Source: Chloroflexota bacterium | GTDB lineage: Bacteria; Chloroflexota; Anaerolineae; Anaerolineales; Villigracilaceae | Length of the DNA: 64,000 bases | Direction of reading: 5' to 3' | NCBI GenBank assembly: GCA_016223135.1 | Contig: JACRPQ010000016.1 | Coordinates: 124,001-188,000, forward strand | Shown: positions 1 through 64,000 of the stretch, in pieces | Layout: the number at the start of each line of letters is the position of its first letter | How positions within the stretch are numbered: the stretch's first letter is position 1 | Made by a program: the position numbers and the translations under genes | Notes under the pieces: generated by a model | Told to the model about the DNA's origin: nothing | The model's database searches: none | Seen by the model: only the letters and a program-made list of their open reading frames with translations

Positions 1-585
1 TTGATTCCAGCGGCAACCTGCATGGTCTTCGTAATGCTGGTATTCATGGCGGTCCTGATACCTGGCAAGCCACGGCATGGAACTATGACCATGCTCGAGA
101 AGCAGGATCAAGCCGTTCGGTCGGCAGATGCGTTTGATCTCCTGTAGTGCTTTGACTGGATTCGGAAATGTACAGGTGGACAAGGTCGAGACCACAGTGT
201 CGAAAGTCGCATCGGGGAATTCAAGATGTTCGGCATCCATCACTGCAAAGTTTACGCTCAGTTCGTTTTGGGTTGCGGTCTTACGCGCGACTTCCAGCAT
301 CCTGGGGCTTAAGTCCACTGCGGTGATGTCACTGCCAACTGGGAGCAGGGGAATGTTCGAGCCGATTCCACATGCCACTTCCAAAATTTTCCCATTTGCT
401 TTTGAAAGTAGATTCTTTTTCAGCCGCGCCACACCTAGGATGTGCTGGTCGAACCATGTCTTTTTCTCGTATTGATCGGCGATCTCATCGTAGGCGTTTT
501 GTATTTGGGTTGCCGTTAACTTGACGCTGAGAGGGATGCGTTGGGGTTTGCAGGTCTTTCCTTCGTGTGTTGCCATCGTTTTCAT
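1..585 (-). CDS. Class I SAM-dependent methyltransferase (partial, runs off the left edge)
   Basis: Reading leftward from ATG at 585, an open frame of 195 codons reaches the window edge without a stop. An AAAGGAG ribosome site sits about 6 bases upstream. The protein shows a Rossmann methyltransferase: ILEVACGIGSN (motif I), then VDLSPRMLEVAR (acidic residue binding SAM ribose), then a DAEHLEFPDATFD loop and LILLLEHG. This resembles the Methyltransf_11/UbiE group that methylates small molecules or lipids; the substrate cannot be told. It is transcribed divergently from the TetR gene at 719, whose product probably controls it. The C-terminus lies outside the window. Confidence 0.85.
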   Translation of the reverse strand, partial: MKTMATHEGKTCKPQRIPLSVKLTATQIQNAYDEIADQYEKKTWFDQHILGVARLKKNLLSKANGKILEVACGIGSNIPLLPVGSDITAVDLSPRMLEVARKTATQNELSVNFAVMDAEHLEFPDATFDTVVSTLSTCTFPNPVKALQEIKRICRPNGLILLLEHGHSSMPWLARYQDRHEYQHYEDHAGCRWNQ

Positions 586-602
586 GATTGCTCCTTTTTG
601 TT

Positions 603-651
603 ATACTGTGTAACAGTATGTGCATTGTAGCCAGCCTGATAAGCAAGTCAA
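603..651 (-). promoter_or_regulatory. Promoter and palindromic operator of the left-edge methyltransferase
   Basis: On the minus strand a TTGACT -35 (646-651) and TACAAT -10 (624-629) are 16 bases apart. Directly downstream lies the inverted repeat ATACTG-N5-CAGTAT (603-619). A repressor bound there would block initiation, and the divergent TetR-family gene is the obvious candidate. Confidence 0.65.
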
Positions 652-668
652 TTGCGGATGTGGTGCTG

Positions 669-709
669 ATGTAACATAAGTTATAGAAAGCCGTGTTTTG
701 TAACAAAAC
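669..709. promoter_or_regulatory. Two further TGTAACA palindromes before the TetR gene
   Basis: ATGTAACAT (669-677) and GTTTTG-TAA-CAAAAC (695-709) are perfect dyads. Together with the 603-619 site, the heptamer TGTAACA occurs three times in about 100 bases between the divergent genes. The arrangement suggests operators through which the TetR protein controls the methyltransferase and itself. Binding is an inference. Confidence 0.45.
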
Positions 710-718
710 TGGATAACC

Positions 719-1330
719 ATGCCAAGAAAATCATCCCCCGTAAACATTGACCCGCGCGTCAAACGTACACGCCGCTTATTGCGCGACGCGCTGGTTTCAT
801 TGATCCTAAAGAAAGACTTCGCCTCCATCACGATCAGGGAGATCACGGAACGCGCCGAGGTGGCTTACATCACGTTCTATCGACATTACGAGAGTCTCGA
901 TCAGTTATTGATGGAAGTGCTGGATGAAGGGTTGGCAGAGTTGATGACCCACATCGAGACGCTGGCGAAACAGTCCGATACATCCGCCCTTGAAACAGAA
1001 GGTCGTCTCATCTTCGAATACATCGAGCAGAAAGCCGATCTCTTCCGCATCCTGCTCAAAAGCCAGAGTGTGACACGTGTCCGCAGGAAGGTTGTGCGAA
1101 ACATTTCTACTGTTTTCCAAAAGTCCTGCGTGCCGTTGGAAAGACTGGGAAATCAAACGACGATTGAAATTGCATCGAATCACATCGCCACGTCTTTACT
1201 GTCTTTGATCGAGTGGTGGCTGGAAAATAACATGAAACCCACCCCAACGGAGATGGGAAAGGTTTACAAGAGTATGATCATCGATTCAACGGTGGGGGCG
1301 GTGAGTTCATTGTCGGCCATGAAGAAATAA
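719..1330 (+). CDS. TetR/AcrR-family transcriptional regulator
   Basis: The protein has 203 residues, usual for the family. Residues about 15-62 form the helix-turn-helix DNA-binding domain (KRTRRLLRDAL ... ITIREITERAEVAYITFYRHY), with the recognition-helix signature before YRHYESLDQLL. The rest is a helical ligand-binding and dimerisation domain of the type seen in TetR_C-like regulators that start with PRKS. It probably represses the divergent methyltransferase gene through TGTAACA palindromes in the shared intergenic region. Its effector cannot be told from sequence. Confidence 0.88.
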   Translation: MPRKSSPVNIDPRVKRTRRLLRDALVSLILKKDFASITIREITERAEVAYITFYRHYESLDQLLMEVLDEGLAELMTHIETLAKQSDTSALETEGRLIFEYIEQKADLFRILLKSQSVTRVRRKVVRNISTVFQKSCVPLERLGNQTTIEIASNHIATSLLSLIEWWLENNMKPTPTEMGKVYKSMIIDSTVGAVSSLSAMKK

Positions 1331-1390
1331 CGATCTCATAGCTTGAATAAAACGCCCTTATTGCTTAAAGAATTGACCCATCTGCATTGA

Positions 1391-1420
1391 TATATTACAA
1401 TATTCTAAATATCTAATATA
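1391..1420 (+). promoter_or_regulatory. AT-rich inverted repeat upstream of arsR-like gene
   Basis: TATATTA (1391-1397) and TAATATA (1414-1420) form a perfect 7-base inverted repeat 16 bases apart, 11 bases before the ATG. ArsR-family operators are commonly AT-rich dyads in this position, so autoregulation is plausible. Confidence 0.45.
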
Positions 1421-1431
1421 AATAGGGCCCC

Positions 1432-1752
1432 ATGACAGATCGAAGTTTATACAAGATTCACGCGAATATTTGTCACACCTTAGCCAATCCCAAACGGTTG
1501 GAGATTATAGACAGGCTCCGAAATCGCGAAATGTCCGTTACTGAACTCGCTGGAGCCTTGGAAATCAGCCAATCCAATCTTTCGCAACATCTGGCACTGA
1601 TGCGCGAACGAGGTATTCTGATAACCAGGCGTAAGGGGTTGAATGTCTATTATGCCTTGAGTAACCCAAAAATCATTCAGGCATGTGATTTGATGCGGCA
1701 GGTATTGCTGGAACATCTGGAGACTGATGTTAAATTGGCACGGAAAAAATAA
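1432..1752 (+). CDS. ArsR-family winged-helix regulator
   Basis: The protein has 106 residues with a typical HTH_5 winged helix: HTLANPKRLEIIDRL, then MSVTELAGALEISQSNLSQHL (recognition helix) and the wing ILITRRKGLNVYY. It has two cysteines, C14 and C85, in positions compatible with a thiol or metalloid switch, but it lacks the classic ArsR ELCVCD metal box. It lies 20 bases upstream of the DsrE gene and likely forms an operon with it, ending at the terminator at 2142-2174. The sulfur-type neighbours suggest sulfur, selenium or metalloid sensing; this is an inference. Confidence 0.85.
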   Translation: MTDRSLYKIHANICHTLANPKRLEIIDRLRNREMSVTELAGALEISQSNLSQHLALMRERGILITRRKGLNVYYALSNPKIIQACDLMRQVLLEHLETDVKLARKK

Positions 1753-1772
1753 ACCTACCAGGAGATCATGTA

Positions 1773-2123
1773 ATGACTGAATACCTACTTATTATCAACG
1801 ATGGTCCTTATGGAAATGAACGCCCATACAATGCTCTACGCTTGGCGATGAACCTTGCCAAGCGCGAAGCAACCCATGTCCGCGTTTTTCTGATGGGTGA
1901 TGGCGTACAATGCGCCATCAAGGGACAGGAAACTCTGCAGGGGTACTACAACATTGAGCGTATGTTCACCGCCGTACTGCGCGGCGGCGAAGTAGCAACC
2001 TGAGGGACCTGCCAGAAAGCCCGAGGTCTCGGGCCAGATGCCATTATGGAAAATATCCAGATCGGGTCTATGGAATTATTGACTGACTGGACGATTGCGG
2101 CTGACAAAGTTTTAGTATATTAA
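1773..2123 (+). CDS. DsrE-like sulfur-relay protein with in-frame TGA, probable selenoprotein
   Basis: The frame runs 116 residues if TGA at 2001-2003 (codon 77) is read as selenocysteine; otherwise it stops after 76. The upstream part is a DsrE/F domain (LLIINDGPYGNERPYNALRLA ... VFLMGDGVQCAIKGQET). After the TGA the same frame continues GTCQKARGLGPDAIMENI, then GSMELLTDWTIAADKVLVY, matching the DsrE C-terminus. The family motif at this point is CGTC, so the TGA replaces the first cysteine of a CxxC redox pair, giving UxxC. A SECIS-like hairpin follows at 2019-2034, and the terminator comes only after the longer stop. DsrE-like selenoproteins are an established bacterial class. An AGGAG site precedes the ATG. 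The alternative is a nonsense mutation in a Cys homologue. Confidence 0.82.
2001..2040 (+). promoter_or_regulatory. Bacterial SECIS-like hairpin after the in-frame TGA
   Basis: GCCCG (2019-2023) pairs with CGGGC (2030-2034) around the loop AGGTCT (2024-2029), and the stem can extend by A-T and G-C pairs. The loop is identical to the SelB-binding apical loop of E. coli fdhF and starts 20 bases after the TGA, within the accepted bacterial SECIS range. Confidence 0.75.
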
Positions 2124-2141
2124 CCAATCCGGAATATTCGA

Positions 2142-2188
2142 TCCGGCAGGATTCACTTTTGGAATCCTGCCGGAACTTTTTACCTTTT
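2142..2188 (+). terminator. Rho-independent terminator of the ArsR-DsrE operon
   Basis: A perfect 13-base stem, TCCGGCAGGATTC (2142-2154) with its complement at 2162-2174, has a 7-base loop and is followed by ACTTTTTACCTTTT. It lies just after the distal (readthrough) stop of the DsrE gene. Confidence 0.85.
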
Positions 2189-2214
2189 ATTGCCAGTATT
2201 TACAGGAATGTTAT

Positions 2215-2784
2215 ATGAAGACCAGAGAAAGCGGAATGCCAAACGAACAAATGTGGGACAATTTTTTTGATCCAGATGCCATACTCGACCAATTGAATGT
2301 CTGTAAACTGACCGGAACCATTGTGGATCTTGGTTGCGGATATGGAACATTCACGATCCCGGCAGCCAGGAAGAATTCAGGAACAATTTATGCTTTGGAT
2401 ATTGAGGGAGAAATGATCCAGGCTGTTCAAGAGAAAGCCAACGAAGCCGGAGTGAAAAACGTGTTCCCGGTACAACGAGATTTTATGGTGGAAGGAATCG
2501 GTTTGCCCGACAATAGTTGTGAATATGTCATGCTCTTCAATCTGCTTCATGCTGAAGAACCATTGAAAATATTGATGGAAGCGATGAGAGTCCTTGTGCC
2601 GGGCGGCAAGACAGGCGTAATTCATTGGAATTATGATCCAACAACTCCCCGAGGGCCATCGTTGGATATCCGACCGCGACCAGAACAATGCCAGGAATGG
2701 ATCATGCTCGCAGGTTTTGAATTAATCGTGCCACATCTCGATTTTCCGCCATTCCATTATGGCATGGTGGGTCAGAAGCCTTAA
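2215..2784 (+). CDS. Class I SAM-dependent methyltransferase
   Basis: The protein has 189 residues. Motif I is IVDLGCGYGTFTIPAA (about 37-52), followed by ALDIEGEMIQAVQEKA (acidic ribose-binding residue), the region DNSCEYVMLFNLLHAEEP (motif IV-like) and RVLVPGGKTGVIHW (post-motif region). The N-terminus RESGMPNEQMWDNFFDPD belongs to a compact methyltransferase group; the methyl acceptor is unknown. It follows the ArsR-DsrE operon across a terminator and precedes a nucleoside phosphorylase gene. Confidence 0.8.
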   Translation: MKTRESGMPNEQMWDNFFDPDAILDQLNVCKLTGTIVDLGCGYGTFTIPAARKNSGTIYALDIEGEMIQAVQEKANEAGVKNVFPVQRDFMVEGIGLPDNSCEYVMLFNLLHAEEPLKILMEAMRVLVPGGKTGVIHWNYDPTTPRGPSLDIRPRPEQCQEWIMLAGFELIVPHLDFPPFHYGMVGQKP

Positions 2785-2846
2785 TCCTGTAATCGTTAAT
2801 GAACTCGCAGCCAGCAAGTAATCAATTTTAAAATTTCAGGAATATC

Positions 2847-3650
2847 ATGATTGAAATAAATAATCACCCCATCATCAATGATAAAGATCATTCAATGCCT
2901 TCCGTTTTTACGCCCGAGAATCTGTTGCGTGAGGCAAGAAGGCAAAAGTCCATCCCTGAGGGACCCGTCCCGGGAATTTGTATTCTTGATCCAGACGGCG
3001 ATATTGTCCAGAACCTGATAGCCAGCGGTCAGGCAAAGATCAATCCCCATTGGGCATGTTATCACACCCAAATGTATAACTTTACTTATAAAGGGTTAGA
3101 GTTCGGCATCGTCGGAAACGCAGTTGGTGCATCATTTGCAGTGCTAGTGGCGGAAGAAATGTTTGCATGTGGCTGCAATTTGCTGGTCAGTATGACCTCG
3201 GCAGGTCAAATCGTTTCGAAGGGGACGCCACCCTATTTTGTACTTATTGAGAAGGCGTTACGTGATGAAGGAACCAGTTACCATTACCAACCACCATCGA
3301 AATTCAGTGTTATCAATCCCCAATTGCTGGAAGCCCTCAAAAACATGTTGGATGAATCGCAACCGCCCATATTCCTGGGAGCAACCTGGACTACAGATGC
3401 GCCGTTTCGAGAAACCGAAACGGCAATTGAGGATCGCCGGTCACAAGGTATTTTAGGGGTGGAGATGGAGGCATCCGCTCTCTATGCTTTTGCCAGGGCA
3501 AAAGAAAAGCCGGTGGTTTGTTTTGCCCATATTACCAACCAGATGGGCAATGTCGAGAATGACTTTGAAAAAGGCGAAGCGCAAGGCAGTCGGGATGCCA
3601 TCGAGGTAATTTATAAGACTGCGGAAGCCTGCCAGCTATTTATCAACTAA
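2847..3650 (+). CDS. Nucleoside phosphorylase (PNP/UDP family)
   Basis: The protein has 267 residues. It shows the family glycine-rich segment FGIVGNAVGASFAVLVAEEM, the central LLVSMTSAGQI, and the hallmark GILGVEMEASALYAFAR, where the Glu-Met-Glu binds the nucleoside ribose. Members cleave nucleosides phosphorolytically (uridine, purine or S-adenosyl-derived). The substrate is not determined by what can be seen. The neighbouring methyltransferase makes methylthio- or adenosyl-nucleoside turnover one possibility. AGGAA precedes the start. Confidence 0.8.
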   Translation: MIEINNHPIINDKDHSMPSVFTPENLLREARRQKSIPEGPVPGICILDPDGDIVQNLIASGQAKINPHWACYHTQMYNFTYKGLEFGIVGNAVGASFAVLVAEEMFACGCNLLVSMTSAGQIVSKGTPPYFVLIEKALRDEGTSYHYQPPSKFSVINPQLLEALKNMLDESQPPIFLGATWTTDAPFRETETAIEDRRSQGILGVEMEASALYAFARAKEKPVVCFAHITNQMGNVENDFEKGEAQGSRDAIEVIYKTAEACQLFIN

Positions 3651-3673
3651 AAAATATCCAAGGAGAGAATGCC

Positions 3674-4909
3674 ATGTCCGATAAAAAAATCTTAATATTA
3701 GGTGGCGGTATCGGCGGGCTGATGGCCGCCAATGAATTGCGGCGGCTCCTGCCGGCTGAACACCACATCATATTGATCGAGAAGAACTCGCAACACAGCT
3801 TTGCACCTTCCTTTCTGTGGCTGATGACCGGCGAACGCAGGCCGGAGCAGATTACACAGGATGTACACCACCTGGTTCGTACCGGTATTGAGGTGTTATT
3901 GGCAGAAGTACAAGGTATTGATCTGTCCAATCGCCTTGTTCGAACCAGCACCAAGGAACTTGGTTTCGATTATCTTGTCTTTTCCCTTGGGGCTGAATTC
4001 GCTTTCGATGCAATCCCTGGTCTGGCGGAAAGCGCGCAGACCTATTACACCTTCGAAGGTACAACAAAACTGCGTGGTGCGCTGGGAAATTTCAAAGGCG
4101 GGAAGGTGGCTGTTGTGGTAAGTGCCCTGCCTTATAAATGCCCCGGTGCGCCGCATGAGGGCGCCATGCTCATTGCCAATGAGTTACGCAAACGTGGTTT
4201 GCACGACAGCGAGGTGCATTTGTTTACACCCGAGCCTCAACCTATGCCTGTGGCGGGCCCAACTCTGGGTGACGCCGTGAAGCAAATGCTGACTGACCGA
4301 GGGATTGTTTTTCATCCATTGCACAAGCTGACGGAAGTAAACCCCGTCAACCAGGAGTTAATCTTTGATGGAAAGGGATCCTTCCATTATGATCTGCTCG
4401 TGGCAATCCCTCCACATCGTGGCAGTCGTATCGCCCGGGAGGCTGGATTGGCAAATGAAGCTGGCTGGATTCCAGTGGATCGTGCCACACTTCGCACACA
4501 ACACGAAAATGTGTATGCTTTGGGTGACGCAACGGCAATCCAAATTCCTGGACGGTGGAAGCCGGATGTGCCCATGATGCTGCCGAAAGCTGGTGTGTTT
4601 GCCCATGCCCAGGCCGAGATCGTCGCACGTCGGCTTGCAGCAGAAATCATGAGCAAGAAAAACGAGGATGTATTCTATGGTGAAGGCTATTGCATGCTGG
4701 AAGCAGGAGAAAATGTAGCCGGGTTTGCTTATGGCAATTTCTTTGCCGAACCTTCCCCGCAAATCCAGCTCCGCAAATTGGGTTGGTTCTGGCATATGGG
4801 CAAGGTGCTGTTCGAACAATGGTGGCTTTCCCCGTATGGGCTGAAGCGTGAACTCTTGAGGCAGGCACTTCACCTGGGAGGCAGGTTGTTTGGTATTCCC
4901 ACAATTTAA
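3674..4909 (+). CDS. FAD-dependent oxidoreductase, sulfide:quinone reductase-like
   Basis: The protein has 411 residues, the usual length for the sulfide:quinone oxidoreductase and type II NADH dehydrogenase superfamily. An N-terminal dinucleotide fold, ILILGGGIGGLMAANEL, binds FAD; a second nucleotide-binding region and the FAD motif NVYALGDATAI follow. It contains exactly two cysteines, C156 in PYKCPGAPHEGAM and C340 in GYCMLEAGENVAGFAYGNFF, positions matching the redox pair of sulfide:quinone reductases; the third, FAD-linking cysteine is absent. The C-terminal aromatic and basic helices (WFWHMGKVLFEQWW) may dock on the membrane. The start has AAGGAGAG. With DsrE it suggests a sulfide, persulfide or selenide handling set. 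Confidence 0.78.
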   Translation: MSDKKILILGGGIGGLMAANELRRLLPAEHHIILIEKNSQHSFAPSFLWLMTGERRPEQITQDVHHLVRTGIEVLLAEVQGIDLSNRLVRTSTKELGFDYLVFSLGAEFAFDAIPGLAESAQTYYTFEGTTKLRGALGNFKGGKVAVVVSALPYKCPGAPHEGAMLIANELRKRGLHDSEVHLFTPEPQPMPVAGPTLGDAVKQMLTDRGIVFHPLHKLTEVNPVNQELIFDGKGSFHYDLLVAIPPHRGSRIAREAGLANEAGWIPVDRATLRTQHENVYALGDATAIQIPGRWKPDVPMMLPKAGVFAHAQAEIVARRLAAEIMSKKNEDVFYGEGYCMLEAGENVAGFAYGNFFAEPSPQIQLRKLGWFWHMGKVLFEQWWLSPYGLKRELLRQALHLGGRLFGIPTI

Positions 4910-4910
4910 A

Positions 4911-4951
4911 TTGCAACGCCCAAGGTGAGGGGGGCACCCTGGACGTTGCAA
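4911..4951 (+). terminator. Hairpin after the oxidoreductase gene
   Basis: TTGCAACG (4911-4918) pairs with CGTTGCAA (4944-4951), with an inner CCA/TGG and GGTG/CACC stem and single mismatches. It is followed by AAGATATTTT. It probably marks the end of the left gene group and the boundary with the transfer region. Confidence 0.6.
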
Positions 4952-5015
4952 AGATATTTTACCAAATATTCCGCCCCGTACAGAACTGCTGTCGCCAATT
5001 TAACCCAAGACAAAA

Positions 5016-5056
5016 GCGACACCTTCCCCCTACCCATCCATTCATCTGTATATCAT
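5016..5056 (+). promoter_or_regulatory. Element promoter A (GCGACAC-N28-TATCAT)
   Basis: GCGACAC at 5016-5022 is followed after exactly 28 bases by the -10 hexamer TATCAT at 5051-5056. An ACCC box starts 10 bases after the heptamer. The next in-frame ATG (5066) is 9 bases past the -10. The same layout recurs at five other operons in this window. Confidence 0.75.
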
Positions 5057-5065
5057 GAGCAACCA

Positions 5066-5461
5066 ATGACCTGGTTGCTCTTTTATCTTCTAGCTGTGAG
5101 CCTGTATGACCTGCGCACCCGGCGCATCCCGAACTGGTCCACCTATCCGTTGATCCTGGCGGGCATGATCGCTCACTTCCCCGGACATATGGATTTGTGG
5201 CTGGCATGTTTTCTGCTGCTTTCTTCCTGGGCAAGTGGCTGGATGGGTGCCGGGGATGTCAAACTGTGGATGGCAGTTCTTTGGGCGTTACCCGATTCCA
5301 ATACGCCATCCTTGATCCTGCTTGTGTTCCTTTCCTTCCTGATCACCAGCATGATTCAGTTCTTCTGGAGACTTATTCAGAAGCAATCCCTTACCGGCAT
5401 GAAATCTCCTGCCGCCTGGCGAACTATTCCGTTTCTTTTGATGGTCTGGCATGTACACTGA
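5066..5461 (+). CDS. A24 prepilin peptidase-like membrane protein
   Basis: The protein has 131 residues from ATG 5066. A longer frame opens at 4925 but crosses the promoter, so it is rejected. It is mostly transmembrane and carries the two aspartates of GXGD aspartic peptidases: VSLYDLRTRRIPNW near the N-terminus and GWMGAGDVKLWMAV in the middle. This is the size of TadV/CpaA-type enzymes that cut Flp-like prepilins. It opens the first transfer operon; the mRNA would be nearly leaderless. Its product would process prepilin-like subunits for the Tad-like machinery encoded at 49-53 kb. Confidence 0.8.
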   Translation: MTWLLFYLLAVSLYDLRTRRIPNWSTYPLILAGMIAHFPGHMDLWLACFLLLSSWASGWMGAGDVKLWMAVLWALPDSNTPSLILLVFLSFLITSMIQFFWRLIQKQSLTGMKSPAAWRTIPFLLMVWHVH

Positions 5462-6359
5462 TCTCTTCCTTGCCATGCTCAACCCCAAAAACGCACGCGG
5501 GAATCCCATCCTGTCTGCGCTGGTTTATACCTTCTGTCCCACCGCTGCACGCTGGTGGCTGATGGGTGTAGACCCTACCCCGCCTTTCGATCCAGTCTGG
5601 AAATCCCTGGAAGACCTATCCACCGGAAAAACCCTGGTGGAATTCCTGATCCAATATGGCTTCGAAAACCTCCTTGATGAGATTCGCTCCTATATCCGCA
5701 AGATCGAGGAATATCGCACCCACCATAGTAATTTCCAGGCCCCGGAACTCATGCCCCTCTTTCGGGGCGGGGAAATTCCCATCAGTCGCCGATATGGTTC
5801 CCAGAATGCCATCAACAACCTAGGCGGGGACTGGCGTAACCTATCCATCTATGTCCGCACTTGGGCGTTCCTCTCCCAGGACTGGCGTAAAGCCATGCTG
5901 ATCGGACGCGACTCTGACTACACCCTGAAGGCGGAAAAAGTCTGCCTGACTCTTCCACCTGATGTACGCATGTCTGTCCAGTTCGATACATGGATATGGC
6001 AGGTACAGGTGGGACATGTGACTGAAACCAGAATTGGTTCACTCCTCTCCAATGGCGAACAGGATCAACTCCGCTTTTCCCTGCTTAATCGTTGCACAAC
6101 CCTGGGAAACCAGCCCTGGTCCAACACACCAGCCATCTATTCTTTAAATCGGGAAACCGGTGAAGCAAAGCATTTCGATCAACTCTTCGCCAACCGGGAT
6201 CTGGAAAAAACAGTGATGTCCCTGTCCAACCTGGCGAAGAAGGGACCACACCCACCCTTGAATGCCCTGCAGCAACCATCGATCTGTAAACAATGCGGTT
6301 ATCAGCAGTTGTGTTTTACAAGGAACTATATTTCCCAACACGCCTTGAAGGATCTATGA
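5451..6359 (+). CDS. Unknown element protein with C-terminal CxxC-C cluster
   Basis: The protein has 302 residues and overlaps the upstream gene by 11 bases, so it is probably translationally coupled. I do not recognise the family. The C-terminus has ICKQCGYQQLCF, a CxxC(x5)C arrangement reminiscent of the iron-sulfur cysteines that close Cas4/AddB-type PD-(D/E)XK nucleases, but no convincing D...ExK set is visible. Upstream it is a soluble, tryptophan-rich protein. Its stop overlaps the VirB6-like start (ATGA). Confidence 0.65.
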   Translation: MYTDLFLAMLNPKNARGNPILSALVYTFCPTAARWWLMGVDPTPPFDPVWKSLEDLSTGKTLVEFLIQYGFENLLDEIRSYIRKIEEYRTHHSNFQAPELMPLFRGGEIPISRRYGSQNAINNLGGDWRNLSIYVRTWAFLSQDWRKAMLIGRDSDYTLKAEKVCLTLPPDVRMSVQFDTWIWQVQVGHVTETRIGSLLSNGEQDQLRFSLLNRCTTLGNQPWSNTPAIYSLNRETGEAKHFDQLFANRDLEKTVMSLSNLAKKGPHPPLNALQQPSICKQCGYQQLCFTRNYISQHALKDL

Positions 6360-8065
6360 AAAAATTCCGATTTCTCATTATCTGCATAATCTTCATTGCA
6401 CTGCTTGCCCTCGGCAATCTGGCGATGGCGGTCACACCGGTTCATGCCTCCAGCGCGAATCTACTTCTAACTCCCACACCCACGGTGACGGTCACCGTCA
6501 CGCCGACTCCACCCACGGGAGGTGGCGGAAACACAACGACAACCACCATCTCACAGATCTTCAATCATCTGGTCTTTCCGGCCGAAACCATCTCCGAAGC
6601 GCTGGCAGGCATCTTCGATAAAGCCGCCGACAAGGAAGTGCATGCAATGAGCGAGGAAGTAGCAAGGTGGACAAGTGTGATCGGTGAGATTGTGCAGGCT
6701 CCCAGTCAGGGCGATTACAGCACAGTCGCGCAGTCCAGTTTACCGGTTGCGGCAGCGCTGGCTCCAGCCTTGTTCTTATTAAGATTGGCTCTGTATCACT
6801 GGGGTAGATTGCTCGGGGATGATGACAGCGGATTACGGGTGATCGGAGATTGGGTAACTGCTGGAGTGCTTGCCCTTGCCTCCGGTCCATTTCTTGACCT
6901 CATCGTGCGACTCGGCTGGTGGATGGTGGGAAAAGTCATCGGTGAAACTGGCGCCTTGGCAGTCAGCTTTGTGGAGAACACCACTGCAACATCCATTTTG
7001 TTGGGGCTTGCCAATCAAACCTTCTTGGGCAGTCTGCTGAATATCGGGCTTTCCATCGGTTCATTACTCGCCATCGGCGGCATGTTGTTTGCCTTCGCCT
7101 CGGCTAATGCTGTTCTCTTTATCCTCGCTGTTCTTGCTCCACCGTTAGCAATAGCCAGTGTGTTACCACAGGCAACCTGGCTGCGTTCCCTGTGGATGAA
7201 GGCAGTTGTATTGATTGCGCTTCTGCCTATTGTTGCTGGTGGAGTCTTCAAAGCAGGCATGGCAGCCAGCACTTGGCTGGGACAACAGGGATTATTGTCT
7301 GCCATCCTGCGTGTGATCTGGTTATGGGGTGCGACTGGACTATTGCTTTCCCTGGCAGGCATCCTTGGCAAGATGACCATCTCTACCACTGCAGATGCCT
7401 TTGGAGGAATGATCAAGGCAGCGCAACAGATCGTCTCCATCGGGATGCTTGCTGCCAGTGGCGTGGGAGCGGCGGGAGCTGGTGCGGTTGGTGCGGCAGG
7501 AGCTACCTCCAGCGCAGGGGTAGGTGGAGCAGCCACCACAGGCGGACTCACTGGCTCAGAAGCCGCGATGAGTCATCTCAATGCGGCACAACAGTTGACA
7601 CAGCAAGCCGGAAACCTGGAAGCGATGGGGTTACGTGCTCCTGCCGCCTATAACCGTTCCCTGGCACATGGACATGAACTGGCGGCGCGACAGGCGGAGT
7701 TGGGTGAACGGATGCAGCGTTTCGATGGTGCTCCTTCAACATCTCCTTCCGATGATTTTGGTTTCTCGCCATCCGTGAATGCCTCGATTCAATCCAGTTT
7801 CAATGGTTCGCCCCAGGAATTCCAGCAGGGCTTTCAAGCCATGTCCGCAGACATCACCCAACATGGGATGGACCCCAATGTCTTCGCGGCGCAATACCCG
7901 CAGGAAACGGCGCAAATGACGCGCGCCTATCTGGATCATTCGGAAGAGATCATGACAGCACGCGATCCTTTGATGCGCGCATCTGAACTTGGCAACGCCA
8001 CACGGGTGAAGGAGATATTGACGTTTATGCCGAACAAACAAACCGACGAAGAAAATCAATCATGA
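6356..8065 (+). CDS. VirB6/TrbL-like polytopic inner-membrane protein of the transfer apparatus
   Basis: The start is taken at 6356 (ATGA overlap with the previous stop) rather than the longer frame from 6293. The 569-residue protein has a signal peptide (residues 1 to about 31, ending VHA), then a Thr/Pro-rich linker (TPTPTVTVTVTPTPP), then 6-8 hydrophobic helices at about 130-385, and a soluble Ala/Gly-rich C-terminal domain with coiled-coil character. This layout fits VirB6/TrbL channel components of type IV secretion. Homology is inferred from topology and neighbours (VirB2-, VirB3-like proteins), not from a strong motif. Confidence 0.65.
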   Translation: MKKFRFLIICIIFIALLALGNLAMAVTPVHASSANLLLTPTPTVTVTVTPTPPTGGGGNTTTTTISQIFNHLVFPAETISEALAGIFDKAADKEVHAMSEEVARWTSVIGEIVQAPSQGDYSTVAQSSLPVAAALAPALFLLRLALYHWGRLLGDDDSGLRVIGDWVTAGVLALASGPFLDLIVRLGWWMVGKVIGETGALAVSFVENTTATSILLGLANQTFLGSLLNIGLSIGSLLAIGGMLFAFASANAVLFILAVLAPPLAIASVLPQATWLRSLWMKAVVLIALLPIVAGGVFKAGMAASTWLGQQGLLSAILRVIWLWGATGLLLSLAGILGKMTISTTADAFGGMIKAAQQIVSIGMLAASGVGAAGAGAVGAAGATSSAGVGGAATTGGLTGSEAAMSHLNAAQQLTQQAGNLEAMGLRAPAAYNRSLAHGHELAARQAELGERMQRFDGAPSTSPSDDFGFSPSVNASIQSSFNGSPQEFQQGFQAMSADITQHGMDPNVFAAQYPQETAQMTRAYLDHSEEIMTARDPLMRASELGNATRVKEILTFMPNKQTDEENQS

Positions 8066-8532
8066 CCATCACAGAAACCTTTGCGTTGGTCTCCTTCTCA
8101 TTATTCAGTTATGCCGACCTGCGCTATCGCCTGGTGCCAGGGATTGAAGTCTTTCTGTTTGGAACGATCCTATTGACACTTCCCATTACTCCTCTTCAAA
8201 CCGGGATCGTATTGCTGGCATGTCTTTGGGGCATCTTCCGCAATCTATCCGGATGGTTCGCTTTCCCGTTGTTGTTCTACCCACCTGTCTGGCCGGTATT
8301 GCTCACCGGATATGGGTATCGCAAGAGCATTATTGGCAGGGCAGATTTGCTTGCGATTAGCGGGCTTGCCTGTCTTTTTCCTTTCCCTGCCGTATTGCTG
8401 TCTCTTCTGGGATTGGAACTCTGGCGCAGGCTTTGGGTACGTAGACAACATGGGGACATCCCTGCCCTGCCAGGTCTATTACTTGGATTGATTATCTATC
8501 TTCTGTTGCGTTTATTCCTACCGACTCCATAG
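8062..8532 (+). CDS. Second prepilin-peptidase-like membrane protein
   Basis: The protein has 156 residues and starts within ATGA of the previous stop. It is hydrophobic throughout. SYADLRYRLVPG resembles the first catalytic Asp motif of A24 peptidases, and GRADLLAISGLA stands where GXGD is expected, with RAD replacing xGD. It is therefore either a diverged prepilin peptidase or a non-catalytic paralogue of the protein encoded at 5066. Having two such genes in one operon is unusual. Confidence 0.6.
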   Translation: MTITETFALVSFSLFSYADLRYRLVPGIEVFLFGTILLTLPITPLQTGIVLLACLWGIFRNLSGWFAFPLLFYPPVWPVLLTGYGYRKSIIGRADLLAISGLACLFPFPAVLLSLLGLELWRRLWVRRQHGDIPALPGLLLGLIIYLLLRLFLPTP

Positions 8533-8572
8533 CGACACGATCAACCATCCCCCTTCCACAATTGAATAAGAT
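8532..8572 (+). promoter_or_regulatory. Element promoter B (GCGACAC-N28-TAAGAT)
   Basis: GCGACAC at 8532-8538 starts at the last base of the previous gene's stop codon. The -10 TAAGAT is at 8567-8572 after exactly 28 bases. ATG 8579 follows only 6 bases later, with no ribosome site, implying a leaderless message. Confidence 0.72.
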
Positions 8573-8578
8573 ACCCCC

Positions 8579-9388
8579 ATGCCTCGCTCCGGAACCTTGG
8601 GCAACCCACAGCCCTACACTCCCTTTGGTGTCTTTGCTGGCCTGTCCTTCTGGGGCGGCGGCTTGACTCTCCTCGCCGCAGCACCAGGAATCGGAAAGAC
8701 TTCCTGGCTGCTGCGGATGATCTTCGAGTCTGCCTGCCAACACATCCCTGCCGCGATTGGCTGTTATGAACACACCCCGGAGGAATTGCGCTTTCGCATG
8801 TTCCTGCAAACAGAAGCAATGACCGGTGGACCTCATACGCAACCCTCACAACCCGTTGTGGAAGCAGCATTGGCGCGCGCCAGTGAAGCCGTGTTGCTGT
8901 CGCTCAATTCCCGTGAAGATACTGTGCGTACCTTGGAAGACATGTTGATCCACGATTACGCCTTCCCCGTCAAAGGACCAGCTCTCATCGCTGTGGATTA
9001 TCTCAACCGTGTGCCCGTGGTTGGCTTGACCGGCATGATGAATGAAGAAGGTCGCAGTGGTGAAGCGGCAGCCGCGTTGCGTGAGATGGCACGACATCAC
9101 GGCTGGGCGATCATCGCAGCTGCCGCTTTGAAATCCGAACGCTTCAACGATGGCGACGATCTATCTGCCTTGTTAGGCGACGAACGAGTTCCGTATGAAG
9201 CGGACCGTGTGTTGGTGGTCAACCGCACCGGCGATGTCCGTGAGTGTGGCTGCGCTCCACTTGAGGTCCTGACACTCAAAGACCGCACCGGACCGGCTCG
9301 ACGCTGGTCGATGCATTTTTGGGGTGAGCGTTTCTATCCCGCCCTTGAAAATGAATTCCATAAACACGATCCGATGGTGATCTCATGA
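8579..9388 (+). CDS. DnaB/RecA-like ATPase
   Basis: The protein has 269 residues, only the RecA-type core of the replicative helicase family. Walker A is APGIGKTSW (about 35-43), Walker B is ALIAVDYLNRVP, and ALLGDERVPYEADRVLVVNR corresponds to the C-terminal DnaB strand and sensor region. The N-terminal DnaB domain is missing. It opens the second + operon with a leaderless start and ends in ATGA overlapping the next membrane gene. Its place among transfer genes suggests a role in element DNA processing; actual helicase activity is uncertain. Confidence 0.72.
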   Translation: MPRSGTLGNPQPYTPFGVFAGLSFWGGGLTLLAAAPGIGKTSWLLRMIFESACQHIPAAIGCYEHTPEELRFRMFLQTEAMTGGPHTQPSQPVVEAALARASEAVLLSLNSREDTVRTLEDMLIHDYAFPVKGPALIAVDYLNRVPVVGLTGMMNEEGRSGEAAAALREMARHHGWAIIAAAALKSERFNDGDDLSALLGDERVPYEADRVLVVNRTGDVRECGCAPLEVLTLKDRTGPARRWSMHFWGERFYPALENEFHKHDPMVIS

Positions 9389-9867
9389 GCGAAGTTACTT
9401 CACTGTTATTAACCTTCCTGCGCGAAGCCTGGGTTGCTTTGGCGGGCGCATTTATCGCCTTTGCGCTGCTGGCGGGCATTGCCCAAATGTTGCGTGTGAG
9501 TTCTGCCTCAGTCCTCGGTGCGAATCTGTGGGTGTGGGAATCCATTTCTGCCCTGATCTCCATCGTTGTGCTTGGCTTGTTTGCCTTCCTCGGCATCCCA
9601 CAAATCGTAAGCGCCCTGCAATCCACTCTGCCCGGAGCTGGCGGATGTGGTCCGATCAGCGAATTGGGCACGCTTGCTTCCGGCTTGATCGGCGGACTGG
9701 CTGCCCTGCGCATGTTGAAGGCAGCCTTCATTACGATGTTCTCTGCTTCGATTGGCGGGGCGTCTTCCTTCGCCAACGCGCTGATCGAAAGCGGTGAAGC
9801 GCTCTTTGGCATGATCCTCGCCAGCGCTGCCATTCCCCTGGCAGCCTGGTTTCTCGGTACTTGTTGA
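9385..9867 (+). CDS. Small polytopic membrane protein of the transfer operon
   Basis: The protein has 160 residues with about four hydrophobic helices (AWVALAGAFIAFALLAGI, ISALISIVVLGLFAFLGI, and two C-terminal). I recognise no family. Its first half resembles the VirB2-like protein encoded next (same FLREAW/AIARDAW opening followed by a helix), so the two may be paralogous. Translationally coupled to the upstream ATPase gene. Confidence 0.6.
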   Translation: MSEVTSLLLTFLREAWVALAGAFIAFALLAGIAQMLRVSSASVLGANLWVWESISALISIVVLGLFAFLGIPQIVSALQSTLPGAGGCGPISELGTLASGLIGGLAALRMLKAAFITMFSASIGGASSFANALIESGEALFGMILASAAIPLAAWFLGTC

Positions 9868-9889
9868 AATTTCATAGGAGAAGATATTT

Positions 9890-10156
9890 ATGTTCGATCC
9901 CATCATGGAACAAATTCTGGCGATTGCCCGCGATGCCTGGGCGTTCATGGCCGGGCTCTTGATCGTCGTGGCATTGCTCGGCGGCTTGTATTACATCCTG
10001 CAAGGCACGGCAGGCATGGCGTTCGGTGGCAGCCGCATGACCTCAATGGCGATCATTGGGGTTGTCGGTCTGATCATTATTGTGTTGTTTGCCTTCCTCT
10101 TCCTGCCGCAGTTGGGTGAGATGCTGAAAAGCTTCCAGCCACAGCCGCCGTTCTAG
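9890..10156 (+). CDS. VirB2/TrbC-like small two-helix membrane protein
   Basis: The protein has 88 residues with two hydrophobic helices (AWAFMAGLLIVVALLGGLYYIL and MAIIGVVGLIIIVLFAFLFL) separated by a short polar loop, the plan of conjugative pilin or VirB2 subunits. AGGAGAAG precedes the start. No cleavable signal peptide is clear. It lies immediately before a PrgI/VirB3-like gene, the usual order in type IV secretion loci. Function is inferred from topology and position. Confidence 0.6.
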   Translation: MFDPIMEQILAIARDAWAFMAGLLIVVALLGGLYYILQGTAGMAFGGSRMTSMAIIGVVGLIIIVLFAFLFLPQLGEMLKSFQPQPPF

Positions 10157-10163
10157 GAGAGCC

Positions 10164-10646
10164 ATGTTCAATAACCGCGATCTTGGCATCCTCGGTACCG
10201 GGGCGCTCCTGGCAGTCCTATGTTTATTCCTTCCGCTATCCTTCACTGGAAAGGTGGTGATCGGTTTTCTGGTATTGGTCGGGTTCATGGCGCTGGCATT
10301 ATTGCGTCTTGGACCCGACCGCGTCCCGCCCGAAGTCTGGTTGATGCGCCGCTTTCGATATTCGATGCAAACCAGGCAGTATGTCAATCAACAGGCGGCA
10401 AGTAAAAAGACAGAAGCAGATCGATCACCAAGACCGAAACCGGAACGACCTTCGCCCCGGCACGAACAATCGCCACAGGTTTTCGATACACACGCTGTTC
10501 ATAGTCGTCCGATTGATCTGGCATGGAATGAAGTTGGCGTCTATCCGTTGTTGACCGTCCTGCTGGGAGTCGTGGGAATTTACTTTGCCGTCTGGCTTTC
10601 AAATGGTGGAGCGCAGGAACTCGCATTTTGGTTTGTATGGAGATAG
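10164..10646 (+). CDS. PrgI/VirB3-like membrane protein
   Basis: The protein has 160 residues. Two N-terminal helices (GALLAVLCLFLPL, VVIGFLVLVGFMALAL) are followed by LGPDRVPPEVWLMRRFRYSMQTRQYV, which resembles the PrgI-family boundary, then a charged Pro/Arg linker and one C-terminal helix. PrgI/VirB3 proteins anchor VirB4 at the inner membrane. The extra C-terminal helix is unusual for the family. Confidence 0.55.
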   Translation: MFNNRDLGILGTGALLAVLCLFLPLSFTGKVVIGFLVLVGFMALALLRLGPDRVPPEVWLMRRFRYSMQTRQYVNQQAASKKTEADRSPRPKPERPSPRHEQSPQVFDTHAVHSRPIDLAWNEVGVYPLLTVLLGVVGIYFAVWLSNGGAQELAFWFVWR

Positions 10647-10647
10647 C

Positions 10648-11580
10648 ATGATCACATTGATTTCAATCATTGGCGCCTTGGCACTGGCAGCCATCCCGAT
10701 TGCCTTTGGCTGGCGTCGCACCGTGGATGAAGCGGGCATGGCACGCGCGATGGGCATTGCTCAACCGAAGAAGAAATTTGATCCTGAAAAGTTCGCTCGA
10801 CAGACCGGAACGGGACTGGCATTCAACCAGATTGCGTATGGGTTTCTGGCGTGGGTGGGTGGTGGACTGGCAGGAGGGATATTCCTCGGAGTCTTTCCTG
10901 CGATCCTGTTTGCCATCGCAGGTGGCCTGTTATATGCAGGCACGCTCTCCGACAAACGTCAGGAATTCCGCTTGAAGCAGGCGAAAGATATTTTACGTGG
11001 CTTGGGTGTAGTGGAGACGTTGTTATCACAAGGCAAGCCATTGGGTGATGCGCTCGATGATGCGGCACAAGCCGTGGGACCGGATGGCAGGATGGTGCTG
11101 GGTGATTTGGTTGTGCGCTTACGGACTGCACCCGCCGATGAAGCGGCTTTAGCTGTCCGCGAATGGACAACCGCTTGGGACAATCCCGCCGTGGACATTG
11201 TCGCTACTTCATTATTAGCATCCATCGAAGGACGTATCGAGATTGGTCCGTTGGTTGCATCCCTGCGAAAGACTCTTGGAACAGTGGTTGAAGTCTTATC
11301 CCGCGCGCGTGCTGCCGCCAAAGGTGTGGAATGGCAGGCGCGTTTTCTTGCTCTTTTCCCTCCTGCCGTTTTGGTATTGATTGCCATCACCACTCCCGAA
11401 GTCGGGAAGTTGTATTCTGGTAATCCGCTTTTTCTATCTCCTGTCATCCTCGGTTCAGGTGTGTCCTACTGGCTTTCGATGCGCATGATCCGTAATGGAT
11501 TGTCCATTGAAGCCTCGATGGGCTTGCAAGCTGGACAACAAGGCGAAATTCGCCTGGATCGGCTGGGACGAGTCCTGTAA
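10648..11580 (+). CDS. TadB/GspF-like inner-membrane platform protein
   Basis: The start is taken at 10648 (GGAGATAGC before ATG), one base after the upstream stop; a longer frame from 10585 overlaps the previous gene. The protein has 310 residues. Hydrophobic helices are at the N-terminus and around 70-100, a cytoplasmic helical T2SSF-type domain (about 115-240) has the pattern LGVVETLLSQGKPLGDALDDAAQ ... LLASIEGRIEIGPLVASLRKTL, and two C-terminal helices follow. TadB platforms partner with TadA-type ATPases, here encoded at 51677. Confidence 0.7.
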   Translation: MITLISIIGALALAAIPIAFGWRRTVDEAGMARAMGIAQPKKKFDPEKFARQTGTGLAFNQIAYGFLAWVGGGLAGGIFLGVFPAILFAIAGGLLYAGTLSDKRQEFRLKQAKDILRGLGVVETLLSQGKPLGDALDDAAQAVGPDGRMVLGDLVVRLRTAPADEAALAVREWTTAWDNPAVDIVATSLLASIEGRIEIGPLVASLRKTLGTVVEVLSRARAAAKGVEWQARFLALFPPAVLVLIAITTPEVGKLYSGNPLFLSPVILGSGVSYWLSMRMIRNGLSIEASMGLQAGQQGEIRLDRLGRVL

Positions 11581-12281
11581 TGAAAGGTTTCTTCCGATTT
11601 TCCATTGCCTTGATGACCGCCCCGTTGTTATGCGGGGCGGCTTTGGTGGTGGGTTATGTCATGCTGGTGGTTCTGACCATTCCGCAACTCCCGGCATGGG
11701 CGCAGCCCGGTGTGGAGCAATGGTTGTTCGATATCCCCCAATATGCAGAGACAAGCGACAACGGTTCGTATGGCAATTCGCTTCCATCTGGAATGAGCGC
11801 TGTTCCCTTCGATGGCTATGTTGGACCCGGTTCTGATATCTATGGTTTGCCCTTGATCGGTCCCATTCCACATTGGGGTGATATCTATGACAAGCCATTA
11901 TTAGGATGTAAGTTCCAAGACCCACATTACCAGACCCATACTGGTAGTGACTTTCCCGTGAATGAGGGCACTCCGATTTATACAACCATCACAGGCAAGG
12001 TCGTGTGGGCTGGCTCGAACGGTCCGTGGGGCAATCTGGTGGTGGTGGAGAACAATGGTTATCAGGTGTGGTTGGCTCATCTGAGCAGCATCCAAGTGGT
12101 GGATGGGCAAATTCTCAATTACGGCGATGTCGTTGGATTGAGCGGCAACACCGGCAATAGCACCGGCGCGCATTTACATTACGGCATTCGCCAGAAGACA
12201 GGCGAACAAAGCGCCGTCTGGCTGAACCCTCAAAACTATTTTACGGTCGATGAGTACATCAACATTGGATGTTCGGATTAA
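11580..12281 (+). CDS. M23-family (LytM) peptidoglycan endopeptidase
   Basis: The protein has 233 residues and starts inside TAATG with the upstream stop. An N-terminal hydrophobic anchor (about 9-35) is followed by a LytM domain carrying all zinc ligands: H120 and D124 in HTGSDF, and H200 in HLHYG, with catalytic H167 and H198. It would cut peptide cross-links and open the wall for the transfer apparatus, the job of VirB1-like enzymes in other systems. The active site looks intact. Confidence 0.85.
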   Translation: MKGFFRFSIALMTAPLLCGAALVVGYVMLVVLTIPQLPAWAQPGVEQWLFDIPQYAETSDNGSYGNSLPSGMSAVPFDGYVGPGSDIYGLPLIGPIPHWGDIYDKPLLGCKFQDPHYQTHTGSDFPVNEGTPIYTTITGKVVWAGSNGPWGNLVVVENNGYQVWLAHLSSIQVVDGQILNYGDVVGLSGNTGNSTGAHLHYGIRQKTGEQSAVWLNPQNYFTVDEYINIGCSD

Positions 12282-12284
12282 CCC

Positions 12285-13394
12285 ATGACCGTTCGACTGG
12301 GTGATGTAACCTTCTCCGATTGGATCAGCCTGGAATTTGAGGGCGGTTATACCGATACCTTCATATTCGATATTGACGCCTTGAATGGATTGCCACCATT
12401 TGTATATCATCCCCTCTTGCAGCGACTGGTTGCCGAGGTGGACCGAAAAAGACCAGGCGCGTCCCTTTGGATCCGTGTGACATCTCCGGCGGAATGGTAC
12501 CTGATGGAGGTCAAACGATCCATGACAGATGGGTTTTCCATTCCCTATGTCGTCACTTCAAAGGACAAGATACCGGATTATCACAGTTTCTCTTTTGGTC
12601 CAAGATTATTTTCTCCTGCACTCCCTCGTCCTCTCAAGGTGGACGATGAGTTTTCTAGTTTCTCTTGCGAAGAGTTGAAATGTCTCCAGGTTTTGACCCG
12701 AAACCGGAAAGGAAGTCTGGAGGAAATCGCTTCTCTGGCGGGTCTTCCTGAAACAACAACCCATGATGTTTTGCGAGGACTTCAAAAGAAAAAAAAGGTC
12801 AAATTCAAACTTGGCGAGGTGTTCCAAAAAGACAAGTCAAAGCCAAAGAAAATGGATCCATACTGGATGTGGCATCCGACTCGCAAAGGAGTATCCGCTG
12901 CCTTGCGCAGTTGGGGAGCGTCAAAGGGCGTGGATTTTAGCGGCGTGAAGGAACTGAATCAGCACTTAATCGGGACGCCGCACAGGGCGAATTCCCGCAG
13001 GTGGCTGGCATGGCTACGATCCGCCTATCCGCTCACCGAAATATGGACGGGTTGGACCGAAGTGCAACTTCCTGAAATATCTGTGCGCCCTGACGCACTT
13101 GCCTGGGGGCGAATTCAGGGTTTCGAGACTATGTTCTGGTTGGAACTTGGAGATGAACATAAAAAAAGAATGGAAATACAAAGAATAACCAGAATACGGC
13201 TGGCATCCGCATTAGAATTCTGCCAACAGACAGGCGTCCGCCTTGTGTACGCCCAGATAAGCCCAAAGTGGGTACAGAAGGCGGTTGGTATGGCGCTCAG
13301 TCCATTGCCACCCGATATGGCGGCGGTGACGGCAAGCACACGCAGATTTGGAAAATTGCCGACTGTGGAATGGGGAGCAATAACCACACTTTGA
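12285..13394 (+). CDS. Replication-relaxation-like protein
   Basis: The protein has 369 residues. The central part (about 125-205) is a winged helix (LKCLQVLTRNRKGSLEEIASLAGLPETTTHDVLRGL), and the C-terminal half has ISVRPDALAWG ... MFWLELGDEHKKRMEIQRI, the PDa...E.D pattern seen in the Replic_Relax family of plasmids and conjugative elements. Those proteins are thought to act in replication or nicking control. It is 4 bases downstream of the M23 gene, so it is the last gene of the operon before the defence island. The assignment rests on motif layout only. Confidence 0.55.
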   Translation: MTVRLGDVTFSDWISLEFEGGYTDTFIFDIDALNGLPPFVYHPLLQRLVAEVDRKRPGASLWIRVTSPAEWYLMEVKRSMTDGFSIPYVVTSKDKIPDYHSFSFGPRLFSPALPRPLKVDDEFSSFSCEELKCLQVLTRNRKGSLEEIASLAGLPETTTHDVLRGLQKKKKVKFKLGEVFQKDKSKPKKMDPYWMWHPTRKGVSAALRSWGASKGVDFSGVKELNQHLIGTPHRANSRRWLAWLRSAYPLTEIWTGWTEVQLPEISVRPDALAWGRIQGFETMFWLELGDEHKKRMEIQRITRIRLASALEFCQQTGVRLVYAQISPKWVQKAVGMALSPLPPDMAAVTASTRRFGKLPTVEWGAITTL

Positions 13395-13451
13395 AAACGG
13401 TTATACTTAGCGCTACTGGTCACCTCCCAAGGAGAATGTACTGGGGGAAAT

Positions 13452-16238
13452 ATGATAAATACAGACAATAATCTCAACAACAACTCTCGATTTTTCGATG
13501 GAAAAAGAGCCGCACTTCAATGCATTTCATCTGCCTTGACATCGGCTGAACAGGTACGTATTGCAACAGCATACTTTGAAGGGTCAGGGTTTCAAGCATT
13601 ACAGAATGTATTAAGCGGCAAGAAAGTCAAATTGTTGGTTGGGCGAGAAGAAGGGGGCGAGGACAGCCTGCGAGAAGTTTTGCAGGAGTTCATCAACGAG
13701 CTTTCCTATGGTCCGATGGAAAACCGGACACGTTCTATGCGCCAGATGCTGGAAGCATTAGAACAAGGCATGATGACGGTATCGGTTGGAGCATCCCTTC
13801 CACAAGATACACCAATTATGGATGCCCGATATATCTACCATCATGCCAAACTTTATATTGCGGATAAAACAACCGCAGTTGTTACCTCCGCGAATTTTTC
13901 TTATCATGGTCTTTGCATAAGCCGCGAGGCAGGAATTACCATTGATAAAGAAGATGATGTTACCTATTTCGTAGAACGCTTTGACTATTACTTTGAAAAA
14001 GCCCGCCAGATCACTGCTGAATTGATCGAAGCCCTGCGTTCCTGGCTGAAAGCGTACGATCCTTATATCATTTATGCAAGAGCCTTACTTGAATTATATG
14101 GACTTCCACAGGAGGGAGCCGCACCTCAATTACCTCCTTTAGCAAAATACCAGGAAGGCGTTGTCTCTAGTGTTCTTCGCTCCATGACGGAGCATGATGG
14201 AGCGTTTCTTATTGCATCTACTGGGCTGGGAAAAACGGTCATTGCCGCTCATGTAGCTGCTTATTTGCGTATGCAGGGTGATATCGACAGCGCCCTGGTT
14301 GTTTGCCCGGCAGGGCTGCGGGAAGTATGGCGGCGCTCCATGCGGTCTGCCAGAGTTCCGAGCATAGAATTTTCCTATCACACTCTGACACGTAAAGATG
14401 GCGACTCGAATTTGCCCATCCTTGAACATGAATTAAAGCAAGTCAATCAACAAACCCTGATCATTTTGGATGAGTCTCACCGCCTCCGAAATGAAGAAGC
14501 TAACGGTGGGGATTTGCGCTTAAGCAATGACCGTATCCAAAAAGCGGCACGGGAAAAAGGCGCAAAAGTATTATTACTTACTGCAACACCATACGGGAAG
14601 GATTTCTCTGAGGTGGAAAGTCAGTTACGGTTATTGCCGGCTCCCAAACAAGCACAAAGTACTGCTCTGGGCTTTACAGTGGAGACTCAGATATGGCAGG
14701 CGAAACAACTTTCCGATTTGCCCGAGCTACCTCCGTGTACTGTGCTGACAACTCCAGATGTCGTCCGCCATTTTAGCAGGCAAGATGGAAATGGCGAGAG
14801 ATTCGTCGTTTTCTCAGAAAACGATCAAAGATATTTTCCAAGACGGATCAGTCTTAGAACGATACGATATCAAAGCCCCTTCGATGATTTTTTGGCTGAT
14901 CTCTTCGAAAGCAAACTGCTATATAAGAAAATAGAAAAACCAGATCAGCCGCTTCAAGCATATTTGCCTTTGGAGATGCCGCTTGTGGAAGGAGAACGGC
15001 TCGCCCTACAGGAAGCCTTGTTCCTGCACCAGTTTTGCTCCTCACCCGCAGAAGTAAAGAACGTTTGCAGTCAGTTGGAAAAGGGCAACTACAACTACTC
15101 GTTTGCAAAGCAAAAGGAACTAACGACATTCATTCGTGAAAAGCACTCTCTAGTACAGAATACATTACGACCTCGCAACGATCCAAAACTTGCACACTTG
15201 ATGAAACTCATAAAAGAAGCTGGGAATGAGAAGGTCGTAGTATTTTGCGAATATCATGAAACTGCACGTTCCTTGAAAGACGGACTAAAGAAACTTACGC
15301 CCTCCCTCAAAGTAGACACAACGGTTGACGCTCCTGACCTCGATGATTTGTTGCGTCGATTCGCCCCAATCGCCAACGAAGTCCTGCCGGAAGAGAGGAA
15401 TGACAAGGAGGAAGTCCAGGTTTTGATCGCTACACGTTCCATGTCAGAAGGATTCAATATGCAAGACGCGTCTATTCTGGTGAACTATGATTTACCCTGG
15501 ACAGTGCTTCAATTGGCACAACGCATGGGACGGGTTCTACGTCCGTGGGGCGCACCCCGTGACGTGATCATTTATAACTTTGTACCATCCACGATGGATC
15601 ATGAGAGAATCCGTCATGCTCGGAATTGGGAGCACCGATTGCAGGAAAGGAGCCGTCAACACCGATCACTTGCACAAATTCCAGTAATGGTTCACAAAGA
15701 AAGTCAGCAAGGGGAGGGAATGACCCAAGAAATTGAAATGGAAAAGTTGGGGCGCGAGATGTTTCTCGCAAGCGACTCAACCGCAGACTTGGATTTGGAG
15801 CAAGTAATGGAATTTCTTCAGACGGTTGAAGACCTGACTACCAGCACGTTCTATAACGATTTGGCTACTATTCCAAACCAGGATGAAATTTTGAAACTAC
15901 CGGCAGGAATTCGTAGTGCAATGAATAAACCAGGGCGCAAGCGTCTCTTCCTGCTCCTTCGCCGTGGACGTAATCACATTGATACGGTTCTTGCCGATGT
16001 ACACGGTCGCCCAATGGAGGATAGCCGGCGACGCGATGATGCAATGCGTATTATCCGTTGTTTCCCCGAGACCCCGAAGGCATCCTTTGAAACTTATCCG
16101 AACGAAGATGCCTTTGATTCGTGGATTGAGCGGGCACGTCGTAACTGGGCGGAGTTGAATGGTTTGGACCCTGCGAAATTACAACTACTTTGCGCCTTGG
16201 CAATCGTACCCTCCTCTAATGCAGTTTCAGAGACTTGA
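13452..16238 (+). CDS. PLD-nuclease/SF2 helicase fusion, defence-type
   Basis: The protein has 928 residues. Residues about 10-190 are a phospholipase D-like nuclease domain with one HKD motif (HAKLYIADKTTAVVTSAN, near 135-152). A helicase follows: Walker A STGLGKTV (about 255), DESH box LILDESHRLR (about 338), and a C-terminal RecA domain with IATRSMSEGFNMQDA and QLAQRMGRVLRPWG. The last 200 residues are unknown. PLD plus SF2 helicase is a recurring defence combination (DISARM keeps them as separate genes; DUF1998/DrmB is absent here). It opens a run of five same-strand genes ending in a type III restriction pair. The codon use is AT-richer than in the transfer genes. Confidence 0.82.
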   Translation: MINTDNNLNNNSRFFDGKRAALQCISSALTSAEQVRIATAYFEGSGFQALQNVLSGKKVKLLVGREEGGEDSLREVLQEFINELSYGPMENRTRSMRQMLEALEQGMMTVSVGASLPQDTPIMDARYIYHHAKLYIADKTTAVVTSANFSYHGLCISREAGITIDKEDDVTYFVERFDYYFEKARQITAELIEALRSWLKAYDPYIIYARALLELYGLPQEGAAPQLPPLAKYQEGVVSSVLRSMTEHDGAFLIASTGLGKTVIAAHVAAYLRMQGDIDSALVVCPAGLREVWRRSMRSARVPSIEFSYHTLTRKDGDSNLPILEHELKQVNQQTLIILDESHRLRNEEANGGDLRLSNDRIQKAAREKGAKVLLLTATPYGKDFSEVESQLRLLPAPKQAQSTALGFTVETQIWQAKQLSDLPELPPCTVLTTPDVVRHFSRQDGNGERFVVFSENDQRYFPRRISLRTIRYQSPFDDFLADLFESKLLYKKIEKPDQPLQAYLPLEMPLVEGERLALQEALFLHQFCSSPAEVKNVCSQLEKGNYNYSFAKQKELTTFIREKHSLVQNTLRPRNDPKLAHLMKLIKEAGNEKVVVFCEYHETARSLKDGLKKLTPSLKVDTTVDAPDLDDLLRRFAPIANEVLPEERNDKEEVQVLIATRSMSEGFNMQDASILVNYDLPWTVLQLAQRMGRVLRPWGAPRDVIIYNFVPSTMDHERIRHARNWEHRLQERSRQHRSLAQIPVMVHKESQQGEGMTQEIEMEKLGREMFLASDSTADLDLEQVMEFLQTVEDLTTSTFYNDLATIPNQDEILKLPAGIRSAMNKPGRKRLFLLLRRGRNHIDTVLADVHGRPMEDSRRRDDAMRIIRCFPETPKASFETYPNEDAFDSWIERARRNWAELNGLDPAKLQLLCALAIVPSSNAVSET

Positions 16239-16290
16239 TTGTAGTTATAATACAATCTTCGGGATCAAATAAAGCTGTTTTAATTAGCCA

Positions 16291-19173
16291 ATGCAACTAA
16301 CTTCTCACCACATCCGCTACTTCGCCCACGAATTGACCCGCCGTCACTCTTCTGACAGCGTGGAGAAACTTGCGTCGGTACTGGCGGATGCTCAGGTGGA
16401 TTTGAACCCTCATCAAGTAGAAGCGGCGCTTTTCGCTTTCCGCAATCCATTCTCGAAGGGCGCCATCCTTGCGGATGAAGTAGGTTTGGGAAAAACCATT
16501 GAAGCTGGGTTGCTTCTCTCACAAAAATGGGCGGAGCGGAAGCGGAAGTTACTGGTTATCGTGCCTGCCAACCTGCGCAAACAATGGAGCCAGGAATTGG
16601 CAGAAAAGTTCTTTCTGCCTTCTGTGATCCTAGAAAGCAGGAGTTTCAACGAATTCATCAAACAGGGAAATCTCAATCCGTTCAACCAAAATGAGATCGT
16701 GCTTTGCTCCTACCAGTTCGCGCGGACCAAGGAGCCTTACGTCAGGCAGTTGAATTGGGATCTGGTCGTGATCGATGAAGCTCACCGTTTGCGAAATGTG
16801 TACAAGGCGTCGAACAAGATTGCCAATGCCATCAAGCAGGCGATCAATCCATTCCCAAAAGTGCTTTTGACTGCCACTCCTCTGCAGAACTCTTTATTGG
16901 AACTCTATGGGCTGGTCAGTATTATTGATGAATACGCCTTTGGAGATTTTGCAAGTTACAAGGCGCAATTTGCCCGCTTGGGCAACGACGTAAATTTTGA
17001 GGCTTTGCGTGAACGGTTAAAACCCATTTGCAAACGAACCCTGCGCAAACAGGTGCTTGAGTATGTCAAGTACACCAACCGCCATGCCGTAGTTCAAGAA
17101 TTTGTGCCATCCGAAGATGAACAACGTCTTTATGACTTGGTATCTGCCTATTTGCAGAAGGATAAGTTATACGCGCTGCCGGCCAGCCAGCGCGCATTGG
17201 TCACTTTGATCCTGCGCAAATTACTGGCGTCTTCCACTTACGCTATTTCAGGGACATTGGATAGTCTGGCAAAACGGCTCGAAACTGCCGCAATGGAAGC
17301 AGAGACCGTAGATGTTCCGCCTGCTGATCTGCCTGAAAATTGGGAAGACTTCGACGAACTGGCAGATGAATGGGATGAAGACGAAGAAGGGGAGCAAAAG
17401 GAAAAAGTACGATTAACTCCACAGCAGATCGCCGAACTCAAGCAGGAGATCGAAGAGTTACGAGAATTTCACCGATTGGCTGTGTCCATTGTCAGGAACT
17501 CAAAAGGCGAAGTATTACTGACTGCCCTGCGTAAAGGCTTTGCTGAGGCGAGCAAGGCGCAACAGAATCAAGGGGCGGCTGTGCTCCAACAGAAGGCTGT
17601 GATCTTCACGGAGTCGCGCCGAACACAAGAGTATCTGTTCAATGTGTTAGAGAACACCGAATTTGCCGGCAAGGTGATGATGTTCAACGGTACGAATACT
17701 GATGCCCGCTCCAAAGAGATTTACCGAAATTGGTTGGGAAAGTATCAGGGCACGGATCGTGTCAGTGGCTCACCCACAGCGGACATGCGTGCCGCATTGG
17801 TGGAATGCTTTCGCGGTGAAGCAGCCATCATGATCGCTACCGAAGCGGCGGCGGAAGGTATCAACCTCCAGTTCTGCAACCTGGTGGTGAACTATGATAT
17901 GCCCTGGAACCCACAGCGAATCGAACAGCGGATCGGACGCTGTCATCGTTATGGTCAAAAGTTCGATGTGGTCGTGGTGAATTTCCTGAACAAGAGCAAT
18001 GCAGCGGATCAGCGCGTGTATGAACTGCTCAACGAGAAGTTCCGCCTGTTTGATGGTGTCTTTGGCTCCAGTGACGAAATCCTTGGCGCGGTAGAATCTG
18101 GTGTGGACTTCGAGAAGCGCATCGCGGAGATCTACCAGAAATGCCGCAGCGTGGAGCAAATTCAATTTGAGTTCGATCAGCTTCAAAGGGAGTTGGAGGC
18201 GGAGATCACCGAAGGGCAAAAGGACGCCCGTGAGAAATTACTCAACAACTTCGATCAGGAAGTCGTCGAGAAAGTCCGCATTCAGAGCAACGATTATCTG
18301 GATCGTTTCAATCAACAACTCTGGCTGTTGACCCGTTCACTTCTGAAGGATTATGCTCACTTCAACGAGCATGGATACAGTTTCACTCTCCACACAAACC
18401 CCTTCCCTGGCGAAACGATCCACCCAGGTCCGTATCGTATGGGAAAACATGTGGAAGAGGTAAATACCTATCGGGTCGGGCATCCGCTGGCACAACGCCT
18501 CCTGGAACAAGCGAAAAGCCTGCCAACGCCGCCGCGTGAATTGACGTTCGATTATTCGAACAGCGGGAAGCGAATTGCCATTCTGGATTCGTTGAACGGT
18601 AAATCGGGCTGGTTGATGTGCGGTCTTTATTCGGTAAGCGCTTTGGAAACGGAAGATTATTTAGTGTTGTCTGGTTTCACCGATAACGGCGGAGCATTGG
18701 ATGAAAAGCAAATCCAGCGCTTCTTTGACCTGCCTTGTATTTCAGATGACCAAGTTACCATTCCTGCCGAAGTCGAGTCCAAACTGGTTGAATTGCAGAC
18801 GATCAAGCAGAACACTTTGCTCGAAGAGTTGACCCAACGAAATGCCAACTGGTTTGAGGTTGAAATTGACAAGCTTGACCGCTGGGCGGAGGATCGCCGC
18901 AAGTCCTTACAAGTCGAATTGGACGAGCTCGATGAGACGATCAAGGAGACCAGAAAAGCTGCCCGCCTTGCACCCAACCTGCCTGAAAAATTGGCAAAGC
19001 AACAGGCTTTACGGAAACTTGAGACCAAGCGGGATGAAGCCTGGCGAAATTACGATGCCGCCAGCAAAGAATTGGAAAAACAGAAAGACAGCTTGTTGGA
19101 CGAAGTTAGTAAGCGACTTGAACAAAAGTCAGGTAGCCAGGAATTGTTTGTTATTAGGTGGAGTTTAAGATGA
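16291..19173 (+). CDS. SNF2-like helicase/translocase
   Basis: The protein has 960 residues. LADEVGLGKTIEAG (Walker A, about 58-71), VVIDEAHRLRN (DEAH, about 159), LLTATPLQN, and in the second lobe IATEAAAEGINLQF and NPQRIEQRIGRCHRYGQK identify a Swi2/Snf2-type ATPase like those of DISARM and related systems. An acidic insertion lies near 340-370, and a long coiled coil (about 855-935) closes the protein. It likely translocates on duplex DNA. Its stop overlaps the OLD gene start (ATGA), so it is co-translated with it. Confidence 0.85.
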   Translation: MQLTSHHIRYFAHELTRRHSSDSVEKLASVLADAQVDLNPHQVEAALFAFRNPFSKGAILADEVGLGKTIEAGLLLSQKWAERKRKLLVIVPANLRKQWSQELAEKFFLPSVILESRSFNEFIKQGNLNPFNQNEIVLCSYQFARTKEPYVRQLNWDLVVIDEAHRLRNVYKASNKIANAIKQAINPFPKVLLTATPLQNSLLELYGLVSIIDEYAFGDFASYKAQFARLGNDVNFEALRERLKPICKRTLRKQVLEYVKYTNRHAVVQEFVPSEDEQRLYDLVSAYLQKDKLYALPASQRALVTLILRKLLASSTYAISGTLDSLAKRLETAAMEAETVDVPPADLPENWEDFDELADEWDEDEEGEQKEKVRLTPQQIAELKQEIEELREFHRLAVSIVRNSKGEVLLTALRKGFAEASKAQQNQGAAVLQQKAVIFTESRRTQEYLFNVLENTEFAGKVMMFNGTNTDARSKEIYRNWLGKYQGTDRVSGSPTADMRAALVECFRGEAAIMIATEAAAEGINLQFCNLVVNYDMPWNPQRIEQRIGRCHRYGQKFDVVVVNFLNKSNAADQRVYELLNEKFRLFDGVFGSSDEILGAVESGVDFEKRIAEIYQKCRSVEQIQFEFDQLQRELEAEITEGQKDAREKLLNNFDQEVVEKVRIQSNDYLDRFNQQLWLLTRSLLKDYAHFNEHGYSFTLHTNPFPGETIHPGPYRMGKHVEEVNTYRVGHPLAQRLLEQAKSLPTPPRELTFDYSNSGKRIAILDSLNGKSGWLMCGLYSVSALETEDYLVLSGFTDNGGALDEKQIQRFFDLPCISDDQVTIPAEVESKLVELQTIKQNTLLEELTQRNANWFEVEIDKLDRWAEDRRKSLQVELDELDETIKETRKAARLAPNLPEKLAKQQALRKLETKRDEAWRNYDAASKELEKQKDSLLDEVSKRLEQKSGSQELFVIRWSLR

Positions 19174-21080
19174 AAATCAAATCAATACGTATTGAAAACT
19201 TTCGCAGCTTTAAAGATGAAACCGTATCTTTGAATAAATATTCCTGCTTTGTGGGTCCAAATGGAGCAGGAAAATCTTCTGTATTGGCAGCGCTCAATGT
19301 TTTCTTCAAAGATTCATCCTCTTTCGACCCAAACAATCTTGAAGACGAAGATTATTTCTGCAAAGACATCACCAAACCAATTCGGATCACGGTCACTTTT
19401 AATGATCTAGGCGAGAATGCTGTCGAAGAATTATCTGATTACGTTAGGCAAAATGAATTGGTAGTCACAGCAGAGGCAGCTTTTGATCCAACTACAGGAT
19501 TTGGTTCTGTAAAACATTATGGACAAAGGCTTGGTATAGATGAATTCAGAGTCTTTTTCGAGAGCCACAAGTCTAAAGCAAAGGCAGAAGATTTAAACAC
19601 AATTTATTCAGGGCTTCAGCAACAATTTGCTGATCTGCCGAACGCTCGTTCAAAAGATGACAAGGCGGACGCCCTTCGTGTTTACGAAGCAGAGCGCCCT
19701 GATAGATGTGCTTTGATACCTAGTGAAGATGTTTTCTATGGCATCAACAGCACCGGCAAGTTATCCAAGTTTGTAACTTGGGTTTATGTTCCTGCAGTAA
19801 AGGATGCTGGCGAAGAAGTTCAAGAAGCGAAGAATACAGCGCTTGGTAAGTTAATCGAGCGCACGGTTCGAACACGGGTAAATTTCGATGAAGAAATCAT
19901 CGCGTTAAGGGATGAGACACACGCAAAATACCAAGAATTACTGGAGCGAAACCGTGTTGGTCTGACAGAAATTTCCGAATCTCTTCAAAGACGATTAGGC
20001 GACTGGGCACACCCAGATGTTCATTTGGGGATGGAATGGCTGTCTGATCCTAAGAAATCAATCACCATTCAGCAGCCTGTTGCTGGCATCAAGACAGGTG
20101 AGGGTGATTTTATTGGCAGTCTGGCAAGAATGGGACATGGGCTGCAAAGGTCCTATCTTTTGGCATTGCTTCAAGAATTAGCAAATTCCGATGCCCCAAA
20201 TGCCCCGACCTTAATTCTAGGATGCGAAGAGCCAGAACTTTATCAACACCCACCACAAGCTCGACATCTAGCTGATGTTTTTGTTGACCTGGCGGAAGGT
20301 AATAATCAAATCATAGTAACGACTCACTCTCCCGTATTTGTTCATGGAGACGGCTTCGAAGATATAAGACTCACACGAAAGATCAATAATGCTAATGGTT
20401 CGAAGGTTCGCAATGTCGAGTTTCAAAAACTTTGTGATCGTATCAGAGTAGCAAGAGGCGAGAATCCAAATGATCGGATCACCGGACTGATTGCGAAAAT
20501 ACATCAGGCGCTTCAACCAAATATTGCAGAAATGTTTTTTGCACGGACACCGATTCTTGTCGAAGGGCTCGAAGATGTTGCTTACATTACAACTTATTTG
20601 TATTTATCTGGTCAGTGGTCAGATTTTCGGCGATTAGGTTGTCATTTGGTGCCTGTTGGAGGAAAAAGCTACCTAATTCAGCCACTTGCTATTTCTATTG
20701 AATTAGGATTGCCAGTTTTCGTGATTTTTGATGCTGACAGGAACACAAACAGAAATAACGAACATGAACGGGATAATCGGGCATTACATAATTTACTCGG
20801 ATTGAATTATGAACCATTTCCCCAAGATCATGTTTTTGCAAACAATCACACCATTTGGTCAACTAATATGACTGAAGTAGTCAAAGGTGATTTTGGTGAA
20901 AATTATCAGAGAATCACGGACGCAATTCGCTTGAATTATCATAATGAACCGTCATTAAACAAAAACGACCTGTTCATTGCCGAATGGTTGACAGCCGCCT
21001 ATAATGAAGGTCTTAGGTCTCCTAATCTATCCACGCTTTGTAACTCTATTCTTCAATTTGCCAGAGAGAATGCATCATGA
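19170..21080 (+). CDS. OLD-family ATPase/TOPRIM nuclease
   Basis: The start is taken at 19170 (GGAG before it and ATGA overlap with the helicase stop) rather than 19158. The protein has 636 residues. The N-terminal ABC-type ATPase has IKSIRIENFRSF, Walker A FVGPNGAGKSSVL, a signature-like GSLARMGHGLQRSYLLALL, and Walker B LILGCEEPELYQHPPQ. The C-terminal TOPRIM nuclease shows ILVEGLEDV (Glu) and VFVIFDADRN (DxD). OLD proteins are DNA nucleases in Gabija, retron and other defences. Here it is embedded between a SNF2 gene and a type III methylase with overlapping stops and starts. Confidence 0.85.
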   Translation: MKIKSIRIENFRSFKDETVSLNKYSCFVGPNGAGKSSVLAALNVFFKDSSSFDPNNLEDEDYFCKDITKPIRITVTFNDLGENAVEELSDYVRQNELVVTAEAAFDPTTGFGSVKHYGQRLGIDEFRVFFESHKSKAKAEDLNTIYSGLQQQFADLPNARSKDDKADALRVYEAERPDRCALIPSEDVFYGINSTGKLSKFVTWVYVPAVKDAGEEVQEAKNTALGKLIERTVRTRVNFDEEIIALRDETHAKYQELLERNRVGLTEISESLQRRLGDWAHPDVHLGMEWLSDPKKSITIQQPVAGIKTGEGDFIGSLARMGHGLQRSYLLALLQELANSDAPNAPTLILGCEEPELYQHPPQARHLADVFVDLAEGNNQIIVTTHSPVFVHGDGFEDIRLTRKINNANGSKVRNVEFQKLCDRIRVARGENPNDRITGLIAKIHQALQPNIAEMFFARTPILVEGLEDVAYITTYLYLSGQWSDFRRLGCHLVPVGGKSYLIQPLAISIELGLPVFVIFDADRNTNRNNEHERDNRALHNLLGLNYEPFPQDHVFANNHTIWSTNMTEVVKGDFGENYQRITDAIRLNYHNEPSLNKNDLFIAEWLTAAYNEGLRSPNLSTLCNSILQFARENAS

Positions 21081-22993
21081 CCGACCAACCCGAAAAACTA
21101 GACCTCACCTCCCATAACCTCCCAGCGGACAAGACCGCTGAACTCTTACGCCTCTTCCCTGAAATTCGCACCGAAGGGGATAAGATCGACTTTGATAAGC
21201 TCAAACTCGTGCTCGGACAGACCGTGGACGTGGGCAAAGAGCGCTATGGCATGACCTGGGCAGGCAAAGCCGACTGCTTCAAGACCATCCAAGCCCCCAG
21301 CACAGGGACTCTTCTGCCCGCGCCTGATGAAAGCGTAGACTTTGATACTACCGAAAACCTGATCATCGAAGGCGACAACCTGAATGTATTGAAACTTTTG
21401 CAGAAGGCGTACTTGGGCAAAGTCAAAATGATCTACATTGACCCGCCATACAACACAGGCAATGACTTTATCTACCCCGATAATTACACCGAAAGCCTGC
21501 AAACTTACTTGGAATACACAGGGCAGGTAGATGCCGAAGGCAAGAAGTTCGGCACAAACGCCGACACTGATGGGCGTTTTCATTCGCGTTGGATGAATAT
21601 GATGTATCCGCGCTTGTATTTGGCGAGAAATTTACTTCGGGAAGATGGCGCAATATTTATAAGTATTGACGATACAGAATATGACAATTTGAAAAAATTG
21701 TGCAATGAGCTATTTGGTGAAGAAAATTTTGTTGCAAGTGTAATTTGGCAAAAAGTTTACAGCCCAAGAATGGATGATAGAGGTATAAGTCCAGAACATG
21801 ATTTTATATTGATTTACTCCAAGTCATTAGAATTTGTGCCAAATAGAATGCCTTTTGAACAAAACGCAAAACAATTTACAGGCATTGACGAACAAACTGG
21901 TCAAAATTATCGCCCACGTTCGCTTAGAAAGGAAGGCAAAAATTCTCGTAGGGAAGATCGCCCCAATCTTTACTATTCGATAACTGCGCCAGATGGCTCA
22001 GCCATTTTTCCTATCCGATCTGATGGCTCTGAAGGTTGTTGGCGCATGGGGAAGACAAAATATGAGAAGTTGTTGGCAGATGGGTTAATTGAGTGGGTTC
22101 AAATAAAGGGAAGCTGGCAACCTATGGTCAAACAGTTTTATGATACCAATGCCACTCGTCCGTATATGACAATCTGGACTCATACTGAAGTCGGACATAA
22201 TCATAGCGCTGTCGATGAACTAAAAAAGCTAATGAATACATCTGTTTTTGATAATCCAAAACCATCTGGATTAATAAAAAGAGCGTTGGATATTTCAACG
22301 GGAATTAGCGAGTTAGACGAAGATGATGAAAACAATAATGAACAGGATACAGAAATAATTCTGGATTTCTTTTCGGGTTCTGGAACTACAGCACAAGCTG
22401 TATTAGAAAAAAACAAAGAAGACAGCGGCAATCGCAAGTTCATTCTCGTCCAACTACCTGAACCTACTGAAAACAAAGACTTCCCTACCATCGCAGACAT
22501 CACTAAAGAACGGGTGCGCCGCGTCATCAAAAAGATTAACGACGAAGAAGCAGGTCAGTTACCAATGGGCGGGAAACAGGATCGTGGCTTCCGCGTTTTC
22601 AAACTGGCAGAGTCCAATTTCAAGGGTTGGGAGGCGTCCGTCCCGAAGGATGGCACTGCTCTCGCTCAGCAGTTGGAATTACATATTGACCATATCCGCG
22701 AAGGAAGGACGAGTGAAGATATCCTCTATGAAATCTTGCTCAAGAGCGGTTTTCCGCTCACCACACCTGTCGAAAATATTGAATTGGAAGGCAAGGCGGT
22801 TTACAGTGTAGCTGGCGGCGGAATGTTGATCTGTCTGGAAAAAGAACTTACACTGGAAGTTATCCGCGCAATGGCAGAGAAGAAACCCCAGCGTGTCATC
22901 TGTCTTGATCTTGGTTTTGCAGGCAACGATCAACTCAAGGCTAATGCTGTACAGATTTTCAAGACCAAAGAAGTTGTGTTTAAGACGGTTTAG
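21077..22993 (+). CDS. mod: Type III restriction-modification methyltransferase (Mod)
   Basis: The protein has 638 residues. DPPYNTGND (about 122-130, catalytic motif IV) precedes LDFFSGSGTTAQAVLE (motif I, about 430), the beta-class order of adenine-N6 methyltransferases. The N-terminal 100 residues and the variable region between (about 200-420, notably AT-rich) would carry target recognition. The ATG overlaps the OLD stop. Mod alone methylates the site and guides Res to unmodified DNA. The AT-rich recognition region suggests domain exchange. Confidence 0.9.
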   Translation: MTDQPEKLDLTSHNLPADKTAELLRLFPEIRTEGDKIDFDKLKLVLGQTVDVGKERYGMTWAGKADCFKTIQAPSTGTLLPAPDESVDFDTTENLIIEGDNLNVLKLLQKAYLGKVKMIYIDPPYNTGNDFIYPDNYTESLQTYLEYTGQVDAEGKKFGTNADTDGRFHSRWMNMMYPRLYLARNLLREDGAIFISIDDTEYDNLKKLCNELFGEENFVASVIWQKVYSPRMDDRGISPEHDFILIYSKSLEFVPNRMPFEQNAKQFTGIDEQTGQNYRPRSLRKEGKNSRREDRPNLYYSITAPDGSAIFPIRSDGSEGCWRMGKTKYEKLLADGLIEWVQIKGSWQPMVKQFYDTNATRPYMTIWTHTEVGHNHSAVDELKKLMNTSVFDNPKPSGLIKRALDISTGISELDEDDENNNEQDTEIILDFFSGSGTTAQAVLEKNKEDSGNRKFILVQLPEPTENKDFPTIADITKERVRRVIKKINDEEAGQLPMGGKQDRGFRVFKLAESNFKGWEASVPKDGTALAQQLELHIDHIREGRTSEDILYEILLKSGFPLTTPVENIELEGKAVYSVAGGGMLICLEKELTLEVIRAMAEKKPQRVICLDLGFAGNDQLKANAVQIFKTKEVVFKTV

Positions 22994-25972
22994 ATGAAAA
23001 TCCATTTTGACGCCAACCAACAATTCCAACTCGACGCCGTTGCTGCCGTAACGGACCTCTTTGAAGGTCAACCGCAGTCTGCGCCGACCATGACGCCTGT
23101 CCATGTGGTGGACTATGGTGAAATCTTCGCTGGTCAGGCGCAAACCGAACTGGGTGTCGGCAACCAGTTATTGCTGGATGAAGATCGGTTGCGAGAGAAC
23201 ACGCGTGCCGTCCAACATCAAAACGATATAGAGATCGCTGATCCAAACACCCCGTTGGAGTCTTGGGAACACTTCGATGTGCCCGCAGACCGCGCCAGAC
23301 GTGTCCCCCACTTTTCAGTGGAAATGGAAACAGGCACAGGCAAGACCTATGTCTACCTGCGCACCATCTTCGAGTTATCACAAAAGTTCGGCTTCCAGAA
23401 ATTCATTATCGTTGTGCCGAGCGTTGCCATCCGTGAAGGTGTCCTCAAGAATTTGGAGATCACCGAAGAACATTTCAAAACCCTCTACAACATTACCCCT
23501 GAATACTTCGTCTACGACGCCAAAAAGATCAATCGCCTGCGCCAGTTCGCCACCAGCAATACATTGCAGATCCTGGTCATCAACATTGACGCCTTCCGTA
23601 AGAACTTCACGGGCACAGAAGAAGAAAAGAAAAGCAATGTTATCTACAAAGAAAGCGACAAACTCTCGGGTCGCCAACCCATCGAGTTTGTGCAAGCGGC
23701 ACGTTCCATCGTCATCATTGACGAACCGCAGAGCGTGGATAACACCGACAAGGCACAGGAAGCCATCAAAGCGCTTAATCCGCTTTGCACATTGCGATAT
23801 TCAGCGACTCATACCAATCCCTATAACCTGATCTATCAACTCGATCCTGTCCGCGCCTTTGAATTGCGTCTTGTCAAGCAGATCGTAGTCGCTTCTGCCG
23901 CAGTGGAAGGCGGCGCTAATGAAGCGTATGTCCGCGTGGATAAGATAGACTACAAAAATGGCATCAAAGCCAAACTCCGCATTCAGGAACAGACGGACGC
24001 AGGTCCGCGTGAAAAAACGATCACTATCAAGAATGGCGCAGACCTGTATGCTCTCTCGAATGAACGTGCCGCCTACAAAGAAGGGTACGAGATCGCAGAG
24101 ATCAACGCCGAACCAGAAAATGAATTCATCCGCTTTGCCAACGGGCGTGTCATGCGTCTGGGCGAGGAGGTCGGCGGAATGCGGGATGATATTTGGCGTG
24201 CGCAGATCAAACACACCGTCAAACGCCATCTCGAAAAGGAATTACAGACTCAAAGACGCGGCATCAAAGTCTTGAGCTTGTTCTTCATTGACCGTGTCGC
24301 CAATTATCGGGATTATGATGAAGCGGGCAAGCCCGTCGCAGGCAAATTTGCCAAAGCCTTCGAAGAAACTCTGGCAGAATTGGCAAAAGAAGAACGCTTC
24401 GCCTCGCTCGAATGGCTAAAACTGCCCATTGAAAAACTCCACAACGGCTATTTCGCCCAGGATAAAAAAGGCATCCTCAAAGACACACGCGGCGATACAC
24501 AAGCTGATGATGAAGTCTACAACCTCATCATGAAAGAAAAAGAAAAACTGCTGACTACAGAAGAACCCTTACGCTTCATTTTCAGCCACTCCGCCCTGCG
24601 CGAAGGCTGGGATAACCCCAATGTCTTCCAGATCTGCAACTTGCGTGAAATGTCCACGGAACGCGAACGCCGCCAAACTCTTGGGCGCGGCTTACGTTTG
24701 CCTGTGGATCAGAACGGCGACCGCGTCCGCGACGACTCGATCAACAAACTTTATGTCTTTGCTAACGAAACCTATGAAGACTTTGCTCGCGGTCTCCAAA
24801 GTGAATATGAAAGCGAAGGCATTTCCTTTGGCAAGATTCCGTTGGTTGCCCTCTCCAAACTCACTCAAATAGTTGACGAAGTGGAACAGCCCATCGGACG
24901 TGAAGCCGCCCATAAAATTCGGACTGCCCTCATCGAGCAAAAGGTTCTGGATGAAAACAACCGCATCCAACCGACCTTTGACCCGCGCCGCCCTGACTTC
25001 AAGTTAAATCTCCCTGAAGCATTTTCCACTCTTGCGCCTGCCGTCACAGATTTGCTTTCTTCATACCTGATCGAGCGCCACATCCGCCGCGAGAAACAGG
25101 AAGGTCCCAACCACTTCAAGAAAGCCATCGAAGCCAGTCCTGAATTCATCGAACTCTGGAATAAGATCAAACCAAAAACAACCTATCGCGTCGAATTCAG
25201 CACCGATGAATTGGTGATCAGCGCTGTCCGCACGATCAAAGCAATGCCGCGTATTGAAGCCCCGAAAATTCGCGTCACGGCGGGGCAAGTTGACATCAAA
25301 AAAGGTGGTGTCGCTTCAAACGCTGTAAGCGTTTCAGAAGAAAAAGTGGATTATCGTTCACGCCCTGTGCCCGACATTTTGGCTTATCTGCAGGATCAAA
25401 CCGAACTCACTCGCACCACCCTAGTCCGCATTCTCAAAGAGTCGGGTCGCCTCGAAGAATTCTTCCTCGATCCGCAGAAGTTCATGGATCAAGTCGCTTA
25501 CATCATCAAGCACGAACTTCACCGTCTGCTGGTGGATGGCATCAAGTATGAAAAACTTGTTGTCGATGGCAGAGAAGATGAATGGGAAATGGCGATCTTC
25601 AAGAATGAGGAGATCATCAACTACCTAAGCGCCTTGCAGGTCAAGAATTCCACCCATGAGTATGTGGTCTACAGTTCCATCGTCGAATACGAATTTGCCA
25701 GAAAACTGGATGAACGCGAAGACATCAAACTCTTCATCAAACTACCTGACAAATTCTCCATTGAAACCCCCGTAGGCAAATACATCCCCGACTGGGCAAT
25801 CGTCAAACACAATGACAATACCATCTACATGGTCCGCGAAACCAAAGGCGTGAAAAAGGATCAGTTCCTCAAACTCCGCACATCCGAATCCGACAAAATC
25901 CGCTGCGGCGAAAAACACTTTGAAGCCTTGGGGGTAGATTTCAATATGGTCACCGATGCGGGTGAAGTGTAG
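22994..25972 (+). CDS. res: Type III restriction endonuclease subunit (Res)
   Basis: The protein has 992 residues and follows the mod stop directly. Walker A METGTGKTYV is near 110, the DEPQ box VIIDEPQSV near 241, and the second helicase lobe FSHSALREGWDNPNVFQICNLRE ... RRQTLGRGLRLPV near 530-575. The C-terminal PD-(D/E)XK nuclease is visible as IPDWAIV ... RETKGV (about 930-956). All motifs are intact, so the enzyme is likely active. It needs Mod for recognition and cuts at a distance between head-to-head sites. Confidence 0.92.
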   Translation: MKIHFDANQQFQLDAVAAVTDLFEGQPQSAPTMTPVHVVDYGEIFAGQAQTELGVGNQLLLDEDRLRENTRAVQHQNDIEIADPNTPLESWEHFDVPADRARRVPHFSVEMETGTGKTYVYLRTIFELSQKFGFQKFIIVVPSVAIREGVLKNLEITEEHFKTLYNITPEYFVYDAKKINRLRQFATSNTLQILVINIDAFRKNFTGTEEEKKSNVIYKESDKLSGRQPIEFVQAARSIVIIDEPQSVDNTDKAQEAIKALNPLCTLRYSATHTNPYNLIYQLDPVRAFELRLVKQIVVASAAVEGGANEAYVRVDKIDYKNGIKAKLRIQEQTDAGPREKTITIKNGADLYALSNERAAYKEGYEIAEINAEPENEFIRFANGRVMRLGEEVGGMRDDIWRAQIKHTVKRHLEKELQTQRRGIKVLSLFFIDRVANYRDYDEAGKPVAGKFAKAFEETLAELAKEERFASLEWLKLPIEKLHNGYFAQDKKGILKDTRGDTQADDEVYNLIMKEKEKLLTTEEPLRFIFSHSALREGWDNPNVFQICNLREMSTERERRQTLGRGLRLPVDQNGDRVRDDSINKLYVFANETYEDFARGLQSEYESEGISFGKIPLVALSKLTQIVDEVEQPIGREAAHKIRTALIEQKVLDENNRIQPTFDPRRPDFKLNLPEAFSTLAPAVTDLLSSYLIERHIRREKQEGPNHFKKAIEASPEFIELWNKIKPKTTYRVEFSTDELVISAVRTIKAMPRIEAPKIRVTAGQVDIKKGGVASNAVSVSEEKVDYRSRPVPDILAYLQDQTELTRTTLVRILKESGRLEEFFLDPQKFMDQVAYIIKHELHRLLVDGIKYEKLVVDGREDEWEMAIFKNEEIINYLSALQVKNSTHEYVVYSSIVEYEFARKLDEREDIKLFIKLPDKFSIETPVGKYIPDWAIVKHNDNTIYMVRETKGVKKDQFLKLRTSESDKIRCGEKHFEALGVDFNMVTDAGEV

Positions 25973-26061
25973 TCTAGGCATTAGAAGAAAGAAAACAACA
26001 TAATTAAGAATACGGGTATGTCAAAGAGGACAATAGAACGACGAAATAAGGAAGAGACAAG

Positions 26062-29000
26062 ATGCCAGATCCTGCCGAGCTTTTTAGCAACCCCAAACAA
26101 TATTGGGATTTCATAACTTCAACAACTGATGCTGAATTCGAAAATCAACACTTCGATCGTAAGCAAGCTGGCAACAACGGTATCGCCACTCCAAGTTCCA
26201 TCGATAAACTTCAGGATGAAATCAAAGAATGTATTTCCGCTTTCGCCAATCATGAGGGTGGGGTAATAATTGTTGGTATCTCAAAAACAGGCGACATACA
26301 TGGCATAAACCATCTTAATCCTGACCAGTTGAAAAGAATCACTTCGATCAATCAACTGCTCCGCAACCAGTCAGCAATGATCAAGTATATGGATTGCATA
26401 AATAAGCAAGGCGAATCAGAGCGAATACTTTTAATTTACGTACCCGTATCAGATGGAATATGTGAGACATTGAAATCACCGCCCGAAGCCTGGATCCGTA
26501 ACGGCGATAGATGCGAACCATTAACCGATGACCTTCGCGAATTATTGAAACGCGAGAAACGTATTGTTGAGTTTGAAAGAATGCCTTGTTGTTCTTTCGA
26601 TCCCGGTGATATAGACAAAGAAGTCCTCGCACAATTCCGTCAATCCAACACCAACTTAACTTCTTCAATAAGCGACGAGGATTTTCTTTACCAGATTGGC
26701 GCGCTGGGAAAAGACAAAAACGGACTCCATTTTACAAATGCAGGCTATTTATTTTTTGCAAGTCGTCCACAACGCATGCTATCGTGGGCACATGTACGCT
26801 TAATGCGTTTCGATGCCAAAGTAAGTGAATACAAAACCAGAGGTCTACCAACTTTCGACCGCGAATTTGATGGGCCACTCGCTCAACAAATTAGGAAGCT
26901 ACGTGTACATTTCAGGGAATCTGGTTTTTTTAAAACTTACCAAAAACGTGCTGCTGATGGGGGATTTATCGAGGAACCAGAATTTCCCACCCTTGCAGTA
27001 GATGAAGCAATCGTAAACGCCGTTGCACATCGAGATTATGGCATTCGATTACCGATAGAATGCATACTGTATAAGGATGGCTTTTTTGTAGAAAACCCCG
27101 GTCGTGTTCTTCAGCGTAGTCAACCTGTGCCAGATCATTTTAACCTCGCCCAAATAACACTTGACTCGATGCCGCGCAATTCACTTTTAATCCAATGGCT
27201 AAAAAACATGCGAGGAGATGATGGTAGGGCATTTGTGCAAGCGTTAAGTGAGGGTACCAAGCGCATGCACGAGGAAATGTCTAAATTAAACTTAACCGCG
27301 CCAGCTTATCAAACCAGTATCATTCAAACCTCTGTAATATTACTCAGCAACGCGGAGGAGCGTGAAGCTGCATATCGCGCAGCTTCAATTACAGCAGCGG
27401 CAACAGAGTTCGCCAATTTGTTTCCACTTAGGTTTACAGGAGAGAATAGTTTTGCGGTTTCTCCAAAAATCTTTCGGGGAAGAATGAAAGAACTGGAACA
27501 ATACTTAATTGATTCACTTAGTGTCAAGGGGTGGTATATAGACAGAAAAAATTTTGGAAAGATAACAGCTCACCGAAAGGGGGCAAACCTGCCCATCCCT
27601 GATAATGTCAGTTCCCTTATACAATTCTCACCAGCTTATATCTTCCAATTTAAACTTTATGGAGAGGAGATGTTCTTATGTGTGGATTACACACTTGAAG
27701 TGAAAAACAGGTCAAATGTAAGGAATTTATTGAGATTTCTAACTCCCCAAGATTTAGTTGGACGCCACGCAGTTGCCAAAACTACCCAATGGTTACGTGG
27801 GCGCATTATAAGGGTGGATTTTGAAACGACTCTTATTCGATTTGATGAAACCGAAGGTGAAGAATTTGTAGCGAGTTCGCAAGTCCTACCTGAATTGCCA
27901 ATTTCCTTGATTGAGAAAAATCTCAAATCATTAAATATTCGCTTTGACTTGTTTCGTGAAATCAAGAAATCTAGCCTATCTTTAGATCCTAACTCATCAC
28001 GTTTACGTGCGGATAAATCCATCGCTACTGTTGGCGAACTATCCAGTTCAGTATTTCCTCTATTTATAAATGATTTGACGGTAACTCTTGATAAAACCCC
28101 TTTACCATTATTTCGCGGCAGGAATGGGAGCTTGACAGTTCAATCGCTTGCAGAGCCAGTCGTGGAATTTAACAAAAAGCATGAAACTCCTGATATTCGG
28201 GATGGCATAACTCGTTATGGATCCTATGATTCGAGTCCCAAAACCATTGAATTAATTCCTATTTGTTTGGCTGCCCAACGGGAAGGGATGAAAAACTTGA
28301 TCGAAAGACTCAAGGCGGGCAAGTTCAAATATTCAGGAGCGGAACGAACATTTCACACCCGATTATCTTACAACGCTATTATCACTGTTCCGAGCACTGA
28401 CCAAATTCTGGAAGAGTGTAAGCGATTGCTCAATGAACATGATGATTGGCGTGGAGACCCCGGCATAAATCGCTTATTCTTAGTTCACACTCCGGAACAA
28501 GATTTTTCACTAGACGATGAAAAATCCCCATACTATCAAGTAAAGCGTTTTCTCCTTGAACAGGGCATCCCTTGTCAAATGGTCGATACTCCAACATTAC
28601 AGAATCCTGACTGGAAGGATCTAAATCTTGCTCTCAATATAACCGCAAAATGTGGCGTGACACCTTGGGTCTTACCTGATAGTATTCCCAATGCAGATTT
28701 CTTTATAGGCCTATCCTACACACAAAGCCACTCTAAAGGGTTGAGACGGCTATTAGGTTATTCAACCGTCTTTAATAAATTTGGCAACTGGGAATTCTAT
28801 TCTGGAAACACTGATGCCTTTTCCTATGAAGAGCGAAGTACGTTTTTCGCTCAACTTGCAGAAAATACGTTAAAACAGATAACTCAAACAAGTTCTTTAT
28901 CTGATAAGCCAAATATTTATTTTCACTATTCAGCAAAGTTTTCTAAAGACGATATCGCAGTAATTGTTTCAGCCGCCCGACGCATTCGACCACAAGGCAC

Positions 29001-29418
29001 GTATCACTTTGTCTCGATCAACTCTCACCACAATATAAGACTATACGACAACCGTCCTGAAACTGATGGCAGCATGAGCCGTGGTAGTTACGTGATAACT
29101 TCTCCAAGGCAGATTGTTATTTCAACGACTGGATATAATCCTTACCGTAAAGCAATTGGGACCCCAAAACCTCTTGAAGTTAGTATATGGGTTGAGCCAC
29201 CAAATGGTGAAAACAAACCACAAACTGATCTAAAAGCATTAGCCAACCAAATTCTTAGTTTGACAAAGCTTAATTGGTCATCAACAGACTCCCTGTGCGG
29301 CGAACCCATTACCATAAAATATGCTGGTGATATTGCCTACTTAACGGACGCGTTTCTAAGGCAATCCGAGTCCTTTAAACTTCACCAAGTGCTTGAAAAA
29401 ACGCCGTGGTTTATATAG
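26062..29418 (+). CDS. Schlafen AlbA_2 - HATPase-like - prokaryotic Argonaute fusion
   Basis: The protein has 1118 residues in three parts. Residues 20-175 are a Schlafen AlbA_2 domain (ISAFANHEGGVIIVGIS, then AWIRNGDR). Residues 205-425 are the HATPase-like region that often follows AlbA_2 (FPTLAVDEAIVNAVAHRDYG, FFVENPGRV). Residues about 440-1118 look like a long Argonaute: N/PAZ-like segments, a MID domain with the guide 5'-phosphate set Y824, K828, Q839, K863, and a PIWI domain ending NWSSTDSLCGEPITIKYAGDIAYL. The PIWI catalytic aspartates are missing: IGLS (S885) stands for GxD and HYS (955-957) for HRD, so it cannot slice. Guide-triggered activation of the N-terminal effector is the likely logic. 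It lies 90 bases after res, possibly with its own promoter. I know of no described system with this exact fusion. Confidence 0.8.
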   Translation: MPDPAELFSNPKQYWDFITSTTDAEFENQHFDRKQAGNNGIATPSSIDKLQDEIKECISAFANHEGGVIIVGISKTGDIHGINHLNPDQLKRITSINQLLRNQSAMIKYMDCINKQGESERILLIYVPVSDGICETLKSPPEAWIRNGDRCEPLTDDLRELLKREKRIVEFERMPCCSFDPGDIDKEVLAQFRQSNTNLTSSISDEDFLYQIGALGKDKNGLHFTNAGYLFFASRPQRMLSWAHVRLMRFDAKVSEYKTRGLPTFDREFDGPLAQQIRKLRVHFRESGFFKTYQKRAADGGFIEEPEFPTLAVDEAIVNAVAHRDYGIRLPIECILYKDGFFVENPGRVLQRSQPVPDHFNLAQITLDSMPRNSLLIQWLKNMRGDDGRAFVQALSEGTKRMHEEMSKLNLTAPAYQTSIIQTSVILLSNAEEREAAYRAASITAAATEFANLFPLRFTGENSFAVSPKIFRGRMKELEQYLIDSLSVKGWYIDRKNFGKITAHRKGANLPIPDNVSSLIQFSPAYIFQFKLYGEEMFLCVDYTLEVKNRSNVRNLLRFLTPQDLVGRHAVAKTTQWLRGRIIRVDFETTLIRFDETEGEEFVASSQVLPELPISLIEKNLKSLNIRFDLFREIKKSSLSLDPNSSRLRADKSIATVGELSSSVFPLFINDLTVTLDKTPLPLFRGRNGSLTVQSLAEPVVEFNKKHETPDIRDGITRYGSYDSSPKTIELIPICLAAQREGMKNLIERLKAGKFKYSGAERTFHTRLSYNAIITVPSTDQILEECKRLLNEHDDWRGDPGINRLFLVHTPEQDFSLDDEKSPYYQVKRFLLEQGIPCQMVDTPTLQNPDWKDLNLALNITAKCGVTPWVLPDSIPNADFFIGLSYTQSHSKGLRRLLGYSTVFNKFGNWEFYSGNTDAFSYEERSTFFAQLAENTLKQITQTSSLSDKPNIYFHYSAKFSKDDIAVIVSAARRIRPQGTYHFVSINSHHNIRLYDNRPETDGSMSRGSYVITSPRQIVISTTGYNPYRKAIGTPKPLEVSIWVEPPNGENKPQTDLKALANQILSLTKLNWSSTDSLCGEPITIKYAGDIAYLTDAFLRQSESFKLHQVLEKTPWFI

Positions 29419-29533
29419 CGGTTTATTTCTCAGATCAGATAAGTAACGATTATTAAGTGCATCCCCGTCCCGCCACTTTAATTAGTGCATCAGAATTATT
29501 TACCAGTTCAACAAGAACAAAGTTAAAACAAAA

Positions 29534-29564
29534 AAGCCCCTGATTTTCAACCAAATAGGGGCTT
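29534..29564 (-). terminator. Hairpin shared with the DUF6011 gene end
   Basis: AAGCCCCT (29534-29541) pairs with AGGGGCTT (29557-29564) around a 15-base loop. The minus strand continues with a T run. It is a degraded copy of the hairpin at 32204-32234. Confidence 0.6.
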
Positions 29565-29574
29565 GTTGTCTATA

Positions 29575-29690
29575 TAGAACTATACCTAACCAAATATTGT
29601 TGCAGCCGTTCATGCGAGATTACCCTTTCACTGCGATTTTCATCTAAATTATCACCATCCAAAGTCTTATAATCACATGATGAACGAAGC
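29575..29690 (-). pseudogene. Decayed 3' fragment of a second DUF6011-type gene
   Basis: Read on the minus strand, this piece encodes ERVISHERLQQYLVR, then YSSI and a stop. That is nearly the C-terminus of the intact gene at 32240 (GRVISHERLQQYLVRFRFI), followed by the same type of hairpin. Upstream the frame meets a stop and no start is seen. The rest of 29419-29828 shows no gene. The fragment and the intact copy bracket the DUF6602 and CBASS-like genes, suggesting insertion or recombination at this gene's end. Confidence 0.65.
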
Positions 29691-29828
29691 TACGACCGTA
29701 TTCCTGCGCACACCAAGAAGGTGGATCAGTCCATTCCAGTATGGGCGTATCGCCGGGAGTTGGAGTAAATCTCGAATTCAACTGTTAATACAACTAGGAG
29801 TGCCACCTCAAAGGCAGGGATAACCTTT

Positions 29829-30566
29829 ATGGAAAATCAATTGCATAAAATCGCCCATGCGTTACAAGAAACTCTGGAAGCCAGTCTTCGAGCAAGCAGT
29901 AGCGCAAATGTTCATTCTGTATCAAAAGGTGATGCTACGGAAGAGAATTGGCTCAAATTGCTTCAAAGCCATTTGCCCAAACGTTACGAAGCATCAAAGG
30001 CTTTCGTCATGGATTCAATCGGAGGCATAAGCGACCAAATAGATATAGTGGTTTATGACAGACAATATACACCTGTCTTATATAATCAGGAGCGCCAACC
30101 TTTTATTCCTGCTGAAAGCGTCTATGCAGTCTTTGAAGTAAAACCGAGCCTCAATCGTGAATATGTTATTTACGCTGGTGAAAAAGTCGCTTCTGTTCGG
30201 AAATTACTACGAACAAGCGCGCAAATCACTCATGCAGGAGGAAAATTTGAGCCACGCCCATTATTCCCAATCTTGGGCGGCATTTTAACTTATGACAGTG
30301 AGTGGAAGCCTGGTCTTGGCGATTCCCTTTTGCGTACGCTTGATGAACTTGCAGTTAATCAAAAATTAGACATAGGCTGTGCCATCACAGAAGGCGCGTT
30401 TGAGGTCGAGTACCTTGGTAAAAAAACACTATTGGCGAAAAGTGATGCATCTGTCTCACTTATAAATTTCTTCTTTCGGTTACTTGCTAAGCTTCAAAAT
30501 CTAGGAACAGTATCCGCGATTGATTACAACCAGTATATCAACGCGATTGGAGGCAACGTTCCTTAG
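29829..30566 (+). CDS. DUF6602 protein, PD-(D/E)XK nuclease-like
   Basis: The protein has 245 residues. KGDATEENWLKLLQSHLPKRY, SDQIDIVVYDRQYTP and PAESVYAVFEVKPSL match the DUF6602 pattern I know. The D72 ... E103-x-K105 spacing over beta strands is that of a PD-(D/E)XK nuclease core. It converges on the E2-like gene, and the two stop codons overlap by 4 bases (30563-30566). It could be the effector of the adjacent CBASS-like pair or an independent defence gene; its opposite orientation argues for caution. Confidence 0.65.
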   Translation: MENQLHKIAHALQETLEASLRASSSANVHSVSKGDATEENWLKLLQSHLPKRYEASKAFVMDSIGGISDQIDIVVYDRQYTPVLYNQERQPFIPAESVYAVFEVKPSLNREYVIYAGEKVASVRKLLRTSAQITHAGGKFEPRPLFPILGGILTYDSEWKPGLGDSLLRTLDELAVNQKLDIGCAITEGAFEVEYLGKKTLLAKSDASVSLINFFFRLLAKLQNLGTVSAIDYNQYINAIGGNVP

Positions 30567-30973
30567 ACTGGCGACTTATCAACACTGTGTGGCGCTTCTT
30601 CGCCAATCCATTCGCCTGTTGCCCGCCAAACTTCATAACAATATAACCATTCTGCTGTCCATACAACGAGAATGCTGGCCAATATGTTTACCCCGCGCCA
30701 AGGATGATCTTGTGGATGATATAAACACAGAGATCCATCGGGATAAATATGTTTGGAGTTAAGATGTAATTTAGGCGAAATTACATCGACTTTTGGAGCC
30801 GTATATTCCTGATAACTTACCTTAATTAGGTATTCTGGCGATTGTGGTGTCGGTTTCAATTTTCCAAGCCAATAATTCCCTTTTTTGAAAAATTGAAAGT
30901 TCGGGAATGCTACGTGCATTAATTGTTTCTGAACTACTAAAGAAACATGATGATTGTTTCTGGGAATCGACAT
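30563..30973 (-). CDS. E2-like (ubiquitin-conjugating fold) protein of a CBASS-type pair
   Basis: The protein has 136 residues. HIYPDGSLCLYHPQDHPW places C83 as in bacterial E2-like proteins (HPN..G.iCL), followed by WTAEWLYCYEVWRATGEWIGEEAPH, the tryptophan-rich end of this family. It has no E1 or JAB partner in the window, as in short type II CBASS, where a lone E2 modifies the cyclase. It starts at the stop of the CD-NTase gene (1-base overlap), so the two are one operon. Function as a cyclase-conjugating enzyme is inferred from the pair and from the cyclase's Gly-Gly end. Confidence 0.72.
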   Translation of the reverse strand: MSIPRNNHHVSLVVQKQLMHVAFPNFQFFKKGNYWLGKLKPTPQSPEYLIKVSYQEYTAPKVDVISPKLHLNSKHIYPDGSLCLYHPQDHPWRGVNILASILVVWTAEWLYCYEVWRATGEWIGEEAPHSVDKSPV

Positions 30974-32064
30974 TATCCTCCAAAATATCGGTGCTTAGGG
31001 GATTCCAAGGCTTTTTCCGACAGTGGTTTCTGTCCAGAAATATTTCCTGTTCTTGACACAAAGATGGACCCTCTGGTCAGGATTGATTTCAAAACTTCGT
31101 CCACGGTTGTTGGGAAGTATTCTTCCCCTTCATCTTCATTGAAAACTTTTTGCCAGAGTTCAATTGCTGTAGCCTCATCTTCCGTTTCTAATGCCTTTGC
31201 TGCCCAATTTTTCGACTCCTCGATCCGGCGCATAAAGGTTTCGAACTCAGCCCTTGTCCAAAATTTGGCTACGTTATTACCTAACATCGGGTCTTTGACA
31301 AGCGGTACAGCGCCATCCTTTTCAAAAGTGCCAACGTATTCTTCGTAAACTGAAACAAGAAGACTATGGAACAGTTCTCCATAGGATGAGTCTTCGATCT
31401 TAAGTTTTTTCACATCGGCATGTTTATACACCATACATTCGAGCCAGTAACTTTTCGGTCTGCGATATTTCATTCGGACATCCCGCCAATGTTTGAACAT
31501 CTTATTTAAAGGCACTATTTTTCCTTGCTGGTCTTGATTCAGGTCACTAAGCGCCTGACTGTAGCCAAGTGGATTAGATGAAATCCATTTTGACAAATCT
31601 CTGTCTGGGACTTCCAAAGGCACTGGAGAGTCACCTTCGTAAATGGACGGGACAATATCCATATCAAAATCTTTTTCGTCAATCGTGACGTGAACCAATA
31701 CGGACCTACGTTGCCGTTTTAAACTAAGTTCTGCATCCACTTTCCCGTTTTCGTCTCCGAGGGCTTTTGGCAGACCATCCAGTGCATTCACCAATAAGTT
31801 AATCGTGGCTTTTGCACTATCTTCTTTGTCCTTGTATTTTGGATCAACAAATAAGAGAATATCAACATCTTTTATTTGCTTTACGGCTGTATCACGAGCA
31901 TACGAACCAGCTAGTCTTGTATGAGGCTCGACTGTAATAATTTTGTCGCATTCCTTCAGGAAATCCCGAACTTTTGTTGGCAATTCGACTGCCAGAGAGA
32001 CTCGATCTTCTTTAGGTTGAATTCTGGTGAGTAAAGTCAAAAAGTGATCTCGCAAGCTATTCAT
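30973..32064 (-). CDS. CD-NTase (SMODS-type nucleotidyltransferase), C-terminal Gly-Gly
   Basis: The protein has 363 residues. The nucleotidyltransferase core is AGSYARDTAVKQIKDVDILLF: G53-S54, then D66 and D68, with the third metal ligand D136 in FDMDIVP. This is the cGAS/DncV-like CD-NTase layout making cyclic oligonucleotide signals. The protein ends in KHRYFGG; a C-terminal glycine is needed for E2-dependent conjugation in type II CBASS. It is followed directly by the E2-like gene. No classic effector (phospholipase, SAVED or two-helix membrane protein) is adjacent on the same strand. Confidence 0.82.
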   Translation of the reverse strand: MNSLRDHFLTLLTRIQPKEDRVSLAVELPTKVRDFLKECDKIITVEPHTRLAGSYARDTAVKQIKDVDILLFVDPKYKDKEDSAKATINLLVNALDGLPKALGDENGKVDAELSLKRQRRSVLVHVTIDEKDFDMDIVPSIYEGDSPVPLEVPDRDLSKWISSNPLGYSQALSDLNQDQQGKIVPLNKMFKHWRDVRMKYRRPKSYWLECMVYKHADVKKLKIEDSSYGELFHSLLVSVYEEYVGTFEKDGAVPLVKDPMLGNNVAKFWTRAEFETFMRRIEESKNWAAKALETEDEATAIELWQKVFNEDEGEEYFPTTVDEVLKSILTRGSIFVSRTGNISGQKPLSEKALESPKHRYFGG

Positions 32065-32203
32065 ATTTCTCTACCTTCCTGATACAAGTGAAAGACTCAT
32101 GGGTGACATAATTACATCGGCAATATATCACAAAATGACTTATATGGAAAATATGTTCTAATAAAATTCTTACACACACGCCTGGTGTTGCCTTTAAACA
32201 AAA

Positions 32204-32234
32204 AAGCCCCTGATCGGTTGAAGATCAGGGGCTT
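32204..32234 (-). terminator. Terminator after the DUF6011 gene
   Basis: A perfect 12-base stem, AAGCCCCTGATC (32204-32215) with its complement at 32223-32234, has a 7-base loop; on the minus strand it is followed by TTTTTTGTTT. Confidence 0.85.
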
Positions 32235-32239
32235 GCTTT

Positions 32240-32668
32240 CTATATGAACCTGAACCTTACCAGGTATTGTTGCAGCCTTTCATGCGAGATCACTCTTCCG
32301 CTGTAGTCTTCCCGCCACGACCCATCTTCCATTGGTGTGTACGCCAGCTGCTTTCTCGCTGGCAACACCAATCCGCATTGGAATGGCAATCTGGTCTCGA
32401 ACAAGCGTCGGCGTTCCTCTCTGCGTCTGCGGAACAACTCTCTCTTGCTCAATCCCTTCTTTGGCAATTCACCCGTGAAAAGGGGTGCTTGCATCTGGAC
32501 TAGAGTCTTATCAGAATAAGCCGTGCGAGAACTTGGTTTACTCTGGACGCGAACACGTCTTGCAGAGGCGGGCTTGATCCCCGCACACTTGGGACCCATG
32601 CCGATTGCAATGCTCAAGGGAGATTTCAATCGCCGACCGCATTTTTTACATCTTGCTTGTTTTTCCAT
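32240..32668 (-). CDS. DUF6011-like zinc-binding small protein
   Basis: The start at 32668 has GGAGG 5 bases upstream; an ATG at 32680 overlaps that site. The protein has 142 residues. The N-terminus CKKCGRRLKSPLSIAIGMGPKCAG is the short cysteine motif annotated as DUF6011 in phage and plasmid proteins. The remainder is basic and rich in Arg (about 80-100), suggesting nucleic-acid binding. A degraded copy of its 3' end lies at 29575-29690. Confidence 0.65.
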   Translation of the reverse strand: MEKQARCKKCGRRLKSPLSIAIGMGPKCAGIKPASARRVRVQSKPSSRTAYSDKTLVQMQAPLFTGELPKKGLSKRELFRRRREERRRLFETRLPFQCGLVLPARKQLAYTPMEDGSWREDYSGRVISHERLQQYLVRFRFI

Positions 32669-32689
32669 CATAACCTCCATTACAGGATA

Positions 32690-32720
32690 CAGCAGTCCGG
32701 GCTACACACCCGGACTGCTG
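32690..32720 (-). terminator. Hairpin between helicase and DUF6011 genes
   Basis: A perfect 12-base stem (32690-32701 with 32709-32720) and 7-base loop lie between the end of the helicase gene and the next start. No strong T run is present. Confidence 0.6.
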
Positions 32721-32753
32721 TCGTTTCCTGCATCAACTGTGGAATACAGGGCT

Positions 32754-35700
32754 TTAGAAAAGGGATACTTGATTTTGTGTCACCTGTCTGGAACGTACTC
32801 GGCTTGCCGACCTCCCCACCACACCTCGTTGTGTCATCCAGTCAGACCAGGAAACCGTCTTGGGCATTTCAGGGACTGGTAACGGCGCACTTGGAACTGT
32901 CGGGCAACCCATTGGCGAATTGGAAACCACTACTTCATCGGCGAACAGCGATTGCAGATCTGGAAGATCCGCCGACTCCAGCGCTTCACGTGCCAACTTC
33001 ATGAGGATGTCGCCGTCTTCTTCCGGGACGATAGCGCCCCCGACCTCGTCCCCATAAAGGAGTTGCGCTGCCTTCATTTTCTGACCCATCAATGCCAGTG
33101 CTCTTGCCTCCATCGCCTCACTGTAAACCGAGAAGATTGCCTTAACCGGTTTGGTTTGACCCAACCTCCATACCCTACGCACAGCCTGCCACAAAGTATA
33201 TAGACTATATTCGATTTCCGCGAAGACCACAGAAGAAAACGCAACCAAGTCGAGACCGGTTTCCACCAAGCGCGGATTGACGACAAGTGCATCTAGACCA
33301 ACCACCCGCTTCGCAATCCATTCCTCGCGCTTGCGTGGGTTGACACCGCTGGTCAAGACTTCCGCCCGCACTCCGCCATCTCGTAGCACTTTCAATATGC
33401 GATCTTGAATGTCGCGAGTACCCGTCTGTCGCAGATAGATCAACACCTTACGTCCCTGCTGCCGTTCGGCGCGGCAGAAATCAACCAGCCAAGATTCCTT
33501 GGGCATGGTCTCGTCATCAACCACTGCTGGTAATTCCATCAATTCCTTTCGTCGAATCACTTCTCCTTTCTGATTGACTTCATCCACCTCCACCACCTCA
33601 TCCCGGAAGGCAGAGTTTGGGCGCGCCAGTGTCCATTGCAGCCAGGTCGAGAGATAGCGTCGATTTTTGATGGCAAGGTCATACAATTTCTTCGCCATCA
33701 CACGGTATTGGCTGCTTTGCTCATCGGTCATTTCCAGTGTCACCACTTCCTCAGCATAGTGAGGCAATGCCAATCCCAAATCCTTCAAGGACAGGAATAT
33801 GGTTGTATCCAGCAGACGGTTCACGATGGCAGGAGAGATACCAGGCTTTTCCTTTGCTTGATTCTGATAACGCCGATTCCCAGTGAAACCATCCTCATCC
33901 CCATCATCCTCGGCGCGTTTGCTCTTGCGGGTCATCTCCAGTACACCATATAACCGTGCCCAGCGTTTTTCATCATTGAAGGCAAAATCCTTGCGAACGC
34001 CAGCGTTCAAGCGATGGAGCAACCAGAAGATGGACGTGCTCTTTCCTCCAAAGAAGGTGCCAGTCAGGGTCAATGCGTACTTTGTTGCCTTTACAAGTTG
34101 ATGGAAAGCCACCCCTTGATCAGTTGCCTTAGCTTGGAACTTTTGGAGTTCATCTGCAACCAATAACTTGAAGTCACCCCTGGCATGTTTGGTGATGTAA
34201 TCAGCAATCGCCCAACGGCGACCCGTGAATTGAAAGAGCGGTGTTCCACAGCTTCGCTTGCCCCATACTGGGTGACCATGTTCGTCACGTTTCAGGCGCT
34301 TCTGTTCATCCAACTCATAACCAGAGATTTCCACTTCACAGAAGCGTCGCTTATCGCCAAGGTCATCAAGTGTGGCTGCCACCTTGACGAACCCGCCCGG
34401 TAGATCAATCTGAATCGGTGAACCGCAGGTTGGACAGCAGAGAGCTTCAAACACCCGTCCGTCCTCATCATCCACAAACTTCCTGCGCACCACAGCATGC
34501 TCCCAGCCAGCACCATATTTCGCAGAAGTATGGGCTATAACGGCGACAGGTTTTTTACCAAGTTCTCCTGACCTATATAGTTGCAAGAACCTGCGCACAT
34601 CATTCACATCACCGGGATCGTCGGCATTACGACCAATGCGAGTGATTTCCATTGCCTTCGCACCAGGGATTGTTTCTTCGATTTCCCGAATCCACTTCGG
34701 AACTAGATGTGGCGGGCAGAGTACGATGGCTGGGTAGGCATCCAACAACTCCACTACACCAGAACCAATGGTTGTGTTATGGGTGACGATATACTCATCG
34801 GTCACATAAAGCTGGTTTTCGCTATCCAGCATGATGCACTGGGCGGAGTCCTGCCTAACGTGCTCAATTTTCACGATGGAACGATGTGGCTCATATTTCC
34901 CTGATGGGTGATAAGCATTTGCTTTTCTTGACAGACGGAACGGAGCAATGTCCGATGGTAATTTTATGTAAAGACGATAGGCAAGTCTTCCATTCTTTCT
35001 TTCTCCGTTATGTGTGTAAAATGGATATTTTAAATTAGCGGACACCGTGCCGCCAAGCGATTGGACTAGTTCCTTTACTCCTTTTGCCAATTCCAGAGAG
35101 GTGGTTACGTAATCCACACCATAGACGTGTGCTACTGACCCATCAGTATCTAATAACCCTTGAAGCAAGGCTAAACGATCCGCCTTATCTGAATACAGAT
35201 ACTCATTCGGAATAAACTTATCGTAAGATCTGTGCCCCATTAGACCCAGGCTTCTAATCTGATCGAGCAGGGGATTTCCGGTTTTTGCACGTCCTACTGA
35301 CAGCCTCCAACCGTATTTAGTACGACCAGATATTAGCCGAACAGGATGGGGCAGGTATTCGCTCACGTACTCCAGCAATTCGTCGTCAGCAGATGATAAT
35401 AGGATCGAGTCCCCTGATAACCCACCATCGCCTAAAAGCACGCCAACTAGATATGGATGAATCGGTAGAGATCTTTTCTGGAATTCAATGGGCTTAACCA
35501 TTGGAATAAAGACTTGATAGTTTCCAGAATTTGAATGCGCAAGTGGTTCATCCATGATTTGATACAGGGGTTTCACATATCTCGGTTTTCCTTTCCATTT
35601 CCTGAGCGGTGAGTAAACTTCCCAGAGATGTTCGGCAGTACATTCTGCAAAACTACCATCGCTAAAAGTTACCCGGTAAATATCCATCACTCCCTGGGGA

Positions 35701-37118
35701 AAGACGCCGATTACATTGGCGCATCCACCATCAGGATTGATTACCTGGTCACCGACTTTAATATCTCCCATTAATTTGTATCCAGTTGGTGTGTATATTT
35801 TTGCTGACAGCGGTTGTGCTTTCCCGAGTCCCATCTCGCCTTGTAGATTACCGACAGAATGCTTTCGGATGGAACGCGCCATAGCAATTACGGCATGTCT
35901 CTGCGCCGGCAACAGCCCCGGTTTTAACTGTCCAGGCAATGGCTTGCGCTTTGTTCCTAACATATCCAGGATCGCGGTCTCTTCCTGAGTCGGGTCGAAG
36001 TTATACAATGGTCGATAAGTGGACAGGATGTGTGCGCCAATCTGGTCGCCATACTTATGCATGAATTTGGAAAGCGGCTCGACAGTATCAATGATCTCAA
36101 TCCCAGTTTGACGCAGGATAGCAACCGTGGACACGAAGCGATCCCGAAAGACCTCCGATGTCATGTTGCCCTTCTTGTCCGTGGTCTCCTCGACTTTCTC
36201 AGTAACCTTCACCACGCGCCCCTTTACCAACATCGGCATTCCATCCTCATCATTCAAGTGCAGCGTTCCCATCATGCCGGACGCCATCAACATCGCGATG
36301 TGTCCCTTCTTTAATGGCATGACCGGTTGCTTAAACTCACCCAAGCCGCGCGATGGGTTGAGCAGATCCAGCCATTCCTTCGATGAATGCAATCCGCGTT
36401 TCTGTGTGGCATCCACGATCTCTTCCGGCTGCCAGTCCAGACGGGAGAAACGGATGGGCTGCCCTCCCGATCCTTTGTCAGATGCAGGAACCAGTTCATA
36501 CAAAGGTTCATCCATTTCCACCAACATGGGCGGTTCGACATCTGCCCAAGCCTGTACCTGATGGACTTCCTCGTGAGATGGGATCTTGTATTTCAACCGC
36601 TTGGTCGCCAGCACAATGACCTGGTTGAATCCGGTTTCAGGATAGCGATAGATGCGGATGTTTTCGTAATACCCAGCCAGGTGGGATGCCACATCCAGAT
36701 CACGCAGCAATGGATGCGGGACGATATAGATCAATACCCCGCCACGAATCAGTTTGGGCGTGGTGGATTTCAGGAACTCCAACTCCAATCGTTTTTTTTC
36801 ACCAAGACGATCATGGCTATAGGGTGGGTTGAGGAACAACAGCGTGATGGATTCGCTCGTCAGGTGACAGGAACCCCAAGGCGTATTGAAGAGACGGTCC
36901 ATCTTTTCTACAGCCAATGCAGCACGAGCTGGGGAAAGTTCAGCACCCCAACTCTGGCAGTTCAAGGCTTTTGCCACGATGGATGCAGCAGTACCTTCGC
37001 CGGCGCAGGGATCAAGCAGCCTGCCGGAGTCGGCGGGTTTGAAATAAGTTTTTAGTAGTGTAGCGACATAATCTGATGTGGCGTAGAAGCCCATTTTTTC
37101 TAGAGCGGGGGGACGCAT
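32754..37118 (-). CDS. DNA methyltransferase-SF2 helicase fusion interrupted by an intein
   Basis: The start at 37118 has AAAGGAG 6 bases upstream; a longer frame from 37172 lacks one. The precursor has 1454 residues. Residues 30-175 form an adenine-type methyltransferase (LLDPCAGEGTAASIV, then LFLNPPYSHD at about 95-104). The helicase starts at QRHAVIAMA, with Walker A GEMGLGK split after K433 by the intein (434-781) and resuming TTIGSGVVELL. DELQ (LLVADELQKFQ) and a second lobe LVETGLDLVAF ... QAVRRVWRLGQTKPV follow. A zinc-ribbon-like CCPTCG lies between. Without splicing the ATPase is dead. It is probably a replication or anti-restriction factor of the element. Confidence 0.82.
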   Translation of the reverse strand: MRPPALEKMGFYATSDYVATLLKTYFKPADSGRLLDPCAGEGTAASIVAKALNCQSWGAELSPARAALAVEKMDRLFNTPWGSCHLTSESITLLFLNPPYSHDRLGEKKRLELEFLKSTTPKLIRGGVLIYIVPHPLLRDLDVASHLAGYYENIRIYRYPETGFNQVIVLATKRLKYKIPSHEEVHQVQAWADVEPPMLVEMDEPLYELVPASDKGSGGQPIRFSRLDWQPEEIVDATQKRGLHSSKEWLDLLNPSRGLGEFKQPVMPLKKGHIAMLMASGMMGTLHLNDEDGMPMLVKGRVVKVTEKVEETTDKKGNMTSEVFRDRFVSTVAILRQTGIEIIDTVEPLSKFMHKYGDQIGAHILSTYRPLYNFDPTQEETAILDMLGTKRKPLPGQLKPGLLPAQRHAVIAMARSIRKHSVGNLQGEMGLGKAQPLSAKIYTPTGYKLMGDIKVGDQVINPDGGCANVIGVFPQGVMDIYRVTFSDGSFAECTAEHLWEVYSPLRKWKGKPRYVKPLYQIMDEPLAHSNSGNYQVFIPMVKPIEFQKRSLPIHPYLVGVLLGDGGLSGDSILLSSADDELLEYVSEYLPHPVRLISGRTKYGWRLSVGRAKTGNPLLDQIRSLGLMGHRSYDKFIPNEYLYSDKADRLALLQGLLDTDGSVAHVYGVDYVTTSLELAKGVKELVQSLGGTVSANLKYPFYTHNGERKNGRLAYRLYIKLPSDIAPFRLSRKANAYHPSGKYEPHRSIVKIEHVRQDSAQCIMLDSENQLYVTDEYIVTHNTTIGSGVVELLDAYPAIVLCPPHLVPKWIREIEETIPGAKAMEITRIGRNADDPGDVNDVRRFLQLYRSGELGKKPVAVIAHTSAKYGAGWEHAVVRRKFVDDEDGRVFEALCCPTCGSPIQIDLPGGFVKVAATLDDLGDKRRFCEVEISGYELDEQKRLKRDEHGHPVWGKRSCGTPLFQFTGRRWAIADYITKHARGDFKLLVADELQKFQAKATDQGVAFHQLVKATKYALTLTGTFFGGKSTSIFWLLHRLNAGVRKDFAFNDEKRWARLYGVLEMTRKSKRAEDDGDEDGFTGNRRYQNQAKEKPGISPAIVNRLLDTTIFLSLKDLGLALPHYAEEVVTLEMTDEQSSQYRVMAKKLYDLAIKNRRYLSTWLQWTLARPNSAFRDEVVEVDEVNQKGEVIRRKELMELPAVVDDETMPKESWLVDFCRAERQQGRKVLIYLRQTGTRDIQDRILKVLRDGGVRAEVLTSGVNPRKREEWIAKRVVGLDALVVNPRLVETGLDLVAFSSVVFAEIEYSLYTLWQAVRRVWRLGQTKPVKAIFSVYSEAMEARALALMGQKMKAAQLLYGDEVGGAIVPEEDGDILMKLAREALESADLPDLQSLFADEVVVSNSPMGCPTVPSAPLPVPEMPKTVSWSDWMTQRGVVGRSASRVRSRQVTQNQVSLF
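34776..35819 (-). mobile_element. Class 3-type intein with LAGLIDADG homing endonuclease
   Basis: The insert is 348 residues (434-781 of the precursor) inside the helicase P-loop. It begins with Ala (AQPLSAKIYTPTGY, GDIKVGDQV), not Cys or Ser, and ends IVTHN before a C-extein Thr. It has the WCT set of class 3 inteins: Trp in AEHLWEV (block B), Cys in AQCIMLD (block F) and Thr in VTHN. Two dodecapeptide motifs, LLGDGGL and LLDTDGS, mark a homing endonuclease. The coding sequence is AT-richer than the flanking extein. Confidence 0.85.
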
Positions 37119-37141
37119 ATCAAACTCCTTTTGAAAATAAA

Positions 37142-37169
37142 ATCCCCCACGCCAAATGGCATGGGGGAT
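37142..37169 (-). terminator. Terminator before the methyltransferase-helicase gene
   Basis: ATCCCCCA-c-GCC pairs with GGC-a-TGGGGGAT (one mismatch, AAAT loop). The minus strand continues TTTTATTTT. It separates the helicase gene from the gene upstream. Confidence 0.82.
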
Positions 37170-37188
37170 CAAGTCGAATTTTGTTTGC

Positions 37189-37578
37189 TTACTTCACCTT
37201 ACAGAACAACCGCCCGGCGATGTTCACAAAGCCGAGCGGTTCATTCTTTTCCAGGTCAACGAACTCCGGCAATCCGCGAGACCAGTCCGACTCCGAATGA
37301 CGGAACTGGATCACCAGCGTGCGATGTTCCTTGCGGAGATCGGTCCACAATTGCCAGACCTCTCCTCGTCCATCACAGGTGGTGAACTCGAAGCGCTGGA
37401 GGGCTGCTTCTGCCATAACTTGTTTCCTTGTCTTCACTGGAATTTTCACATCCACGAATTTCAGTAAATACTGCCAGTCGGCTTTGCGCATTTGTGCCAG
37501 CCAGTATGCCAGGGGATCGTTCGAATTCAAGGCTTTGTTCATATCGAAGATCTCCTCTGCGGGGATGGAACGTAACAT
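37189..37578 (-). CDS. Unknown small element protein
   Basis: The protein has 129 residues. I do not recognise it. The start at 37578 has AGGAGG 5 bases upstream; an internal ATG at residue 13 also has GAGGAG. The sequence is soluble and mixed alpha/beta, with a conserved-looking FVDLEKNEPLGFVNIAGRLF end. It ends at the terminator 37142-37169 and lies 9 bases after the gene upstream, so it is co-transcribed with the cluster up to 39481. Confidence 0.65.
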   Translation of the reverse strand: MLRSIPAEEIFDMNKALNSNDPLAYWLAQMRKADWQYLLKFVDVKIPVKTRKQVMAEAALQRFEFTTCDGRGEVWQLWTDLRKEHRTLVIQFRHSESDWSRGLPEFVDLEKNEPLGFVNIAGRLFCKVK

Positions 37579-37587
37579 GGTTGCCTC

Positions 37588-38664
37588 CTATATCTTCAAA
37601 ACTTCCTGCTCCAGCAGGTTCTGTACCAGGTCCTGCCAGGGTTTGGACAGATCGAGCCTGACTCCCCCACGGCAATCCCCGCCCGTGACCAGCCGCTGGA
37701 TGTATTCTGCATCCAGCGCATACTCCCAAAGCGTCCTTGCCCACGCGTCCGGGATGGGAAAGGCAAGCGTCTCCTGCAGGCGTTTCAGAGTCAGCGCTTG
37801 CAACTGCGCTTCAACATCTCCATTTTCAAAGACCAGGGCATAAGCGGCATCGTCCTTTGCCTCCCACTTGCCAGGCAATGCCTTGCGGCAGATGATCCCA
37901 GCATGCAAGACATTGAACTCCGGCAATGGTTGTGTCAGCATCTTCACTTCGCCATCGGCAAGCACCGATGTGCCGCGCATGGAACAACTGCCTTTGCCAC
38001 GGATTAGCGAGGCCCAGAGACTCTCTACGCTAGTCTTGTGGGCGGCGATACCGACATACACCAGTGTGTGCTGATAAGGTCGATCCTGCAGCACTGCAAA
38101 GCCGGTCACATCAGCGCGTGTATGAGCATTGGTCAGGGCGGGGATGCGTCCTTCCGGGTAGAGGTGCTGAACAGGAGAGACGTCCTCCACCGGTTCGATG
38201 CGATAGACGTACACACCTGCGTTGGCCCGCACCAGTTCCTGGTTGATGTCCCGCAGCAGTTCATGCGTGTTCAAGCCGACATTGATGGCTGTGAAGGTGA
38301 TCTCGATCTCCTCCACTTGAATGCGGACAGTGCGCGCGTTCATGTCCACCATCGCACTCCCTGGAAGCCACTCCTTGAGGTTCTTCAAGACAGGTGGCAG
38401 ATCAGCGCCGGGTAACGGTGTAAACCACAACGCCCCATGAAACGGAACATTGGGAACCGACTCGAATTTTCCATACGGCGCGGTGTAGCGATCCCGTCCC
38501 AGGAATTCGACATCGGGCAAGTCGTTCAATGCCGGCAGCCAGAACTGCTCATAGGAGGACACGAGTACCTTTCCATTTGTGGTTGCCTCTTTTTGAGCAG
38601 TTCTCAACTCTTCAATCCGTTCCTTGATGTATTCATCTTCATACGGTTCAGTCCATGCGTACAT
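37588..38664 (-). CDS. Unknown element protein, 358 residues
   Basis: I do not recognise a family. The N-terminal 40 residues are highly charged (EDEYIKERIEELRTAQKEA), the rest a soluble mixed fold. A segment PFHGALWFTPLPGADLPPVLKNL and a Gly-Ser-rich SLIRGKGSCSMRGTS stand out. Its start overlaps the stop of the gene upstream (TAATG) with GGAGG inside that gene, so it is translationally coupled. Confidence 0.65.
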   Translation of the reverse strand: MYAWTEPYEDEYIKERIEELRTAQKEATTNGKVLVSSYEQFWLPALNDLPDVEFLGRDRYTAPYGKFESVPNVPFHGALWFTPLPGADLPPVLKNLKEWLPGSAMVDMNARTVRIQVEEIEITFTAINVGLNTHELLRDINQELVRANAGVYVYRIEPVEDVSPVQHLYPEGRIPALTNAHTRADVTGFAVLQDRPYQHTLVYVGIAAHKTSVESLWASLIRGKGSCSMRGTSVLADGEVKMLTQPLPEFNVLHAGIICRKALPGKWEAKDDAAYALVFENGDVEAQLQALTLKRLQETLAFPIPDAWARTLWEYALDAEYIQRLVTGGDCRGGVRLDLSKPWQDLVQNLLEQEVLKI

Positions 38665-38927
38665 TATTCCTCCGGGGTAGTGATGGTGAGATGGAAATCC
38701 AGCAGACCGAAGACCTCCCCCTCTTCCGGGTCGTCACTGGCTGTGACCGTGGGCTGGTATTCGGTGAGATAGCGCCAGTCCAGGATGTGGCTGGTATCCG
38801 AACAGATGCCGTTCCCGGTCAACAGTTCGGACATTTCATCAGCGACGGAGTCCGGGTCGGCGTCGGCGGCGACTGCGATCTGGATGGTCAGGATGCGAAT
38901 CTGCTGATTGGGTTTTACGGCGTGCAT
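38664..38927 (-). CDS. Unknown 87-residue acidic protein
   Basis: This small acidic protein (SVADEMSELLTG, SDDPEEGEVFGLL) has a beta-alpha-beta look, with QIRILTIQIAVAADADP at the start. GAGG precedes ATG 38927. It overlaps the gene upstream by 13 bases and the gene downstream by 1 base. No known family is recognised. Confidence 0.6.
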   Translation of the reverse strand: MHAVKPNQQIRILTIQIAVAADADPDSVADEMSELLTGNGICSDTSHILDWRYLTEYQPTVTASDDPEEGEVFGLLDFHLTITTPEE

Positions 38928-39481
38928 GTTTCCTCACTTTCCTCCACATGAATGCTGTCCTCCTCGCGCACGACCGACAGCCACGGCCCGACCTCCTCCG
39001 AATGGCGCGGTTCACAGCCGATCAGAATCGGCACATTCGGCGTTTCATCCGCCAGGGATTTGGCAAGCGCGAGCGCCTTCGGCAGATTGCCGTGAATGTG
39101 GTTCGGGAACAACCCGACCTGATGGGCGATCAGATTACCCTTGCGCCAGACCTTGAAGACACCTTGTACCTCCGGGTAACGATCTTCGGGCAGCTGATTG
39201 AAGTTCAGGTGATATTCCTGCAGGGCGACTTCCAGCGTGATCCAGGTGATCCCCAGTTCCGCGTCGTGTCCTTCAAAGAGATCCCTCAAGACTGCGACCG
39301 CGTCGTCCTTTGTGATCGGGATGCCCGCGTTCAGGGCGCTTTCCAGCAAATCATCGACCTGCCAGATGGGGGCGATCTTGTCCTGCCAGTAATGGTGCAG
39401 GATGCGCAGCACGTCCTCATTTGGAATGTGCAGTTCGATTGAAATGGCGTCGGCCATTTCTTCAATGACATGATCGTTCAT
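38915..39481 (-). CDS. Unknown element protein, 188 residues
   Basis: This acidic soluble protein starts at ATG 39481 after AAAGGAA. It has no recognisable motif. A helical N-terminal half (about 1-75) is followed by a beta-rich part (GVFKVWRKGNLIAHQVGLFPN). It is first in the tightly packed run down to 37189. Confidence 0.6.
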   Translation of the reverse strand: MNDHVIEEMADAISIELHIPNEDVLRILHHYWQDKIAPIWQVDDLLESALNAGIPITKDDAVAVLRDLFEGHDAELGITWITLEVALQEYHLNFNQLPEDRYPEVQGVFKVWRKGNLIAHQVGLFPNHIHGNLPKALALAKSLADETPNVPILIGCEPRHSEEVGPWLSVVREEDSIHVEESEETCTP

Positions 39482-39492
39482 GGTTTATTCCT

Positions 39493-39810
39493 TTACAGGT
39501 GTAGATGGGAATAGGTCATGCCATCATCACCAAGCAGCGAGTAGTGAATGGCATAAGCTTTGCGGATGTAGCGGCGTGCGCCGCGTTCGAAGCGGAAGAG
39601 GGGTTCGTTTTTGTACAGATACTTCCTGGGCGTGCGGCGAAAGATCGTCCAGCCGATGGCATCCGTCGCACCAGGTTGACTGCGTTCAATCTGAACACGT
39701 ACACCGCTCCGCAACAAGGACAGGGTTTGTTCGAGAGTGAGTGGAAGTTCTGCACCTGGCAAAGTAGCCTTGAAGGGCAGGATAACCAGATCCGGTTTGG
39801 TCGGCATCAT
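39493..39810 (-). CDS. Unknown 105-residue basic protein
   Basis: The start ATGATG overlaps the stop of the gene upstream. The C-terminal half is rich in Arg and aromatic residues (RRTPRKYLYKNEPLFRFERG), which may mean nucleic-acid contact. No family is recognised. Confidence 0.55.
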   Translation of the reverse strand: MMPTKPDLVILPFKATLPGAELPLTLEQTLSLLRSGVRVQIERSQPGATDAIGWTIFRRTPRKYLYKNEPLFRFERGARRYIRKAYAIHYSLLGDDGMTYSHLHL

Positions 39811-40235
39811 GGTGTCCCGTCCCCTTGTGTATCAAGCCAGCGCTTTAGCTCCTGCTTTTCCTTTTCAATCTGCTGAATGAGATCATCACGCACCTGCGTC
39901 TCATCCCAGCCGGTATGATGTGCATCTTCCAGTTCCTTCAAGAATTTGGTGATGTCGCGCTTTTCCTCAGGGACAGGGTCAAAGGTGGGATCGGCAGTCG
40001 CCTCCACGGAGACATACTCATGCCAGGGATGATCGTCCTCACTCACCACATCGAAGAAGCGTTCCTCGATCTTCACCTGTTGGGCGATGAAGAACAATCC
40101 ATCGGAGAGAACGGAACGTATTTGTGTATCAACTTCCTCAACGGTCCGTTGTGTTTCATTCGGGAGGATAACTTCGCCATGCTGCTTGTAATTGCTGGCA
40201 TCGCGGTACATGTAGACAAAGCGAATGTTAGTCAT
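39807..40235 (-). CDS. Unknown 142-residue protein
   Basis: The protein begins TNIRFVYMYRDASNYKQHGE, a start I associate with small proteins of plasmids and integrative elements but without known function. The C-terminal part is a charged helix (LIQQIEKEKQELKRWLDTQ), likely coiled coil. It overlaps both neighbours by a few bases. Confidence 0.6.
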   Translation of the reverse strand: MTNIRFVYMYRDASNYKQHGEVILPNETQRTVEEVDTQIRSVLSDGLFFIAQQVKIEERFFDVVSEDDHPWHEYVSVEATADPTFDPVPEEKRDITKFLKELEDAHHTGWDETQVRDDLIQQIEKEKQELKRWLDTQGDGTP

Positions 40236-40626
40236 CGGACACCCTGCCTCCCTCCGCCCAGCCTTGTGCCTTGATATTGCGCGCCCACATGCTCAGGAAG
40301 GAGGAGACATCCTTGTGGAAGCGGGTATCCACATAGGTCTTTCCATCACGCTCGATGAACTTCGAGCGATACCCGAAGAAGGCTTGGGTGATGCCGGTCG
40401 GCACCCAGGAGGGATAATGCAATTCCACATCCGGGTCGGCGATCAGGTCGCCGTTCTGCTCGAAGTAGTGCGCGACGCTGATCATCTCACCGTGACGTTC
40501 GATCACCAAAGGCTGGTAGCCGGTCTTCTCAAAGCGCACATGGAAGGAGTCCTTCTTTTGGAAATCCTCCAAAAGGTTGTGTGACTTCAACAGGTGTTCG
40601 ATGGTTTCTTGAAAGAGTGTGGTCAT
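40228..40626 (-). CDS. Unknown 132-residue protein (DUF6908-like)
   Basis: The sequence YQPLVIERHGEMISVAHYFEQNGDLIADPDVELH resembles the small DUF6908-type proteins of mobile elements that take part in no known pathway; this match is from memory and weak. GGAG precedes the ATG. A perfect hairpin (40648-40674) separates it from the gene upstream. Confidence 0.55.
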   Translation of the reverse strand: MTTLFQETIEHLLKSHNLLEDFQKKDSFHVRFEKTGYQPLVIERHGEMISVAHYFEQNGDLIADPDVELHYPSWVPTGITQAFFGYRSKFIERDGKTYVDTRFHKDVSSFLSMWARNIKAQGWAEGGRVSDD

Positions 40627-40647
40627 TTTGGTTTCTCCATGAAAAGA

Positions 40648-40674
40648 TCGGAGGGCGACATGGTCGCCCTCCGA
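40648..40674 (-). terminator. Perfect 12-base hairpin terminator
   Basis: TCGGAGGGCGAC (40648-40659) and its complement (40663-40674) have a 3-base loop. The minus strand continues with CTTTTC. Confidence 0.8.
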
Positions 40675-40686
40675 ATGCCTATTGAT

Positions 40687-41451
40687 CTATTCGTCCCAGC
40701 CGCTGATGCTGTCTTCCATCGCGGCTTCCAGCCAACCGTCATCACCGAGACGGGAGGCATTCTCATACTGCTCCACCAATGGACCTTCATCGGGCTCAAT
40801 TTCTGCCTCCTGGAATTCGTGATCGGGACGCAGGATGACATCTGCCGGGAAATCGCCTGCCTTCCAAATCTCCAGCGTGCGTGCGACTTCATAGCCGGGT
40901 TTGCAGAATTCCTGTGGGTCGAGTTCCGGTGAAACGATCACCACATATTCATCGGAGTCGGAGGTGTAGTGCGCCAACATGTACGGTCCGATCTCGGAGA
41001 GCGCAGCTTGTTTGTATTCAAAAGGCGGTAATGGCACACCGGCTTCCCCAAACAGCCAGGTGATCTTTTCCTTGAGCCATTCGATGTCGGCATCGCGGTT
41101 GAAGATCGTGCGGCGTTGGAAATCACGGGGGATGTCGGTCAGGTTGCAATACTCATCCGGCTTCTGGTCTGCCAGGGCGTAAGCGGAGGTTTCAATCTCC
41201 AGACCGACAATGGCATCCTCCTCCCATCTCCAATGCACACTGCCGACATACTCGCAGGGCTTGGAAAACGCGCCGGGATTCATAACGATGCCATCCCAGC
41301 CTTTGGGATGATCTTTGGGTGTACACCAGACCTGAAAGCCACCGCTGCCCGCTTCGAAGATCGCGGCAGGATGAGGATTGCTGGCGATGTCGAGTTTGCG
41401 CGCCAGGTCGAGTACGGGTTTCATACGTTGATGTTCAGAATGGTGGGACAT
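40687..41451 (-). CDS. Unknown element protein, 254 residues
   Basis: Soluble, acidic and tryptophan-rich (VHWRWEEDAIVGLEIE, DIEWLKEKITWLFGEAG). No family is recognised. The ATG has AAGGAG upstream. It ends just before the hairpin at 40648-40674, so it probably terminates a transcript. Confidence 0.6.
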   Translation of the reverse strand: MSHHSEHQRMKPVLDLARKLDIASNPHPAAIFEAGSGGFQVWCTPKDHPKGWDGIVMNPGAFSKPCEYVGSVHWRWEEDAIVGLEIETSAYALADQKPDEYCNLTDIPRDFQRRTIFNRDADIEWLKEKITWLFGEAGVPLPPFEYKQAALSEIGPYMLAHYTSDSDEYVVIVSPELDPQEFCKPGYEVARTLEIWKAGDFPADVILRPDHEFQEAEIEPDEGPLVEQYENASRLGDDGWLEAAMEDSISGWDE

Positions 41452-41480
41452 GATTTGCTCCTTGTGGTTGTGATTTGGAT

Positions 41481-42173
41481 CTATCCGCCGCGCGGACCAT
41501 CGTAGTCGTATTGATGATGAATTTCCTCGATCCCCTCAGACCAGCGGGCATGTCCGCTGAAGCCCATGCCGCCTTCAAAGTATTTCAACTCGAAGGTGTG
41601 ATCAGGGAACATCGCGGCAAGTTTTTCGATCACGGGGATGGGCGGACTCCATGCGGTATCGAATTCCAGGAATGCCTGGATGGGTTCAGCATCCGGCAAG
41701 GGACTGCCGCATTGCCGGCAGGTCAGGACGACCATCGTCTCGGTCTTATGAACCGTCTGGCAATAGGCGCACTTGGATGTCTTGCGGAGAGGTCTGGAGG
41801 AGTCGGCGCGCGTGGTGAGATGGACATGACAGGCATTCCACTTTGTCTGCCAAAAATCGCAGCACCATTCATAGCCGCCTGAGTTGTAGCCATCCTTGAT
41901 CCACGGTACGCCAGGTTCCACACCATATTCCGCGCCGAGCGCTTCGAGTTTTTGTTTGCGTTGCGGGTCATCGTTTGCAATGGCAGCAAGCTTTTCCCGA
42001 TATTCCTCTGCGCGTTTGTCCATATCGCGATACATCTGCGGATAGGGAATGATCTTGTTGAAGTCCAGGATGCGGACATCTTCATTCTCCCCGGATTGGG
42101 AATGGATGGTTTCGAGAATCCTGTTTACATCGGGACCGGTGATGGTCAGTTCGTTTTCAGCCCAATTAGGCAT
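41481..42173 (-). CDS. Api92/DUF1281-like ferredoxin-fold protein with zinc ribbon
   Basis: The N-terminus MPNWAENELTITGP, the central YNSGGYEWCCDFWQTKWNA and the C-terminus FELKYFEGGMGFSG are the hallmarks of the Api92-like (YubB/DUF1281) proteins of plasmids and phages, which have no established biochemical role. An inserted CAYCQ ... CRQCG (about 131-158) forms a zinc ribbon not found in the usual members. AAGGAG precedes the start. 230 residues. Confidence 0.75.
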   Translation of the reverse strand: MPNWAENELTITGPDVNRILETIHSQSGENEDVRILDFNKIIPYPQMYRDMDKRAEEYREKLAAIANDDPQRKQKLEALGAEYGVEPGVPWIKDGYNSGGYEWCCDFWQTKWNACHVHLTTRADSSRPLRKTSKCAYCQTVHKTETMVVLTCRQCGSPLPDAEPIQAFLEFDTAWSPPIPVIEKLAAMFPDHTFELKYFEGGMGFSGHARWSEGIEEIHHQYDYDGPRGG

Positions 42174-42541
42174 GGGATTGCTCCTTGTGTTTGAAATAGT
42201 TCCTGCCGGCTTGTGACCGGCAGGGTGGGACTTGGCGAATATTCAGCTTGATCCTGCGCATCGCATTCCAACGCAATGGAGAGTTCCTCAGGCGTCATGC
42301 TTTCCTCGATGATGAGCTGCTCCATGCGCGGGTCGGCGCGCGCCAGGCGTTCGGCGTCAGCGGCTGTGCGGATGTCTGGATTGTTACTTCCATAGCGTGC
42401 GAAGTAACCTGCCCCGACGCGGCTTACAAAGGGTCCGATGACAGTCTTGTACAAATGTCCGTGGGTTTGTTTTGTGGGTGGCATGGCAGAGTAAAACAGG
42501 ATCAGATCATCCTCTTCACGCTTGCCGAGATAGAATGGCAT
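42146..42541 (-). CDS. Unknown 131-residue protein
   Basis: Soluble; starts MPFYLGKREEDDLILFY after AGGAGG. No family is recognised. It overlaps the Api92-like gene by 28 bases, and the overlap contains the hairpin-free coupling region plus a CCTGCCGG inverted repeat (42202-42224) within its own coding end. Confidence 0.55.
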   Translation of the reverse strand: MPFYLGKREEDDLILFYSAMPPTKQTHGHLYKTVIGPFVSRVGAGYFARYGSNNPDIRTAADAERLARADPRMEQLIIEESMTPEELSIALECDAQDQAEYSPSPTLPVTSRQELFQTQGAIPCLIGLKTN

Positions 42542-42549
42542 GTTCCCTC

Positions 42550-42927
42550 CTAAAAATCCTGGATCAGTCCCAGCAAAATCAATTGCTCCTTTTCCTCGAC
42601 ATGCAGGCGCAAGCTGGTCTCGATGAAACGACCGCTGATCTTGTCATCGCGCAGGAAGTCGAACGTGAAGGAAAAGGACGGACGCTGGTCAAGAACCAGA
42701 TGGTGATGCGCCAGCCAAAGTGCATCATAGAGTTGCTGGTCATGGTCATCCTCGTCATCGGCATGGATGGGCATCAAGGCATCGCTCAACGATTGGCTGA
42801 TCTCCACTTTTTTGGTGAAACCCAGACAGGCGGTTGCCCAACCCTCATCGAGCCAGGTGGTGTTCTTGAAGATGCTTTTTACAGGAGGCGCAACAGCAAA
42901 GGTGAGATTGAGAGTCAGTTGTTTCAT
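42550..42927 (-). CDS. Unknown 125-residue protein
   Basis: The start is taken at 42927 (AGGAGG upstream), not 42975, which overlaps RadC. The protein is acidic, with a run of Asp/His (HADDEDDHDQQLYDALWLAHHH). No known family. Confidence 0.58.
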   Translation of the reverse strand: MKQLTLNLTFAVAPPVKSIFKNTTWLDEGWATACLGFTKKVEISQSLSDALMPIHADDEDDHDQQLYDALWLAHHHLVLDQRPSFSFTFDFLRDDKISGRFIETSLRLHVEEKEQLILLGLIQDF

Positions 42928-42935
42928 CCCGCCTC

Positions 42936-43652
42936 CTAGTTGAAGCCCAACCCGCGTTCCTTGAGGCTGACCCACTTGCCTTGACCGATCACGAGATGAT
43001 CCAGCAGGTCGATGTCAAGCAATTTGCCAGCCTGCACAATGGCGCGCGTGACCGCCACATCATCCGGCGATGGCGTGGGGTCACCCGAGGGATGGTTATG
43101 GATCAAAATCAGGGCGGAGGCATGGCGGCTGATTGCGGCCTGAAAGACCTCGCCCACCCGCACCTGGGATGAACTGACCGATCCCTGATAGATCTCAACG
43201 ATCTCCAACACGCGGTTGCGCCGGTCCAGCAGGATCGTTCTTAAATGTTCCTTTTCGAGCAGCGACATTTCAGCCTGAACCAATGCAGCAGCATCGGCTG
43301 GTGAGTTGATCGCCGTGCGTTCATCGCCCGGCATACTCAAACGCAACCCCAGATTGAGCGCCGCCTTGATGCGAATGGCGGTTGCCTGATTGATGCCTTT
43401 TACTTTGGCGAGTTCGGAGGGATGCGCCTGGTACAGGCGGCGGATGTCGCCATCGAAACGCGCCAGCAGAGCCTGCGAGAGTTCGATCTGTTTGGCCCCG
43501 CCGATCACTGCGGCCATGAGTTCGGTGATGTTGCAGGCAGTGGGATCCTGGGTGATGCGATAAGCAGGTTGTTCGCGCAGGGGCATGGTTTTGAGGATGG
43601 GTGGTTCATAGGTGGACGGGGATTGGAGCAACAGGGAATTGTTGTCGTTCAT
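42936..43652 (-). CDS. radC: RadC-family JAB/MPN protein
   Basis: The protein has 238 residues. A helix-hairpin-helix-like N-terminal part (LAKVKGINQATAIRIKAAL, about 81-99) is followed by the JAB metalloprotease-like domain with HNHPSGDPTPSPDD (185-198), carrying both His and the Asp of the zinc site, and E-residue helix upstream. RadC homologues are frequent on integrative elements and plasmids. Their cellular reaction remains unproven. AAGGAG lies before the ATG. Confidence 0.88.
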   Translation of the reverse strand: MNDNNSLLLQSPSTYEPPILKTMPLREQPAYRITQDPTACNITELMAAVIGGAKQIELSQALLARFDGDIRRLYQAHPSELAKVKGINQATAIRIKAALNLGLRLSMPGDERTAINSPADAAALVQAEMSLLEKEHLRTILLDRRNRVLEIVEIYQGSVSSSQVRVGEVFQAAISRHASALILIHNHPSGDPTPSPDDVAVTRAIVQAGKLLDIDLLDHLVIGQGKWVSLKERGLGFN

Positions 43653-43670
43653 GGGACTCCTTGGGAAATG

Positions 43671-43707
43671 AAAGACGGCATGGAGCCAATGACTCCATGC
43701 CGTCTTT
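43671..43707 (-). terminator. Perfect 15-base hairpin between clamp and RadC genes
   Basis: AAAGACGGCATGGAG (43671-43685) pairs perfectly with 43693-43707 around a 7-base loop; it is A/T flanked on both sides. Confidence 0.82.
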
Positions 43708-43725
43708 GTGAATATGGTTTACTGG

Positions 43726-44895
43726 TTATGCCATTGCCATTTCGGGCAGAGAGATGGCGATGGCTTCATCCTCCGGGAAGGGATCGCGGCTTGCCTCCAC
43801 CATCATCGGCATGATGACCGCTGTGAAACTCCCGGCTTCGATCAGGATCGGCTTTGTGTTATTCGTGATGCGCATGACCAATTCGCCCTTGCAGGCCTCA
43901 GCCGCGCGTTTCAGGAAGGTCGCGGATAACCAGGCTTGGGCATTCTCACCACTGGCAGTCCCTTCCAGGATGTTGCGACCCTGTCCGGTTTCGGTTTCTG
44001 CTGACGCGATCTTTGCAACGCCATTCACGGCTTTGAGAAAGGTGCTTTGTGTGCCCATCGCATTCACCATGCGGATGGATTGCATCAGGCTGGCTTGCTG
44101 GATTTGAAGCATTGCAACCGCGTTCTGTCGTGCCTCCTCGATCAGCGTCTTGATCTGCGCCGATGGGAAGTTGCCATCTGCCGTGACGGTTGCCAGGGTG
44201 AGGTCTTTTGAATCATCCGTGTTGGTGATCCGGAAGATGTAGCGGTTCTCCCCCGCCGTGCCCATGCGCACGGTGTCCCGGTCATCGACCAGTGTGGACA
44301 GCAGACGCGCGCTGCTCAGTGGCAAAGATACGGATGTTTGATCTGCGGGTCCTTCGATGCTCTCCTGCACGAGCCCGGCTGAATATCCATCAGCGGTCTG
44401 CGCCATTACGGAGTCGGAGTCCAGGATCAGGTGAACAACCTGCAACACGGCGCGTGAGTCATCCGTGGAGGCAAAGGGCAGGGCGCGCATCAAACTGCGG
44501 AAGATGGTTCCGGAGAATGTGGCAACCGTTTGAATGCTTTCCTCGCCGATGACCGGCAGGGGCTCATCCACAATGCGCAGGCTGGTACGGTTGGAGGTTC
44601 CCTGTTGAATGACCAGCGCAGTCCCATCCACATGCAGGCGGATCTGCCCTGCCAGAGTCTCCACCACGGCTTTCAAGGTGGCGGCATCCACACAGACGGA
44701 AAGGTCTTCGCTGCAATCGACATTCACGGTGGAGCGCGCGGCGGTCTCGCCGTTGAAGCAGGACAGGTGCAGGATGCCTTCGGTATTCACATCCAGCCGC
44801 ACGAGGGAGAAGGCGGCCATCAGGGTGCTTTTCGTGCTGGCGCGGGTCACGGCATTCAATGCCGAGTGAAGCAGGTCTTGTTGCAGGGTGATCAT
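43726..44895 (-). CDS. dnaN: DNA polymerase III beta-type sliding clamp
   Basis: The protein has 389 residues, the usual clamp length of about 370, made of three similar domains. Clamp features include the N-terminal LLHSALNAVTRASTKSTLMA, the interdomain RSLMRALPFASTDDSRAVLQ and the C-terminal PMMVE in the position of the canonical P-M-R-L. It would tether the element's polymerase, with the SSB and primase genes just upstream. It overlaps the small gene upstream (ATGA). It is diverged from chromosomal DnaN, as usual for plasmid copies. Confidence 0.8.
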   Translation of the reverse strand: MITLQQDLLHSALNAVTRASTKSTLMAAFSLVRLDVNTEGILHLSCFNGETAARSTVNVDCSEDLSVCVDAATLKAVVETLAGQIRLHVDGTALVIQQGTSNRTSLRIVDEPLPVIGEESIQTVATFSGTIFRSLMRALPFASTDDSRAVLQVVHLILDSDSVMAQTADGYSAGLVQESIEGPADQTSVSLPLSSARLLSTLVDDRDTVRMGTAGENRYIFRITNTDDSKDLTLATVTADGNFPSAQIKTLIEEARQNAVAMLQIQQASLMQSIRMVNAMGTQSTFLKAVNGVAKIASAETETGQGRNILEGTASGENAQAWLSATFLKRAAEACKGELVMRITNNTKPILIEAGSFTAVIMPMMVEASRDPFPEDEAIAISLPEMAMA

Positions 44896-45062
44896 GGGTT
44901 GGGTTCTCCTTGTTGTTGTTCCAGATAGTCCTGTAAGATCAGGACATCCAGATAAATATGGTTCGTGCGTTCCTCAGGCGAGGCGCTATCAAAGTGGGCT
45001 TGTTCGTCCTGCGCGAGATAATCGAGGACGCGGGAAAGTGAGCGTACTTGTTCAGCGTTCAT
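44892..45062 (-). CDS. Unknown 56-residue acidic protein
   Basis: The start at 45062 has GGAG 7 bases upstream; a longer frame begins at 45104 within the hairpin. The protein is helical and acidic (AEQVRSLSRVLDYLAQ). It is coupled to the clamp gene by ATGA. Confidence 0.5.
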   Translation of the reverse strand: MNAEQVRSLSRVLDYLAQDEQAHFDSASPEERTNHIYLDVLILQDYLEQQQGEPNP

Positions 45063-45077
45063 TGCGTTCTCCAAAAA

Positions 45078-45107
45078 CGAGTGACAGTCCATCAGGACTG
45101 CCACTCG
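45078..45107 (-). terminator. Hairpin between SSB and clamp operon
   Basis: CGAGTG-a-CAGTCC pairs with GGACTG-c-CACTCG around ATCA; an A-C mismatch interrupts the stem. It also carries a short T run on the minus strand. Confidence 0.65.
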
Positions 45108-45119
45108 TGATGTGATGGG

Positions 45120-45530
45120 CTAATACGGAATGTCATCCTCAGCCGGATCAGCCTGCGCGATGGCAGGTTCATTGTTCTTGCTGTCCAGGAAATGAATCTC
45201 CAATACTTTGAGTTCATAATCCGCCGCAGCCGTGCCATCCTGACGAACCCAGATGCGCGGGCGACCCGTGGCTTTATCCGGCGTCAGCCTGCCTTCGATC
45301 AACACCTTGCTGCCCTTTTTCAGGTACTGGTTGCAGACCTCGCCGAGTTTGCCCCAGGCGGTGCAGCGGAACCAGGTCGTGACCTTGATGGTCTCGCCCT
45401 TCTCATTGTTGTACTGGTCATTGGTGGCGACATTGAAGGTGGTCACGGCTGTGCCAGCCGGGGTGTAGCGCATTTCCGGTTCACCACCGAGGTGACCGAC
45501 GAACACGGATTTGTTGTATTGCTTTGACAT
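45120..45530 (-). CDS. ssb: Single-stranded DNA-binding protein
   Basis: The protein has 136 residues from ATG 45530 with AAGGAG. The OB-fold is clear: VFVGHLGGEPEMRYTPAGTAVTTFNVATNDQY ... TTWFRCTAWGKLGEVCNQYLKKGSKVLIEGRL. The tail is short and ends DPAEDDIPY, the partner-binding acidic C-terminus. A 108-base extension to 45638 is rejected. It is part of the element's own replication set with clamp and primase. Confidence 0.92.
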   Translation of the reverse strand: MSKQYNKSVFVGHLGGEPEMRYTPAGTAVTTFNVATNDQYNNEKGETIKVTTWFRCTAWGKLGEVCNQYLKKGSKVLIEGRLTPDKATGRPRIWVRQDGTAAADYELKVLEIHFLDSKNNEPAIAQADPAEDDIPY

Positions 45531-45564
45531 GAGAATCTCCTTGTATTGATTCTGTTTTTTGAAA

Positions 45565-45705
45565 TTACTTGCAGATGTCGCGCAGGCGCTGGTCCATTTC
45601 ATACTCGCCGGAACCAACGTATTGGATGAAACGGACAATGAACCAGACCGCCCAGATCAGGATCAGGCTGGCGATGATGGAAGCGAAGAGAGTCAATGCA
45701 GACAT
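45565..45705 (-). CDS. Small one-helix membrane protein, 46 residues
   Basis: Starting at ATG 45705 after AAGGAGA, it reads SALTLFASIIASLILIWAVW as a membrane helix, then FIVRFIQYVGSGEYEMDQRLRDICK and a TAA stop. The ribosome site and the hairpin upstream (45729-45761) indicate that it is a real gene. No function is known. Confidence 0.65.
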   Translation of the reverse strand: MSALTLFASIIASLILIWAVWFIVRFIQYVGSGEYEMDQRLRDICK

Positions 45706-45728
45706 TTTGTTTTCTCCTTGAAAATGGA

Positions 45729-45761
45729 AATCGGGGAGCGATGTAAGATCGCTCCCCGATT
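45729..45761 (-). terminator. Perfect 14-base hairpin after the primase gene
   Basis: AATCGGGGAGCGAT (45729-45742) pairs with 45748-45761 around a 5-base loop. The minus strand continues TTTTCA. Confidence 0.85.
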
Positions 45762-45783
45762 CAGGGAATGGTTGGATTTGAAT

Positions 45784-46545
45784 TTACAGAATGGACGGCC
45801 ACCATCCGCTCAGGATGGCTTCGTCCGGATCGAGCTCGTCGGGAGGTCGCAGGGTGCGCACTTTCGCGCCACCGTGTCGGATGGATGCCGACACACTTTG
45901 CGCCCATTCGACGCCGGCTTTGTCCGGGTCACGCAGCAGCAGGTACTCGTACTGCGGATGTTCGCGCAACCACTGGTGCATTTTTGCGCTCGGACTGGCG
46001 CCGTTGGTGTAGACCGCGACCGTGTCGGCTTCGCGTCCCAGTTGATGAATCTTCTGGGCGGTGATGAGCATGTCGAACATCGATTGTCGTGCCGCATCGA
46101 TGATCTCGCGATGGACCCGTGGAGCGGGAATGCCATAACCCAATCCATAGACGAGTGCGGTATAAGGTGTCACGCCGCGTTCTGCAAGATAGTTCCAGGC
46201 AGGGGAACGCTGCACGCAAGAGCGCGCTTCCGACACGGCTTCATCGAGTAGTTGCACCTGTGTCGGCGGACGTTTGGGGCGTGTCGGTGTAGTTACCGAT
46301 ACACTTGGTTTCCATTCCTGGCCCAACTTGGTTCGTAACGATTTCAGCGAACCACCACTGGCGCCACAACGCAGGCACTTCCAGTAACCGTTGACAAGAT
46401 TGACACCGAAATTGGGTTGCCCACCCTCCTCTTCCCGACTCGCGTCGTTATGGAAGGGACACCAGAAGATGGCCCAATTGCGATGATCCTCCACTCGAAC
46501 CGCCGTTCCCAAAATTTCTTCGGCGGCGGACAGGATGTTTTCCAT
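45784..46545 (-). CDS. DnaG-like primase (zinc finger and short TOPRIM)
   Basis: The protein has 253 residues. The N-terminal CHC2-type zinc finger has C29, H32, C57 and C60 (WCPFHND ... YWKCLRCGASGG). The C-terminus has a reduced TOPRIM, YLLLRDPDKAGVEWAQ ... PDELDPDEAI, with the DxD-like acidic residues. The central RNA polymerase domain is much shorter than in chromosomal DnaG (about 600 residues), so it is a compact plasmid or phage-type primase or a regulatory relative. AAGGAGG precedes the start. Confidence 0.72.
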   Translation of the reverse strand: MENILSAAEEILGTAVRVEDHRNWAIFWCPFHNDASREEEGGQPNFGVNLVNGYWKCLRCGASGGSLKSLRTKLGQEWKPSVSVTTPTRPKRPPTQVQLLDEAVSEARSCVQRSPAWNYLAERGVTPYTALVYGLGYGIPAPRVHREIIDAARQSMFDMLITAQKIHQLGREADTVAVYTNGASPSAKMHQWLREHPQYEYLLLRDPDKAGVEWAQSVSASIRHGGAKVRTLRPPDELDPDEAILSGWWPSIL

Positions 46546-46575
46546 GTGCTTTTCTGCGACCTCCTTTTCGTCTGA

Positions 46576-46683
46576 CTATTTGCCGATACAGTGTGCGATG
46601 GCAGCCATGAGGACCGTGAGCCAGTGATGAGGCTGGCTGGCGGCGATGGCGACCAGGATGAGAAGCATTGCGAAGGTTCTCAT
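46576..46683 (-). CDS. Small hydrophobic peptide, 35 residues
   Basis: ATG 46683 follows AAGGAGATAGATC. It encodes RTFAMLLILVAIAASQ (one helix) and then PHHWLTVLMAAIAHCIGK. It is 30 bases before the primase gene start. It may be a small membrane protein or toxin-like peptide; the ribosome site supports translation. Confidence 0.5.
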   Translation of the reverse strand: MRTFAMLLILVAIAASQPHHWLTVLMAAIAHCIGK

Positions 46684-46764
46684 GATCTATCTCCTTGTTT
46701 GGATGGATTAAATAGTCCCAGGGAGAAGGCATGATCACGCATCCGCGCAGTCCAGCATTTCGGC

Positions 46765-46995
46765 TCATTCCACCTCCACGCTGGCCCAGCTGGGCGCAGT
46801 GGTATACACGGCTGCATCTTCGTGCAGCAGTGTAACGTCGGCGGTATACAGGTAGTCCCCTTGCTGTCGTCCGGCGGAGGCGGCGACGTTGATCGCCTTG
46901 CCATTTACGATCACCATACGTTCATTGGCTGGGAGCGGAAAGGGCGCGTAAATCTTGACGGTTTTTACGGTTGTGATATGATCGGGCTTGTACAT
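46765..46995 (-). CDS. Unknown 76-residue protein
   Basis: It starts MYKPDHITTVKTVKIYAPFPLP. No Shine-Dalgarno is present. It is beta-rich (ADVTLLHEDAAVYTT) and probably heads the minus-strand block, with a large hairpin 12 bases upstream. No family is recognised. Confidence 0.5.
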   Translation of the reverse strand: MYKPDHITTVKTVKIYAPFPLPANERMVIVNGKAINVAASAGRQQGDYLYTADVTLLHEDAAVYTTAPSWASVEVE

Positions 46996-47725
46996 TGTTG
47001 TATACCGAAACCGTCCAGTTGCTGCTGGGCGGTTTCACTTTTTATCTGCCGGGCCTCTCACCCCGGCGAGTCCTCGCTGTCTTGTGCCCCACGTTAGTGG
47101 GGTAAGAAACGAAAACGGGCGTTGGCATGGGAAGTCCATGCACAACGCCCGTTTGTGTTGAGGGGAGTGTTCAGTTTTGGGGTTGGTTCGATCAGCCTCC
47201 TATGAGGGTTTCCAGGGAATATTTTTCACCGACACACCCATGAAAATCATGCAGTGTGTCGGTTCCGACATTGGGCTTGTTAGGGAAGGTTGAACCTGTT
47301 CTGATGGGTTCCCATTTTCCAAGCGTTTGTTATTTCTTTCAGTGAGTTCATGCAAATTTCCAAACAAGCCTGTTTCGTACATGGGGAAAGTGGAGGATGC
47401 GGATGGATTGGTTTGGGGATGGTGAATTTGGGCTCCTTTCGTTGAATGGATGGTGGGGATTGGATACAACAGCAGAAGCCCGGCGGTTTGCCAGGCTTCT
47501 TGAAGAGAGGGATGGATTGTGGAAAATAGGAACAGTGCGGATTATATGGAGTTTGAGAAAACTGTCAAAGTACGTAGGCGGCAGATATTCCTCTTGCATA
47601 TCATTATGCGACCTGTAAAAACGCCCCTATTCCCTACGGGTGAACTTGTGTGTGGGGACCGGGAAATGCAACCATAGGATGCCATCGGACACATCAATAA
47701 TCCTCTTTCCGGGGATTAATCAGAG
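46996..47725. other. Non-coding structured region between the minus block and the + transfer genes
   Basis: No convincing gene lies here. Hairpins are at 47007-47036 (12 pairs), about 47088-47103 (CCCCAC/GTGGGG) and 47113-47154 (AAACGGGCGTTG with complement, then inner GCATGG/CCATGC). A 9-base inverted repeat ACCGACACA/TGTGTCGGT at 47228-47263 contains the CCGACAC box in both orientations. It separates divergent gene blocks. An origin, regulatory centre or leader RNA is possible. Confidence 0.5.
47113..47154. terminator. Long hairpin at the head of the minus block
   Basis: AAACGGGCGTTG (47113-47124) pairs with 47143-47154. An inner GCATGG/CCATGC stem continues with one bulged base. The direction of use is unclear. 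Confidence 0.6.
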
Positions 47726-47766
47726 GCGACACGTTCCTCATACCCCCTGACAGCCTTTCGTATCAT
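47726..47766 (+). promoter_or_regulatory. Element promoter F (GCGACAC-N28-TATCAT)
   Basis: GCGACAC is at 47726-47732 and TATCAT at 47761-47766, with exactly 28 bases between. Unlike the others it has a leader with a ribosome site (AAAGGA) before ATG 47794. Confidence 0.72.
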
Positions 47767-47793
47767 CGCGCAAAAAACGAAAAAGGATACGAA

Positions 47794-48738
47794 ATGAACA
47801 CCAAACAAGAATGGAAAAAAGGCTTTACATGGATCGTGCTTCTGGTTTTGACGCCGGCAGTTTTATTCGCTGGACTTAACTTTCAGCAGTTGTATTCCGC
47901 CTGGACAGTCCGGAGCGAAACCCAGCGGCTTGCGAAGCTGGCGGGAGATGCACCGGATGATTTTGAAAATCCTGCGCCACTCACTGAGGATTTCGAGGAG
48001 GGTCTTTCCACGGCATTTTGGGATTTCACGATCATCAACGGCGCCGGACAGGCATCGAACGAAACCGCCTGGCACGCGGCGGAATTGGAGATCGATCATC
48101 AACTCACCCTCCGGCATGTCCAGGACCCGGAGTTCGAGATGGAAAGCGCGGACTGGCAGGAACCTTCCAGCGGGCAATATAACAATGTCACGTTGATTGG
48201 AGGCAGTGGGTTTCAACCTACTTCATCCAGCGATGTGGTTGTGGAATTCAAAAGCCGGGTGGATGAGAATTTTTATGGAACGGCGGGAGTTGTCCTGCAG
48301 CCACAAGGCACACTACAGGCAGATGGTCTCTTTGCCAAGTCGTTCGATATGTTTGGATTTTCAGTGATTGGCAGGGAGTCCTCCTTCAATGGCGCCAATG
48401 GTTCGGTTTGTTATCTGGCGCTCAATTGGGCGCCTGTTCAGATCGAAGCCATGAATGTGGACCCGGAAGGATGGCACACCTATCAAATCCGCCTGCATCA
48501 GGTCAGCAGGATCAAATGGTTGGGAACCGTGTCGGTGGATGGGTCGGAACTGTGTCGGATGACGATGCCGGCATTTGGACCAGTGGAAATCCAGGTCTGG
48601 AGCGATAATTACCTGGTGAGCACCCAGCCGCAGCGATGGTGGCAGATTGCACCGGTTCTTGAGTTGGGTTTCCAGGAGGGTGGGAACAAGGAGTTTCATC
48701 TCGATGACATTCGGATCTTTGAGGAGGTTCGGGAATAA
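47794..48738 (+). CDS. Membrane-anchored protein with a lectin-like beta-sandwich domain
   Basis: The protein has 314 residues with an N-terminal membrane anchor (about 12-32) and no lipobox. The extracytoplasmic part is beta-rich (TLIGGSGFQPTSSSDVVVEFKSRV, YGTAGVVLQP, MFGFSVIG, WHTYQIRLHQ), the look of LamG/concanavalin-like sandwiches that bind glycans. It may act in cell contact during transfer. It has its own leader with AAAGGA and is closed by the terminator at 48751-48779. I do not recognise a named family. Confidence 0.6.
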   Translation: MNTKQEWKKGFTWIVLLVLTPAVLFAGLNFQQLYSAWTVRSETQRLAKLAGDAPDDFENPAPLTEDFEEGLSTAFWDFTIINGAGQASNETAWHAAELEIDHQLTLRHVQDPEFEMESADWQEPSSGQYNNVTLIGGSGFQPTSSSDVVVEFKSRVDENFYGTAGVVLQPQGTLQADGLFAKSFDMFGFSVIGRESSFNGANGSVCYLALNWAPVQIEAMNVDPEGWHTYQIRLHQVSRIKWLGTVSVDGSELCRMTMPAFGPVEIQVWSDNYLVSTQPQRWWQIAPVLELGFQEGGNKEFHLDDIRIFEEVRE

Positions 48739-48750
48739 ACAGGCAATATC

Positions 48751-48787
48751 AATACGCCCGGTCGTGAACCGGGCGTATTTTTTTGGG
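48751..48787 (+). terminator. Strong rho-independent terminator
   Basis: A 12-base stem, AATACGCCCGGT (48751-48762) with 48768-48779, and a 5-base loop is followed by TTTTTTT. It ends the anchored-protein gene and lies just before promoter C. Confidence 0.9.
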
Positions 48788-48795
48788 TGCGGTAA

Positions 48796-48836
48796 GCGAC
48801 ACATGCAACCCACCTTGTCCTCCTGGACAGTATAGT
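48796..48836 (+). promoter_or_regulatory. Element promoter C (GCGACAC-N28-TATAGT)
   Basis: GCGACAC is at 48796-48802, and the -10 TATAGT at 48831-48836 follows after exactly 28 bases. ATG 48844 follows 7 bases later, so the message is leaderless. Confidence 0.74.
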
Positions 48837-48843
48837 CACGTCC

Positions 48844-49413
48844 ATGAGTGAGTCGTACCAGTCCAAACAGGAACGCCGGCAACGGTTGTTGGAGTCAATG
48901 CCCGAGGGACTTCGTCCGCACGTCTCCGTGCGCAACATCGAAGCCGTGGCAGCGCTTTCCCCACAGGCACAGACTCGTTTGCTGGAAGCCGTTCAAGCCG
49001 GGCTCAAGCGATTGCCGCGTGCCATTGAACAATTACGCGCCGACCCGCAGACTTCTGTTGCAGACCTGCTCGCCCCTCCTGCACAACCTGAAACAGAACT
49101 ACCTGCACAGAACCACTCTGCATCCATTGGACAGGAAGTGGCGGATTTGATCCAGGAGTGCTTTCCGGATATGCCGCGCCTGTCGGCGGAGGCGCTGGCA
49201 GATGCGGACGTGATGCAGGTCGTGCGCTCCGTGGCAGAGACCCATCAGCAGGTATTCAAGTCCAATCACATCAAAACGGATTTCGTCATGCTGACTTTGT
49301 ATGGATTGATGCGACAGACACTCGAACGACTCGAAGAGATCATTGAAGAAACCCCTGCCTTACGGCAGGCTTTTGAAAAAAACAACGAATGGAGAAAAGA
49401 AGAAACATGTTGA
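48844..49413 (+). CDS. Unknown helical protein at the head of the Tad-like operon
   Basis: The protein has 189 residues, mainly helical and charged, with segments LSPQAQTRLLEAVQAGLKRLP and TLERLEEIIEETPALRQAFEK. No known domain is recognised. It overlaps the CpaB-like gene and starts at the predicted +1. It is likely a cytoplasmic factor of the secretion machine. Confidence 0.6.
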   Translation: MSESYQSKQERRQRLLESMPEGLRPHVSVRNIEAVAALSPQAQTRLLEAVQAGLKRLPRAIEQLRADPQTSVADLLAPPAQPETELPAQNHSASIGQEVADLIQECFPDMPRLSAEALADADVMQVVRSVAETHQQVFKSNHIKTDFVMLTLYGLMRQTLERLEEIIEETPALRQAFEKNNEWRKEETC

Positions 49414-50312
49414 AACGAATTGCCTCGACCGGCGTGAACCTGGTGGTGCTGGGTGTGTCGGTTGGAATCTTTCTGGTGGCGTTCATCGCTTTGAACGCTC
49501 TGGGTGCGGCACAGAAGCCGCCCACCATTTCCGTATTGTCCGCCACACGTGACTTAAACATCGGCGATGTCATTATGGCAAATGACCTGGCGGTCAAGAC
49601 GGTTTTTCAGGATGACAATGCCAGCTTGTATATCCCGGGGGAGGAAGTGACCGGGGTGGTTGGCGGGGTGGTGGCGCAACCCATCTTCAATGGGCAGCCC
49701 ATCTTTCGATCCGCGATCCTGGCGCAGGCAGCCGAAGGCACAAGACTATCTGCTGTGCTGGCACAATTTCCCGGGCATAGTTTATTTCCCCTGCCATTGG
49801 ATGCGATGAACCTAGTATCGCCGGATGCGGAAGCCTTTCTGCCCGGAGACCTGATCGGTGTGACAGTCGTGATCAGCACTCGACCGCAACAGATGAGCAC
49901 ACCGACACCGATGCCAGAACTCATCATCAATCCGGGGTATGTGGAACCAACCGCCCAGCCCTCCCCGCTTGAATTGGAACAGGCGGATTCCATCAACCGT
50001 TCCTTCCCGCCGCTTGCCAAGGACTTGTTCCCGATGGGAGTGCGCGTGATCGCAGTGCAAGGGTTGCCGCAACAAACAGAATCATCCGAAGACAGTGGCT
50101 CCTTCAATCTGGACACCCAGCCGAAGATGTTGATCCTGCTCGTCCCGAATGAAAGCCGCGAAGTGTTATCGCTTGCCCTGCAACAGGGAGATCGTTTGGT
50201 GGTGTCGCTGATGGCGCGTGGTGATGAAGCGCCCTCCGCCGGCTTTACCTATTGGGACTTCGAAGACTTGTTCAAGCAGGATCGTGAAGAAGTCTTGAGA
50301 GGAGGACAGTAA
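49407..50312 (+). CDS. CpaB/RcpC-like SAF-domain protein
   Basis: The start is taken at 49407; 49389 is possible (GGAGAAAAG lies between). The protein has about 301 residues: an N-terminal membrane helix (VNLVVLGVSVGIFLVAFIAL), then a SAF domain (ISVLSATRDLNIGDVIMANDLAVKTV ... VAQPIFNGQPIFRSAIL) typical of CpaB in Flp pilus assembly, then a beta-rich part with proline-rich spacer. It probably sits in the periplasm of the Tad-like apparatus. It overlaps the next gene as TAATG. Confidence 0.75.
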   Translation: MLKRIASTGVNLVVLGVSVGIFLVAFIALNALGAAQKPPTISVLSATRDLNIGDVIMANDLAVKTVFQDDNASLYIPGEEVTGVVGGVVAQPIFNGQPIFRSAILAQAAEGTRLSAVLAQFPGHSLFPLPLDAMNLVSPDAEAFLPGDLIGVTVVISTRPQQMSTPTPMPELIINPGYVEPTAQPSPLELEQADSINRSFPPLAKDLFPMGVRVIAVQGLPQQTESSEDSGSFNLDTQPKMLILLVPNESREVLSLALQQGDRLVVSLMARGDEAPSAGFTYWDFEDLFKQDREEVLRGGQ

Positions 50313-51673
50313 TGCAAGTTTTGTTACTCGGTGCGGGAACTGTGACATCCCGCTTGAACATGCAGCTTGCGGAACAAGGTCATTCTGTTATCGCTCAGAT
50401 CGCGGCGTTCACGCCGCAACACATTGACCTGTTCGACTTCCGCGCGTTGGTAGTGGTATCGCCAGAGTCATCGGTATCCCCGGAGAGTCTGGTCAAGGCA
50501 GCCGAGCGGGGCAAGTTGATCTTTGTCATCGCGGGTGTCGGCGATGGCATGGCATCCTGGGCGAATGGCGTGGGTGTGCCATCCATTGCATATCCGCCCT
50601 CGGATGTGGACATCAATAAGTTGTATGAAGAGATGCGCCGTGCAGATGCTGGCAATCTCGCAGCGGACGACCAGTATCGCAGAGCGGTGCTGGGCAGTGA
50701 TATGTCGGCTCGCATTCAATCGGGGATGGCGGTGCGGAAGATCGCGATCACATCCCCAAAAGGTGGTACGGGTAAGACTACCGTGGCGGTTAATCTTGCA
50801 GTGGCGCTTGCTTTGTCAGGCATCACGACCTATCTTGTGGATGCCGATGGCAACGCCGGCGCACTGCAATATCACATGCGTATGGAGCGGGTCAATACCA
50901 CCATGATCGGACTCTTGCGCCGTGAGATCGCCAAAGCCAACAAAGGCGTGATGGGTGATGTCGCATCAGGGGCAGCCTATCTCAATGCCTTTACCCCCTT
51001 GGAGAATTTACCGACCTTGCGAGTCCTGCCAGGTCTTATCACTGATGATCTGGGCGACGAAGTCTTGCAACAGGAAGCCAGAGTCGCCGAAGTAATCCAA
51101 GGCTTGTATGAAGCAGGTGTCGCCGCAGGCGGTGTGGTCATCATGGATGTCGGCATCAATCCTGCACATGTGGTGCATCGTGCCGCCTTGAAAGCCGCCG
51201 AAGGGATTGCAATTGTGATCAAACCCGAAATTCCTGACCTTGCTGAGACCCGCAGATGGATCGCACGCATGATCAATTCATTGGCAAGTGTAGTCGGCAA
51301 AGGTAGCGCTCATGAATTCGTCGGCAGCCGCGTCAAACTCTGCTACAACCAGGTCGTGGGTGATGGTTTTAAGGCGGCACATAAGATGTTACAGCAAGCT
51401 TTGAGTGAAGACAAGATTGAATTGGCTTTGATTCCGAACGGCATCATCCCGATAGTCGATCCACGCCTGGCAGCCCAAGCCGTGAACTCTGATCGACGGG
51501 AGGACATCCTGATCTGGCGCTACAAAAAGGAGAAGTTGGAGGAACTCGGACCATTCGCCGATTCCCTATTGGGCTTCGCCTCCCACTTTGTGCCGGCTGT
51601 TCGTGAAGGTGCATCCCGAATTGGGCTATTGCCGAACGCTCCGAAAAAGCGCAGCTGGTTCGGGAAGGGTTAA
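50312..51673 (+). CDS. CpaE/ParA-like P-loop ATPase
   Basis: The protein has 453 residues. An N-terminal receiver-like fold (VLLLGAGTVTSRLNMQLAEQGHSVIAQI) resembles CpaE. The ATPase core starts with the deviant Walker A ITSPKGGTGKTTVAVNLAVAL (about 146-166), then YLVDADGNAGAL and VVIMDVGINPAHV. MinD/ParA-type ATPases of this group place Tad pili or partition cargo. It is followed 3 bases later by the TadA gene. Confidence 0.78.
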   Translation: MQVLLLGAGTVTSRLNMQLAEQGHSVIAQIAAFTPQHIDLFDFRALVVVSPESSVSPESLVKAAERGKLIFVIAGVGDGMASWANGVGVPSIAYPPSDVDINKLYEEMRRADAGNLAADDQYRRAVLGSDMSARIQSGMAVRKIAITSPKGGTGKTTVAVNLAVALALSGITTYLVDADGNAGALQYHMRMERVNTTMIGLLRREIAKANKGVMGDVASGAAYLNAFTPLENLPTLRVLPGLITDDLGDEVLQQEARVAEVIQGLYEAGVAAGGVVIMDVGINPAHVVHRAALKAAEGIAIVIKPEIPDLAETRRWIARMINSLASVVGKGSAHEFVGSRVKLCYNQVVGDGFKAAHKMLQQALSEDKIELALIPNGIIPIVDPRLAAQAVNSDRREDILIWRYKKEKLEELGPFADSLLGFASHFVPAVREGASRIGLLPNAPKKRSWFGKG

Positions 51674-51676
51674 GCC

Positions 51677-53119
51677 ATGTTCGATATTGCAGGAAAAACA
51701 ATGAAGCCTATCTCGGAAGCGCGTTCCTCGGATGAGATGGAACGCTGGTGGACCATCCTGGCTGAGGAAGGGCGTGCAAAGAAGGCGATTGAGTCTCTGC
51801 AAAAAAGCATGACTTCCACGGAGATCGAAGCCCTGGCACGTCAGGTCTTTGAAGAAGTGAGTGTCCGTGCGGTGGATGCAGGAGTCTCATTACCCAAGGA
51901 ATACATCCTGCGGCTGATCGGGGAATTGTCTGGGATGGGTCCGCTATTGGAACTCATTGCCCGTTCAGACATCGAAGACATCGCCATCAACCTGGGGCAC
52001 ATCTATGTGTACACCACCAGCAACGGCTGGGAACATGCGGGTGCTGCACCGGATGGGATCGGGGATGCACTGCGAGTCATGATTGACCGCGCAGGACAAC
52101 GCGCGCCGACACCCGATTACCCGATTGCCGATGCGATGTTGCAGGTCATGGTTCCGCTTATAGATGGAACGGTTCGACGTAAGGGCGTGCGTATCAACTA
52201 TGTCATGCCACCTGCCTCGCCTTACGGTGACACCATTACGTTGCGTGTTTCGAATTATCGAACAGCATCTGATCTCACACAAGGAAGCCTTGCTTTACTT
52301 TGTCAAAACAGACTACCACCTGTCCCACGTCCGAAGTTCGATCCGAAAGATTTTCCGCGTGGTAATGGCATTCTCACGCCCGAAGCCGCGAATTATTTAT
52401 TGAGTGTAATGGTGCATGGTGGGACGCTCGTCATCGCTGGCACAACCGGTTCGGGCAAGACCTTTGTGGGGCAAAGAATTCTGCAGGAGATGTTGGATTA
52501 TTACCCGCGTGGTGCGATCCGTTTGTTTATCGTGGAAGACAGTAATGAAATTATCCTCAATGGTTGGAACGGGGATGGCAAGGCAGACACAGGAAACATC
52601 ATCTACACCGTAACCCGTCCCGAGATCCGTGGTGGTCCGCCACCGGTCACCATGTATGACCTGATCCGTTCAGCCTTGCGTTCCCGTCCACATGGAGTGG
52701 TGATCGGTGAAGCGCGCGGCGCCGAAGCCTGGGAGTTGATCCGTGCCGCAGCGACCGGGCATGGACATTCTGCTTTCACAATCCACGCCACCAGCGCCGA
52801 GCATGTCTGGCCACGCTTTTTGCAGGTGGTACAGGCTCATCCGGATGCGGCGCGCATGTCGGAGATCCAGATCGCGCAGTCGTTTGCAGAAGCAGTCACA
52901 GCAGCCGTGTATATCGAACGCAATCCGCAGCATGGACAGATCGTGCGCGAGATCGTGGAGGTGTCCACCATTGTGGAACGCACCGCTGCACGTCCATCCT
53001 TTTCCCCGTTGTTCAAATTTGAAGCCGGCAAGGGACTCGTTCCCACCGGCAATCGTCCCATGCGTCCGGGCTTTCGCGCCACGGACTTGAATATTTCTGA
53101 ATCCATGTTCAAACCATAG
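51677..53119 (+). CDS. TadA/CpaF/VirB11-type secretion ATPase
   Basis: The protein has 480 residues. Walker A is VIAGTTGSGKTFVGQ (about 253-267), the Asp box is IRLFIVEDSNEI, the conserved block is TMYDLIRSALRSRPHGVVIGEARGAEAW, and the His box is GHGHSAFTIHATS. The N-terminal domain contains the family's RLIGELSGMGPLLELIARSDIEDIAINLG. This hexameric ATPase would power pilus assembly or DNA transport with the TadB-like platform encoded at 10648. Confidence 0.88.
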   Translation: MFDIAGKTMKPISEARSSDEMERWWTILAEEGRAKKAIESLQKSMTSTEIEALARQVFEEVSVRAVDAGVSLPKEYILRLIGELSGMGPLLELIARSDIEDIAINLGHIYVYTTSNGWEHAGAAPDGIGDALRVMIDRAGQRAPTPDYPIADAMLQVMVPLIDGTVRRKGVRINYVMPPASPYGDTITLRVSNYRTASDLTQGSLALLCQNRLPPVPRPKFDPKDFPRGNGILTPEAANYLLSVMVHGGTLVIAGTTGSGKTFVGQRILQEMLDYYPRGAIRLFIVEDSNEIILNGWNGDGKADTGNIIYTVTRPEIRGGPPPVTMYDLIRSALRSRPHGVVIGEARGAEAWELIRAAATGHGHSAFTIHATSAEHVWPRFLQVVQAHPDAARMSEIQIAQSFAEAVTAAVYIERNPQHGQIVREIVEVSTIVERTAARPSFSPLFKFEAGKGLVPTGNRPMRPGFRATDLNISESMFKP

Positions 53120-53128
53120 GAGACCCAT

Positions 53129-53404
53129 ATGGCAAAAAGATCGAAACGATTACCTCAAATGATTGCAAGAGGCTTTGAGATTATGTTGAAGTCCATCCCT
53201 GCAGACGCCCTGGTCAACCAAACCGGGGCAGAAGAGGCTATTCAACGCTATCGTGTTCGCCCGGATAATCATCTTACAAGTGCGTTTTCCGATCTGTTAC
53301 AGGAGATAAATCCTTGTATCGATTCAAAAAAACTGCAGGAGGCAGACGTTGATATCGCCCTCCTGCAAGTGAAGGCAGACCTTAAGTCATGGAGTTTCCA
53401 ATGA
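53129..53404 (+). CDS. Unknown 91-residue protein
   Basis: A basic N-terminus (KRSKRLPQM) is followed by a helical acidic body (SAFSDLLQEINPC). It has an AGGAG-like GGAGACC upstream and lies 9 bases after TadA. Its stop overlaps the next start. No family is recognised. Confidence 0.55.
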   Translation: MAKRSKRLPQMIARGFEIMLKSIPADALVNQTGAEEAIQRYRVRPDNHLTSAFSDLLQEINPCIDSKKLQEADVDIALLQVKADLKSWSFQ

Positions 53405-53922
53405 ATGATGTGGGAACAACCCATGCTTTTGTGTTGAGTAAAGGGTTTGCGCAGGTCGGCAATCACTCGGCATTGATCGGCGAGGATGACACCAGACGCC
53501 TGTTTGCCGAAGTGTATGCCGACCCGGATCGTCCCGATGTGCGACCGCAGGAGGCATACAAGTCCATTCTCTCCTCGATCCAACCTGGCTGGACATTACG
53601 TTTACTCCAATTGTTCTGGCCCGACCCGGAACCGAGGTTGGAATTCCAAAAGCAGGTTAGTCGATGGGAAACTCCTGTTTCAGAGGGCTTGGATATTCTG
53701 CATCAGGGCTTATCCCTTGCTGTGCAGGAATATCCACTGCCCTTTGTGCGGCGGACCGTATTGGAATTTGTATTACCAGGTGATGAGGGCATCGCCTGGT
53801 GGGAGGGGCTGAGTGGATTGTGTGCCGGCTTCGGGTTGCGAATTCGGTATCTGGATCGGAATGCAATTGAGGGATTAACCCGCTGGGTTCTCAATCCTCA
53901 ACTTGACTACAATTTTAAATAG
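53401..53922 (+). CDS. Unknown protein ending the Tad-like operon
   Basis: The start at 53401 has GGAG 6 bases upstream and overlaps the preceding stop (ATGA). The protein has 173 residues, soluble, mixed alpha/beta, with LRLLQLFWPDPEPRLEFQKQV. It resembles the N-terminal segment found in some VirB4-type proteins, and VirB4 itself is separated by two cargo insertions (next + gene of the machine at 60364). That relation is an inference. Confidence 0.55.
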   Translation: MNDVGTTHAFVLSKGFAQVGNHSALIGEDDTRRLFAEVYADPDRPDVRPQEAYKSILSSIQPGWTLRLLQLFWPDPEPRLEFQKQVSRWETPVSEGLDILHQGLSLAVQEYPLPFVRRTVLEFVLPGDEGIAWWEGLSGLCAGFGLRIRYLDRNAIEGLTRWVLNPQLDYNFK

Positions 53923-53937
53923 TGAAAACTAAAAGAT

Positions 53938-55140
53938 TTACTGGTTTGAAATTAATTCGCCCCATCTTCTTTCCAAGACTGGTCCATGAATGCTGTCAAG
54001 AAATATCAATGCAGCTCTCGTTGCATCAACTGAACTCAAGAAATCTCTTGTTTGTCCTTTAACCCCCTTCTCGTGTAACTCATTGAGTATTAGCTCAGCT
54101 TCAGAAAGCATTTTGTTATAAATGTTAAGTGTTGATCGAAATGAGGAACCGGCAAGCTCTTTGGCTTGGATTTCAAGATGATACAAATAATGTCTAAAAG
54201 ACTCGGCGTCTGCCCAACCACTCGCGGATGGTTGTGGCGCGGAGAATACAACATCACTAAATCTTGAGGATGGAATTGCTCTCAATTTATCTCCAACTCC
54301 TAATCTTGATCCAATATCCAGAAATGCCAAGGTGTATTCACTAAATACCTGTGGGCAATAATACCAAGTTGTTCTTCGCTTCACTTCATCTTCGTACTGG
54401 CTTCTAAATTTTTCAGGAAAAAAGGAACGTACATTCATCCAATTACCTGATGCTATTGCTGTTGCCCCAGCGCATGCCATAATTAATTGTTGCTGATTCG
54501 AGTATCCAACAATAACATGGGATCCCAATTTCCTTAACCCGATGACCAAATCGAGACTATTTGCCAGCCACTGAGGATCGTCGACTAGGTAATTGTAATT
54601 TGGATGTTCCAACACAAGATAATATCCATATACTGGATTTAGTTCCGCCATTTCGATAATTTTGCTTATTTGTTCATTAGACTTTACTACGTTACTTGAC
54701 AGGCATATCGTAATTATTGCCGGCATATCTGTGAGATTTTTGGCAGCCAGCCGCAAAGAGTTTTGGGATTCAATCCAAATATCGTCAACGTTTTCAGCCC
54801 GCTCTCCAGGAATGATTAAATAAGCCGCTCCACACTTATTGTTTGTTTCAATAAGTGAAGACATCATAATTTCTTTGTTGTTATCGGAAAAGCCCTGTGT
54901 GTCATAATCTTTTGGCCAGTATGCGTGTGAAATTAATCTATGGTGATCAGCTCTAGGTAAATAGAATTGAGGATCAATCAAAATTCGACCATTTCGATCC
55001 TGCAATTCCCTGCTGATTTGAACTAACTGTTTGGGGTTTAAATCTCTCGGACTCAATATGGCAGTTCCGCCTCCCCACTCATCGAAAAGATCCCGTGATA
55101 ACCCCATCATTCCATAACCAAATTGCAGGTACAGTTCCAT
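53938..55140 (-). CDS. Unknown 400-residue protein of a three-gene inverted cargo (TIM-barrel-like)
   Basis: I do not recognise a family with certainty. The alternation of strands and helices (VYGYYLVLEHPNYNYL, SHVIVGYSN, CAGATAIASGNWMNVRSFFPEKF) suggests a TIM barrel, with a C-terminal helical part. The AGATAIASG-like loop recalls phosphate-binding glycine loops of barrels. It starts 2 bases from the kinase gene end, so kinase and barrel are co-transcribed. It is AT-rich and on the minus strand, unlike flanking transfer genes. Confidence 0.6.
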   Translation of the reverse strand: MELYLQFGYGMMGLSRDLFDEWGGGTAILSPRDLNPKQLVQISRELQDRNGRILIDPQFYLPRADHHRLISHAYWPKDYDTQGFSDNNKEIMMSSLIETNNKCGAAYLIIPGERAENVDDIWIESQNSLRLAAKNLTDMPAIITICLSSNVVKSNEQISKIIEMAELNPVYGYYLVLEHPNYNYLVDDPQWLANSLDLVIGLRKLGSHVIVGYSNQQQLIMACAGATAIASGNWMNVRSFFPEKFRSQYEDEVKRRTTWYYCPQVFSEYTLAFLDIGSRLGVGDKLRAIPSSRFSDVVFSAPQPSASGWADAESFRHYLYHLEIQAKELAGSSFRSTLNIYNKMLSEAELILNELHEKGVKGQTRDFLSSVDATRAALIFLDSIHGPVLERRWGELISNQ

Positions 55141-55142
55141 GA

Positions 55143-55985
55143 TTAATCTCCCATAGATTTACGGATTTCATTAAACCATTCAAATGCCTCTTTGCAATTG
55201 TCAGGGCGTTGGTGAGGGTATTTCTGTGTCAACGATGAGATAAAACCGGAGTATTTATTTTCGACATCCCAACTCAGTTTAAGCACGGGAAGAGGTTGTG
55301 TTTCAACTCGCCTTAAAACTTCAAGCCTGTCCCGAGCACCAACGATAAAAGGATTTTTTCCTGATGCTGCCTCATAAAGAGTAATTCCAATTGCAAAAAG
55401 ATCTGCTCGTCCATCAATGTTTTTTTTGAGATTTCTGAATTGTTCCGGGGCACCATACCCTGGAGTGTGCGGACCAAGTACCGCATCTGTTTTTGTTTTG
55501 GATTCCAAATCTAATATTCTTGCTATCCCAAAATCTAACAGCCAAGCCTTGCCGTTTCTATCAATTTTTATATTATCTGGTTTGATGTCTCTATGAACAA
55601 TTTTGTTCTCTTCCGCATTCATTGCCACGAACACAAGATCGTACGTCAGCTGGAGAAGTTGATTGCGTGAAAGTTTACGGTTTCCCAATAAATCAGACAA
55701 AGATATACCGTCTATATACTCTTCCAAGATAACTACAAGTCCGCCAATTTGGGTAGGCACTAGCTTTACCTCAAAAATTTGGGGAACATTATTAGGTATC
55801 CGTTGGACTGCTTCTATCTCTCTATCAAGCCGATTTTCATTTCCCGGTTTAATGATTTTGAGAACAATGTTTTTGTACTTGGGATGAATGCAAGTAAACA
55901 CCCATTTTTGCCCACCCTCTGCCAGGACACGAATGCCTGATAATTCAGGAAAAAGTTGCTTTACCCATTCAACATTTATACTCAT
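55143..55985 (-). CDS. Eukaryotic-type Ser/Thr protein kinase, cytoplasmic
   Basis: The protein has 280 residues, a kinase domain only with no membrane or sensor domain. Features: glycine loop LAEGGQKWVF, VLKIIKP (ATP lysine), IVHRDIKPDNIKI (catalytic loop with Asp and Asn), LLDFGIARI (DFG), and GYGAPEQ (APE). It is AT-rich. Soluble kinases next to nucleases are known in defence loci, where phosphorylation triggers self-killing or inactivation. It overlaps the upstream gene by 17 bases. Confidence 0.85.
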   Translation of the reverse strand: MSINVEWVKQLFPELSGIRVLAEGGQKWVFTCIHPKYKNIVLKIIKPGNENRLDREIEAVQRIPNNVPQIFEVKLVPTQIGGLVVILEEYIDGISLSDLLGNRKLSRNQLLQLTYDLVFVAMNAEENKIVHRDIKPDNIKIDRNGKAWLLDFGIARILDLESKTKTDAVLGPHTPGYGAPEQFRNLKKNIDGRADLFAIGITLYEAASGKNPFIVGARDRLEVLRRVETQPLPVLKLSWDVENKYSGFISSLTQKYPHQRPDNCKEAFEWFNEIRKSMGD

Positions 55986-56658
55986 TCATCCCCCCTTGTG
56001 TGTAAGCCCAAACAAGATCATTAAGTAGCCAAGATAGATATGACTGAGGTAACGGCTGTTTTTTTGCGTTGATAATTGGTTTTTCAACCTGGGTACTATG
56101 AGACCATATTCCAACCCCATATTTTTTTGCTTGCTCAACCGTTTTTAATTTTCGAACGGATGTAGGAGTTAATAAGTAGGATTCCGAAGAAAATCTTAAG
56201 TTCAACAACGCCTGTTCTAATGCTCTTTCGGAGGCTGACATCTTCGCTTCAAAGGTGATAATCTTTTTTACTGCGAATATTTTTTTGAATGTATTCAATA
56301 CCCAGCCGTTTTTGCTCTCTTTGATAATACCAGAAAGCTGAAGGCGGCGAAGTGAATGGTCTAATCCACGAGGAAAGAAGGATTGTAAGGGTTCCTTTTT
56401 TTGGGCACCCTTTGCGTGTAAGAACTGTATTAATTTGTAGTCATTTGTTTCAAGATTTAGTCGGCTTTTGCCCCATTCATTTGTGGCTGTCCTATCCCAA
56501 TAAATGAATACAATATCGGGCACTGAATTAATAAGCTGAGGCTCAATAAGTACGGAAATGAAAACATCTTTCTCCAAAGGGATAAACGAATCGATAAAAT
56601 TAACTACCAGATCCGACTCTGGTCCTTTTCTTGAAGGTCGACCATGAATGTTATACAA
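55969..56658 (-). CDS. PD-(D/E)XK-like nuclease with inserted winged helix
   Basis: The protein has 229 residues. VPDIVFIYW (D48) and IITFEAKMSASERALEQAL (E137, K139 and Q149) form a PD-(D/E)XK set. Between them (about 70-125) lies a winged-helix-like insertion, YKLIQFLHAKGAQ ... LRRLQLSGIIKESKNGW. The combination suggests a sequence-sensing nuclease. It is first in the three-gene inverted operon and could be its effector or sensor. Assignment rests on motifs. Confidence 0.65.
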   Translation of the reverse strand: MYNIHGRPSRKGPESDLVVNFIDSFIPLEKDVFISVLIEPQLINSVPDIVFIYWDRTATNEWGKSRLNLETNDYKLIQFLHAKGAQKKEPLQSFFPRGLDHSLRRLQLSGIIKESKNGWVLNTFKKIFAVKKIITFEAKMSASERALEQALLNLRFSSESYLLTPTSVRKLKTVEQAKKYGVGIWSHSTQVEKPIINAKKQPLPQSYLSWLLNDLVWAYTQGGMNEYKC

Positions 56659-56799
56659 TTGCTCCTCCAGTTTGTGATTTTAAAACATCCCATTAAATCC
56701 AGCAATGTTAACACCCTGACTCGTTGGTTTATTATATACCCTGTTGATGATAGATAATAAACTGATATTCCAATTATCATTCAAAATCCTCATTAATTC

Positions 56800-56855
56800 T
56801 TACCGACACGGACGGACCACCCGTCCGTGTTTTTTTATATCATGCCGCCCATGTC
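56800..56855 (+). repeat. Direct repeat copy 1 flanking the lux-like cassette
   Basis: This 56-base segment, from the CCGACAC box to the start codon, matches 60313-60368 with about six differences and no gap. The two copies bracket the 3.5-kb lux-like cassette. Confidence 0.8.
56803..56843 (+). promoter_or_regulatory. Element promoter D (CCGACAC-N28-TATCAT) with embedded terminator hairpin
   Basis: CCGACAC is at 56803-56809 and TATCAT at 56838-56843. The ACACGGACGG/CCGTCCGTGT hairpin plus T run ends immediately before the -10. ATG 56851 follows 7 bases past the -10. It is a near copy of promoter E. Confidence 0.74.
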
Positions 56856-58332
56856 ATCCGATCACCCCATCCAAATTCCCTTCATCCTGCGCGGTCAGGA
56901 AATTGCCGCGCAGGATCTGTTGTATCAAAGCCGGGACAAAAGGATTGAATTTTCATATCCCGACCCGCGCCCCCTGCTTGACCGGATCGTGCTTTCGGAT
57001 CCGGCACAACTCCAGCGCGACTTTGCCTCCATGCGTGTCAGTGAGATCATCGACTTTCTTGCCGAAGCAGGCAAAGCCATGACCCTTAATCATGCCCGCA
57101 TGGAACAGGCTTGTCGTTTCAGCGTGCCGTTCAGCGCCCTGCCGGAGTCCATCGTGCGCGGCAGTTATGACCTGATCCCGATTGTGTTCTCGAAGCTGGC
57201 GTTGCGCACGATGGTCGAGAATGAGATCGGCTCAAAGTATCTGGACGGCTGGGTCGAGATGCCCTATGCGGACAAGATCGCCAGACGACGAGCCTATGGA
57301 GCGCGCACCCTGCATTTCATCTCCGGCAATGTCCCGGTCGTGGCTGCCCTGAGCATCGCCCGCGCAGCGCTGATCAAGTCGGACAACATCATCAAGGTCA
57401 CGCCTAACGATCCGCTCACAGCCGCTGCCATCGTCGGCGCGATGCTGGATATCGATCCAAATCATCCGGTCACCAAACATTTCTCGGTCGTATATTGGTC
57501 AAAGGAACTGCAGGACTTCGAGCATGAGCTGATCCAACCCCGCTATCTGGAAAAGATCATCTCCTGGGGCGGCGCTCTGGGCGGGATCAACTCGACGCTA
57601 AACCACGGCAACCTGCAAGCCTCCGGCATTGATGTGATCGCCCTCGGTCCGAAGTTCAGCATTTCCATTTTAGGACGTGAAGCCTTTCAATCCAGTGCGG
57701 AGATCGAAAAGGTCGCCAGGCTTACCGCCAAAGATGCAGGTTCCTTCAACATGGAGTCCTGCGGTTCGTCGCGTTTCCATTTTGTGCAGGCATCCCCTGG
57801 TCAGGCGATGGAATATGCGCGACGTTTATATGATCACATGCAGTACCAGGACCCATCCTTGAGTGCCATGCCGAAGAATTTCCCAGCTGACCTGCGGGAT
57901 GAGATCAACGCTGCCCGCGCCCAGGACGATTTCTATTATGTCGTCGGCGGGGATAGGAACGAAGGCGCTGTAGTGGTAAGTCTGACCGGTGAACTGCCCG
58001 ACTTCTTCCCAATGCACAAGGTTGTGGTGGTCATCCCCTATGAAAATCCGCTGCAACTCGTAGATCGAATCCATCCTTCCACGCAAACTGTTGGCATCTA
58101 CCCCGAAACCCTCAAGCAACCCTTACGCGACCTCCTGGTCGCACGCGGCGTGTGTCGTTTCATTTCCATCGGACACACCGTGGAGTATTCCATCGGCGGT
58201 CCCTTCAATTCAACCGAGATTATGCGGCGCGCCTGCCGCTGGATCCTGGATGAGTCTTATCCATCCAAATGGGAACTGCCCGGCTTCTATCTGCGCAAAG
58301 CCTGGCAGATCCTCAAACACCATATTCTTTAG
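56851..58332 (+). CDS. luxC: LuxC-family acyl-CoA reductase
   Basis: The predicted leaderless start is 56851; the frame also opens at 56827 in the promoter. The protein has 493 residues. It shows the LuxC fold with HFISGNVPVVAALSIARAALIKSD (nucleotide-binding part) and NMESCGSSRFHF, giving C304 as acyl-thioester cysteine. LuxC reduces activated fatty acids to aldehydes with NADPH, using acyl groups supplied by LuxE. The luxE-type gene follows 12 bases downstream. No luxA, luxB or luxD is seen, so light emission is not implied. Confidence 0.88.
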   Translation: MSSDHPIQIPFILRGQEIAAQDLLYQSRDKRIEFSYPDPRPLLDRIVLSDPAQLQRDFASMRVSEIIDFLAEAGKAMTLNHARMEQACRFSVPFSALPESIVRGSYDLIPIVFSKLALRTMVENEIGSKYLDGWVEMPYADKIARRRAYGARTLHFISGNVPVVAALSIARAALIKSDNIIKVTPNDPLTAAAIVGAMLDIDPNHPVTKHFSVVYWSKELQDFEHELIQPRYLEKIISWGGALGGINSTLNHGNLQASGIDVIALGPKFSISILGREAFQSSAEIEKVARLTAKDAGSFNMESCGSSRFHFVQASPGQAMEYARRLYDHMQYQDPSLSAMPKNFPADLRDEINAARAQDDFYYVVGGDRNEGAVVVSLTGELPDFFPMHKVVVVIPYENPLQLVDRIHPSTQTVGIYPETLKQPLRDLLVARGVCRFISIGHTVEYSIGGPFNSTEIMRRACRWILDESYPSKWELPGFYLRKAWQILKHHIL

Positions 58333-58344
58333 GAGCTTCATTTC

Positions 58345-59739
58345 ATGACCGACCATATTCTTTCGGGCACACCCGAATCCTGGACGCGCCTGCCGGTCCA
58401 GACCTTGTTCTCGCTTTCAAAAAGTGAACTGGACTCTTTGCAGTTGCATTGGGCGCAAACCCGCTTCCAACAACTACAGGAGCGCATTCCCGCCTTGGAT
58501 GCCTTGACAGAAAAGCAGGGCGTGAAGATCATCACGGACTTTGAGACTCTTGCAACCATCCTCTTCACCCATCAGGTCTACAAGAACTATCCCTTTGCGT
58601 TCATCGAGCGCAAGCTCTTCACCGAATTGACACGCTGGCTGAACAAGTTGACCGCACATGACCTCTCCTCGCTCGACATGCGCGGCGTGAACACCATCGA
58701 TGAATGGCTCACGCGTCTGGATGAAGCCGGCATGTTCGTCTTTCATTCAACCGGCACGAGCGGCAAGTTGAGTTTCTTCCCACGCAGCCAGACGGAAAAG
58801 GAAGCCTGGGTCGAAGGGACCTACACCTTCCTCGAAGCCTTCATGCCGGGCATCCGCGATCTTCATCTGCCGGTCTTCTGGCCCGCATATCGCAGCGGAC
58901 GGCAGGCGTCCATGCGCCTGATCACACATTTCGGTCCGGCGCTCGCGGGTAGTGATGCGGAATATCACAGCCTGTTCAACGCACCCATGTCGGCGGATTT
59001 CATGTCGCTGGCCATGCGTATGAAACATGCCCAGGAACACGGCGACCTGACGGCGATGGATACGATCAAAGCCATCTTCAAAACGAAGGGCGAGATCGTC
59101 ACGCTGAAAGCACGCAGAGCAGGTCTCACCAAAGCCTTCTTCGACAAGATGGTGCGCGAGTATCGCGGTCGGCGGGTCTTCCTGATGGCTTCCGCCACGG
59201 ATCTCCTGGATGTGGCAGTCGAGGGCTTGGCAGCCGGACAGGAGAGAGTCTTTGCGTCCGACTCGGTTCTTTTGACCGGCGGTGGTTTCAAAGGACGCAA
59301 GACAATAGCCGATTGGAAGGGCATCCTCAAAAAATTCTACGGCGTGGATCAGGTCTTCATGTCCTATGGCATGACCGAACTCAACACCTACAACATCGCC
59401 TGTTCAAAGGGCGTCTATCACGTCTTCCCCTGGAACATCCCAATGGTATTAAACCCGGACGGTACGCCTTTACCGTGCAGCGGAGTACAGACCGGTCGCG
59501 CTGGTTATTTCGATCTACTCGCTCAAACTTATTGGGGCGGCATCCTGACCGGCGACCGCATCACGGTTCACTATGATGATGAATGTGGTTGCGGTTGGAA
59601 GGGTCCGTGGATCGAAGACAACGTACAGCGCTTCACGGAACTGATGGGCGGCGAGGACATCATCTCCTGCGCCGGTGTGCAGTCGGCATACAGCGATTTC
59701 ATGGAATACATCGCCGCCGATGTGCCGGAGGGAGCGTAG
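58345..59739 (+). CDS. luxE: LuxE-family acyl-protein synthetase
   Basis: The protein has 464 residues. FVFHSTGTSGKLSFFPR (about 130-146) is the ATP-binding signature of acyl-activating enzymes, and SDSVLLTGGGFKGRKT, FMSYGMTELNTYN and GDRITVHYDDECGCG are the LuxE-type core. It activates a fatty acid to acyl-AMP and passes it to the LuxC-type partner. Length matches the larger LuxE-like proteins outside Vibrio. It starts 12 bases after luxC, after AGGAGC. Confidence 0.85.
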   Translation: MTDHILSGTPESWTRLPVQTLFSLSKSELDSLQLHWAQTRFQQLQERIPALDALTEKQGVKIITDFETLATILFTHQVYKNYPFAFIERKLFTELTRWLNKLTAHDLSSLDMRGVNTIDEWLTRLDEAGMFVFHSTGTSGKLSFFPRSQTEKEAWVEGTYTFLEAFMPGIRDLHLPVFWPAYRSGRQASMRLITHFGPALAGSDAEYHSLFNAPMSADFMSLAMRMKHAQEHGDLTAMDTIKAIFKTKGEIVTLKARRAGLTKAFFDKMVREYRGRRVFLMASATDLLDVAVEGLAAGQERVFASDSVLLTGGGFKGRKTIADWKGILKKFYGVDQVFMSYGMTELNTYNIACSKGVYHVFPWNIPMVLNPDGTPLPCSGVQTGRAGYFDLLAQTYWGGILTGDRITVHYDDECGCGWKGPWIEDNVQRFTELMGGEDIISCAGVQSAYSDFMEYIAADVPEGA

Positions 59740-59744
59740 GTAGT

Positions 59745-60296
59745 ATGGACGTTGCCGCATTGACCATGCTGGTTTTTGGCATGGTGATCGTGGGATCAGG
59801 GTTGACCGGACTCCTCGCACCACAGCTCCTTCTGAATGTGTTGGGCATATCGGACAGCGGTTCTGCCAATCAACTATTTCTGATGGCAACCTCCCAGGCA
59901 TCGCTGGCGATGGGACTGTATTACATTCTGGCTTCCGTCAACGAAACACGCATCTTTTTTCAATGGAGCGTGCCCTTGCGGATCATCAACTTCCTGGTGT
60001 TTGCCGTCATGATCCCACTAGGCATTGCACCAACCCAATGGCTGCTGGTGGCAGGGCTCGAACTGGCAGGCGCATTGGCAACAGCGATTGCATTGGCTTG
60101 CAAAAGCGACTTCACATACAACCCGTTCCATGTAGTACGGATTGCCAGCCTGACTCTGGCTTTGATTGGAGGCGTCCTCGCGTTCAAGCCATTTGGCATC
60201 TATGGCAGCACATCCACCTTCCTGTTGATCTCCAGCGCCGGCATGATCTACACCTATCGCCGTTTCGCGCCTGCCATCCCGGATCCATCCCAATAA
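59745..60296 (+). CDS. Four-to-five-helix membrane protein of the lux-like cassette
   Basis: The start is taken at 59745 with GGAGGG upstream; a longer frame to 59583 overlaps luxE. The protein has 183 residues, all hydrophobic helices (MLVFGMVIVGSGLTGLLAP, LMATSQASLAMGLYYI, GLELAGALATAIALA). It resembles DUF4345-like proteins; no activity is known. Its position suggests a role in aldehyde or lipid product handling. Confidence 0.6.
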   Translation: MDVAALTMLVFGMVIVGSGLTGLLAPQLLLNVLGISDSGSANQLFLMATSQASLAMGLYYILASVNETRIFFQWSVPLRIINFLVFAVMIPLGIAPTQWLLVAGLELAGALATAIALACKSDFTYNPFHVVRIASLTLALIGGVLAFKPFGIYGSTSTFLLISSAGMIYTYRRFAPAIPDPSQ

Positions 60297-60312
60297 AACA
60301 ATCCAGCCTCCC

Positions 60313-60368
60313 TTAGCGACACGGACGGAGTACCCGTCCGTGTCTTTTTGTATCATGCCACCCATGTC
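60313..60368 (+). repeat. Direct repeat copy 2 flanking the lux-like cassette
   Basis: Second copy of the promoter and start-codon segment at 56800-56855. Differences lie mainly in the first base of the heptamer, the hairpin loop and the T run. Confidence 0.8.
60316..60356 (+). promoter_or_regulatory. Element promoter E (GCGACAC-N28-TATCAT) with embedded terminator hairpin
   Basis: GCGACAC is at 60316-60322 and TATCAT at 60351-60356. A GACACGGACGG/CCGTCCGTGTC hairpin plus T run ends just before the -10 and would terminate the lux-like operon. ATG 60364 lies 7 bases past the -10. Confidence 0.76.
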
Positions 60369-62109
60369 TGAACCTCAAGACCAATTCGTTACCTCCATTG
60401 CTTCGGAAGCTGTGGAAGTGCTGGAAGATCATCTGCTCTTTCCGGGCGGCTATCTGATGCCGCTTTCCGCCCGTGGCACGGGTGTGCCCGGCATGACAGA
60501 TCGCCCCTGGTCACGCTTGTCTGCCGATGTCTTCTATCCCAATCTGCCGGTACTGTATTCGCTTGCTATGCATCGTGAACCGCCAGATGTTCTGCGTGGT
60601 TCTCTGCGTGCAAGGCGCACGCTTTTCGAGGGTTTCATGATGGCGTTGGCAGAGAAGACCGGTCGCCGTCCCTCGATGGCGGAACGTTCCGCCGATCATG
60701 CAATGGATGCGGCGGAGTCAGAACTGACCTTTGGCAAGCCGGCCTTCAAGATCGCCCTGATGAGCGCCCTCTTTGTAGAGCGCAATCGTTTCGAAGAAGC
60801 AGAGGCTGCACGCAGAGTCATTGAATCGAATTTGCGCGCAAGAGGACTTACTGCACAGAGACTCTTCTATATTGCAGAACGCGCCCTGCATCATTTCCAG
60901 CCGGGCGGAAAATTGTTTCCCGGATTAGACGAGCCGACACTCTTTCTTGAAGAGACTCTTCCCTTGATGCCTGCACCATCCAGACAGGTCATGCCAGTCG
61001 AGGATTCGGTCTGGATCGGCACTCATGCCCGCGATGGACGTGACATCCATTTCTCTTTTACCAGGGGACTTGATCCGGCTGTCCCACCACCTCCACATGC
61101 AACTACATTGATCCTCGGTGAACCAGGTGCGGGCAAGACCAGTCTCTTGCGCTGGATCATGTTGCAACGTTTATTACAAGGCAGGACGGTTATCTCCATC
61201 GACCCCGAAGGTGAGAACAACAAACTCTGTGAAGCTGTCGGCGGAAAGGTTGTACCGGCTGGTATTCCCGAAGACAAGGAAACCTGCCTCATTCATCCCC
61301 TGCAAGGGGAGAACCCGGCAGAGTTGTTGCTGGCTGTCCGTTTTCTAATCGCCTCCCTCGCCGGCGAGTCGGTCCTATCCCCGGGTGTGCAAGCTGCACT
61401 GCATGAAGCGGTGAAGCGCAGATGGGATCGCAGACCCGGTGCGATGACCATTGCGGAATTCGTGGAGACTTTGGGGACGATCAATGTTCCTGAAGCCGCC
61501 ATGCCATTGGCACTACTTAGACCCTTTATGCGCGGCGGACTCTTCGAAGGTTTCTTTGATAGACCCAAAGCCCTGCTTTCCCCCCACTTCCCCTCCGGTC
61601 AGTGGTGGAATTTCGATCTTTCTTCATTGCGTGAAGAAAACCGTGCCATCGTGCATTCGGTGCTGGCTTGGTTTTTGTATCATGCCGTCACGGTCGGCAA
61701 ACAACCGATGGACATCTTCATCGACGAAGGTTGGCGCTTGTTGCGCAGTGGACCCTTCACAGATCTGCTGGATGAACTGGGCAGACGCGCCCGCAAACGT
61801 GGGGTCGGCGTGACGCTCATCACCCATCTGCCGGCCGACCTGATGAAGAACCCCACTTCATTGAGTCTGGCATCCACCGCCTTCATCGGTCGGCTCGGAC
61901 CGGATGAGGCTTTCGCCTTTTATCGCTCACTGGGCGTGCCTGAAAGCGAAGCCAGGAAGAATGCTGAGACCACCTCACGTTTACCGCCGCGAGTCTTTCT
62001 AGCAGCTCCTTCTGCGGGACGTGGTGCTTTGTTCCCTGTCCTTGTCTCCATTCCACCGACATGGATCCAGTTCTGGAAACAGCTTGGGGCATTGGGAGTT
62101 CAGCGATGA
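60364..62109 (+). CDS. VirB4-like conjugative ATPase
   Basis: The start is 60364 (leaderless), not 60340, which lies in the promoter. The protein has 581 residues. Walker A is ILGEPGAGKTSLL (about 251-263), Walker B is MDIFIDEGWRLL (about 449), and LGRRARKRGVGVTLITHLPADL and the C-terminal ATPase features are typical of VirB4/TraC. It energises pilus or T4SS assembly and interacts with the PrgI/VirB3-like protein encoded at 10164. Its stop overlaps the start of the coupling-protein gene (ATGA). Confidence 0.8.
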   Translation: MSEPQDQFVTSIASEAVEVLEDHLLFPGGYLMPLSARGTGVPGMTDRPWSRLSADVFYPNLPVLYSLAMHREPPDVLRGSLRARRTLFEGFMMALAEKTGRRPSMAERSADHAMDAAESELTFGKPAFKIALMSALFVERNRFEEAEAARRVIESNLRARGLTAQRLFYIAERALHHFQPGGKLFPGLDEPTLFLEETLPLMPAPSRQVMPVEDSVWIGTHARDGRDIHFSFTRGLDPAVPPPPHATTLILGEPGAGKTSLLRWIMLQRLLQGRTVISIDPEGENNKLCEAVGGKVVPAGIPEDKETCLIHPLQGENPAELLLAVRFLIASLAGESVLSPGVQAALHEAVKRRWDRRPGAMTIAEFVETLGTINVPEAAMPLALLRPFMRGGLFEGFFDRPKALLSPHFPSGQWWNFDLSSLREENRAIVHSVLAWFLYHAVTVGKQPMDIFIDEGWRLLRSGPFTDLLDELGRRARKRGVGVTLITHLPADLMKNPTSLSLASTAFIGRLGPDEAFAFYRSLGVPESEARKNAETTSRLPPRVFLAAPSAGRGALFPVLVSIPPTWIQFWKQLGALGVQR

Positions 62110-64000
62110 TCTGTATCAATTGCGGTTATGAACACGCCACCGCTCCAGATCACTGTCCCTTGTGCAAAGGGAAGTGGCAGGGATGGGAGCTACTCTTTGC
62201 GCCGCACGCCTTGGAGGATCTGCGTGCGCAGGTCATGGGTTGGATCGCGCAGTTGCCGTTCCCTTCGATCATGGAATGGATCGCATCACCAAAAGGATTG
62301 CGCGTGCGGCTGTATCTGCCTCCCCATGTGGCAGATGGAGTCGTCCAGTCATGGTCTGCCATGACCGGACAGCATTCCAGATGGTGCAGTTTGGGAGTGG
62401 CAAAGATTCAATTCGATGGATATGCCCTACACACATCGAACCGTTTGCCGTCGTTGATCGCCTCCGCGAAAGACAGCGATCCCCTGCTTGCCATCGGCAG
62501 CCGGTTGATCAGTGCCGCCCGTGACGGGAAAGATGCGAGTCTTCGTTTATGGTTGCTTGGGAATGAAGACCAACTGCAGGAGAAGTTGCGCAGCCTGTCC
62601 TCCTATTCGTATGGCACCGAAGGCGGCGTCGGCAATGACACACCCAACTCCTGGGGCTTGCAATTGGATTTCCTGCGGGCAGGACTGTTCTTCGGGATGA
62701 TCATGGCAGGCATCAGCAGTGGAATTTTGTTCGCAGGTTGGTTCAATCCCTTTGGGGTATCCATGTTCGTGATTGCTGGCATTACGATCTGTGTTGCCTC
62801 TGCATTGGGCATTCGGGACTGGCTTGCCTGGAGATCAATCCCTAAGGAAGTTGTAGAGAGACGGATACAGGAGCCGTTGTTGAAGGTTGCCTTTTCCATC
62901 GCTGAACCGATCCAACTTCCGTTATTGGCTGGAGAACAGACTTGGCAACCCATTGAATCAGTCTGGCCTGCAATCCAGAAACACACATTCCCCTTGCCAG
63001 CCGGTGAACTTGCAGGTCTCATCGCTCCCCTACAATTAGGTGAAGGATCGGGCTTGTTGGATCGTGCCGTTTGGCAGGAAGTGCCAGCACCGCCGCCATC
63101 TCAACCCTTGCTCGAAGCGGGCTTCAAGATCGGACAGAGTGTCGCCACTGGCGAAAAGGTGGGCGTCGATCCGGATGGACATGGTCTTGCAACAGGCGGT
63201 AGCCGTTCGGGTAAATCTTCATTTGTGTATTCGATGTTGGAACAGTTGATCGCCCGTGGCGATGATGCGCCAGGCATATTTCTCGTTGACCCGCACGTCT
63301 CCCTGGCAGATGCCTTCCTGGATGCGATTGCTCAATTGCCGGAGGAACAAAAGCAAAAAGCAATCAAGAGATTACGGGTAATCACTCCGGATCAGCCACA
63401 GGTCATTCCCCTGAATCTTCTTGCTGTCCCCGACTTCACCTGGGCCGGCAACGCCATCGTACAAGTCGGGCGACGCATCTGGGATGACTACTGGGGTCCG
63501 CGTATGCAAGCAGCGTTGCTTGGACTGTTTCGTCTGGCTCATGTCTGGAACCAGCATCATCCGGAAGCGGGACTGGGACTCTTGCATATCGTTTTCATGG
63601 CCTTCAATAAGAGATGGCGGCACACGGCAATGGCGTTGCTGCCGCCCGGCGAACGCATGGGCGCCCTGGCGCTGGATGCCCTGCTGGGTCAGATCGGGGA
63701 GGAGGATAAAAAGAGTCAGAGTTGGATCACGGAGGTGATCAGCCCGGTACTCTCGAAGGTCATGGCTTTGGAACTCTCGCCGTGGCTGTTCTCCGCCATG
63801 CACCAGGAAAGTTTCGTGGACCTCAATCAATGGATCGACGAACGCGCCTGGATCGTATTACGTCTGCCTTCCGGTGAAATGGGACGTGAAGGGGCAAGGT
63901 TGACCGCCTCCGTTCTCTACAACGTCTTCGAGGCTGCTTATCGCAAAGCGACCTTGGAGAAACCTGTACCCTTTTATTTCATCGTCGATGAAGCGCAGGA
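62106..64000 (+). CDS. VirD4/TraG-like coupling-protein ATPase (partial at right edge)
   Basis: The frame is open from ATG 62106 to the edge, over 631 codons. It begins with a zinc ribbon, CINCGYEHATAPDHCPLC. Two membrane helices lie near 190-235. Walker A GLATGGSRSGKSSFV is near 361-375, and Walker B FIVDEAQ falls at the very end of the window. GIFLVDPHVSLADAFL and PSGEMGREGARLTASVLYNVF are further conserved parts. The protein resembles T4SS coupling ATPases that deliver DNA to the channel. The C-terminus is outside. Confidence 0.78.
   Translation, partial: MICINCGYEHATAPDHCPLCKGKWQGWELLFAPHALEDLRAQVMGWIAQLPFPSIMEWIASPKGLRVRLYLPPHVADGVVQSWSAMTGQHSRWCSLGVAKIQFDGYALHTSNRLPSLIASAKDSDPLLAIGSRLISAARDGKDASLRLWLLGNEDQLQEKLRSLSSYSYGTEGGVGNDTPNSWGLQLDFLRAGLFFGMIMAGISSGILFAGWFNPFGVSMFVIAGITICVASALGIRDWLAWRSIPKEVVERRIQEPLLKVAFSIAEPIQLPLLAGEQTWQPIESVWPAIQKHTFPLPAGELAGLIAPLQLGEGSGLLDRAVWQEVPAPPPSQPLLEAGFKIGQSVATGEKVGVDPDGHGLATGGSRSGKSSFVYSMLEQLIARGDDAPGIFLVDPHVSLADAFLDAIAQLPEEQKQKAIKRLRVITPDQPQVIPLNLLAVPDFTWAGNAIVQVGRRIWDDYWGPRMQAALLGLFRLAHVWNQHHPEAGLGLLHIVFMAFNKRWRHTAMALLPPGERMGALALDALLGQIGEEDKKSQSWITEVISPVLSKVMALELSPWLFSAMHQESFVDLNQWIDERAWIVLRLPSGEMGREGARLTASVLYNVFEAAYRKATLEKPVPFYFIVDEAQ

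Follow-up and report, generated by a model that had tools for sequence, protein, structure and literature searches.

The window analysed here, a stretch of 64,000 nucleotides, carries on its forward strand a DsrE-family gene (dsrE; positions 1773-2123) of the YchN-like type, in which an in-frame TGA at codon 77 very probably specifies selenocysteine (Sec). Comparison of homologous genes indicates that this UGA has been retained as a sense codon where the family has its conserved catalytic Cys, with a SECIS-type hairpin downstream, and we put the probability that Sec is inserted there, making the product a selenoprotein, at about 0.93. The wider statement, that this YchN-like DsrE selenoprotein has a role in sulfane-sulfur handling through Sec77 and Cys80 and belongs to an ArsR-controlled unit, is considered fairly likely. 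The gene would encode a small bacterial sulfur-handling protein of a kind that ordinary gene finders are likely to cut short at the Sec codon.

The dsrE reading frame and its homologues

The gene starts with ATG at 1773 and ends with TAA at 2121-2123, and the TGA at 2001-2003 is codon 77. Read-through of the TGA gives a product of 116 residues, in which the TGA-encoded residue is the first of a UGTC motif. A first-pass annotation made from the sequence alone had described this read-through frame and the hairpin behind it, and had interpreted the gene as a selenoprotein gene; the observation was confirmed and the interpretation is supported by the results below. The frame was expected to continue into the DsrE C-terminus, and the read-through product indeed contains the full domain (PF02635, DsrE/DsrF-like; residues 4-115, 66 bits against a gathering cut-off of 22.7). 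ORF calling with table 11 ends the gene at 2003 and yields 76 amino acids, the truncation that had been predicted. As no NCBIfam model reached its cut-off for the dsrE product either (a second copy in the same genome was unmatched at E 1e-10), annotation pipelines will probably record the gene in shortened form.

The host genome (3.8 Mb, 19 contigs, 98% complete) and its relatives were searched for homologues. Among named genome contigs, 38 loci were found, the nearest named relatives being Chloroflexota/Anaerolineales metagenome-assembled genomes, and TGA was found at codon 77 in 20 of them (L017-L034, L047, L048). Of 396 sampled genomes of the class, 53 had a match. A single in-frame TGA was the only stop in 22 matches from 19 genomes; G131, G180 and the genome of the window each contributed two of these. 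One match, in G210, had a TGA plus a TAG, ten were stop-free at E 1.3e-30 or better, and all others either covered only part of the gene or scored worse than E 1e-23. No dsrE match came from the three further sampled members of the window's genus, showing that the gene is patchy. Homologues were also found in 36 plasmid records, all under 60% identity, and the 15 plasmid matches listed bore DsrE/YchN-type annotated names or none.

Codon 77 was then compared among 51 distinct stretches, and was TGA in 35, TGC in 15 and TGT in one. These are the fetched loci that matched the motif pattern, reduced from 59 rows to one per distinct 45-base stretch, which removed L019, L022, L029, L031, L033, L040, L046 and the window itself (L055). 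Also outside the set are L039, L042 and L050, which the pattern missed although they have TGC; L074 and L078, which are stop-free and counted among the ten stop-free genomes but whose residue 77 was unchecked; the partial, frame-shifted or broken L049, L051, L052, L053, L054 and L084; and the second of the two TGA copies in each of G131 and G180. The in-frame TGA is aligned with a Cys in 16 of the 51 stretches. This alignment had been proposed as a check, and together with the UGTC in the translation it bears out the view that a CGTC motif of the family has its Sec counterpart here. On a tree of these rows, many of whose other branches are weak, a branch with support 98/96 separates the 16 Cys rows and two Sec rows (from Peptococcaceae and Fusobacteria) from the other 33 Sec rows; of the latter, one is from Desulfobacteraceae and the rest belong to Chloroflexota or to genomes in the class of the window. 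The Sec/Cys label needs two changes on the tree, and the starred branches force one.

Downstream of the TGA the sequence is under coding constraint. In 33 of the 35 TGA loci the distal stop follows it by 40 codons, the exceptions being L032 (stop at 45 codons, after a five-residue insertion) and L028 (TAG at 32). Protein conservation runs to the C-terminus, and the Cys forms encode the same C-terminus. Past the hairpin, the window and L017 differ by two nonsynonymous changes over 57 sites, with synonymous sites saturated. The post-TGA half evolves faster than the pre-TGA half in every pair compared with the window, and in distant loci it is less, yet still, conserved (in L021, for example, 67% identity versus 85% before the TGA). 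Decay of the downstream frame in close relatives had been named as an outcome that would count against the selenoprotein; the nearest relatives keep both the TGA and an intact frame behind it, and a further stop is held by L028 and L084. These two TGA-type copies (in L028 from 5223-5267 onward; in L084 one TGA and one TAG in frame) have an extra in-frame TAG and are perhaps decaying.

The hairpin downstream of the TGA

A SECIS-type hairpin, GCCCG-AGGTCT-CGGGC, lies within the coding sequence at 2019-2034 on the forward strand, as judged by sequence, fold and comparison. It had been described as starting 16 bases past the TGA with the loop AGGTCT, and the stem GCCCG/CGGGC was found from the 16th base on. 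The label "fdhF-like" given to it we take to mean likeness to the loop of Escherichia coli fdhF. The computed fold adds an A-U pair to the five-pair stem and leaves the loop GGTC, so that a SECIS-type hairpin just past the UGA has a G in its apical loop, as in the bacterial SECIS loop consensus. The folding energy over 2001-2045 (z-score -0.5; 54 of 200 shuffles fold as well) is uninformative alone, and the selenoprotein claim is therefore carried by comparison among loci. An Rfam scan of positions 1-6000 gave four matches, all below gathering scores and none to a SECIS family.

The comparison was made with columns numbered from the TGA as 1-3, the five pairs running from 19-34 to 23-30. The result showed that all five pairs are standard in 31 of the 35 TGA loci and in none of the 16 Cys loci, where at most three of the five positions pair (Fisher p 7e-10, a value that ignores the kinship of the loci). 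In the TGA loci, 91.0% of the cells of the six-pair helix are paired versus 86.3% in column shuffles, and changes on both sides occur in 11 cells versus 4.9 in the shuffles; each value was reached by 0 of 500. Other covariation measures were less striking, the number of pairs with a double change being reached by 23 and the number of pair types by 111 of 500 shuffles. When the partner column was slid by one, pairing fell to 60.5% or 48.6%, and in the Cys forms 29.2% of cells are paired, no better than in shuffles.

Covariation is clearest at pair 21-32, which is C-G in 20, U-A in eight, U-G in five and C-A in two of the 35 TGA loci. In codon terms, an Ala codon GCC faces GGG in 19 loci and GCT faces GAG in eight, while GCT with GGG occurs in three and GCC with GAG in only one, indicating that a silent change on one arm accompanies a Gly-to-Glu change on the other. 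Four TGA loci lack one or more of the five pairs: L059 has one C-A mismatch, and L026, L047 and L048 have three mismatches each, the hairpin of L047 and L048 folding in another register. In L028 the five pairs form. A second DsrE-family gene of the window's own genome (L087 7517-7894, minus strand; C19:332519-332860) also has an in-frame TGA and a hairpin of the same type.

It is extremely improbable that the TGA simply terminates the gene or arose by mutation, the gene being a pseudogene in decay or coding for a working protein of 76 residues and the frame behind it being open by chance: the standard ORF call ending at 2003, the unremarkable hairpin energy and the extra stop in L028 and L084 would fit such a reading, but the stop kept at +40 codons in nearly all loci, the protein conserved to its end, the shared C-terminus of the Cys forms and the covarying hairpin argue against it.

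Selenocysteine machinery of the host

The first-pass annotation had called for a search for selA, selB, selC and selD, and all four are present in the window's genome. The hits comprise selA (E 3e-161), selB (4.8e-88, over the cut-off), a tRNA-Sec (70.2 bits against a gathering score of 47; anticodon TCA by ARAGORN) and selD (L089, C1:218290-219225; E 6e-106). Close to the N-terminal end of its frame, selD contains a single in-frame TGA (SACAG-U-A), suggesting that SelD is probably a selenoprotein as well. SelB and Sec-tRNA would insert Sec at UGA codon 77.

The distribution of the machinery was compared with that of the dsrE forms. selA (E 1e-40; presences read by eye from the result table) was found in 18 of the 19 genomes with clean TGA matches versus five of the ten with stop-free matches (p 0.011), the only TGA genome without it being G180, which is 70% complete. 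For tRNA-Sec (E 1e-9) the figures were 15 of 19 versus five of ten (p 0.20). Because selA is so common in the class (320 of 396 genomes; p 0.14 for the TGA genomes versus the rest), co-occurrence with selA or tRNA-Sec is weak evidence.

These data also bear on whether an altered genetic code or a suppressor could give the TGA the meaning Trp, Gly or Cys instead of Sec. The residue of the homologues is Cys, and Cys can be inserted at UGA when selenium is short, both of which would suit such a reading. However, 17 of the 35 TGA genes themselves end in TGA, implying that TGA is not generally reassigned and that such a gene would use it both as Sec codon and as stop. Moreover, the genome has tRNA-Sec, selA, selB and selD, and the hairpin accompanies the TGA forms and not the Cys forms. 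Decoding as another amino acid is thus judged highly improbable.

Predicted fold and relation to known proteins

AlphaFold2, given the 30-sequence family alignment with Cys in place of Sec, produced a model with a mean pLDDT of 94.7, and the dsrE product is predicted to have a YchN/DsrE-like fold. The best solved matches to the predicted fold were YchN (TM-score 0.92) and the DsrE (0.89) and DsrF (0.86) subunits of DsrEFH, together with DsrH, an archaeal DsrE/F-like protein and chains of TusBCD. E. coli YchN (PDB 1jx7) is the closest solved relative, with 35% identity and a CxxC at the same place, but it has Cys where the window protein would have Sec. In the profile alignment, residue 77 falls on a Cys of YchN, DsrE and TusD. 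The fold is shared with DsrE of DsrEFH (2hy5_A; TM-score 0.89) and with TusD of TusBCD (2d1p_A, which we take to be the protein also named YheN; 0.86), the catalytic Cys of both being aligned with residue 77; unlike the window protein, these two aligned chains are without the second Cys of the CxxC. Identity with TusD itself (TIGR03012) was rejected, the score of 26.6 bits lying below the NCBIfam equivalog cut-off of 89.25. According to PMC3397948, DsrEFH binds sulfur specifically at DsrE-Cys78 and hands it to DsrC, and TusD-Cys78 is named there as the counterpart of DsrE-Cys78.

DsrE-like UxxC selenoproteins (PF02635) have been published since 2005, when they were reported from the Sargasso Sea (PMC1088965). 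"DsrE 1" and "DsrE 2" selenoproteins were reported from the GOS data in 2008 (PMC2398784), a DsrE-like selenoprotein is given for Desulfovibrio vulgaris (PMC1794560), and the type is also listed in PMC9312934 and PMC13188914. The window protein shares with them the DsrE Pfam domain (DsrE 2 and the Sargasso set), the UxxC motif and a SECIS element, a likeness judged by Pfam family and motif, and it is well supported as a further example of this known type. In the available text of these sources, the published proteins are described without gene context or function. Three Chloroflexi selenoproteins are counted in PMC1794560, and the words Chloroflexi or Chloroflex appear nowhere in the available text of PMC2398784, PMC9312934 and PMC13188914. 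Our literature search found no paper joining selenoprotein, Anaerolineae and SECIS, and the matches listed for SaoD, organometal and "selenoprotein DsrE" were all unrelated. According to a 2026 review, almost all selenoproteins of this sort, the DsrE-like ones included, are still largely uncharacterized in function (PMC13188914).

Gene neighbourhood and possible function

In the window, an ArsR-family regulator gene (1432-1752, forward strand; PF01022, and NF033788 over its cut-off) ends 20 bases before the dsrE start. The first-pass annotation had placed the operon terminator behind the distal stop, and a terminator-like hairpin of 13 pairs with a T-run was found there at 2142-2174 on the forward strand (one of seven terminator-like sites in 1300-5000, against a mean of 4.1, sd 2.0, in shuffles). 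The short gap and this strong hairpin suggest that arsR-dsrE is probably a two-gene unit, with the ArsR-family protein as its candidate regulator. Promoter-like sites numbered six versus 5.7 in shuffles and hence were unused. Farther downstream lie genes for a SAM-dependent methyltransferase-like protein (2215-2784, forward strand), homologues of which adjoin dsrE in L017 (TGA) and L036 (Cys), and for a phosphorylase-superfamily protein. They are accompanied by a forward-strand gene at 3674-4909 whose product, an FAD-dependent oxidoreductase, is similar to type III sulfide:quinone reductase (SQR). The best NCBIfam match of this flavoprotein, which has no in-frame TGA, is the selenoprotein subtype of type III SQR, below the cut-off (216 bits versus 525).

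The neighbours of the other loci were collected with ORFs called by a simple script; Pfam or NCBIfam models confirmed three of nine regulators, three of ten SQR-like proteins, two of four desulfurases and both SelD proteins, the rest being assigned by BLAST clustering and reading. As many flanks are only 1.5 kb or less, all counts are lower bounds, and at most of the 35 TGA loci no sulfur gene was among the neighbours found. SQR-like genes, from the sequence cluster of the window's flavoprotein, are no more than five ORFs away from dsrE at 10 of 35 TGA loci, the window included, and at one of 16 Cys loci. An ArsR-type or ArsR-rhodanese gene is directly upstream on the same strand at nine of 35 TGA loci; by motif, five of these nine encode ArsR-rhodanese fusions, two of which Pfam confirmed. 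ArsR-rhodanese-type neighbours occur at five of 35 TGA and five of 16 Cys loci (the Cys count by motif and reading), and cysteine desulfurases at four of 35 and one of 16. A rhodanese-MBL protein is also encoded near dsrE in L063. In L060 (475-1437) and L066 (1811-2782), a selD gene with an internal TGA is the next gene upstream, at a gap of some 40-60 bases.

These neighbours (ArsR or ArsR-rhodanese, SQR-like, desulfurase, SelD) suggest sulfane-sulfur handling. Descriptions of ArsR-type repressors that respond to sulfane sulfur (sHdrR, SoxR), and of BigR, which senses sulfide, are found in PMC12423496, PMC10451225 and PMC5823870. The ArsR regulator beside dsrE may sense sulfur. A sulfur-carrier role is our best guess from the gene context in part of the family. 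The DsrE selenoprotein, probably a homo-oligomer like other DsrE-family proteins, would accept, carry or reduce sulfane sulfur at Sec77 and Cys80 of the UxxC motif through a Se-S-SH or a Se-S bridge, as part of a unit under an ArsR regulator and, in some genomes, linked with an SQR-like flavoprotein. We tentatively propose, at less than even odds, a more specific version: Sec77 would carry sulfur as a selenenyl-persulfide, handed on or reduced via Cys80, within a patchy sulfane-sulfur response cassette (ArsR or ArsR-rhodanese, DsrE-Sec, SQR-like flavoprotein, rhodanese-MBL, cysteine desulfurase) whose DsrE may be the Sec or the Cys form, one replacing the other, and which in some lineages stands directly behind a Sec-containing SelD.

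Alternatively, a Sec protein could deliver selenium, supplying SelD as a Se carrier, or could detoxify metals or metalloids. The selD genes next upstream in L060 and L066 and the desulfurases at four TGA loci would fit delivery, as would YedF, whose DsrE-like domain with CGxC is linked to SelD (PMC5322559); YedF differs from the window protein in having a SirA/TusA-like domain and Cys rather than Sec. The second dsrE copy of the window's genome adjoins a gene for a heavy-metal-type P-type ATPase, whose cluster is found at four of 35 TGA loci, in line with detoxification. However, the ArsR-rhodanese neighbours of both TGA and Cys forms, and the SQR-like and rhodanese-MBL neighbours, fit sulfur better. 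The ArsR-rhodanese argument is weakened by L081 (G336), the only one of the five Cys forms whose genome was searched, since that genome has selA and tRNA-Sec. Taken together, selenium delivery or detoxification appears unlikely, though it survives better than the other alternatives, and sulfur handling is retained as the preferred role. The natural Sec/Cys pairs of the family, some of them in similar neighbourhoods, make it testable what Sec adds at a persulfide-carrying position.

In L063 (736-1401) and L030 (4282-4947), an ArsR helix-turn-helix is fused to a rhodanese domain in the protein encoded upstream of dsrE.

Other read-through frames in the window

When the entire window was scanned with loose criteria for TGA read-through combined with a SECIS-like hairpin, 21 candidates emerged, six of them outside other long ORFs, and among the hairpins listed for those six AGGTCT occurs only in that of dsrE. 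The frames at 62021-62524 and 46988-47293, which lie outside long ORFs and have TGA read-through and loose SECIS-like hairpins, probably arose by chance.
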